Shown piece by piece: positions 1 to 32,736 of a stretch of 32,736 nucleotides of DNA. The stretch lies in IMG/VR virus record IMGVR_UViG_3300025617_000003, positions 1 through 32,736 of that record. The stretch is one strand, 5' to 3'. Positions within the stretch are counted from its first letter, which is position 1, and each line of letters opens with the position of its first letter. The translations under genes and the position numbers were made by a program. The stretch comes from a virus. A model generated the notes under the pieces. It was not told the origin of the DNA and did not search any database. It saw only the letters and a program-made list of their open reading frames with translations.

Positions 1-127
1 CATCTTCTTTCTCGCCAATCTTTGACTCAAGGCTTTTATAAGCACTCTCTAAGTCTTCTGCTGTTTTGTACTTACCAGCAAGCAATTGCTCCGCAGCATC
101 TGCTTCTGCGCTTTGCTCTGTAGTTTC
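1..127. repeat. 127-bp terminal direct repeat (left copy)
   Basis: Bases 1-127 are identical to bases 32610-32736. The gene running off the left edge resumes in the same frame at the right edge, so the window is a circular molecule cut open with an overlap. An exact 127-bp overlap fits an assembly (k-mer) overlap better than a real packaged terminal repeat, because the repeat lies wholly inside the scaffold gene. Confidence 0.95.
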
Positions 128-193
128 TACCTGATCTTCTACAGGTGCTTCAGTAGTGGCCTCAGTATCGAGAAGTGTATTTTCTTCAGACAT
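1..193 (-). CDS. Capsid scaffold protein, N-terminal part (continues at 32736)
   Basis: This is the 5' end of the scaffold gene that ends at 32065. ATG at 193-191 gives MSEENTLLDTEATTEAP, an acidic, disordered N-terminus, and the frame runs through base 1 into 32609 without a stop. Joined over the circle, the protein is 245 aa. The start overlaps the last codons of the preceding 88-aa gene (stop at 186-188), which suggests translational coupling. A start within the right-hand part alone would need an internal TTG at 32694 and would lose 36 residues, so 193 is the better start. Confidence 0.85.
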   Translation of the reverse strand, partial: MSEENTLLDTEATTEAPVEDQVETTEQSAEADAAEQLLAGKYKTAEDLESAYKSLESKIGEKED

Positions 194-452
194 TGTTTTT
201 CACCTTATGGGAATGATTTATACGAGCCTCAATAAGGCCAACGATATAACGCTGGCCTTCCAAGTGTCGCAGTTCTTCTGTTGAAACGTGTGGCCCATTA
301 ACCATTTCAATAGTTATAGACCGAAGGTATTGGAGAACAGCCTTGCCTGCTGGCTTGCTAAATATTTCAGCAACATTAAGGCTGATCTCTCTGTCTTTTG
401 CCTGTGGGCGCTGAATACCATCTACGCCCACGTTGATTTTGGCTTTTTCCAA
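186..452 (-). CDS. Hypothetical protein between portal and scaffold (88 aa, TTG start)
   Basis: Small protein of unknown function between the portal and scaffold genes. The only reasonable start is TTG at 452-450, with GGAG about six bases upstream; the next in-frame ATG would remove most of the protein. The sequence is mixed alpha/beta with no membrane segment or recognised motif. It starts just after the portal stop (456) and its end overlaps the scaffold start (193), so it is part of the head-assembly operon. Position suggests a head-assembly or head-completion accessory, but that is inference only. Confidence 0.7.
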   Translation of the reverse strand: MEKAKINVGVDGIQRPQAKDREISLNVAEIFSKPAGKAVLQYLRSITIEMVNGPHVSTEELRHLEGQRYIVGLIEARINHSHKVKNNV

Positions 453-455
453 AAG

Positions 456-2000
456 CTACTCCAACGGTTGTGGTGCAGCCTCTGGTGCAGCTTGTTGCTG
501 CTGTGACATTTGCTGCATCATTGCAACTATTTCTCTACGCTCTGATTCGTCACGAATCAAGGTGTCAGGTACACCAAATTTTTTCGCGAGGTATGCAGCG
601 GTCTCTTCTGAGTTAACCAATACTTGAGTAAGCTCAGGTCCAAACGCTGATTGAGCAAGCTCCATAAAGCGAGAAACAGATGTAATATCTGCATTTGATT
701 GCGCCTGCGCGAGAGGTGAAACAGACTTAACCTTTACCTCACGCCCGTTGACAGTGGGTATATCTATACGCCCTTGTTTTTTAAGGATATAAATGACGCG
801 CTGCAATACTGGCTGCACAAGCTCTGCTTGCAATCGGCCAAAGGCTGAACCCACACGGCGAGACAGATCAGCCATACGTTCAGCAACCTCAGTTGCAGAG
901 GCTGGTGTCCGGTCAGGGTTGCCAAGCATGTCGTTGTAGAGAGCGCGTTTAATATTCAATCTCATATCTGAAAGAATTAATTGCGCTACGTCAAAACTAC
1001 CAGCAGCTTGAATAGGCTGCAATCCGCTTGAACCCATTGCTTTTGGAATGATCGTGCCGGGGACCAAGTTAATAGTATCCGGGTTAATTACTCCGTCGTC
1101 TTCCATCTGATAGATGCCAGAGATAGCCATCTGAGCATTTTCAAGGATTAGTTCTATCGTAAGGTTGGTTGTCTTAATTGCAGATAGGGCGTTAATTAGA
1201 GGGCCGCGGCCATAAACTTCACCAGCACACTTAGACCATCGGAAGCATATGAATGGATTAGATCCAACGCCCTTCATTTCTTTAGAATAGACTACGCTTT
1301 TTGTAGTCATACAAATTGCATAACTAACGTAAGCCTCTTCATTTACTTTGCTGTAATCACGGCAAACTATCTCAAGAATAGTAGTTGTCTTTTCAGGTGA
1401 GTTCTGGACTTGGTTCATCAAGTCAGGAGACATCTTCGCTTTTGGGTAAAGAATAGTTATCTGGCCGAACTTTATACCCTTACGCTCACGGAATACATGG
1501 TCGATCTTATCATCAGGGCCAGTATCAAGAACAACATGAGGCAACGGAATAGCAGAGAAGTTAACGGGATTAACTGAATCCCCTTCTTCGCAAACCAATA
1601 CACCAGTACCAACTGCTAAATCCATAAAGGATTCATGCACTTCCTGTGAGAAGTTTGAGTTCTGTAAGACCTCGAACACATAGTCAGTAACTTCATCAAG
1701 GTCGTTATTAACTGCATCCCTTTGATCTTTAGGGATTTCTGATCCAGCTGTTAAGTCTGCCCACCTAGCAAAGTTAGGGACAAGCCCTGATTGCAGACGA
1801 GAAGCAAACTCTTGTACACCAACAACAGCAGTTTCATCAAAGATCTTATCGTCTCTGCGCTGTCCGGGCGTTTCATGGTAGAAGGATTCACGCTGTGGTA
1901 GCGCGTACTCATAGCACTCATCGAATAACGGCACAAAGTTTTCACGCTTTGCTTTAGCCGATTCATAGAGCTTCATGTATTTTTGCGCTACATTATCCAT
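456..2000 (-). CDS. Portal protein (T7-like head-to-tail connector)
   Basis: 514 aa, close to the usual size (about 510-540 aa) of podovirus head-tail connectors. In this family twelve copies form the ring at one capsid vertex through which DNA enters and leaves and to which the tail tube attaches. The N-terminus (YMKLYESAKAKRENF, then LPQRESFY) and the central VYGRGPLINAL segment at about residues 265-275 followed by a long helix are typical of T7-type portals. The C-terminus is Gln/Ala-rich (QQQQAAPEAAPQ) and probably disordered. The start overlaps the stop of the upstream 123-aa gene at base 2000. Scaffold and capsid follow in the usual order. Confidence 0.93.
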   Translation of the reverse strand: MDNVAQKYMKLYESAKAKRENFVPLFDECYEYALPQRESFYHETPGQRRDDKIFDETAVVGVQEFASRLQSGLVPNFARWADLTAGSEIPKDQRDAVNNDLDEVTDYVFEVLQNSNFSQEVHESFMDLAVGTGVLVCEEGDSVNPVNFSAIPLPHVVLDTGPDDKIDHVFRERKGIKFGQITILYPKAKMSPDLMNQVQNSPEKTTTILEIVCRDYSKVNEEAYVSYAICMTTKSVVYSKEMKGVGSNPFICFRWSKCAGEVYGRGPLINALSAIKTTNLTIELILENAQMAISGIYQMEDDGVINPDTINLVPGTIIPKAMGSSGLQPIQAAGSFDVAQLILSDMRLNIKRALYNDMLGNPDRTPASATEVAERMADLSRRVGSAFGRLQAELVQPVLQRVIYILKKQGRIDIPTVNGREVKVKSVSPLAQAQSNADITSVSRFMELAQSAFGPELTQVLVNSEETAAYLAKKFGVPDTLIRDESERREIVAMMQQMSQQQQAAPEAAPQPLE

Positions 2001-2371
2001 TAGCTGCTGAACCTATCATAATAACCAATACCGCCGCCGAGTCCTGTAATAAGGCTTCTGCGCCCTCTTGACCCAGACCGCCTAGATGCGCGACCAGCAG
2101 TGGCAATATCCCCAAATTGCGCAAGGCGATCTTGACGTATATTAGCAGAACTTACAATCTTACTGGCTTCAGCTTGACGCTTTGCTTCTTGTTCAGCTTT
2201 GTAAGTTTCTATTGCGTCTCTTCTAGCGCGTTCAAGATCTGCTGCTCTTGCTTCTGCTGCTGCCGCTTGCTCTGCCGCTCTCGCTTCTTCCGCTGCCGCT
2301 TCTTGTTGGGCTTGCTCTGCCGCAGTATCTTCTGCTGCTTGCGTGGAGCCGCCGCCTCGGGGAAAACACAT
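2000..2371 (-). CDS. Hypothetical Ala/Glu-rich coiled-coil protein (123 aa)
   Basis: Not recognised as a named family. The N-terminus is MCFPRGGGS, followed by a long charged Ala/Glu/Arg helix (about residues 11-85, including AAAEEARAAEQAAAAEAR), then a Gly/Arg/Ser-rich C-terminus (RRSGSRGRRSLITGLGGGIG). It lies between large terminase and portal and overlaps the portal start. Small proteins with a Cys plus Gly run at the N-terminus occur at this place in other podophages; a structural or assembly role is a guess. ATG at 2371 is preceded by AGGAG (minus strand), which supports the start. Confidence 0.8.
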   Translation of the reverse strand: MCFPRGGGSTQAAEDTAAEQAQQEAAAEEARAAEQAAAAEARAADLERARRDAIETYKAEQEAKRQAEASKIVSSANIRQDRLAQFGDIATAGRASRRSGSRGRRSLITGLGGGIGYYDRFSS

Positions 2372-2431
2372 ACTAATCTCCTATATCTACCTTCTGGATA
2401 TGCACAAGATAAGCGATAAATCAACGCACAA

Positions 2432-3952
2432 TTACATCCTTGACCAAAGACCTTGCCTACGCTCTGGCCTTTTCTTAGCAAAAACATCGAATGAACGTCC
2501 AGCCACTACAGTTTTCGCTGGCTTTTGGCTGTTCATTAAGGCTCTTCCCTCCCCCGCGCCAAGAAATAGGTACTGCGCAGCATCGTGAACGTGCGAAAAC
2601 ATATTCTTGTCTGGCTTGTCATCAAACCTTTCACCGGAAACCTGCATCCTTTTGTAGGCATACCCGCCTTCAAAGCCTTTGATTAGCTGTGGACAGCGCC
2701 GATCTATTAATAATGCTGGCTTACCTTCAACCATCTTCGTCAACTGGGAGGAAACCGCCTCAAGTCGAAGGTCAACAGAGTTGGAGGGCGCAGGAAAAGC
2801 CCTCAAGCCAGCTCCGCGCATGATGTGAAAGGGAGTTGACTCATCAGTTTGCGCGCGGAAATCTCCTGACGGATCGCCATATATAATGACTTCCCCGGCA
2901 GCGGCGAATCTAGTCGCCAATTCTTGTCTTAGCACTTCAGAGAAGCGCACGATGCCCATATCTACAGCAACAATCTCTGACTGCACGAACCACCTGCCTC
3001 GAACCTTCTGCCCGATAACTGCGGCTGGCGTCAATCCAAAGTCTACGCCCACATAAAGCGGAACATTAGCGGCTACTGGAATCTCTTCCTTAGCAACGTG
3101 GACTTCTGCTGCAAACATTGGATACACAGGCTTTCCTTCTTGGATATGCCCCAATCTATTCATAACATAGACATCAATCCAAGACTTAGTTTTACCCCGC
3201 ACTAGGTTGGGGTAGTAACTCTTCATCATATTCTTTTGATTCTCAGCATCCTTGCTAGGAACGTAGTCTTCTATCTCACCTTCCGGGGACTTTTTTTCGA
3301 CCATGCCAGCGGGCTGCGTAAAGAAACTCCAGTTATCTGGTTTGACCAGCATCTTAGCTTGCTCACGCGGTATATGATCTGGGATTGGTACTTCTCCAGA
3401 CATAATCGGCCACCAGTGATCTTCTTCAGGAGCGTTGGTATCGGCAATGACGCCAGTCCAAGAAGGACCGCCATCACGCATAGAAGGATAACGACCCACA
3501 CGCATAGTACAGGCATCAATAATACTCTTAGGTATTTCACGCGCTTCATTAATCCAAATACCAGTAAGCTCCAAAGATAGGAGTTTCTTGACATCTTCTG
3601 GGCGGTCGAGTGCAAGGAAGAGAACCTCAAGTTCAATGTCACCTTTTTTAATATTGTGGGTGTATGGGACAGACCAAGTAAACTTTCCCCAGTCAGACTC
3701 AGGAAACCAGTCAAGCCATGTCTTAATCGTGGTAGTTCTGAGCTGTGGGTTGGTGTTTCTTATGATCGCCCACCTACTCTTACGAGTTCCATCAGGAGAT
3801 TTTTCTTGTTGTAAGGCGCGGCGGAATACTTCGACACAGCAAGCAACGGATTTGCCAGAGCCAACGGGGCCTCTTATGCCACGAAAGAAGGTATCGTCCT
3901 TCATAAAACCCTTGAGGACTTCACCGTCCGGCTTGTACTTAAAGTTGACCAC
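2432..3952 (-). CDS. terL: Terminase large subunit (ATPase and nuclease)
   Basis: 506 aa packaging motor protein. The N-terminal ATPase has Walker A GPVGSGKS at residues 28-35, a Walker B-like GIWINEARE at 131-139 and a coupling motif near ADTNAP at 170-175. The C-terminal RNase H-like nuclease has VGVDFG with D304, YGDPSGD with D360, and HVHDAAQYL with D457, the expected three acidic positions. The terminase pumps DNA through the portal and cuts the concatemer. The start overlaps the stop of the 66-aa gene. The small terminase lies about 1.7 kb upstream, separated by seven small genes, which is an unusual spread for terS-terL. Confidence 0.95.
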   Translation of the reverse strand: MVNFKYKPDGEVLKGFMKDDTFFRGIRGPVGSGKSVACCVEVFRRALQQEKSPDGTRKSRWAIIRNTNPQLRTTTIKTWLDWFPESDWGKFTWSVPYTHNIKKGDIELEVLFLALDRPEDVKKLLSLELTGIWINEAREIPKSIIDACTMRVGRYPSMRDGGPSWTGVIADTNAPEEDHWWPIMSGEVPIPDHIPREQAKMLVKPDNWSFFTQPAGMVEKKSPEGEIEDYVPSKDAENQKNMMKSYYPNLVRGKTKSWIDVYVMNRLGHIQEGKPVYPMFAAEVHVAKEEIPVAANVPLYVGVDFGLTPAAVIGQKVRGRWFVQSEIVAVDMGIVRFSEVLRQELATRFAAAGEVIIYGDPSGDFRAQTDESTPFHIMRGAGLRAFPAPSNSVDLRLEAVSSQLTKMVEGKPALLIDRRCPQLIKGFEGGYAYKRMQVSGERFDDKPDKNMFSHVHDAAQYLFLGAGEGRALMNSQKPAKTVVAGRSFDVFAKKRPERRQGLWSRM

Positions 3953-4152
3953 TAGCGAAGACCTTTATCTACACCAAACTTAATCATACGCTCAACAACT
4001 TCGGGGCCAATGCTTTCAATCAGCTTGTCGCACTCAGCGTCAGTAATAAATGACTTGCCGTGCTTTGCTTCAACGTAAGCAAACTCAGTCTTTCTTACTA
4101 TGCCGCGAAGAAGAGAAAGCTCCATTGGCTTTAGTGTACTAATAAAGCTCAT
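3952..4152 (-). CDS. Hypothetical protein upstream of terL (66 aa)
   Basis: Small, mostly helical protein (MSFISTLKPMELSLLRG... ending MIKFGVDKGLR) without a recognised domain or membrane segment. It overlaps the 93-aa gene upstream by four bases (ATGA type) and touches the terL start downstream, so all three are probably translated in a coupled way. The position directly before terL suggests a packaging accessory, but the sequence does not show one. Confidence 0.75.
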   Translation of the reverse strand: MSFISTLKPMELSLLRGIVRKTEFAYVEAKHGKSFITDAECDKLIESIGPEVVERMIKFGVDKGLR

Positions 4153-4430
4153 TTGGAAGCCTTTGCTCTCATGCGGCTGATCTTTTCAGACTCTGTGTCC
4201 AGCCTATCTTCAACTGTACGCAGCTTTTTCTCAATTGATCTGTAATGAGGGTTGGCTTGGTTCAAGCTATCACCAAGATCTGCCATCTTATTCGTGTACC
4301 AACGCAGAGACTTGTCCAGCAATGTTGCATTGGGCTTGTCCTTCATGCGTTCAATCCCGCTCTGCATAGAAATGAGCTGGCCTTCAAGCATCTTGTACTT
4401 CTTGAGCAGTGTCTTGTGCTTCTCACTCAT
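4149..4430 (-). CDS. Hypothetical coiled-coil protein (93 aa)
   Basis: The chosen start is ATG at 4430 (MSEKHKTLLKKYKMLEG) rather than the longer frame to 4490, because the extension is an Arg/Pro-rich stretch antisense to the Lys-rich tail of the neighbour. Charged residues with regular hydrophobic spacing (KYKMLEGQLISMQSGIERM, then RSIEKKLRTVEDRLDTESEK) predict two long helices, probably a coiled coil. Function unknown. It sits four bases after the 79-aa gene and overlaps the 66-aa gene by four bases. Confidence 0.75.
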   Translation of the reverse strand: MSEKHKTLLKKYKMLEGQLISMQSGIERMKDKPNATLLDKSLRWYTNKMADLGDSLNQANPHYRSIEKKLRTVEDRLDTESEKISRMRAKASK

Positions 4431-4434
4431 GGTC

Positions 4435-4674
4435 TTACTTCCCTGTCTTGGCCTTGGCCTTCTTTTTCTTGGGCTTGGAGTAAGCCTCATTCACATCTGG
4501 TGTAGATGGATCATCCCCAGACAGCTTGCCATCGGACTTACGGGCCCGAACAGGCTCTTCGCCCTCAACTAAACGCCGTGATGTAGGCGTGTGAGTCTTT
4601 CCGCTGTAGGTAACACCCGCAAGAAAATGAGTATCGCCAGTGTAAAGCTCACCATCCGTTGTATAAAACGCCAT
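4435..4674 (-). CDS. Hypothetical protein with lysine-rich tail (79 aa)
   Basis: The N-terminal half (MAFYTTDGELYTGDTHFLAG) looks like a small beta fold; the C-terminal half is disordered and ends in KPKKKKAKAKTGK. It overlaps the stop of the 38-aa gene by one base. A basic tail like this suggests contact with nucleic acid. It is the last of five neighbouring basic products between the two terminase genes. No named family recognised. Confidence 0.72.
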   Translation of the reverse strand: MAFYTTDGELYTGDTHFLAGVTYSGKTHTPTSRRLVEGEEPVRARKSDGKLSGDDPSTPDVNEAYSKPKKKKAKAKTGK

Positions 4675-4790
4675 TACTTGTACCCCTTCTTCAACAATGT
4701 CTTTTTAGCAGCAGGCTTCTTTGCATATTCCTTAGCCGCTTTCATACCAGCCTTGGTATAGGCAAACTTCTTTCCTTTGACATTAGGCAT
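4674..4790 (-). CDS. Very basic mini-protein (38 aa)
   Basis: ATG at 4790 gives MPNVKGKKFAYTKAGMKAAK and a C-terminus AKKTLLKKGYK. About one third of the residues are Lys and only one is acidic. A longer frame to 4865 exists but lies over the neighbouring coding frame, so the short form is preferred. It overlaps the upstream 79-aa gene (stop at 4783) by eight bases. Short Lys-rich proteins of this sort recur in marine phages; a DNA-binding role is inference. Confidence 0.65.
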   Translation of the reverse strand: MPNVKGKKFAYTKAGMKAAKEYAKKPAAKKTLLKKGYK

Positions 4791-5022
4791 TTCGATACTT
4801 CCTTGTCTTTTTTGCGATGGACTTAGGCTGAGAAACAAACTGTTTGCCCTTCTTCGTGCCTTCACGCTTGGCCTTGGTAGTAGCCGCGTACTCAGCAGCG
4901 GTCAGGGACTTGATGGCTTTCTCTGGAAGATAACGCTCACCAGTTTCTTTAGAAGGTTTGCCGCTCTTAGTGCGCCACTTCTGCTTACCCCAATCTAGTA
5001 AAGACTTCTGCGACGCTTTCAT
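4783..5022 (-). CDS. Small basic protein, DUF5872-like (79 aa)
   Basis: The segment SLLDWGKQKWRTKSGKPS followed by ETGERYLPEKAIKSLTAAEY resembles, from memory, the DUF5872-type proteins seen in several viruses and bacteria; the function of that family is not known. The protein is rich in Lys and Arg and ends with KSIAKKTRKYRNA. It overlaps the 57-aa gene by four bases and the 38-aa gene by eight. A profile search would confirm or reject the family name. Confidence 0.75.
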   Translation of the reverse strand: MKASQKSLLDWGKQKWRTKSGKPSKETGERYLPEKAIKSLTAAEYAATTKAKREGTKKGKQFVSQPKSIAKKTRKYRNA

Positions 5023-5192
5023 CGGTAGCCTCCACCCTTAGCCTTATATTCTTTGGCAAGCATCTGGGCCTTTCGAGCAGACCACTGTCCGGGATTGCCG
5101 CCCTTGCCACCAGCCTTAATGCGCTTGAACAATGTCTTCCGCATACCCGGCTTGGTATAATTCCCAGCCTCATTAACCCTAGACTCAGCCAT
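5019..5192 (-). CDS. Small basic protein (57 aa), terminase cluster
   Basis: ATG at 5192 gives MAESRVNEAGNYTKPGMRK and ends AKEYKAKGGGYR. It has 14 Lys/Arg and 3 Glu among 57 residues. The GKGGNPGQWSARKAQMLAKE segment is, to my recollection, a recurrent motif in marine phage proteins of unknown function. The longer open frame to 5315 is rejected because it lies over the coding frame of the 105-aa gene. It overlaps neighbours by eight bases (upstream) and four bases (downstream), indicating coupled translation. Confidence 0.75.
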   Translation of the reverse strand: MAESRVNEAGNYTKPGMRKTLFKRIKAGGKGGNPGQWSARKAQMLAKEYKAKGGGYR

Positions 5193-5502
5193 TCTTCTTG
5201 GTCCTCTCGTAACGAGCAAGTAAGCTCTTACCCTTCTTTCTTGCGCTAGCTTTGGAAGACGCGCCCCATGCTTGAAGGCTAAGAAGAAGGCGGGTGGGTC
5301 TACCCTTGGAGTCACGCTCTGGGCCCTTCATATTGCCCATACGAGAAAGAAACGATCCCTTCCTGCGCATCTCAGTAGGACCAGAAGGGGCGCCCTTAAC
5401 AGGAGCCTTCAACGTACCCTTCTTATAAGACGCACGGCCCTTCGCATTTAACCCACCCTTCGGGTTCTTACCTTCTTTCCTAGTCCAAGCCTCGGTCGCC
5501 AT
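5185..5502 (-). CDS. Small basic protein, DUF6321-like (105 aa)
   Basis: The chosen start is ATG at 5502 (MATEAWTRKEGKNPKGGLNA), which begins at a conserved-looking block; the extra 13 residues of the longer frame (MLLLIFFCHRVFE) look like untranslated leader. The segments WTRKEGKNPKGGLNAKGR, SFLSRMGNMKGPERD and RPTRLLLSLQAWGAS resemble the DUF6321-type proteins of phages and some bacteria (recalled, not searched). Very basic. First gene after terS, from which it is separated by a 144-bp gap, so it may begin its own transcript. Confidence 0.78.
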   Translation of the reverse strand: MATEAWTRKEGKNPKGGLNAKGRASYKKGTLKAPVKGAPSGPTEMRRKGSFLSRMGNMKGPERDSKGRPTRLLLSLQAWGASSKASARKKGKSLLARYERTKKNG

Positions 5503-5646
5503 CTCAAACACCCTGTGACAAAAAAATATTAGCAGCAGCATAGAGCCTTTTTTGCATATTGCTAGAGTGGGGGACCACTAGCTAGTAATACTGTCGGAGT
5601 TTTTAACCCCCTGTGCCATATACCGGGCTATCTACAACCAATTTAC
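5503..5646. other. 144-bp gap between terS and the basic-protein cluster
   Basis: No open frame with a ribosome site seen. Contains a perfect five-pair hairpin, AGTGG/CCACT at 5566-5579, with loop GGGA read on the plus strand. It lies just after the terS stop in the direction of transcription and has no T run, so it is not a clear terminator. A leaky terminator, RNA processing site or packaging-related site are all possible. Confidence 0.4.
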
Positions 5647-6027
5647 CTAGCCAAGATCTATTGACACCTTAATATCACCAGCAACCTGCACCTGTGACCG
5701 GTCTATCGGCTTGTACCCAGCGCGGTCCAGTAAATCCTTGCTAGCCTCTAGCTGAACGTACTCAGACTTAGCCCCCATAGCTAGCCGTCTCACCGTCCCA
5801 GCTGCCAAGGTAGCACTTAGCCCAAATTCCTCATTCATCCTCTGCATCAGATACTGTTGCACATGTGGTAGCTTCATCGTCTTGGTTGCAGTTACTCTTC
5901 CAGACTCACCGCTACTATATCCAGCTATCTCTGCGGCCTTAGCGATCGTACACCCGTTTGCTACAATGGTGTCAACTAACGCTGTCTGTTTCTCAGTCAG
6001 CTTTCTTGTATTCGGAACATTAGTCAT
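5647..6027 (-). CDS. terS: Terminase small subunit (DNA recognition)
   Basis: 126 aa. The segment TEKQTALVDTIVANGCTIAKAAEIAGYS is a helix-turn-helix of the kind found at the N-terminus of phage small terminases, followed by a helical oligomerisation region (TATKTMKLPHVQQYLMQRM) and a C-terminal part ending IKVSIDLG. In this family the oligomer recognises the packaging site on phage DNA and recruits the large subunit. It is the first gene of the long leftward unit. The C-rich tract at 6059-6081 and the operator-like dyads lie directly upstream, and a binding site for this protein could be there. Confidence 0.8.
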   Translation of the reverse strand: MTNVPNTRKLTEKQTALVDTIVANGCTIAKAAEIAGYSSGESGRVTATKTMKLPHVQQYLMQRMNEEFGLSATLAAGTVRRLAMGAKSEYVQLEASKDLLDRAGYKPIDRSQVQVAGDIKVSIDLG

Positions 6028-6058
6028 CCGTACTTTCTATCCTTTATCCTCATGCTTG

Positions 6059-6081
6059 CCCCCCTCTCCCTCTCTCCCCCC
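6059..6081. other. Pyrimidine mirror tract upstream of terS
   Basis: An uninterrupted 23-base C/T run of near mirror form, six C at each end around a TCTCCCTCTCT core. The minus strand is all purine with G runs of 6, 3 and 6. Such tracts can form triplex or G-quadruplex structures. On the minus strand it lies in the leader of terS. Confidence 0.6.
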
Positions 6082-6097
6082 ACACAGCACTATTTCG

Positions 6098-6280
6098 TCA
6101 GGCTCTGTCAATATGTGACGTAGCGTCACTAACGTAAATAGGTATCATAGTACCTCGTTTAGCTGTTGACATGCTAAACATACTATAACCCACATCGAGT
6201 ATAAGTATCGCCAATTTAGATAGGCATTGCCGCCGTTCTCCGTCGATCAGAACATCCTCTCTCTTTGTCCTGCGTGCCAT
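6098..6280 (-). CDS. Possible small protein upstream of terS (60 aa, uncertain)
   Basis: An open frame from ATG at 6280 gives MARRTKREDVLIDGERRQ, then a hydrophobic middle (LAILILDVGYSMFSM) and an end TSHIDRA. Composition is credible for a real protein, but GGAG upstream is only about one base from the ATG. The frame also covers three palindromic sites that look like operators, and it lies antisense to the early leader. It is either a short first gene of the leftward unit or chance. Conservation of the frame in relatives would decide. Confidence 0.3.
   Translation of the reverse strand: MARRTKREDVLIDGERRQCLSKLAILILDVGYSMFSMSTAKRGTMIPIYVSDATSHIDRA
6115..6129. promoter_or_regulatory. Operator-like 15-bp palindrome, copy 1
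   Basis: GTGACGTAGCGTCAC is an inverted repeat with six-base arms and a three-base centre. It differs by one base from GTGACGTAACGTCAC at 10150-10164, which lies in front of the recombination genes. On the minus strand a TTGACA (6111-6106) starts three bases beyond it, so a bound repressor could cover a leftward promoter; no convincing -10 box follows. Confidence 0.6.
6140..6155. promoter_or_regulatory. Second dyad in the divergent control region
   Basis: AGGTA and TACCT form a perfect five-base inverted repeat around TCATAG. It is centred about 25 bp from the first dyad and about 21 bp from the third, close to two helical turns each, which suits proteins bound on one face of the DNA. Binding is inference. 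Confidence 0.4.
6157..6179. promoter_or_regulatory. Third dyad, overlapping a TTGACA box
   Basis: GTTTAGC and GCTAAAC are perfect seven-base arms around TGTTGACAT. The centre contains TTGACA (6166-6171), a consensus -35 box for the plus strand. No well-spaced -10 follows: TATAAC at 6184 is too close. The promoter call is therefore weak, but the dyad is clear. Confidence 0.5.
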
Positions 6281-6295
6281 GCTCCATCGAAAGTT

Positions 6296-6394
6296 CGCAA
6301 GGGACGCTGCGCTCTTCGCCCTTGCGTACTTCAAGCGCCGTCCCGGCGTCTCTGGGCATGTCTCTGGGCCTGCATCGAGAGGATGTCCCTCTCG
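6296..6394 (+). promoter_or_regulatory. Structured early leader with three hairpins
   Basis: Three perfect stems lie in the leader of the first rightward gene: CGCAAGGG/CCCTTGCG (6296-6303 with 6319-6326), CGCCG/CGGCG (6336-6340 with 6344-6348) and CGAGAGG/CCTCTCG (6376-6382 with 6388-6394). The last ends a few bases before the ribosome site AGGAGAA at about 6401. GTCTCTGGGC also occurs twice, at 6348-6357 and 6360-6369. This may be a regulatory leader or small RNA; no known riboswitch class is recognised. Confidence 0.5.
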
Positions 6395-6414
6395 ACTAAC
6401 AGGAGAACTAGGAA

Positions 6415-6831
6415 ATGACTAACGTATCTAAATTGGCTCAACTTAAACTAGAAGTTATCAACTATCATGCTACAGACAAGCCATCAGCTGACGGCCCAAT
6501 CATCAATGATAAATTCCTTATCGGCTTAGGACGCGATGCTTGCTACACATCGAACAACAGTCTCGCCTTCAAGAAAAAGCAGATTGCTGATTCACTCGCA
6601 GAGTACGACATCGCTGTAGATGAGAAGAACACCTACGCTATGGAGCGGACAGAACGCTGGATCAATACACTTCTGCCCGAGCTCGAAGAGCTTCAAACTC
6701 GTCACGATGCAGACTGTGAAGTCTTCGCTGCACTGACAGGAGGTGAGGTCTGGACACCTAACAAGCGCCCTGCACCTAACAAGGCTGCCAAGCCAGCCAA
6801 CTTCAGCAAGCTCAGAAACATGGTGGCGTAA
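6415..6831 (+). CDS. Hypothetical early protein (138 aa)
   Basis: First gene of the rightward unit, with AGGAGAACTAGGAA directly before ATG. Soluble, mostly helical and mixed-charge. The middle (YAMERTERWINTLLPELEELQTRHD) predicts a long helix, and the C-terminus (RPAPNKAAKPANFSKLRNM) is basic and Pro/Ala-rich. No family recognised. Being first after the control region and followed by a stable hairpin, it may be expressed early and strongly; a host-takeover or regulatory role would be typical for this place but is not shown by the sequence. Confidence 0.8.
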   Translation: MTNVSKLAQLKLEVINYHATDKPSADGPIINDKFLIGLGRDACYTSNNSLAFKKKQIADSLAEYDIAVDEKNTYAMERTERWINTLLPELEELQTRHDADCEVFAALTGGEVWTPNKRPAPNKAAKPANFSKLRNMVA

Positions 6832-6841
6832 GTCACCTACA

Positions 6842-6861
6842 AGGGGAGCTTCGGCTCCCCT
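6842..6861 (+). terminator. cUUCGg hairpin after the first early gene
   Basis: AGGGGAGC and GCTCCCCT form a perfect eight-pair stem around TTCG, giving the very stable C(UUCG)G tetraloop. It starts 10 bases after the stop of the 138-aa gene. No T run follows, so it may act as an RNA 3' end protector or a weak terminator rather than a strong one. Confidence 0.6.
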
Positions 6862-6887
6862 ATCAACTCTATCAACTCTATCAACAA
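6861..6887 (+). repeat. Three tandem 9-bp repeats TATCAACTC
   Basis: TATCAACTC occurs at 6861-6869 and 6870-6878, with TATCAACAA at 6879-6887, directly after the hairpin. They could be small iterons or a slippage product; too short to decide. Confidence 0.5.
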
Positions 6888-6899
6888 GGGGGCTTCGAC

Positions 6900-6986
6900 A
6901 TGGGCGACCATGAGGACAAGCTAATCTTCGTTATGTATATCGCGGTTCTGGTAATTTCTGTAACAGGTTTCGTTGCGCTGGGCTAA
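6900..6986 (+). CDS. Single-pass membrane mini-protein (28 aa)
   Basis: ATG at 6900 with AAGGGGG about eight bases upstream gives a charged start (MGDHEDK) and one hydrophobic segment (LIFVMYIAVLVISVTGFVAL). It fills the gap between the first early gene and the DUF932-type gene. Short membrane peptides of this kind are common in phages and easily missed. Function unknown; the good ribosome site and clean topology are the only support. Confidence 0.5.
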   Translation: MGDHEDKLIFVMYIAVLVISVTGFVALG

Positions 6987-7036
6987 CCAAACCTATGAAT
7001 GGATTCATTCCAAATGTTGCAGAAAGCGTCCCGCCA

Positions 7037-7042
7037 TATAAT
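7037..7042 (+). promoter_or_regulatory. Candidate promoter -10 box (TATAAT)
   Basis: A perfect TATAAT lies 43 bp before the DUF932-type gene. The best -35 candidate, TTGCAG at 7017-7022, is only 14 bp away, so the promoter may need an activator or use another -35. A dyad lies just downstream. Confidence 0.5.
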
Positions 7043-7052
7043 GTAATGACTA

Positions 7053-7068
7053 AAGTTTAAATAAACTT
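7053..7068. promoter_or_regulatory. Dyad at the presumed transcription start
   Basis: AAGTTTA and TAAACTT are perfect seven-base arms separated by AA. The dyad begins 10 bp after the TATAAT box, where a repressor would block transcription, and it ends just before the AAGGAGAA ribosome site. It is also a possible weak RNA hairpin. Confidence 0.5.
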
Positions 7069-7084
7069 CTAAGGAGAACAAACA

Positions 7085-7933
7085 ATGCTAGACTTTCAAT
7101 CCAACAGCTACAACTTTCCAGTGGAAGAGCAGCCAGTCTTTACTCAAGACGGTGAGCTTATCCCAGATCACAAGTGCATCGTGCGCACAGACACAGGCAA
7201 GACACTCGGCTTGCATGGGTCACGCTATCGAATGATACCGCACGATGATGTAGTCAACTCAATCCTTGACGGAGTTAAAGCAAGCAAGCTAACCAGTGAC
7301 TATGAGGTCAACGTAGATGTAATCGAAGATGGCCGTAAGCTAAGAGGTGAGATCATCTTTCCTGATCTGGTGCAGCAGCCAGCAGTAGGTGACTACGTTC
7401 AGTTCCGTGTCAGCTTCTTCAATAGTTATGACGGATCATGGTCCTTTTCTCAGCAAGCCAATGGTCTCAGACTGTGGTGCTTGAATGGATGCACAACACC
7501 AGATGCTATTGCAAAGTCACGTTTCAAGCACACAGCGTCAGTCAACGTAGACGGGAGCGCTGCCAAGATCATAGGTGGCGCCGAACATTTCATGGGACGC
7601 AGCAAAGAGTGGCAGTCATGGATGCAGACACGATTGAACAACGATCAAGTCGAGCAGTTCTTTCGGTCAACCATATGCAAGGTAGTAACTAAGCAGCAGC
7701 AAGTGATCAAGACAAACGAAAAGCAACTTGAGAATCTTATCTCAGGTTGGGATCGTGAGAAGATGGATCTCGGTCACAACAAGTGGGCATTGTATAACTG
7801 CCTGACCCACTGGGCTACGCATACCAATGACCTCAAGTCACCACAGATTGCACGTTACAATCGCGAGATAGCGATTAGCAATGCAATGAATCACAAACTG
7901 TTTACCTCAATGGTGGGCGAGAACGTAATCTAA
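7085..7933 (+). CDS. DUF932-type phage/plasmid protein (282 aa)
   Basis: Matches the pattern of DUF932 proteins found in phages and plasmids: LGLHGSRYRMIPHDDVVNSI near residues 40-60, a beta-rich middle (YVQFRVSFFNSYDGSWS at about 108-124), NGLRLWCLNGC at about 127-137, and a helical C-terminal half (WALYNCLTHWATH). The biochemical role of the family is not established. It has its own TATAAT box and dyad and an AAGGAGAACA ribosome site, so it is probably well expressed. In a genome without replication enzymes, a role in DNA metabolism is possible but unproven. Confidence 0.8.
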   Translation: MLDFQSNSYNFPVEEQPVFTQDGELIPDHKCIVRTDTGKTLGLHGSRYRMIPHDDVVNSILDGVKASKLTSDYEVNVDVIEDGRKLRGEIIFPDLVQQPAVGDYVQFRVSFFNSYDGSWSFSQQANGLRLWCLNGCTTPDAIAKSRFKHTASVNVDGSAAKIIGGAEHFMGRSKEWQSWMQTRLNNDQVEQFFRSTICKVVTKQQQVIKTNEKQLENLISGWDREKMDLGHNKWALYNCLTHWATHTNDLKSPQIARYNREIAISNAMNHKLFTSMVGENVI

Positions 7934-7943
7934 GGAGAACACA

Positions 7944-8150
7944 ATGCGTATGTCACGACAGCACTTTGAGTATCTAGCAGATACATTGGGGCCACTTGTA
8001 CCGTGGCCCACTCACCTTCATAGCATTGCAGATGAACTTGAGAAAACTAATCCAAAGTTTGATCGAGATAAGTTTATCCGCAGAGGCACAGCTGCATGGG
8101 AAGAGAACTATGTAGCCCCAATTGTAGAGGATGAAATACCATACCAATGA
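7944..8150 (+). CDS. Hypothetical protein (68 aa)
   Basis: Begins with MRMSRQHFEYLADTLGPLVP after an AAGGAGAACACA ribosome site and contains an aromatic, acidic helix (HSIADELEKTNPKFDRDKFIRR). Such proteins recur in phage early regions without known function. It overlaps the next gene by four bases (ATGA), so the two are coupled. Confidence 0.8.
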   Translation: MRMSRQHFEYLADTLGPLVPWPTHLHSIADELEKTNPKFDRDKFIRRGTAAWEENYVAPIVEDEIPYQ

Positions 8151-8332
8151 AACAGTACAGAACCACAGTGGCTTGCAAAGAATGTAGTGGTGATGGCTTC
8201 ATTGAAGTGGAGTCAATGCCAGTAAGGACATCATACAACGATGCACCTGAGCCATACTTTGAGTCAGAACCATGCGACAACTGCAAAGGATCAGGAGAAA
8301 TCCAAGTCTGGGATGTTGACTTCGACGAATAG
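8147..8332 (+). CDS. Small DnaJ-type zinc-finger protein (61 aa)
   Basis: Two CxxCxGxG-like knuckles, CKECSGDG (C10, C13) and CDNCKGSG (C43, C46), match the zinc-binding repeats of the DnaJ central domain. The protein is only this module with an acidic end (VWDVDFDE). It probably binds one zinc ion and acts as a protein- or nucleic-acid-binding adaptor; the real partner is unknown. Coupled to the preceding gene by a four-base overlap. Confidence 0.8.
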   Translation: MKQYRTTVACKECSGDGFIEVESMPVRTSYNDAPEPYFESEPCDNCKGSGEIQVWDVDFDE

Positions 8333-8351
8333 ATTGCTGCATTAATGCGGC

Positions 8352-8636
8352 ATGAAATCGTATCTTGAAACAATAACTGAACAAGCGGAGACAGCTAACG
8401 TGTCTCTGCTTAGAGCTTTTAGTCGCGCTAATATCCCACGTTCTACCTACTACAGAACCATAAAGAAAGATACGGAGTTGAGGTTTTATACTGCGCTGAG
8501 GATAAGTCATGCCATCGAGCAAGTTAGACAAATACAAGACGCCGTTAAAAATACCAAAGAACTACGAGCTAATGGTGGAAATGTTGAGCGCCGCTCGATC
8601 AAAGCAAAAGTTAAGTCAAGAAAAATTAGCTTATAA
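8352..8636 (+). CDS. Small helix-turn-helix protein (94 aa)
   Basis: Residues about 14-60 (ANVSLLRAFSRANIPRSTYY, then ELRFYTALRISHAIEQ) have the layout of a phage repressor-type HTH with recognition helix near PRSTYYRTI. The last 40 or so residues (KNTKELRANGGNVERRSIKAKVKSRK) are basic and lie over the start of the next HTH gene in another frame. No clear ribosome site precedes ATG 8352. It is a candidate binder of the palindromes at 6115 and 10150. Confidence 0.65.
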   Translation: MKSYLETITEQAETANVSLLRAFSRANIPRSTYYRTIKKDTELRFYTALRISHAIEQVRQIQDAVKNTKELRANGGNVERRSIKAKVKSRKISL

Positions 8637-8757
8637 AATAGGATGCACAGAATCCTTAATACACAAGTGGGAAACACACAAACGAATACCCTCTGGCTTT
8701 ATGCTCAACTGTTGGTTGGATGCTTTAGGCTATGACATCACGATCACTAAAAGGTAA
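8509..8757 (+). CDS. XRE/Cro-type HTH regulator (82 aa)
   Basis: Residues about 30-75 match the HTH_3 family: SKQKLSQEKLAYKIGCTESL followed by IHKWETHKRIPS. Such proteins bind operators as dimers. The start at 8509 has GAGGAT upstream; ATG at 8572 (MVEMLSAARSK) is an alternative that keeps the HTH and reduces the overlap with the 94-aa gene from 128 to 65 bases. Without an integrase it is more likely a transcription timing regulator than a lysogeny repressor. Confidence 0.8.
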   Translation: MPSSKLDKYKTPLKIPKNYELMVEMLSAARSKQKLSQEKLAYKIGCTESLIHKWETHKRIPSGFMLNCWLDALGYDITITKR

Positions 8758-9007
8758 AGCAGCTATATGCGTAGCTTGCCAAGTGGCAACACATTTCTTT
8801 GTAGCAGTACTTAAAACAAACAGTGGCCGCTCAATGGAGAAACACTGGTTCGTTTGCATGAGCTGTTATGTGAATGACAAATGGCAAGAGCCAACATCAA
8901 AGACAAAACCAAACAAAAAACGATTAAAGAAACCTAGCGTCAAGCTACAGGCTGGCGCGTGGGAATCTAGCATCGAGTCAAACGCAAAGCCACCAACCGA
9001 CTGGTAA
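8732..9007 (+). CDS. Zinc-ribbon-like protein (91 aa)
   Basis: Two CxxC pairs (C13/C16 in CVACQ and C42/C45 in CMSCY) about 26 residues apart suggest a single zinc ribbon, followed by a Lys-rich tail (KTKPNKKRLKKPSVK). A small nucleic-acid-binding protein is likely; the target is unknown. The start lies inside the end of the HTH gene (26-base overlap). The next gene follows after a short gap with an AAGGAG site. Confidence 0.7.
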   Translation: MTSRSLKGKAAICVACQVATHFFVAVLKTNSGRSMEKHWFVCMSCYVNDKWQEPTSKTKPNKKRLKKPSVKLQAGAWESSIESNAKPPTDW

Positions 9008-9017
9008 GGAGAATGAC

Positions 9018-9488
9018 ATGCTCATCTATGGAATCGACCCCGGATTTACAGGAGCAGTCAGTATATATGAAACAGAAACAGACAGCTTAGTTATCTACGA
9101 TATTCCAGTAGCTCAATCACCAAAGGGTAAGACATTAATTAACTTACCTGAGTTGCTTTCAATCCTATCCAACCAAAGAAACAAGCCGGCCTTAGCTGTG
9201 ATCGAGCGTGTAAATGCTATGCCTAATCAAGGAGTTAGCAGTACATTCAGATTCGGACAGGGCTTTGGTCAGCTAGAGATGGGGATCGTTGCGTCAAAGC
9301 TACCTATAAAATATGTGACGCCACGTCAGTGGAAGAAATACTTTGACCTTTCAAGAGACAAGGGTGAAAGTAGAAGACTAGCGAAGCTCTGCTTCCCTAA
9401 CCATGCACACTATTTCAAACGAGTTAAAGATGACGGACGAGCAGAAGCCGCACTCATTGGATTGTATGCAAAAGAAAACTTAGTCTAA
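9018..9488 (+). CDS. RuvC-like Holliday junction resolvase
   Basis: 156 aa with the RNase H-fold layout of RuvC-like phage nucleases: GIDPGFTGA with catalytic D7, VIERVNAMPNQGVSSTFRFG with E63, and KDDGRAEAALIGLYA with D138/D139 and E143. In this family these acids bind metal and cut four-way junctions. In the phage it would resolve branched DNA produced by recombination-dependent replication before packaging. It precedes the nuclease, annealing protein and SSB on the same strand, a coherent recombination set. Confidence 0.9.
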   Translation: MLIYGIDPGFTGAVSIYETETDSLVIYDIPVAQSPKGKTLINLPELLSILSNQRNKPALAVIERVNAMPNQGVSSTFRFGQGFGQLEMGIVASKLPIKYVTPRQWKKYFDLSRDKGESRRLAKLCFPNHAHYFKRVKDDGRAEAALIGLYAKENLV

Positions 9489-9498
9489 GGAGAACACA

Positions 9499-9714
9499 AT
9501 GACTATAAAACAAACAGATGAGATCAAAGCGTATCTCAAGCAAGGCTATCGCATCACAGCAATTGATGCACTGCAAACATTCGGATGCTTTAGATTAGCA
9601 GCGCGAATCAAAGACCTCAAAGACGAAGGCATGGAGATCGACAAGGTAATGGTCAAGACCGCTAGCGGTACTCGCATTGCACAGTATTACAGCCCATCGA
9701 AGGTACGAACATGA
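9499..9714 (+). CDS. Small winged/HTH-type protein (71 aa)
   Basis: The pattern IKAYLKQGYRITAIDAL then FGCFRLAARIKDLKDEGMEI is that of a small helix-turn-helix domain found in many phage proteins, with a beta wing near TASGTRIAQYY. It probably binds DNA. The AAGGAGAACACA ribosome site lies just after the resolvase stop, and its end overlaps the next gene by four bases. Confidence 0.75.
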   Translation: MTIKQTDEIKAYLKQGYRITAIDALQTFGCFRLAARIKDLKDEGMEIDKVMVKTASGTRIAQYYSPSKVRT

Positions 9715-9890
9715 GTCGCGCACATCCAATAGCTTATACGCTCAGAGTCGAAGGGATTATATTCAGGGACATTACGATTGTCTCTGACTCTCTTATTAAC
9801 GCAGAGCGCATAGCCAAAGAGGAATTTATAAATGAACTTAAAGGTGACGATCAAGTAGCAGTTACCCTTATGGATGTAGGTAGACCATGA
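9711..9890 (+). CDS. Hypothetical protein (59 aa), coupled on both sides
   Basis: ATG at 9711 lies in an ATGA overlap with the preceding stop, and its TGA at 9888-9890 lies in an ATGA overlap with the next start at 9887. It begins MSRAHPIAYTLRVEGIIFRD and ends VTLMDVGRP; beta strands then a charged helix (NAERIAKEEFINELKG). No family recognised. The exact fit between two four-base overlaps is strong support for a short gene that is easily overlooked. Confidence 0.8.
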   Translation: MSRAHPIAYTLRVEGIIFRDITIVSDSLINAERIAKEEFINELKGDDQVAVTLMDVGRP

Positions 9891-10153
9891 CATATAAAAC
9901 AACCAAGCTCAGTGATGCAGCAAGACCATCTGTATGGGACGCTCATGTTAGTAAGGCAGCAAGCTCTCCGGTCATGGCTCGTGAGTACAAGAGATCTGGC
10001 TATGTGTTAGACAGCGATAAGATTATTGCGCAGCGTATTCGTAATGGCGAAGCAGTAGGTGACACCTACCTTAGAGGCAAAACTAAAGAGCGCCTCAAGA
10101 AATTCCAACACCTCAGCGAAGAAGACTTTGAGAAGTACGGAAAGTACGAGTGA
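9887..10153 (+). CDS. Hypothetical basic protein (88 aa)
   Basis: Begins MTYKTTKLSDAARPSVWDAH. Charged, soluble and helical with a Lys/Arg-rich C-terminal half (RGKTKERLKKFQHLSEEDFE). No known domain. Last gene of this block: its stop TGA lies inside the 15-bp palindrome at 10150, after which a new promoter region begins. Confidence 0.75.
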   Translation: MTYKTTKLSDAARPSVWDAHVSKAASSPVMAREYKRSGYVLDSDKIIAQRIRNGEAVGDTYLRGKTKERLKKFQHLSEEDFEKYGKYE

Positions 10154-10164
10154 CGTAACGTCAC
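10150..10164. promoter_or_regulatory. Operator-like 15-bp palindrome, copy 2
   Basis: GTGACGTAACGTCAC is a perfect palindrome with seven-base arms and a single central base. It differs by one base from the copy at 6115-6129. It lies 61 bp before the YqaJ-like nuclease gene and overlaps the previous stop codon. The repeated use in two intergenic control regions suggests one phage regulator acts on both. Confidence 0.65.
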
Positions 10165-10172
10165 TTCGTATT

Positions 10173-10198
10173 GCCTAAGTCGCACATAAGCGATAGGC
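10173..10198 (+). promoter_or_regulatory. Hairpin/dyad before the recombination genes
   Basis: GCCTA-AG-TCGC and GCGA-TAGGC pair around ACATAA, a nine-pair stem with a two-base bulge. It lies between the palindrome and the AAAGGAG ribosome site of the nuclease gene. No good -10/-35 pair could be assigned in the gap. Confidence 0.45.
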
Positions 10199-10225
10199 TA
10201 GTATCAGATAACAAAGGAGAACAAC

Positions 10226-10996
10226 ATGGAACGTAAGGGTTTCATAGGTGGTTCCGACTGCGTAAAAATAATGCAGGGGAACTGGCTGGAGTTATGGCAG
10301 GTCAAGACAGGCAGAGTTGAGCCTGAAGATTTGTCTCGGAACATCGCTGTGCAGATGGGGATAGAAACTGAAAAGTTTAATTTGCTTTGGTTTTCAGAAG
10401 AATATAGCTGCACTCTTACTGGGTTCCAGAAATCATTTGAAGAAACGATTGGATCAGTCCCGGTCAAGGGTACAGTAGATGCTATAGTCGATGACTCTAT
10501 CGTAGAAGCCAAGCACACCAACGCTTATAATACTTTGGATAAAGTTATCGAGTATTACATGCCGCAGCTGCAATTGTATATACATTTAGCCAAGGCTAAC
10601 GGCGCTCACATATCTGTTATCTTTGGCAACAACAAATGGGAGTCGGCTCATGTCAGGCGGAACGAAGAGTATTTCAATTCTATGTGGGCAGTGGTGTCAG
10701 ATTTCTGGGGTTACGTGCTTCGCGATGAAGAGCCAGTTGGTAATGACCAACCGATACAACTTAGCATTGACAAGGTGTCGGTGGACAACATGGTCAAGCG
10801 CAACGCCACAAGCGACAACCAATTTGTGGACGCCGCTATTACATACGTAGAAAATGAGGCGGCAGCTAAGACATTCGAGTCAGCCAAGAAACAAATCAAA
10901 GACATGGTTGGCGACAATGAGCGTGAGGTTTACTGCGATCAACTCACAGCTAAACGTGACAAACGCGGAGCCATCCGCATAACAAGGAGAAAATAA
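10226..10996 (+). CDS. YqaJ-like viral recombinase exonuclease
   Basis: 256 aa. The N-terminus has GGSDCVKIMQG, then GIETEKFN (about 45-52), then the PD-(D/E)XK core KGTVDAIVDDSIVEAKHTNA with D85, E94 and K96, and MPQLQLYIHLAKA (about 112-124), the order seen in YqaJ/lambda-exo-like nucleases. It should chew one strand from duplex ends to give 3' single strands for the annealing protein encoded just downstream. Ribosome site AAAGGAG; the next gene starts directly at its stop codon. Confidence 0.85.
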   Translation: MERKGFIGGSDCVKIMQGNWLELWQVKTGRVEPEDLSRNIAVQMGIETEKFNLLWFSEEYSCTLTGFQKSFEETIGSVPVKGTVDAIVDDSIVEAKHTNAYNTLDKVIEYYMPQLQLYIHLAKANGAHISVIFGNNKWESAHVRRNEEYFNSMWAVVSDFWGYVLRDEEPVGNDQPIQLSIDKVSVDNMVKRNATSDNQFVDAAITYVENEAAAKTFESAKKQIKDMVGDNEREVYCDQLTAKRDKRGAIRITRRK

Positions 10997-11233
10997 ATGG
11001 ATATTTGTACTATACACCTACTCGAAGAAGATGGGTCTTTAATTTGCGTACTGAATCATAAGAACATTGAGTCGCTTTCAAGAGATTCTGCCTTTGGATT
11101 AGCCAATGGCATAAAAACTTTAGTTGCAGCGCAAGACTTTGAGCAGCAGCTTGAAAGCTTAGCTTACCCTGAACTTGGGATTAGCAAATTGAAAATTAGT
11201 TTAGATTACAAAGCGAGAATGAAAGATGACTGA
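10997..11233 (+). CDS. Hypothetical protein between nuclease and annealing protein (78 aa)
   Basis: Begins MDICTIHLLEEDGSLICVLN; acidic, mixed alpha/beta, no recognised domain. It starts at the base after the nuclease stop, with AAGGAGAA inside that gene's end, and overlaps the ERF gene by eight bases. Its place inside the recombination operon suggests a partner or regulator of the nuclease/annealing pair, which is inference only. Confidence 0.75.
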   Translation: MDICTIHLLEEDGSLICVLNHKNIESLSRDSAFGLANGIKTLVAAQDFEQQLESLAYPELGISKLKISLDYKARMKDD

Positions 11234-11666
11234 CACAGCAATCAAGGCGCTACTCAAAGCGCAGCAAGCTATGGAATCTGTAAAGAAAGATAGCGTGAAC
11301 CCACACTTCAAGAACCGTTACGCCTCACTCGAGGCAGTGATTGACGCTACGTCAAGCGTGTTCCAAGAGAACGGGTTCGTAGTCATGCAGCCCTGTGGCC
11401 GTGACGAACTGGGTGTGTATGTGGAAACAAAGCTACTTCACACTTCAGGAGAAGCCTTCTCAAGCAAGGTTTACCTAGTCTTGAGTAAGCAGGACATGCA
11501 GGGATTAGGCAGCGCTATAACGTACGCTAGACGCTACGGCTTGCTAGGCATGGCTTGCCTTGCGACAGAAGATGATGACGGCAACATAGCCGCCAAGCAA
11601 TCGAGCGGTGTTCAAGTCACTAAGGGCTTAACATCGGGAGATACATCCGCACCAAGCGGGTGGTAA
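11226..11666 (+). CDS. erf: ERF-family single-strand annealing protein
   Basis: 146 aa. The family signatures are clear: NPHFKNRYASLEAVIDA at 25-41, GLGSAITYARRYGLLGMA at 93-110 and an acidic DDDGN at 116-120. ERF proteins (named after phage P22 Erf) form rings on single-stranded DNA and anneal complementary strands, which supports end joining, circularisation or concatemer formation. With the YqaJ-like nuclease upstream and the SSB-like protein downstream it forms a two-component recombination system. The C-terminus is short and Ser/Thr/Gly-rich. Confidence 0.93.
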   Translation: MTDTAIKALLKAQQAMESVKKDSVNPHFKNRYASLEAVIDATSSVFQENGFVVMQPCGRDELGVYVETKLLHTSGEAFSSKVYLVLSKQDMQGLGSAITYARRYGLLGMACLATEDDDGNIAAKQSSGVQVTKGLTSGDTSAPSGW

Positions 11667-11667
11667 C

Positions 11668-11687
11668 AAAGGGGTTAATTCCCCTTT
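11668..11687 (+). terminator. Terminator-like hairpin after erf
   Basis: AAAGGGG and CCCCTTT form a perfect seven-pair stem around TTAATT, followed by TAATTC. The stem plus trailing T stretch is a modest intrinsic terminator or attenuator between erf and the SSB-like gene. Confidence 0.6.
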
Positions 11688-11709
11688 TAATTCTAAAGGA
11701 GCCAGAAGC

Positions 11710-12081
11710 ATGGCAGAACAATACGACGATACTAACCGAGGCGCAGCCTTCACCCCTTTCCCTACGCAGCAGATGATCCTGCAAGGCAAGCTCAACGTCG
11801 AGGGCGCAGATAAAAAGGTGATGCTAGTCCGAGACCAGACCCGTGATGGTAAGCAGATCATTGAGGTCTACGAAAAAGCAGGAACCTTCTTTGAGAACGA
11901 TAAGAAGGGGAACGAGTCAGCTCCTGATTACAGTGGCCCATTTGGTGACAGCAAACGCCTTGCCGGATGGAAGAAGATGAAAGATGGTAAGCCTTATATG
12001 TCATTCCAAGTGAGCGACAAGATGTCGGGAGGCGCAGCGCCAACAACCGACCCCTTGCAAGGTGATGACATACCGTTTTAG
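11710..12081 (+). CDS. SSB-like protein with acidic tip (123 aa)
   Basis: The C-terminus GDDIPF is the acidic tip typical of bacterial single-strand DNA-binding proteins, which recruits partner enzymes. The preceding part (QMILQGKLNVEGADKKVML, then KQIIEVYEKAGTFFEN) predicts a short beta barrel, smaller than a normal OB fold, so it may be a divergent SSB or a replication accessory using the same tail. The ERF gene directly upstream supports a recombination role. AAAGGAG ribosome site; flanked by two terminator-like hairpins, so its mRNA may be separately tuned. Confidence 0.65.
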   Translation: MAEQYDDTNRGAAFTPFPTQQMILQGKLNVEGADKKVMLVRDQTRDGKQIIEVYEKAGTFFENDKKGNESAPDYSGPFGDSKRLAGWKKMKDGKPYMSFQVSDKMSGGAAPTTDPLQGDDIPF

Positions 12082-12104
12082 AAAGGAGGTGTTCTCCGAC
12101 AACT

Positions 12105-12133
12105 GGGGCAGTCTTAGGGCTGTCCCTTTTTTT
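12105..12133 (+). terminator. Rho-independent terminator after the SSB-like gene
   Basis: GGGGCAG (12105-12111) pairs with CTGTCCC (12120-12126), with one G-U pair, and is followed by seven T. This is the clearest intrinsic terminator in the early unit. The genes beyond it need readthrough or their own promoter. Confidence 0.85.
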
Positions 12134-12151
12134 AACTAATAAGAGGCACAC

Positions 12152-12838
12152 ATGCAGAAGTCAGACATAAGCAAGTGTATCAACGCAGCGGAGATGGGAC
12201 TAACTCAACGCGAAACATCAACCTTACTTGATATACCATATGCGGAAGTACAAAGACTAACCAAGAAATATGAAATTAAATTTGTATGTCCAAGGAGAAA
12301 AGCCAATGAGAGAAGAAGGGAAGATCGCCTTAAAAAGAGCAGTCCATCGGCTGAAAACCATGGTGTTGATAGCGGACAGCAAGCAGCGCCACAACCTAAA
12401 GCAAGAACTAGAAGAAATAAAAGCACTGATACAGATAGCGCAAAAAGAATAGACGAGATCTACAACAGCAAGCTACCAAGGGCAGAGAAATATCAGCTTA
12501 TCTATGCAGAAAAATGGCGTAGCTTTGAACAGGAAATGATCGACCTAAAGATGCGACCAGCATTTCCCGAACAAAAAAAGTATACACCTGAGACAGCAAC
12601 AAACTCTTCAATTAGAAAGCAACGGGAACAATCTATAGCTAGGCGTCAAATGATAATGTCCTGCTTCAGTAAAAAACAAACTAGAGTAGCTGAAGATATA
12701 AACAGAGAAACTAAACTAGGACTCCGTATAGCCAGCCAGATGCTAGACCTCATGTACCGGGACGGAGTGCTTACTAGAGAACGAGTGCAGGTAGGCACTA
12801 ATAAAAAGAACAGTGTCTATCATTACAGCAGAAAGTAA
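12152..12838 (+). CDS. DNA-binding protein with two HTH regions (228 aa)
   Basis: The N-terminal part (INAAEMGLTQRETSTLLDIP then YAEVQRLTKKY) is an HTH; the C-terminal 70 residues (KKQTRVAEDINRETKLGLRI, then LMYRDGVLTRERVQ) look like a winged helix. The linker at about 50-105 is Arg/Lys/Ser/Ala-rich and disordered, and it overlaps a second gene in another frame. With no polymerase, helicase or primase in the genome, this is one candidate for a replication initiator or a late regulator, but no specific family is recognised. It follows the strong terminator. Confidence 0.7.
   Translation: MQKSDISKCINAAEMGLTQRETSTLLDIPYAEVQRLTKKYEIKFVCPRRKANERRREDRLKKSSPSAENHGVDSGQQAAPQPKARTRRNKSTDTDSAKRIDEIYNSKLPRAEKYQLIYAEKWRSFEQEMIDLKMRPAFPEQKKYTPETATNSSIRKQREQSIARRQMIMSCFSKKQTRVAEDINRETKLGLRIASQMLDLMYRDGVLTRERVQVGTNKKNSVYHYSRK
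12306..12452 (+). CDS. Nested small helical protein (48 aa) inside the two-HTH gene
   Basis: ATG at 12306 in another frame than the surrounding 228-aa gene, with AAGGAG at 12292-12297 eight bases upstream, one of the best ribosome sites in the early unit. Product: MREEGKIALKRAVHRLKTMV and then KQRHNLKQELEEIKALIQIA, an amphipathic helical protein. The overlapped part of the host gene is exactly its disordered low-complexity linker, as expected where two frames share DNA. Either the nested gene is real or the ribosome site is chance; sequence alone favours real. Confidence 0.55.
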   Translation: MREEGKIALKRAVHRLKTMVLIADSKQRHNLKQELEEIKALIQIAQKE

Positions 12839-12885
12839 TCGTGCGGGTAACCGTGTAAATGTAAAGCATTAGAAAGGAAACAAAA

Positions 12886-13020
12886 ATGCTTAAGTATCTA
12901 ATCAAAAAAATATTCGGAGTCACTTTAGTGGTTAGTATGGGTAAGGTAGACGACCGAATGGAACACAACATTAGGCATCGAAAAAAAGTTGCAGACGCTA
13001 TAAAGAAAAACAATAATTAA
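12886..13020 (+). CDS. Hypothetical basic mini-protein (44 aa)
   Basis: ATG at 12886 after AGAAAGGAAACAAAA. It begins MLKYLIKKIFGVTLVVSMGK and ends DAIKKKNNN: a short hydrophobic N-terminal segment with lysines, then a basic helix. It could attach to the inner membrane. Last gene of the rightward unit. Function unknown. Confidence 0.65.
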   Translation: MLKYLIKKIFGVTLVVSMGKVDDRMEHNIRHRKKVADAIKKNNN

Positions 13021-13031
13021 AAATTAATCGT

Positions 13032-13141
13032 GTGGGTGGCCGTTGATTTGAATGCTGGCACATTTGGTAGCAACGTCATCCTAGGCTAAACAACCACCGT
13101 CCCGCGGTAAGTCGATCTTACTTGTGATGATAGCCACCCAC
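13032..13141. other. Structured convergent region between early and late units
   Basis: GTGGGTGGC (13032-13040) and GCCACCCAC (13133-13141) form a perfect nine-base inverted repeat around about 92 bases. Inside are CGTTG/CAACG (13041-13045 with 13071-13075), TGCT/AGCA, and GTAAG/CTTAC around TCGAT near 13108-13122. No open frame is seen. The two transcription units meet here, so it may be a two-way terminator or a noncoding RNA. No tRNA fits. Confidence 0.45.
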
Positions 13142-13148
13142 TCGAATC

Positions 13149-13604
13149 TTATACAACTAACTCAAAGTGAGGTCCATCAATAAATGGTCTTTGACCCTGC
13201 GATCTGCGCAAATCAATGTAACTATTCATTGCATCTTCCATGTTGCCCTCACTATACTGAGCAATGTTCGGTACAGTCCATGCTGCACCCCAACGAATTG
13301 GCACATCAACAGCGCGCGCGCCCTCTGCCATAGCGTCAGCAATCTCGTCATAGAGATTGAGCTCCCATCTGCCACCATCAACCCAAGCCATAAGATCAAC
13401 AGCCAATCCATCAATATGCTTTGACTTCATTTTCTGACTTGCACCTTTAGCAACCAATACTCTCTGCTCTTCGATGGTGCGCAGCCCACAGATCACAGAA
13501 AAGTCCTGCTTAGTTACATTGATTGCATACTTAACAACAGCAACCATGCGCTCATCAACACCGATCAACCTATCAAGGCTGCGCTTACCTAATTTGTAAC
13601 TCAT
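13149..13604 (-). CDS. Endolysin, M15-family peptidase
   Basis: 151 aa, the size of single-domain M15 phage endolysins. SKHIDGLAVDLMAW supplies zinc ligands H63 and D70 and GPHFELV the third ligand H146 with the nearby E148. VICGLRTIEEQRVL at about 37-50 is the usual substrate-side motif. It should cut the L-Ala-D-Glu or D-Ala bond in peptidoglycan peptides for lysis. No signal peptide, so it depends on a holin. Last gene of the leftward unit and overlapping the holin gene by four bases. Confidence 0.92.
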   Translation of the reverse strand: MSYKLGKRSLDRLIGVDERMVAVVKYAINVTKQDFSVICGLRTIEEQRVLVAKGASQKMKSKHIDGLAVDLMAWVDGGRWELNLYDEIADAMAEGARAVDVPIRWGAAWTVPNIAQYSEGNMEDAMNSYIDLRRSQGQRPFIDGPHFELVV

Positions 13605-13945
13605 TTCTTAAACCCTTTCATTGTACGAATACCAAAGCTGGCAGCAATTGAGCTAAAGCAAGCCCACTGAAACCACTCAGGTGCAGCTGAAATATTAGCG
13701 AAGCCCTCCTTCATATAGGGCTGAAGCGGAGGTACAAATGAACAAATGATTATGGCTATGAAAGCTACAGTCCAAGCCTCATCCTTCCAAGAGTTATCGC
13801 TTGCCTGTATCGCAGCCTGCTCCCAGCTAATCTCACCAGTAGCAATCTTCATTTTAGTTTCTGCTTCTGCCTTCTTAACGACAGCTTTGCTATCGAGGTA
13901 AGTAGATGCTAGTCCACCAAGAGATCCAATAATTTGAGCAATCAT
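13601..13945 (-). CDS. Holin, GTA_holin_3TM-like
   Basis: 114 aa. An amphipathic N-terminus with charged helix (KAVVKKAEAETKMKIATGE) is followed by NSWKDEAWTVAFIAIIICSF, a pattern recalled from GTA/phage 3TM holins, then hydrophobic segments at about 58-75 and 92-107 and a basic end (RTMKGFKK). Holins make inner-membrane pores that time lysis. It sits between another membrane protein and the endolysin with four-base overlaps on both sides, as a lysis cassette should. Confidence 0.8.
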   Translation of the reverse strand: MIAQIIGSLGGLASTYLDSKAVVKKAEAETKMKIATGEISWEQAAIQASDNSWKDEAWTVAFIAIIICSFVPPLQPYMKEGFANISAAPEWFQWACFSSIAASFGIRTMKGFKK

Positions 13946-14193
13946 TTGTCTACCTCATACTCTACCTTAGACGATGAAGCTGTGTTTGTAACTGTAGTCT
14001 TGGACTCTTTGCCCATCCAGATACCAAAGCACCCCGTGAGAGCGCCCATACAGACGCTTACAAGCCCTGATTGAGCAACGCTGGGATCATCTAACCCCAT
14101 GAACCAATGCACTGCTTGATAGGTCAGCACAGTGACTGCCAGCATCATCAAGCGCGGCAGCACTTTCCAATTATCTAATACCGTGTGTGCCAT
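13942..14193 (-). CDS. Two-pass membrane protein of the lysis cassette (83 aa)
   Basis: The start chosen is ATG 14193 (MAHTVLDNWKVLPRLMML) with AGGTAGGA six bases upstream, not the longer frame to 14268, because the 49-aa gene occupies that DNA. Hydrophobic segments are at about 12-33 and 42-60, then a polar tail (GKESKTTVTNTASSSK). It is probably a second holin or an antiholin partner of the 114-aa protein. It overlaps that gene by four bases. Confidence 0.75.
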   Translation of the reverse strand: MAHTVLDNWKVLPRLMMLAVTVLTYQAVHWFMGLDDPSVAQSGLVSVCMGALTGCFGIWMGKESKTTVTNTASSSKVEYEVDK

Positions 14194-14320
14194 GTAGCTT
14201 CCTACCTTTCTGTAAAAGTAAAAGAACTTCTTTAAACTCTCGGCCTGATCGAGCAGCCAAGCCTTCAATGATTAGCTCAATGCTCTGATCGAACTGACGT
14301 ATAATCTCTCCGTCCTTCAT
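14171..14320 (-). CDS. Small helical protein in the lysis region (49 aa)
   Basis: ATG at 14320 follows directly after the TAG of the 155-aa gene, and its TAA is at 14173-14171, inside the start of the 83-aa membrane protein. Product: MKDGEIIRQFDQSIELIIEG, then ARSGREFKEVLLLLQKGRKL. Its amphipathic helices and the tight fit between neighbours support a real gene. It is a short frame easily missed in favour of the N-terminal extension of the holin-like gene. Function unknown; a cytosolic regulator of lysis is possible. Confidence 0.65.
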   Translation of the reverse strand: MKDGEIIRQFDQSIELIIEGLAARSGREFKEVLLLLQKGRKLHGTHGIR

Positions 14321-14788
14321 CTACCATTTGCCTTGTTGCTTGCCGATAAAATACAGAACAGCCGCAAGTCCAGCGATACCAGCAATCACGATGACGCCGC
14401 CAACAACCCACATTATTATAGCCTCTTTGATCTCGGCTTTTCGGTACTCGGTTTTCTTGCGTTGCTCCCGAACCCTGCGAAGAGTATCCTTATATTCCTT
14501 TAAGCCACTAGGCCCGTATTGGAACTGAATGATCGTTTCAATTTCCTTACGCATAGCTTGCATACGCTTCTGAGCAGAGAAAGCATCTATCGCCGCTTGT
14601 TCAGCAGAGCCAGTTAATGATGCAAAGATGCTCGGGTTCCGTGCCTTCTCAGCGGCGTAATTGACGTCCGACACCGCACCAGCAAACTTGCTCAATGCGC
14701 CTGACGCATCCCGACCAGCAGCCAGCAGGGTCTTGGCGCTCGATACAGCAGAGGCTGCAATTGAAAGGGCTGAGATAGGATCAATCAT
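14321..14788 (-). CDS. Membrane-anchored protein (155 aa), lysis region
   Basis: Helical N-terminal part (ISALSIAASAVSSAKTLLAA), a charged coiled region at about 65-120, and one strong membrane segment at about 124-149 (IIMWVVGGVIVIAGIAGLAA) near the C-terminus. Similar proteins lie near lysis genes of marine and Vibrio phages (recalled). It could be a tail-completion or spanin-like protein, but there is no export signal at the N-terminus, so the classic Rz layout does not fit. It overlaps the 57-aa gene by four bases. Confidence 0.75.
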   Translation of the reverse strand: MIDPISALSIAASAVSSAKTLLAAGRDASGALSKFAGAVSDVNYAAEKARNPSIFASLTGSAEQAAIDAFSAQKRMQAMRKEIETIIQFQYGPSGLKEYKDTLRRVREQRKKTEYRKAEIKEAIIMWVVGGVIVIAGIAGLAAVLYFIGKQQGKW

Positions 14789-14958
14789 GTTTCAACAAAC
14801 CTTGCTGGGCAGATAAACAAATGGCTGACACGATAGACCCTATCGTACCACAAGCCATTCTTTGTAGTGCCGCAGTTATAGAAACAGTATTGGAACAACT
14901 GGTTCCCGCCTTGCGTCCAAGCGTGGTTGAATGAGACAAAGGCGAGAACACAGATCAT
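14785..14958 (-). CDS. Small Cys-containing, possibly exported protein (57 aa)
   Basis: ATG 14958 overlaps the stop of the 64-aa gene and its TGA at 14787-14785 overlaps the start of the 155-aa gene, both as ATGA. It begins MICVLAFVSFNHAWTQGGNQ, a short hydrophobic start that could be a signal, and has cysteines at 3, 25, 30 and 50 (FYNCGTT, FICPARF), suitable for disulfides outside the cytoplasm. Two exact coupled overlaps support it. An outer spanin or export-dependent factor is possible, not shown. Confidence 0.75.
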   Translation of the reverse strand: MICVLAFVSFNHAWTQGGNQLFQYCFYNCGTTKNGLWYDRVYRVSHLFICPARFVET

Positions 14959-15152
14959 CACCCCATCTTTGTCAAGACAGCAACTAAGAGTGCAATAATT
15001 GAGGCTGTTGCTGCAATCATAATGCTTTCCATGCGTTTGACGCGGCCAAACAAATCTTTGAACTGGATCTTTACTTCAGTCTTAATGGCGATCACCTCTT
15101 TCTCAAGACCATCAATCCGCTCATGCGCAGATGCTACTGTACGCTTGTCCAT
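14958..15152 (-). CDS. Tail-anchored small membrane protein (64 aa), XhlA-like
   Basis: A coiled-coil N-terminal part (HERIDGLEKEVIAIKTEVKI) is followed by a single membrane segment at the C-terminus (IMIAATASIIALLVAVLTKM). This layout matches the haemolysin XhlA/small holin-associated type. It starts immediately after the large fibre gene and opens the lysis cassette of seven tightly packed genes. A holin helper role is likely but not certain. Confidence 0.75.
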   Translation of the reverse strand: MDKRTVASAHERIDGLEKEVIAIKTEVKIQFKDLFGRVKRMESIMIAATASIIALLVAVLTKMG

Positions 15153-15153
15153 A

Positions 15154-18100
15154 TTAGACTACCCTTATCTTTAAATTCTGTGTAGCATTAGACGTAAGCC
15201 TAATAGTCGTGCTATCTGGTGCATCGAAGTTATAGTCAGTGCCTAGAACTGCACCACTTTGCAAAGCCTCAGCATCATAGTTAATCGTTACACCGTCAGA
15301 TGATGGGACATTTACAGATGCAGTGCCTTGGTACAAACCAATCATCAAGTCCAAGCTGTTGCCTAGAGTGAAGTGATTAGGGTCAGTGACAGCACTTAAC
15401 TGCGTGTTGTCCATGCGGTTGTTTTCTACGCTTAACGCTTCTTGCAGTGCTTCAATCTCTGCGTTGGTAGTTGCACTCTCCCATGTAGCAGATGTTGAGT
15501 AAGCATTAGTGCCTATGTTGTATTGATGCACATTGTCTGAGTTTTCGCCTACAACGTAAAGTCTAGAGCCGTCTGAATTAAAGAACATACCTGTTGGTGC
15601 TGTATCTTTAGAACTTACATCTAAGGTTTCGCCAGAGCCGTTATAAGATGCAGAACTTAAATCCCATGCAGTACTTAGATCATATTCATAAACTTTATCT
15701 CCCGTTCCTTCACCTAAAACATACATCTTTGTACCATTAGATTTAAAGAATACGTCTTTAGGTGCACTCTCTACCGAACCTATGGCAAGGTTTTGTAAGT
15801 AAGACGCTGAAGAAACATCCCACGGTGTGCTTAAATTAAACTCAGAAATGTCAGAGCTTATGACCTCGCAAATATACATTTTAGATCCGTCTGGCTTGAA
15901 GAAGAATCCAGAGTTTGCTCCAGTAAAGTTACTAAAGGCTTGAGAGTAACTGGCTGTGGAAATATCCCAAGCTGAAGCTAAATTGTATTCGAAAACTGAA
16001 CTATTATTTGTTCCAAGAACATACATTTTAGTTCCATCAGGTTTAAAGAAGAGGCCTTCGGGGCTGCCATCCTGACTTCCAACAGCAAAGTTTTGATTGA
16101 AGGTCTTGCTGGATACATCCCAAGCAGTGCTTAGATTATACTCGTTAACATCATTGCCAGCATTACCAAGAACATACATCTTTGTTCCATCTGGTTTAAA
16201 GAAAACATCTTCTGGCTCTGTGTCCTCAGAGCTAACGCTTTCGCTACGAACAAAAGTTGCCGCCGAAACATCCCAAGCATTTGGGTTTCCAGTGTTTGAG
16301 TTATACTCCCAAGTCCCTGCATTATCACGAACGATAGGACGAACACCGTCACCCTCTTTAATCACCGACCATGTAGTACGACCATCAGTAGACACAGCAT
16401 AGTAAACTTCACCATTACCAGCGTCTTGGTCACCAGCCATAGTATTCAAGTCTAGCCATGTAGTTGTGTCGATCTGACCGCCTACGTTGGTTAATGAGAC
16501 TTCGTATGTACCAGAAGGAGAAAACAACTCACCTGTAGACCACTCACGAACATAAGCAGATCCACCTTGGTCACCAATAATAGCCAATGTCCCGTCTGGC
16601 TTAAAGTCAATATCTTCTGGCTCAGTACCAGCACCAGATGTATCTCGAATGGAAATGAAATTATTGCTGTAAGAGCTTGTCGAAATATCCCAAGCTGTTG
16701 ACATATTATACTCGTACGCCCTGTCTAAGTCAGCAGTGATAAGATAATACGTTAAGCCATCATCTTTAATGTAAATACCCCTTGGGCTAGTTGACACCGC
16801 ACTTATGGAGTATTTGAAAACAGAGGACATTGTAGTAATGTCCCAAGCCGTACTTAAAGAAAGCTCTTGAATATGATCTCCACTACTAGAGCAAACGAAT
16901 AATTTAGTTCCGTCTGGCTTAAAGAAAATCTTTGATGGGCCTTGGGTTTGAGCGGGTATTAATTGAGAAACTGAATCGTAGCTTGCGGTTGAAAGCTCCC
17001 AAGGAGTTGATAATGAGTATTGAAAAACAATTGAAGAGCTTATACCCAACATAAACATCTTAGTACCATCAGGTTTAAAGAATATACTGAAAGGAACTGT
17101 ATCTTGAGCAGATATAGACAAAGTACTGTCAAAGACTCCTGTAGTTATATCATAAGGCGTAGAAAGATTAATCTGCCATACTCTATCTGAGTCGTATGAG
17201 CAGACGTAAAGTTTAGTACCATTGTCACCAAAGCGATTAGCTATTAAAGAATGGGCAATAATTGGGTTAGTCACATTAGAATTCTCAAGATTAAGGTATT
17301 TACCGGTATAAGTCCAGTTGTCAGGGCTTACAAAGCCGTTAACGTAATTACTCAACTCAAGCCCATCTGTGACATTTACAACAGTAGCAAACATACCCCA
17401 ATCACCAGACGCAATAGTGCTGCTATCAGTAAAGGCTGTGACTACAGAATACGAACCATTAGTAGCAGTCAGGATAGCCTTGCCGCCGTTGCCTTCGATG
17501 GTTTTGCCTACGTCAGATGAAGAGAATGAGCCTGAGCCTAGAACAAGTACATTAGTTACATCTAATTCATATTGGAAGACCTGATCGAAGTCACAGACAA
17601 ACATCTTGTGACCAGTGTTGCTAAACGCAAGACCCGTGGGGGTAGTTGTTTGACCAGATCCAGATATAGAGAAGTTGTTTACAAAAGACAGCGTTGATGC
17701 GTCCCAAGCTGTGGTCAAATTGTATTCAGTAACTACATCCCCAGTATCTGCTGCAATGTACATTTTAGTACCGTCAGACTTAAAATAAATACCTTTAGCA
17801 TTGTTTGAAATAGAGTGAGTCCCTGCAGTTTGAGACATAGTTGTTACGTCCCAAGGGGTACTTAAATTATATTCATATAGACTACTATCTTCAGCAGTTG
17901 CGAATGCTTTGGTGCCATCTGGCTTAAAGAAAATAGCTTGAGGGTCTCCGAACAAATAAGAAGATTCTCGGAGGTAACTAGCAGTTGAAATATCCCAAGC
18001 GGTGCTAAGATTATATTCATGCACATTGTCTGCTTGGCCTGTCATGTACATTTTAAGACCATCTGCCCTAAAGAACAAACCTCTTGGAAAATTATCTTGA

Positions 18101-18684
18101 GAGGATATAGAAAAAGATTGCACAAAGCTGGAAGACTGAACATCGTAAGCAGTAGACAAGTTGTATTCATAAACGTTGTCAGCACCATTCCCAAGCAGGT
18201 ACATCTTTGTACCATCAGGCTTGAAGAACACTTCCTGCATTGCAGATTCTTGTGCTGAAACGTTTTTATTATTTACATATGATGCAGTTGTGGTGTCCCA
18301 GCCCTGCGAGGAAGGCGTCAGCGTAGTATCATACGCAGTGTCTTGACGTTCATAGTTGCCACCATCAGACGCAACATCCCAAGAGCCTTTGCTCGAGACA
18401 CCAGTCTGCGAAACCTCTTTAATAACACTTACAACAGGCGCAGTAGTAATGGCTTGAGAAAGAGTAATGCTTGCTGTCTCACCAGAAGCAAAAGACTTGG
18501 TGAGAGTAGCAATAGTTGGATCTGTCTGAACTGTCTGGAATGCGAGGTTCCCTGCACCGTCAGTCTTTAAGAACTGACCAGCAGTGCCATCTGCGCTAGG
18601 GTAGCTAAGACCCTTGATTGTACCAATGTTATCTACGTTACGGCTGTCATCAATAACCGTAGTGCCGCCTACTTTAATAGCCAT
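15154..18684 (-). CDS. Tail fibre protein with three groups of five propeller-like repeats
   Basis: 1176 aa. The N-terminus (MAIKVGGTTVIDDSRNVDNI, then GTAGQFLKTDGAGNLAFQ) is a fibre attachment-type start. Repeats of about 48-52 residues then follow, with core FFKPDGTKMYVLG...VYEYNLSTAWDVSTASY. I count fifteen: five at about 129-378, five at about 459-718, five at about 803-1060. The groups are separated by modules (379-455 and 719-802) of ordinary marine phage fibre type. The C-terminus (1065-1176) is another fibre module (EALQEALSVENNRMDNTQL). The repeats suggest beta-propellers or lectin-like blades for receptor or glycan binding. TAGGAG ribosome site nine bases before the ATG. Confidence 0.85.
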   Translation of the reverse strand: MAIKVGGTTVIDDSRNVDNIGTIKGLSYPSADGTAGQFLKTDGAGNLAFQTVQTDPTIATLTKSFASGETASITLSQAITTAPVVSVIKEVSQTGVSSKGSWDVASDGGNYERQDTAYDTTLTPSSQGWDTTTASYVNNKNVSAQESAMQEVFFKPDGTKMYLLGNGADNVYEYNLSTAYDVQSSSFVQSFSISSQDNFPRGLFFRADGLKMYMTGQADNVHEYNLSTAWDISTASYLRESSYLFGDPQAIFFKPDGTKAFATAEDSSLYEYNLSTPWDVTTMSQTAGTHSISNNAKGIYFKSDGTKMYIAADTGDVVTEYNLTTAWDASTLSFVNNFSISGSGQTTTPTGLAFSNTGHKMFVCDFDQVFQYELDVTNVLVLGSGSFSSSDVGKTIEGNGGKAILTATNGSYSVVTAFTDSSTIASGDWGMFATVVNVTDGLELSNYVNGFVSPDNWTYTGKYLNLENSNVTNPIIAHSLIANRFGDNGTKLYVCSYDSDRVWQINLSTPYDITTGVFDSTLSISAQDTVPFSIFFKPDGTKMFMLGISSSIVFQYSLSTPWELSTASYDSVSQLIPAQTQGPSKIFFKPDGTKLFVCSSSGDHIQELSLSTAWDITTMSSVFKYSISAVSTSPRGIYIKDDGLTYYLITADLDRAYEYNMSTAWDISTSSYSNNFISIRDTSGAGTEPEDIDFKPDGTLAIIGDQGGSAYVREWSTGELFSPSGTYEVSLTNVGGQIDTTTWLDLNTMAGDQDAGNGEVYYAVSTDGRTTWSVIKEGDGVRPIVRDNAGTWEYNSNTGNPNAWDVSAATFVRSESVSSEDTEPEDVFFKPDGTKMYVLGNAGNDVNEYNLSTAWDVSSKTFNQNFAVGSQDGSPEGLFFKPDGTKMYVLGTNNSSVFEYNLASAWDISTASYSQAFSNFTGANSGFFFKPDGSKMYICEVISSDISEFNLSTPWDVSSASYLQNLAIGSVESAPKDVFFKSNGTKMYVLGEGTGDKVYEYDLSTAWDLSSASYNGSGETLDVSSKDTAPTGMFFNSDGSRLYVVGENSDNVHQYNIGTNAYSTSATWESATTNAEIEALQEALSVENNRMDNTQLSAVTDPNHFTLGNSLDLMIGLYQGTASVNVPSSDGVTINYDAEALQSGAVLGTDYNFDAPDSTTIRLTSNATQNLKIRVV

Positions 18685-18699
18685 CTTCGGATACTCCTA

Positions 18700-20319
18700 T
18701 TAGCTAATTGTTGCGTTAGTGTTTACGTTGCCGACAACATCGAGGTTGCCGCTTGCGTCTAGCTTCATCTTGTTTGAGCCGCCTGTGGCAAAGTACAACG
18801 AGCCGCCTGACTCTGTGATTGTCCAGTTTGCTAGACCTGTAATACGAGAATTTATTGAAGACAGATTTGCGCTGTATGCTTGTACATCTACACCAATCTC
18901 TAGGCCCAAGTTTTGCCGTGCAGAAGAGGCACTCTGAAGATCGGAAAGGTTTGAAGACTGAGCAAGAAAGCCAGACCCGGCAGTAACGCCAGCTTCCCAA
19001 GAAGAGCCGTTGTAAATCTTTAGAGTCCCTGTTGAGGTGTTGTAGAACAGATCACCAGTATCTAGCGACGTAGCAGGCTCAGACGCTCCCGTCCTATAAA
19101 CGGCAAAGAAGTTAGTAATGTCAGAAAGATTGTTAGCAACAGTTGTGACTTCAGAAGAAATGCTTGCAACAGAAGTTACGTCCGAACTAATTGAGGCAAT
19201 TGTTGCCAAGTCTGAAGTGCTAACAGATGCAACCGCAGTTACATCAGCAGAAATCGAAGCCACAGAAGTAACATCAGCGGAGATAGAAGATACTGTAGTT
19301 ACATTTGAAGATATGCCAGCAACGGTAGTTACGTTTCCGCTAATTCCCCCAACTGTATTCACATTGGTAATGTTGTTGGCAACAACCTCAATCTCACTTG
19401 TGACCTCGTTAAGGTCATTAGCTACAGTTTCAATTTCAGAAACCACCTCAAGCAAGTCATTAGCCACAGTGTTGATGTTGGTAATGTTGGATGCAACAGT
19501 ATTTACATTGTTAATGTTTGAAGAAACCGTAGATACCGCAGAAGCGTTAGAGCTTACAGTGGTTACGTCAGATGCAATCCCAGCAACAGTTGTCACATTG
19601 GCTGAAATGGAACTTACATTTGTAACATTTGCAGAAATGCCAGCTACTGTTGTTACGTTTGCCGATATGCCTGAGACAGTAGTTACATTCGAGGAAATGT
19701 TAGCCACTGTTGTAACATTAGCGCGGATTGTATTGACGTTAGTAATAGCATTTGTAGCCGTGGTGCCGTCCTGAATGTCAGCAAGAAGAGCAATATCAGC
19801 ACTAACGTTTGCAAGGCTTTGCACATCAGTAATTTTGGGCCCAACTTCTACATCACCTGAAGTTCCGCTGAACGCAAGGACAGTACCCTTGCGAGATTCG
19901 AGAACAGGCAACGTGTAAGACGCCGGAGCATCAAAGTCTGGCGCATGAAGTGAGCGATCAGTGCGATCATTTAAGTCAGCAGCAATAGCTATGATGCGGT
20001 CAAGCTCTGTATTGAGTGCAGCAATCTGAAAAGGACCAGATGTTGGAAAGTCTGCTGTACGCTCAAGTGAAATTTCCCTAGTGATAACAACCGTTGAACC
20101 ACCAGAAGCGCCTGTGACCGATATAGAAACTGAGCCAGTAGAGCCGTCACCACCAGTTACAGTGTAATCGGTAGTTAAAGTCTTGAGAACACCATCAACA
20201 TATACGTTAAGGCTTTCTTGAGCAAAGAACTCAAACGGTACAGCAAAAGTAGACTGAGTTACGCCCTGCGCTACCGAATATGATATTCGAGGCGAGTTAT
20301 CGGCAAGGTTAATCGTCAT
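18700..20319 (-). CDS. Tail fibre protein with T7 fibre-type N-terminus (539 aa)
   Basis: Residues 1-150 match the T7 tail fibre N-terminal domain that joins the fibre to the tail (SVAQGVTQSTFAVPFEFFAQ, then TREISLERTADF and ALNTELDRIIAIAADLNDR). Residues about 191-400 are a series of 10-residue repeats of the type NVTTVAGISA, probably a long trimeric shaft. Then come a small domain (GDLFYNTSTGTLKIYNGSSW) and a short end module (NKMKLDASGNLDVVGNVNTN). The next gene encodes the repeat-rich fibre, so this protein may be the adaptor that carries it. Confidence 0.9.
   Translation of the reverse strand: MTINLADNSPRISYSVAQGVTQSTFAVPFEFFAQESLNVYVDGVLKTLTTDYTVTGGDGSTGSVSISVTGASGGSTVVITREISLERTADFPTSGPFQIAALNTELDRIIAIAADLNDRTDRSLHAPDFDAPASYTLPVLESRKGTVLAFSGTSGDVEVGPKITDVQSLANVSADIALLADIQDGTTATNAITNVNTIRANVTTVANISSNVTTVSGISANVTTVAGISANVTNVSSISANVTTVAGIASDVTTVSSNASAVSTVSSNINNVNTVASNITNINTVANDLLEVVSEIETVANDLNEVTSEIEVVANNITNVNTVGGISGNVTTVAGISSNVTTVSSISADVTSVASISADVTAVASVSTSDLATIASISSDVTSVASISSEVTTVANNLSDITNFFAVYRTGASEPATSLDTGDLFYNTSTGTLKIYNGSSWEAGVTAGSGFLAQSSNLSDLQSASSARQNLGLEIGVDVQAYSANLSSINSRITGLANWTITESGGSLYFATGGSNKMKLDASGNLDVVGNVNTNATIS
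19120..19749 (-). repeat. 30-bp (10-residue) repeats of the fibre shaft
   Basis: In the 539-aa fibre gene, units of 10 codons read like NVTTVAGISA at residues 191-290 and again at about 326-400, separated by a variant stretch (EVVSEIETVANDLNEVTSEI). DNA copies are diverged but keep 30-bp spacing. The shaft could change length by recombination. Confidence 0.8.
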
Positions 20320-20374
20320 GTCACATTCCTTTTTTTATCGACTAGCAAGCTAAAGCAAGCGCTTCAACGCACAA

Positions 20375-23300
20375 TTAGTATCTACCGAATCCAGACGGCC
20401 CATCATCTAGCTCACTTTCAAGCATATTGGTTAATCTATTAACCATGTCATTCCACATCCAAAGGTTAGAGAATGGCAAAGCTCTTATGAACTCCTTGCT
20501 TCCTTCCCCAACATTACCCGTCAGCATATTAGCCATACCGTTGGCATACTCCATGCCAATAGAAGGGCCAGCACCAAGAAGCCCAGTGATAGCGTCACTT
20601 GTACTAGCCTCTTGCGGGTATCTAGGCTGCAACGCACCGCCTGTAATGTTTGGCCCACCTAATGCAAGGCTTGTACTCATTGCTGTGTAAAAAAGATCTG
20701 AGTACAAAGCAGCGACACCTGAGTAATCAAATGCTCTAGCAAACTTATCTTGCGGAGAAAGCTCAACAAAGTCGGGTGTCTTTAGTTCTAGGGAAATATA
20801 ACCAAGACCCATAGCAATTGCTGTACCGAGGAATTGGTTCTTTAATTGGCCATGCCCATAAGCAGCTAATGTTTTGTTTGTTGCTGCAAGTGCGTAGCTG
20901 TAGAATTGAAACGGCATACCAAGCAATCCGTTTTCTATTCTAGCGTATCCTTTGTACTTACTGTCTTCTTTCATCCCGAATTTGCTAGCAACGTGCATAG
21001 GAATGTAAGCTATACCGTCAGTAATGATCGGCTTATCAGCAGGCGTACCCATAAGAATGGTGTTAGCTATGCCAGAGCTAAGAGCATTGCGGAAAGACTT
21101 AACTGTTTCTTCAGCCTCAAGAACTTTAGCAGCCCTTGCTTTCTCAAGAGCTAATTCTATCCCCTGTTCTTTTTCATTTCTAATGTAAGATACTGCCAAG
21201 TCATCAATGCGTTTTTCGTAATCGGCAATATTTTCTCCAACTCTTTGAAATGTAGTTGTGTGGTGCAATTCGTGCATCATAACAAACTTAACAAAGTCAT
21301 CTACAGTTTCAAAAAGATCTGCGTTGTTAACGTAAGTCATTTGATGCTCGTAAGCAGCTTTATTTATTGTACCGTTTTCAAGCGCTTCTTCTAAATCTTT
21401 AGTAAATTTATCTAAGTCTTCTCTGTTTTTAAACTTTTCATAAGAAGCCTTAATATTTTTCTTATTAATATAAACAGTAGCCGGAGAACCAAGCTCAATT
21501 CCGTCGGCTTTCCCCAATATGTTTGGCGTACCCATGCGAGAAAATACATCGTCTACAATATCTTGATCTGTAATAATACGATCAACATTAAACTCTCCCG
21601 AAAAACGATTTAACAATTCAGTTTCAGACATTTTCAACATAGATTTTCTAGATGGCTTATAAGTCTTAGACACCTCATCTCGCAAAGATTGCATATCTAT
21701 TTTGGCCCATGACTCACTGTCAGCCATATACATGCCGGACTTAGACTTCTGCCAAGGCGCATTGGCAATCTTGCCAGCGGTATCGAGATCAATACCATAG
21801 CGAAGCAAATACTCTTGCTCCATCTTAGTAGCTTTACCTTGCGTCAAGCGCACTGAGTAATCAATTATTGTGTGGCTGCGCATCATCCCATCAAAGTCTT
21901 TGAATATACGAGTGATAGGCGCCAAGCCGTTAAGCAAATAGAAAGCGTTCTTGGACTTATCCATAAAATTAGAGCGCAATGGATTGTTACCCATGTCATC
22001 TACTAAACGAAGATGAGAAGAACCCATTAGGATTTCTAAAGCCTCACCAGCAATCCTTGCTTCTTTAGCGCCTAACTTTAATTGGTTGTCATCAAGAATA
22101 CTAAACAAACCCTTCATTGTTTTACCAATGCCGTGTTCCATCATAATCTTTGCTGGCTCTGAAATAGTAGATAACCCAGCCTTACCAAGATAACCAAGTT
22201 GAGCAGCGGTACGAAGAACTTCAGCAGCCTTTTGATTAAGAGCATCTGGCTCACGAAGAACTGTACCAGCGACTCGATCATACATATGGCGTATATCTCT
22301 AGACGCAGCGTTGGCTTTTTCTAACGACATCCCGGATGCAAGCATTTCAGACATCTTGTCATTAAGTATGTCGTCAATCTCCTGTCCATCAAACTTAGCG
22401 GCAAACTCATAGCGTGGAGCTGTACGCGCAGTGTATGCTTTCATAATGGAAATTGGATTGCGATGAATGTAATCAAGGACAAGTTTGTTAGGAATGTCGA
22501 TCCCGCGGTGCTTTAGGTGCTTAGACTTGCCGTACCCAAAGGTTGCGACATCTACATCAGTAACATCTTTAAGGCCAAGAATAGAGTCAACTGCGTCAGA
22601 AGCTCGCTTGGCAATGGCCTCTTCAGAAGTTGAGTAAGTAACTTTCTCCCACTTGCCTGTTGGGCTTATGCCATAACCTTCTGGGTTTTGCCTAAACCAG
22701 TCAGATAAAATCTTTTCAAGGCCAGCACGATCCTTTTTAATACCGTCTTTGTCCCAGTATCGAGGGCGGAATATATCCTCATTTGCAGGACTGATTGGAC
22801 CAGCAGCATCAAGTTCATCAAGAGCTTGTTGGTGCATATTAATAACAGCATTGTTTCGATCAACGACATCTTTCATAACTATGAATTCTGGCGTTCCACG
22901 ATACCGCTCAGCATCAATCATTTCATTCTGCGCTTGGCGTTTTTTAATGTCTTTTATATAAAAGCCTCTGTTACCAATCAGGCCAGTGTCGTTCAGACGA
23001 GTTTCCCACTTGCTGTAAAAATTGTTTAAGGCATCCATAGCCTTAGCCTCAAAATCATCGGCAGGCTTCTGTCCACGAATTGCTTTTGAGTCTACTTCTG
23101 TAAGCCACTGCTCAAAGTCTTTTCGCTTGTACATGTAATCCAGTGGTTGAGTTACACCTTTGCCGTGAGACTCACCCCAAATAGAAACGATCTCGTCATA
23201 AGCTTGAACCCACTCACCATCTCGCAGCTTTGCATTTTGAAATACAGAGTTCTTTATTGCAAATCCTTGCTTGTTTGCATTGAGCAAAATGCCAGCATCA

Positions 23301-24103
23301 TTAGCAATATCAAGCATAGTTAACTTAACAGTATTAGGAACTGCTTCATCTTGGAGTACGCGCTTCATTGGTGTGGTTACAGACTTAAACAGCCATGAGT
23401 CAGTAAACGCGCTACTAGCAATAGAAGGATCTATTTCGACGCCCTCTAAAGGCTCAATTGCTTGACGTAGATTTTCAATCTCAACTTCAACTTCTTTAAT
23501 TTCTTGCACGGCTTTTGCTCTACGAGCCGCCGGTATATTCGTAAGACGAGTTATTGCTGTACCAAATGCAAATGCGGAACCAATGTTAATTGCGGTTTCA
23601 GATGTTGTACCTAAAGGATCGAGTGGCGCTCTAATAGATTCTTGAGCGGATACAATAGCAGCACTTTGAGCGCCAACCTTTAAAGCAGTTTTTGTAAGGC
23701 CAACAAAACGCAAAGGAATTGCAATGTAGGCAACAGGGTCAAATGCTTCAGCAAGGAATGAAGCGCCTAAACCAGAACGAGCATTTGTTTCTCTAGTTTT
23801 AAGACCTCTTCTAAGATTCTTTACTTTAAAATCCATGTGAGCTTGACTGTCTGCGTCAAGAAGCGAAGAGCTATATGGCAGCAAATCTTCTGGAATATTT
23901 TGTCTAGCATTATAATCAGATCTTGGCTGCGCACGACTGCCAAATTCATACGGCTCTCTAAACTGAAAGGTTTCAGAAACAAAATCTAGTAATGGGTTAT
24001 ACTTGTAAGCAAGAGACGCACCAACAGTTTCATAAAAATCAGGAGCAGAAACAGTATCCATTCCTACTTCAATGTCTGGCATAAAAGTTAACCCATTTTC
24101 CAT
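20375..24103 (-). CDS. Internal virion (ejection) protein, gp16-like, with metallopeptidase-like segment
   Basis: 1242 aa. Size, position before the fibre genes and after the gp15-like gene, and the C-terminal block (GTPADKPIITDGIAYIPMHV, then RIENGLLGMPFQFYSYA) fit the gp16-type ejection protein that enters the host with the DNA. No lytic transglycosylase motif is seen at the N-terminus, unlike T7 gp16. Instead residues 940-970 contain VMMHELHHTTTFQRVGEN with HExxH at H944, E945, H948 and possible third ligand E963 or D967. The DNA around it is AT-richer than its flanks, which suggests an inserted domain at about 820-995. Confidence 0.85.
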   Translation of the reverse strand: MENGLTFMPDIEVGMDTVSAPDFYETVGASLAYKYNPLLDFVSETFQFREPYEFGSRAQPRSDYNARQNIPEDLLPYSSSLLDADSQAHMDFKVKNLRRGLKTRETNARSGLGASFLAEAFDPVAYIAIPLRFVGLTKTALKVGAQSAAIVSAQESIRAPLDPLGTTSETAINIGSAFAFGTAITRLTNIPAARRAKAVQEIKEVEVEIENLRQAIEPLEGVEIDPSIASSAFTDSWLFKSVTTPMKRVLQDEAVPNTVKLTMLDIANDAGILLNANKQGFAIKNSVFQNAKLRDGEWVQAYDEIVSIWGESHGKGVTQPLDYMYKRKDFEQWLTEVDSKAIRGQKPADDFEAKAMDALNNFYSKWETRLNDTGLIGNRGFYIKDIKKRQAQNEMIDAERYRGTPEFIVMKDVVDRNNAVINMHQQALDELDAAGPISPANEDIFRPRYWDKDGIKKDRAGLEKILSDWFRQNPEGYGISPTGKWEKVTYSTSEEAIAKRASDAVDSILGLKDVTDVDVATFGYGKSKHLKHRGIDIPNKLVLDYIHRNPISIMKAYTARTAPRYEFAAKFDGQEIDDILNDKMSEMLASGMSLEKANAASRDIRHMYDRVAGTVLREPDALNQKAAEVLRTAAQLGYLGKAGLSTISEPAKIMMEHGIGKTMKGLFSILDDNQLKLGAKEARIAGEALEILMGSSHLRLVDDMGNNPLRSNFMDKSKNAFYLLNGLAPITRIFKDFDGMMRSHTIIDYSVRLTQGKATKMEQEYLLRYGIDLDTAGKIANAPWQKSKSGMYMADSESWAKIDMQSLRDEVSKTYKPSRKSMLKMSETELLNRFSGEFNVDRIITDQDIVDDVFSRMGTPNILGKADGIELGSPATVYINKKNIKASYEKFKNREDLDKFTKDLEEALENGTINKAAYEHQMTYVNNADLFETVDDFVKFVMMHELHHTTTFQRVGENIADYEKRIDDLAVSYIRNEKEQGIELALEKARAAKVLEAEETVKSFRNALSSGIANTILMGTPADKPIITDGIAYIPMHVASKFGMKEDSKYKGYARIENGLLGMPFQFYSYALAATNKTLAAYGHGQLKNQFLGTAIAMGLGYISLELKTPDFVELSPQDKFARAFDYSGVAALYSDLFYTAMSTSLALGGPNITGGALQPRYPQEASTSDAITGLLGAGPSIGMEYANGMANMLTGNVGEGSKEFIRALPFSNLWMWNDMVNRLTNMLESELDDGPSGFGRY

Positions 24104-24104
24104 T

Positions 24105-27100
24105 TTAGTTTGCCCCTAAAAAATTGCGAATAGATTCAAATGAGGTTGGTCGAGGACTTTCGCTATAGTCCTGAAGTGCTTGATCTATTTTTACTTGCGC
24201 CTCTAAGGCCTCTCTTTCAGCAAGCATAACTTCTCGATCATAATTAGCTAAATCTCTTTCTGTAAATGTTGGGAGATATGGCTCATTATTTACTTCTGTA
24301 ATTAACGGACGGAGTTCGTTGTTTTCATCTACATAAAAAGCATAATAAGCTATTCCTCGAGTATTCTCATTAGGAACTAAGTAAACCGTTTTGTCTTTGG
24401 GTTTATCGCCTACAAATGCTGCTGTTATTGCAGAAGTTGCTGAAGTTATTGAGCCCATTATCGGGCCTTGCTCAACAATGTTTTCAATAAGATTGGTTTC
24501 TTTTGGGGCTATATATGTTGCAAGCCTGTAACCCTCTGGCAATTGAGAGGCAATGAGGTCTTTAAAAGCATTTCTTCGATTTTCATCTGGGAATCTTTTC
24601 TCAAGACTATATGAAGTTCTGTTAAGTCCTCCTACTGGAAACCTTGGGTCAATAACAAGTCTTGATTTGCCGTAATGTTGGTCTACCAACTCTTCGAGTC
24701 TGGCATCTATTTCTTCTTTTGTTTTGTTTGTACCAGCTAAGTATTCTGCAACACCATCTAAATCTGCTGCAATCAAATCTCCATAACGATCTGCAACGTA
24801 TTCATTTGGTTTTAACCCTCCAAGCACATTCGAAATAGCAAGTTGGGATTTTTCTTCGTTGCGCATTTCAATGAAACGCATAGCAATTTCAGATGCACTT
24901 TTTCTTACACCGCTTACAGGTTGTCTTTTGTATATTTCAAAAACATCTTTTAATAACGCCTGTGTTTTGGGACTAATTAGTGCGCCCTCACCCGATCCAA
25001 ATCTACTTACAAATAAGCCTTCCGCTGTAACATCGTTTTGCATAGACGCAAATATGTTCAAATACGCATCTGTGTTATCCGTTTCAATGCCAGTAGCAAT
25101 AGCATTTAAGTTATCAATTACTGATTGAGGCATTGTTGAACGCAAGGAATTAAAAAACTGCGCTGACCTTTCACGCGTTGCATAGGTGCTTGGATTAGCA
25201 GGGTCAAATCCAAGATTTTTAAGCCGCTCATCTTGAGCAACTCGATGAGTTTTATCAAAAGGATTGCCGCCGTTTGCAGCAAGTATATTTTGCAAATCTT
25301 GTTTTTTACGTTCCTGTTCTTTAACTGCTTCATTCCTAGCAACTTTTTCTCTTATGCTATTAGCGTGTTGGCTAACGCTGCTCAACTGGCCTGCCGGAAC
25401 AACTGCAAGAATAGAATCCCCAGTAGTAATAACGTGAGGGCTAGCATCGCCCTTCACCTCACCTCCACCCTTAACGTAAAGAGAAAGATCGTTTAATTCT
25501 TTAGCGGACATATTACCCGCAACAATGTTAACTATACCTTTTCCAGCAGAAAGCCGTAAACCATCAGACAAAGAACCAAACTCAGTGCTACTAATGTCTC
25601 CGCCTTCCAAAGCATTTCCTGCTAATTTTTCAGTAGCTTCAAGAGTTTCTAAATCAAAAACACCATTAGCAAAGTATGTTGAGGCATTATCAAAGTTTAT
25701 AAAAAGATTAGCATTTCGCATCTCTCTATCAATTTTGTTTTGTACTTCGTCCTGTGTGCCAGAGATAAGGGTGGAAACATAATTCCTATCCTCAGTAGGA
25801 TCGTAAAGCCTAGTTTGTGTTAGCTCTTGAATTGCTATTTGTTGACGAGGACTTAGCTTCGCAATGTCTGCGGGTGAGTTTGTAGTTAACGCTACCTTTA
25901 GAGCCCCAATATTTCCGTCACTTGCCATACCCAAAATAACTGCATCAAGCCCAACGCGACGAGCATCTTGCTTGCTAGAGTTATATTCATCTAAACCCAA
26001 GCCAAGATTTCTTGCGTTTACAAGCTGTTGCAGACTTTCTTCATATGTTGTTTGAACGGATTGTATTGAGCCAGCAATACTTTCAAGGCTTCCTGAATTC
26101 CAAGCCTCCCTTATCGCAGTAGTATTTGCAAAACGATTTGGAAGAATCGTAGTATCTTTAAAGGTTAAAGAAAAGTTGGCTATGTAGTCTTCTGTATTTT
26201 GTTTTTGTTGCTCTGCTCGAGCGTTTGCAGCATACTCTATACCAGTAACGCTAGCTAAAAACCTTGCCTTACTTGCTTCATACTTTGCCCTTTCCTCAGC
26301 AACTTTTGCAGCCGTTACTGCATTATAGTTGGAAGAAACAACATTCGCTTGAGAAAGCAAAGCTGCTGTGTTGGTGCGGTCAACATAACCTATAAAAGGT
26401 TTGAGCGCTTCTAGCTGTTTTTCGCTAAGGCTTTCGCCACCAGCCTTGCCTTGGCTACCAACGTAAACCCTTATCGAAGCCTGCTGTATTGGGGTCGCAC
26501 CTTTCAATGCTACCTCCAGAGCGCCTGACATGGCCTGTGAGCCAAGTTCCGACCTTACCTGCTGTGCATAACCAGGATCATAAAGCTCTGCGTTCTCGGC
26601 CTCTAGAGAGGCTGTGACGCGCTCTTCAATGTAAGCGACGGATGTAGTGAAGTCCCCGGCGGAAGCTGCGTCATAAATTGTTTCTGCATACTCTATGTTA
26701 GTTGTGCCAACTGCTTGAGCAGCGTTTGCTCTTGCCTTAGTTCTAGCCGCATCTGCTAACCTAATTTTAGTCTGCCCCATAACATAGGAGCCAGAATCAA
26801 AGATTATGTTTTTAAAGCGATCACCAGCACCCGTAGACATTGAGCTAAGATAAGACTCAAACATGCTTTGATACTGAACTGGATCTTCATACTTAGAAGC
26901 AAGCTCCGCAGATTTTAGCCGTATGTCTTTATCAATTGAATCTACAAGGCGGCGCTCGACAACGCGCTCGAATGAGGCGGAAGCAATACTTCCCATGCCT
27001 TTCATCTGAGATAAAACTTCCGGCTTACCAGTGTTAGAATCAAATACTTTTAACTCTTTTGCGGAAATCGACTGAGCCGCTTCCGCACCAAGTTTTTCAG

Positions 27101-27248
27101 CATTTAACGCAGCCTTTTCGTAAAACTCTTTGCCCATTGTATTTGCAAGTTTTGAGACAGCGTTGCCAACTTGAGCTTCGCCAGTGTCAAAGCTACGCAC
27201 ACCGATTGGCTGATTAAAGATTCTTCGTTGCTCTCTTATTATCGGCAT
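24105..27248 (-). CDS. Internal virion (ejection) protein, gp15-like
   Basis: 1047 aa, mostly helical and Ala/Glu/Lys-rich, beginning IREQRRIFNQPIGVRSFDTG, which is typical of podovirus core proteins of the gp15 type. It lies between a gp14-like and a gp16-like gene, the T7 order. By analogy the three form the internal core and then a channel across the cell envelope during DNA ejection. No signal peptide or catalytic motif seen. Ends at 24105, two bases before the gp16-like start. Confidence 0.8.
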   Translation of the reverse strand: MPIIREQRRIFNQPIGVRSFDTGEAQVGNAVSKLANTMGKEFYEKAALNAEKLGAEAAQSISAKELKVFDSNTGKPEVLSQMKGMGSIASASFERVVERRLVDSIDKDIRLKSAELASKYEDPVQYQSMFESYLSSMSTGAGDRFKNIIFDSGSYVMGQTKIRLADAARTKARANAAQAVGTTNIEYAETIYDAASAGDFTTSVAYIEERVTASLEAENAELYDPGYAQQVRSELGSQAMSGALEVALKGATPIQQASIRVYVGSQGKAGGESLSEKQLEALKPFIGYVDRTNTAALLSQANVVSSNYNAVTAAKVAEERAKYEASKARFLASVTGIEYAANARAEQQKQNTEDYIANFSLTFKDTTILPNRFANTTAIREAWNSGSLESIAGSIQSVQTTYEESLQQLVNARNLGLGLDEYNSSKQDARRVGLDAVILGMASDGNIGALKVALTTNSPADIAKLSPRQQIAIQELTQTRLYDPTEDRNYVSTLISGTQDEVQNKIDREMRNANLFINFDNASTYFANGVFDLETLEATEKLAGNALEGGDISSTEFGSLSDGLRLSAGKGIVNIVAGNMSAKELNDLSLYVKGGGEVKGDASPHVITTGDSILAVVPAGQLSSVSQHANSIREKVARNEAVKEQERKKQDLQNILAANGGNPFDKTHRVAQDERLKNLGFDPANPSTYATRERSAQFFNSLRSTMPQSVIDNLNAIATGIETDNTDAYLNIFASMQNDVTAEGLFVSRFGSGEGALISPKTQALLKDVFEIYKRQPVSGVRKSASEIAMRFIEMRNEEKSQLAISNVLGGLKPNEYVADRYGDLIAADLDGVAEYLAGTNKTKEEIDARLEELVDQHYGKSRLVIDPRFPVGGLNRTSYSLEKRFPDENRRNAFKDLIASQLPEGYRLATYIAPKETNLIENIVEQGPIMGSITSATSAITAAFVGDKPKDKTVYLVPNENTRGIAYYAFYVDENNELRPLITEVNNEPYLPTFTERDLANYDREVMLAEREALEAQVKIDQALQDYSESPRPTSFESIRNFLGAN

Positions 27249-27260
27249 TGTAATAGCTCT

Positions 27261-27770
27261 CTATTTTACAGGCGTTGCAGGGTCGGGAATAAAGACATAG
27301 GGAGTTGGAGTATAGGAAGTTGGGGGATCAGTCTTAGAAAGATCTGCACCTAATTGAGCAAGCATCGTTAAGCTGTTTATGCTGCCAACTCTACTTGCAT
27401 TAATACCGCGTTGTATTTCAATTCTTGAGGCAACGCTCCTGCTGCTTTGATCTAGGAAAGATTGGAATTGGCTAGCTGCAAGATCAGAACTTACAGTTAA
27501 TTTTTGCTGTCTCTCAAACGCTGCAAGACTAGAGCTTTCTCCGCCCCCAAGCTGAAAAGAAAACTGAGCATTATTTGTAGATCGCGCGGTGTTGTAGTCA
27601 GCAATCCTTTGATTGCGCTGCTGCATAGCTTGCACTTCGGCTACCTGCCGATCAATTTCCATTTGCCTTGCTTGCTGTTCAGCTTGCAACCGTTGAGCAG
27701 ATGCTGCTTTATTCTGACCAAAAATGCCAAGAACAGTAGTTCCAATTTGAAAGGCGGTAAAAGGGTCCAT
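27261..27770 (-). CDS. Internal virion protein, gp14-like
   Basis: 169 aa. A Gly/Ile-containing N-terminal helix (FQIGTTVLGIFGQNKAASAQ) leads into a long Gln/Ala/Arg helix (RLQAEQQARQMEIDRQVAEV), then NTARSTNNAQFSFQLGGGES, the layout of T7 gp14-type ejection proteins, which form the outer-membrane part of the channel. It starts at the last base of the tail tube B gene and precedes the gp15-like gene. Confidence 0.82.
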   Translation of the reverse strand: MDPFTAFQIGTTVLGIFGQNKAASAQRLQAEQQARQMEIDRQVAEVQAMQQRNQRIADYNTARSTNNAQFSFQLGGGESSSLAAFERQQKLTVSSDLAASQFQSFLDQSSRSVASRIEIQRGINASRVGSINSLTMLAQLGADLSKTDPPTSYTPTPYVFIPDPATPVK

Positions 27771-30007
27771 TAGAATGTTAACTCCGCAACTATGCCATTA
27801 ACTTGCAAGCGCAAGGGGGCGGATTGTGTAACTGTGATTTGTGGGTCACGACTGTATCCCATTAAACGAAACTCCTTCTTCCCTGTAAACGAAGAAACTT
27901 CTTGTGATAAATCATCAGTCACATTTCTTAGAACTAAGTTTGCTCCGTTTACAGTAGCTGACAAAGTATCGTTAAGGTCAACGACAACACTCCCTATTCT
28001 TCGGGGAGTGCCAGTAACAGGACCGGAGCCTGTCGCAATATCTAATGGATTGGTAGTAAGGGTAACGTCAAACTTCATTCCAATCTCTGCTTCAGAAAGA
28101 TCAGGAACAATCGCAGACACATCAATGTTGCCACCAGATACAGTAAACTCTCCAACATAGTTGTTGCCATCAATTACGTTAAGGACTGCACCATCAGCAT
28201 AGAAGTCAGAGACATCAAAGACGCCGTTGCTTCCAGTGTAAATAGCAGCAATGTCCGTGTTATAAGACTCGTCAAACTCGCATATAGCAAACTTTTGAGT
28301 TCCGTCACCTTGGTCATAGATAATGCTAGCAAACACGCGATCATCAATAGTTACTGTAGAGTTAAAGTAACCATTGGTTGTAAACTCAGTCCAGCCGGCT
28401 CTCTCTTCTCCACGATTAGAGTTAAAGACAGAGATTGTGCCAAAGTAGTTTACAACAAATACATAGCTTTCTGACCTACTCATAGCGCCATACATTGTGT
28501 TCATTTCTATTGGCGTCTTAATGAGGTGCGAAGAGATAGTAGATATTGGCGAAGCCACATAAGCTGCTTCTGTATCAGAGAATAAATACTCTCGAACAAT
28601 AGCCCCGCCTTTTTGAACAAACAAAGTTGCACCATCTAAAGCCTGTGGCCTAACAAAGTCACAGCCAAACGGAGTCTGCCTCCGTATCTGAATGTTAGTT
28701 GGAGTTATTGGCTGATTGGTAAATGATGGAACGTACATCTCAGACGTTGCAGTAAAGACTTGCAAGTCACGATTAGAAACCAAGTGACGTATTTGGTTAA
28801 TATCACCAACACTCGCGGTAATATGAATTGACTCATCATCCTTAGCAGTGCCAACATCAAAGTTATAATAGTAACCACTCTTGCTAAACCATATAGAATC
28901 AGGCTGGGATAAGCTGCCGCCAAACACCAATCGGTTTTGATGAAAGGTTACAGCAGACGGATAGCCTCTAAGTACAGAATATGACTGCTCTTCCCAAGAA
29001 GTTGTAGGTGCGCTTGTGCTTATCTTTGGACTGCCGCCACCAATTTCAGACGCATTAGCATTTGAACCAGCTACTATAGTAAACTTATCGTCATCTATTA
29101 TACTTGCAACAGTTCGTGTGCCATTGATTTGGTTTGCATTAATACCGCCAACACTGCCAGCATGAGATATTACAATTGAGTCATTTACACGCAAGCCATG
29201 ACGAACAAGAGTAACCTCAATATCAGCCTGACCTTCTGTTGTGCTAAAAGAGTCTATGCCTAGACGAACAATTAATTCGTCAAGGATGTTTGCGGTTGCG
29301 CTGGTTGTGCTTTGTACTGAAGTTATTTCAAGCTCGGCCCCATGATAACGAAGAGTAATACCTTCATGGTCTCCGCTTGTATCAAAGTAAGGATCTGAAG
29401 TTGTAATGGTAACTCCATTTCCAGTTGTTGCAGAGACAGCAAGCGTTGTTCCTTGCCGTTGAAAGGTGTAGTACGGCTGATATATTTTTGTTAAATCTGA
29501 CCTAGCGTCAAATACAAAAGGTTCTACTTGGAACGTACTAAGAGAAATCCGAACAATTTGCTGCGGAATAAAAGTTGGATGGCATATGAACATGACATCG
29601 CCAGCCTGAGCGAATGTAAACTCGTGCATAAATTGATGGGTAAACTTTAACGTATCACCATTTATGTCCTGAGTAATTGTATTTATTAAGCTCAACGCCC
29701 CTGTAAGGGGGTCAATAAAGAATACCTTTAACTTTTGATGCTCAAGCGAAATCATATAACGCTCGTCATCGGAGAAGATAAATGGCAACAAACGTGATTG
29801 CTGTGTTCTAGTTGAATCCAAGACAATATCGTTTTGATAAATACTTCTCAGGCCAGCACGTTTAATAACCCCACCTTCTGCACGAAGAAAGAAGTTTTCA
29901 ATACGTTGAGCCGAGCCAGTATAGACCGCTGAATCAGTTCGTGAATACAGAGAAGGGCTAACCTCTCCGTAAGAAAAGTTTGTTACTGGGACACGAACCT
30001 TCTGCAT
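27770..30007 (-). CDS. Tail tubular protein B (gp12-like nozzle)
   Basis: 745 aa, close to T7 gp12 (about 790). The N-terminus VTNFSYGEVSPSLYSRTD, then RIENFFLRAEGGVIKRAGL, is highly typical. The rest is beta-rich, with FHQNRLVFGGSLSQPDSIWF at about residues 350-370, also a family hallmark. Six copies form the nozzle that closes the tail. It overlaps the tail tube A stop by one base and the gp14-like start by one base. Confidence 0.94.
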   Translation of the reverse strand: MQKVRVPVTNFSYGEVSPSLYSRTDSAVYTGSAQRIENFFLRAEGGVIKRAGLRSIYQNDIVLDSTRTQQSRLLPFIFSDDERYMISLEHQKLKVFFIDPLTGALSLINTITQDINGDTLKFTHQFMHEFTFAQAGDVMFICHPTFIPQQIVRISLSTFQVEPFVFDARSDLTKIYQPYYTFQRQGTTLAVSATTGNGVTITTSDPYFDTSGDHEGITLRYHGAELEITSVQSTTSATANILDELIVRLGIDSFSTTEGQADIEVTLVRHGLRVNDSIVISHAGSVGGINANQINGTRTVASIIDDDKFTIVAGSNANASEIGGGSPKISTSAPTTSWEEQSYSVLRGYPSAVTFHQNRLVFGGSLSQPDSIWFSKSGYYYNFDVGTAKDDESIHITASVGDINQIRHLVSNRDLQVFTATSEMYVPSFTNQPITPTNIQIRRQTPFGCDFVRPQALDGATLFVQKGGAIVREYLFSDTEAAYVASPISTISSHLIKTPIEMNTMYGAMSRSESYVFVVNYFGTISVFNSNRGEERAGWTEFTTNGYFNSTVTIDDRVFASIIYDQGDGTQKFAICEFDESYNTDIAAIYTGSNGVFDVSDFYADGAVLNVIDGNNYVGEFTVSGGNIDVSAIVPDLSEAEIGMKFDVTLTTNPLDIATGSGPVTGTPRRIGSVVVDLNDTLSATVNGANLVLRNVTDDLSQEVSSFTGKKEFRLMGYSRDPQITVTQSAPLRLQVNGIVAELTF

Positions 30008-30600
30008 TAACTGCGCCTTTCAGCAATAAACCTTGATGTAGATAGCTTGCGAGTTGTTTGCTGTTGTGAGTCAAGCGTTCTGGCTTTCATCATCGCAAGC
30101 TGTGCTTGCTGTCCCATTAGCTGCGCTAAGGAAGCATCTTGTGCTAAAGCTGCGGCAAACACTGACGCAAGCTCATACTGCACAGCGATTACAAAATATG
30201 AAGGCCAGTTTTGCTCACTGGCCCTGAACGTGTAGTCAAGAACAACTTGAGAAGTTGTGTCCGTATCGCAATATATCTTGTCGCCGTAGGTTTGGTATTC
30301 AATGTTAAAGTCATTAACTGTCACTGCATGAAACATAAGAGAATCAGATGGCGCTTGATATGCAGCGGTGTAACGCCCAGTAGGCGCTTCGCTTAATCTA
30401 TTCAATACAGATTGATTTGTTGCAAACCGCCAGCGGCTGTTAACTAATGCTGATCGTGCAATGTCTTCATACATATTTGCAGCAACAAGAGCCTCACTTG
30501 TCCCATCTTCAAAAGAAGTAATAGGGTCTGCACCGATTAAGATGAGAGCCCTACTTGATACGTCAATTGGGGTATTAGCAGATGTACTTAGTACGGCCAT
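30007..30600 (-). CDS. Tail tubular protein A (gp11-like adaptor)
   Basis: 197 aa, T7 gp11 size. IDVSSRALILIGADPITSFE near the N-terminus, MYEDIARSALVNSRWRFAT at about 43-61, and a C-terminal helix (VIAVQYELASVFAAALAQD) match this family, which forms the ring between portal and nozzle. It starts with ATG 30600 after GGAG and follows the capsid gene with a terminator-like hairpin in between. Confidence 0.92.
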   Translation of the reverse strand: MAVLSTSANTPIDVSSRALILIGADPITSFEDGTSEALVAANMYEDIARSALVNSRWRFATNQSVLNRLSEAPTGRYTAAYQAPSDSLMFHAVTVNDFNIEYQTYGDKIYCDTDTTSQVVLDYTFRASEQNWPSYFVIAVQYELASVFAAALAQDASLAQLMGQQAQLAMMKARTLDSQQQTTRKLSTSRFIAERRS

Positions 30601-30624
30601 GTAAATGCTCCAAGCTGCAAGAAA

Positions 30625-30644
30625 GGGGGAGACTAAGCTCCCCC
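30625..30644 (-). terminator. Terminator hairpin downstream of the capsid gene
   Basis: On the minus strand, GGGGGAG and CTCCCCC form a perfect seven-pair stem around CTTAGT, followed by TTTCTT. It lies seven bases after the capsid stop and before tail tube A. It probably works as a partial terminator that gives more capsid than tail mRNA, like the T7 terminator after gene 10. Confidence 0.75.
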
Positions 30645-30651
30645 AATCAAC

Positions 30652-31461
30652 TTAGTTATTGTCGAGAACCTCGTAGACGCCGTTGTCGTCAATGACAACA
30701 GAACCCATTGACATCATCGATGTGGCAAGGTGTGCGACTTTTTCAGGTACATAGTTAACTTCAGTCTTAACGTCAGAGTTAACACCCAAGCCAACAGCCC
30801 GCATGTGGTAAGCAAAGTTTTTGCCACCAGCTACAGCAGAGGTTGAGAAGATCTTGAAGCCCAAGAACTCTTTCATTGTCATGCCGCCAGCAAACGGAAG
30901 TTGCTGTGGGCCTACATAGTCCGAAGAAGCAAACTCGTTAATGTTAAACAAGTCAGCAAAACCAGCAGGGGACATAGCAAGATAACGCTGTCCATCTTCT
31001 GGAATGTCGGCTGCGCCAAAAGTTTGGAACAATGTAAGCAAGTCAGCTTTAGCCAATGCACCAGAGGTGTCAGCAATCTGAGTTGCATTTGCGCCTGCGT
31101 CCATTGCAGTGATGATGATTTCATCAGTCTTACGACCCAGTGCAGAAGCAGCAGATTCAGCAACAGCTTGACGCTCGTTGATATTGATCTTCAGCTCGTC
31201 GAGCTTATCAATGTACTCAGCAGCGTAGAAGTCAGCCATTGTTGCTTCAACTGTGGTGTGCGCCAATTCCATAGTGCTCACGTTACCATTGCGTGACTTA
31301 GTGGAGGCTGCGCCTGTACCAATCTTCTGAAAGCGGGAAACAGAAGCAGAAGTGTTTGTGGTACGAATTGTATTGCGAAGTTTGGAACCCATGCGCTGGT
31401 AGGCAAGATGCACATCGGTTTCAAACTGTTTGATAAATGCTACGTCAATTGTGTTAGCCAT
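30652..31461 (-). CDS. Major capsid protein
   Basis: 269 aa, soluble, beginning ANTIDVAFIKQFETDVHLAY, with helical E-loop-like and alpha/beta regions (RQAVAESAASALGRKTDEII, then DGQRYLAMSPAGFADLF and GFKIFSTSAVAG). The pattern fits a HK97-fold capsid of the Phage_capsid_2 type (recalled). It is shorter than T7 gp10. Scaffold lies upstream with one gene between, and the tail tube genes follow. A terminator-like hairpin after it supports high expression. Confidence 0.9.
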   Translation of the reverse strand: MANTIDVAFIKQFETDVHLAYQRMGSKLRNTIRTTNTSASVSRFQKIGTGAASTKSRNGNVSTMELAHTTVEATMADFYAAEYIDKLDELKININERQAVAESAASALGRKTDEIIITAMDAGANATQIADTSGALAKADLLTLFQTFGAADIPEDGQRYLAMSPAGFADLFNINEFASSDYVGPQQLPFAGGMTMKEFLGFKIFSTSAVAGGKNFAYHMRAVGLGVNSDVKTEVNYVPEKVAHLATSMMSMGSVVIDDNGVYEVLDNN

Positions 31462-31547
31462 TTGAACAGTCCTTTGTTTGAGTTCATTTAGTTTTGCATC
31501 TTGGGTGTCCGCTCAACATCGTCATTGAAGGTATCCTTTCGGGCTTC

Positions 31548-32072
31548 TCAGTGCATTACGGGCCTTGATGGTTTATGTGAAACATCCTTTTGTTTAGGAT
31601 TGCAACGCACAAATTCAATATATGTGTTTTTATTGTAGGTTACAGTTCCCTTAACTGCAAACCCAAGCCACGCAGCCCAGTCCAACATACTTGTAAAGTC
31701 GCTAAGTATAGACATGCGCATAGAGGGATATGTTTGATCGAAGAAGTTTACTAACATTTTAGAGCCACGCGCCATTACCTGAAAGTTTGTACGCACTTCA
31801 TCCGTAAACATTGTAAACATTTGAGGGCATTGTATGCTCGATCCTATAAATAATCCGCTTATGCAGATAATAGGGCCGCCCTCTGACTTTGCTACATAGC
31901 ACTCAGACTGATCTATAATGTCCTCAAGTGCCTCAGTAACAGTGGAGTAGCCTAAGCAAGCTAACTCATGCTTGCTCTCAGCAGATAATGAGGCGCACAG
32001 TTCCTCAACATGCGCCTCAGAAAATGGAGTAAGATAGTACTTACCTCTAGTTAAGACTTTGATTTCAGCCAT
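31548..32072 (-). CDS. gp13-like protein of GNAT type (174 aa)
   Basis: Begins KVLTRGKYYLTPFSEAHVEE and has strands and helices typical of an acetyltransferase-like fold (CYVAKSEGGPIICISGLF, then LDWAAWLGFAVKGTVTYN). T7 gp13-type virion-assembly proteins have this appearance. The acetyl-CoA loop (Q/RxxGxG/A) is not clear, so enzymatic activity is doubtful. It overlaps the scaffold stop by eight bases and is followed by an 86-bp gap before the capsid gene. An assembly role or protein modification are both possible. Confidence 0.65.
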   Translation of the reverse strand: MAEIKVLTRGKYYLTPFSEAHVEELCASLSAESKHELACLGYSTVTEALEDIIDQSECYVAKSEGGPIICISGLFIGSSIQCPQMFTMFTDEVRTNFQVMARGSKMLVNFFDQTYPSMRMSILSDFTSMLDWAAWLGFAVKGTVTYNKNTYIEFVRCNPKQKDVSHKPSRPVMH

Positions 32073-32736
32073 AAAGTTTCTTGAACCCAGAGTCTACTTG
32101 CTTAACAAAGTTATCATCCCTTGTTCGTGGGTTCCAATAACGCTCGTCACGCATCATTTCATTTAGCGATGCCTCACTAATTGCATCTGCGGTTCCAGTA
32201 GGCGTACCCATTGATGGCTCCTTCATTGCTGCCATGATTGCTTCAAGTGCAATAATTCCATCTGCGCCTTCACACATACGCTCGATTGCTGGCATAGCCT
32301 CTTCTGGGAAGAACTTATTTGCAAATAATGAAGCTGATTCAATTCGAGCAGTTGCATTGTCACCAAGGCTACTAGCTTCTTTCTCAAGGTCTGGCTGTTG
32401 TGGCATTGAGTTCATGTACAACTCTAATCCCTTTTGGAACTCTTCGTTGCTGTAACCATTCTCAAAGCAATGCTCTGACCAACTCTTTAGTGCTTCGTTT
32501 CCTACAGCTTCCGACTCGTCTACAAAGTCAGGGAGTTCATATTCACCAGCGCTTAAAGGCACACCCTCTTTAGGCTGGCTCATTTCTTCTTTTAGCCGTT
32601 CACGAATGGCATCTTCTTTCTCGCCAATCTTTGACTCAAGGCTTTTATAAGCACTCTCTAAGTCTTCTGCTGTTTTGTACTTACCAGCAAGCAATTGCTC
32701 CGCAGCATCTGCTTCTGCGCTTTGCTCTGTAGTTTC
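32065..32736 (-). CDS. Capsid scaffold protein, main part (start at 193 across the circle)
   Basis: The C-terminal 224 or so residues of the 245-aa scaffold. It is acidic and helical: YKTAEDLESAYKSLESKIGE, then a long middle with ENGYSNEEFQKGLELYMNSM, and a basic C-terminal end (RYWNPRTRDDNFVKQVDSGF) that in T7-type scaffolds contacts the capsid protein. Scaffold drives procapsid assembly and leaves before DNA filling. The frame is open to the right edge and joins base 1 because of the terminal repeat. Confidence 0.87.
   Translation of the reverse strand, partial: ETTEQSAEADAAEQLLAGKYKTAEDLESAYKSLESKIGEKEDAIRERLKEEMSQPKEGVPLSAGEYELPDFVDESEAVGNEALKSWSEHCFENGYSNEEFQKGLELYMNSMPQQPDLEKEASSLGDNATARIESASLFANKFFPEEAMPAIERMCEGADGIIALEAIMAAMKEPSMGTPTGTADAISEASLNEMMRDERYWNPRTRDDNFVKQVDSGFKKLYG
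32610..32736. repeat. 127-bp terminal direct repeat (right copy)
   Basis: Exact copy of bases 1-127; see the left copy. Removing one copy gives a circle of about 32,609 bp. Confidence 0.95.

Follow-up and report, generated by a model that had tools for sequence, protein, structure and literature searches.

What a predicted zinc-metallopeptidase motif is doing inside an ejection protein of the T7 gp16 type is the question raised by the minus strand of a marine virus, available as a single record of 32,736 bases that was analysed at full length and is referred to here as the window. The general view of T7-type ejection proteins is that they build channels and, at most, also carry a cell-wall hydrolase. 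The minus-strand gene order is T7-like, running from a scaffold protein (PF05396) through an unassigned ORF, the major head protein, tail tube A and tail tube B to a 169-aa ORF at the gp14 position, a 1047-aa ORF at the gp15 position, the 1242-aa protein that carries the motif (20375..24103, minus strand) and the tail fibre. The 1242-aa protein matches the profiles phrog_342 ('internal virion protein with endolysin domain'; E 8e-40 over residues 77-800), of which T7 gp16 is itself a member, and phrog_16310 (E 4e-21). This match along the length of the protein, together with the gp14-gp15-gp16-fibre order, points to a gp16-like ejection protein of the internal virion protein D type.

The N-terminal and central backbone of the protein comprises residues 1-799 (21707..24103, minus strand). 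Neither here nor elsewhere in the 1242 residues was a match to a lytic transglycosylase family found, and the phrog_342 alignment starts only at profile position 276, past the T7 transglycosylase region, which bears out the first-pass annotation of this DNA, where no transglycosylase had been seen. A review of ejection proteins describes the N-terminal (transglycosylase) part of gp16 as phage-specific. The conserved C-terminal backbone, residues 999-1242 (20378..21109, minus strand), shares 97.5% protein identity with the nearest relative, L007, and 58% with L014, which has no module. The gp15-position protein (1047 aa; 24105..27248, minus strand) is, on gene order only, a probable ejectosome partner, lying between the 169-aa ORF and the gp16-like gene; its best family match, to DUF502 (E 0.0021), is below cut-off and none is confident, so that the partner is also poorly recognised.

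The motif, HELHH, occupies residues 944-948 (21260..21274, minus strand), exactly where the first-pass annotation had placed it, and is the sole HExxH in the window's open frames of at least 80 aa, with 0.014 expected in the 1242-aa protein from composition. Seven residues (H944, E945, H948, Y962, E963, I966 and A970) are invariant over 35 rows aligned at this site, and six (F838, H944, E945, H948, E963 and A970) over 28 diverse rows from all sites at which the domain occurs (22-66% identity to the window). An HExxH with a Glu in the helix that follows it is the arrangement of gluzincins. H944, E945 and H948 would accordingly supply zinc ligands and the catalytic base, and E963 (21215..21217, minus strand), within the pattern YExxI[DN]xxxA of the following helix, is the predicted third ligand of a gluzincin-type zinc site. 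The acidic candidates proposed earlier, E957, E963 and D967, are all present, but only E963 is invariant, with D or N at position 967 of the aligned copies and no conservation of E957.

The motif belongs to a block with sharp limits. DNA alignment with near-identical relatives delimits an exchangeable metallopeptidase module at residues 800-998 (199 residues; 21110..21706, minus strand); the inserted domain that had been placed at about 820-995 is thus upheld as an insertion, but with different limits. We examined 85 relatives (L001-L086 minus the window's own copy) from phage and viral-contig collections. The interval between W799 and F1004, hereafter site A, spans 136-373 residues in 66 of them, with an HExxH inside it in 66/66, and only 10-16 residues in the other 19, where the module is cleanly missing at this site. 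The segment is therefore present or absent as a block, which speaks for the first-pass annotation that had proposed this comparison. None of the 19 site-A-module-less proteins contains an HExxH anywhere along its length, and one of them, from phage EXVC031P (L016), carries a degenerate domain copy elsewhere in the protein.

Protein identity between the window and L007 is 93.0% before the module, 37.7% inside it and 97.5% after it, while DNA identity to L007/L001 is 93-94% up to 21707 and 86-89% from 21109 onward, with 21110-21706 unaligned. This is the pattern that a recombinational cassette exchange would be expected to leave. The module has a GC content of 35.0%, compared with 42.4% and 44.4% in its flanks; the AT-richness noted previously is confirmed overall, including the count of 29/120 G+C at 21361-21480, although 20761-20820 contains 25/60 rather than 26. 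The module is under strong purifying selection, with dN/dS of 0.015-0.28 across 19 close pairs.

The segment is predicted to fold as a compact domain. An AlphaFold2 model of the zincin-like core, residues 826-983 (158 aa; 21155..21628, minus strand), built from a 28-row alignment, has a pLDDT of 95.1 and a pTM of 0.89, compared with a pLDDT of 89 for a model of 231 residues. In the core model, a helix, a strand, a second helix and two strands are followed by helices, the HExxH helix (109-123) and the E963 helix (134-154), such that all three strands (15-19, 39-42 and 50-54) precede the HExxH helix. The predicted topology of sheet, HExxH helix and then Glu helix is that of zincins, in line with the fold that the first-pass annotation had proposed to look for. 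With the longer model, a 51-residue helix dominated the fold searches, while the trimmed core gave both the better model and its best PDB match, which is weak but zincin-like (Foldseek probability 0.75, E 0.31, TM 0.42-0.46, 13% identity), to 1oz9, Aquifex aeolicus AQ_1354, a zincin-like protein of the YbeY family. No PDB fold match at E<0.001 was obtained by Foldseek for the module models.

Sequence and profile searches of the module against Pfam, NCBIfam, PHROGs and the PDB likewise gave nothing significant. Below threshold, the Pfam matches over the 28 rows included three metallopeptidase families, DUF4344 (three rows, best E 0.0012), YgjP-like (two rows, E 0.23) and MPTase-PolyVal (one row, E 0.071). 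A sub-threshold match to SprT (E 0.043) was obtained in a separate search. SprT, ImmA/IrrE, YgjP and DUF4344 all failed to exceed the Pfam or NCBIfam cut-off, ImmA/IrrE being absent among the families listed. As far as these searches show, the module family has no name in Pfam, PHROGs or NCBIfam. Taken together, the invariant HExxH...E, the predicted zincin fold and the block behaviour lend good support to the original reading of this segment as a putative zinc metallopeptidase.

Three classes of module occupy site A: an L007-type class with the motif MHEIMH, a window-type class with MHELHH (also in L019, L020, L027 and L034 and, more distantly, in L090-L092, L094 and L097), and an L043/L049-type class with LHEMMH and LHEMFH. 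Profile comparison with hhalign shows the L007 class to be homologous to the other two (97.8%, E 6.6e-13). In more distant gp16-like proteins that have no module at site A, the domain is found with its HExxH kept at two further positions, namely site B, near residues 215-240 of the module-less L015 (in L095, L096 and L099-L106), and site C, at L015 466-482 (in L111, L158-L162 and L164). A backbone tree of 524 columns requires 12 changes of module state in all, with at least three changes involving the module-less state on starred branches and likewise at least three involving the window type, and places the window among L007-type phages; it was built by a quick method and contains some long branches, and its deep placements are therefore unsure. 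Since the module-less state requires at least three changes, particle assembly and ejection seem not to depend on the module. Four module-carrying gp16-like proteins (L043, L048, L051 and L056) have an additional 250-350 or so N-terminal residues; that of L043 starts ...NNAGNIR... and has no Pfam match.

The enzymatic reading had been staked on the segment not being conserved where HExxH is lost. This holds for all 66 site-A modules and for the copies at sites B and C, but not for degenerate copies in EXVC031P, L098 and L112-L117. EXVC031P ('Hodr') is a Pelagibacter phage with a gp16-like protein (WDQ27578.1) whose backbone is distant (~25% identity); its domain copy, at residues 264-376 (E 2e-11 to the L007-type profile), differs from that of the window in lying near site B rather than site A and in having lost the metal site (KExxR), with KKEVYR at the position of MHEIMH in others and the downstream Glu retained. 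The remaining degenerate copies, in L098 and L112-L117, are of the L007 type and lie immediately upstream of an intact window-type copy in the same protein. As the metal site is retained in all other complete copies, we read the degenerate ones as pseudo-enzymes, and they indicate that the domain can persist without it. The same replacements, Lys for the first His and Arg for the second with the Glu retained, are seen in EXVC031P (KEVYR) and in L112-L117 (KEILR), which could reflect shared descent or a non-catalytic role. The region between HExxH and the Glu helix also varies in length: L007-type modules of L005, L012 and L029 have inserts of ~50-75 residues, and at the same place in L070 a much larger stretch of 254 aa (8614-9375) is nested in the protease module between HEIMH and YENAIN. 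By eye, this stretch resembles an ADP-ribosyltransferase (YFVHYT..., MYFTND), an assignment that we rejected as it has no Pfam match.

T7 gp16 is packed in the head and ejected at the start of infection; in the published model, residues 411-1118 (gp16-C) lie between two membrane regions and form a ring in the host cytoplasm (PMC8954989). Aligned via phrog_342, site A corresponds to T7 residue ~1062, site B to ~430-450 and site C to ~750-770 (B and C interpolated), all three within gp16-C 411-1118; the mapping leans on distant homology (L015 to phrog_342, E 5.7e-44) and on a modelled, unresolved position of gp16-C. From this placement we infer that the protease would face the cytoplasm as DNA enters. 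By analogy with T7, the gp16-like protein would be packed in the head and ejected when infection starts, and its central part would form a cytoplasmic ring on which the module is displayed. The protease may then cut a single host protein or a small number of them, a role in defence or regulation being most likely and the substrate a guess, and module swaps would track changes in host or target. The first-pass annotation had suggested envelope proteins, peptidoglycan peptides or host defence proteins as substrates; where the module lies in the protein speaks for a cytoplasmic one. We consider the chances about even that residues 800-998 are a gluzincin-type zinc metallopeptidase carried as interchangeable cargo and delivered to the host cytoplasm to cut host protein(s).

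Other roles for the domain have to be weighed against this one. The protease might act on the virus itself, trimming gp16 or another virion protein in head assembly or ejection. Autoprocessing is the leading published proposal for the zincins of polyvalent proteins, for example P1 DdrB (PMC5512222), and the module does lie within a large protein that has to pass a narrow portal. However, the flanks do not change along with the protease, since modules of 38% identity have been swapped with the flanking protein still 93-97.5% identical; because, in addition, the backbone survives without the module in several lineages and the domain is found at three different positions, host-targeted cargo fits better than self-processing, which we consider rather unlikely. 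Nor does an enzyme that breaches the envelope on entry, cutting peptidoglycan peptides or envelope proteins in place of the T7 gp16 transglycosylase, agree with most of the observations: while no transglycosylase match was found in the gp16-like protein, the three insertion sites, by their T7 positions, belong to the modelled cytoplasmic part of gp16 and not to its periplasmic N terminus, many relatives have neither module nor HExxH, and L043-type proteins combine the module with an N-terminal NNAGNIR segment that by eye is peptidoglycan-hydrolase-like. Such a function seems to us quite improbable.

The fold could also serve a different metal-dependent activity, for instance that of a YbeY-like RNase, or be chiefly structural, a reading with which the best PDB match, to the YbeY-family protein 1oz9, and the persistence of degenerate KExxR copies would both agree. 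The YbeY motif is HExxHxxxxxH, whereas the module has an invariant Glu at the third ligand position, in the gluzincin arrangement; the module and 1oz9 differ in the third metal ligand as well as in biochemical role. Several of the weak Pfam matches are moreover to metallopeptidases, and HExxH is retained by all copies other than those that are degenerate throughout, making this reading unlikely. A selfish insertion without a role for the phage, whether intein, intron or another kind, as might be suspected from a block inserted at several places of one gene, was rejected as extremely improbable, given that all copies are in-frame and under purifying selection, that no splicing-domain match was found and that the scans yielded no homologue outside gp16-like proteins.

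Zincins in injected phage proteins are an established theme, exemplified by polyvalent proteins with zincin-like MPTase domains (PMC5512222). These MPTases (Iyer et al. 2017, PMC5512222) and the module have in common the succession of helix, three strands, HExxH helix and Glu helix, as well as variable inserts between the last two helices. The polyvalent-protein MPTases sit in very large phage-injected proteins, whereas the module sits in a gp16-like protein presumed, from T7, to be injected and, unlike them, is an exchangeable insert in a structural ejection protein. Membership of MPTase-PolyVal (PF18818) was not found, the best match being E 0.071 in 1/28 rows, with none in the window record. 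The C1 domain of the N4 virion RNA polymerase (gp50), an HExxH domain solved in a 2025 preprint (PMC12633501), resembles the module in lying within a giant ejected virion protein, but gp50 is a schitovirus vRNAP and the module host a T7-type gp16-like protein. No kinship with the N4 vRNAP MPTase clade was found by profile, as hhalign comparison of 13 N4-like domains with the module family gave probabilities of 4.8% (A7 v A8) and 1.1% (A3 v A8). Judged by sequence, the module therefore seems to fall outside both MPTase-PolyVal and the N4 clade. T7 gp16 itself differs in having the N-terminal transglycosylase for which the window protein has no match, the latter instead having the zincin-like module at T7 residue ~1062. 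Literature searches, covering open-licence papers, turned up no gp16-like protein described as having a protease domain; gp16 and internal virion proteins go unmentioned in the polyvalent-protein paper (PMC5512222), as do protease and peptidase in the ejection-protein review.

Beyond the close relatives, a tblastn search of 50,697 phage records with the window module returned nothing even at E values as high as 10; the L079-type module likewise gave no match, while the L007-type module found EXVC031P only. Among cultured phages the domain was thus found only in EXVC031P, as a degenerate copy, and no intact copy was present in any cultured phage record searched. Alignments were used as queries because a scan of viral contigs with a single module sequence found no relative. 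A scan of 84,980 prokaryote genomes returned one match, L149 (445 aa), in which HELFH is followed by a VWA-like segment; its layout is different, and we judged it a local resemblance. No module homologue outside gp16-like proteins was found in the scans of phage, viral-contig and prokaryote sequences.

Related viruses swap, lose or relocate the module, suggesting an interchangeable enzyme delivered with the DNA. If so, an enzyme cassette in the cytoplasm-reaching part of the ejection apparatus would mean that a DNA-delivery machine carries effectors that act ahead of phage gene expression. More tentatively, and with less than even confidence, we propose that in marine podoviruses the cytoplasmic ring of the ejection machine is a platform for interchangeable effectors, where a new zincin family, exchanged, relocated, duplicated and inactivated in gp16-like proteins, would cut host (defence) proteins in the opening minutes of infection, before phage genes are expressed. 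The swap between near-identical phages constitutes a natural experiment, in that two particles that are nearly alike but carry different proteases should differ in host range or defence sensitivity. Beside the tail fibre, the window encodes a 1176-aa protein (15154-18684), perhaps a receptor-binding or tail protein, with a Lactonase beta-propeller match (PF10282; 45.8 bits, cut-off 21.7) over residues 150-364. Its other genes include those for a DUF932 protein (7085-7933), a YqaJ-like recombinase (10226-10996) and a DUF6321 protein (5185-5541).
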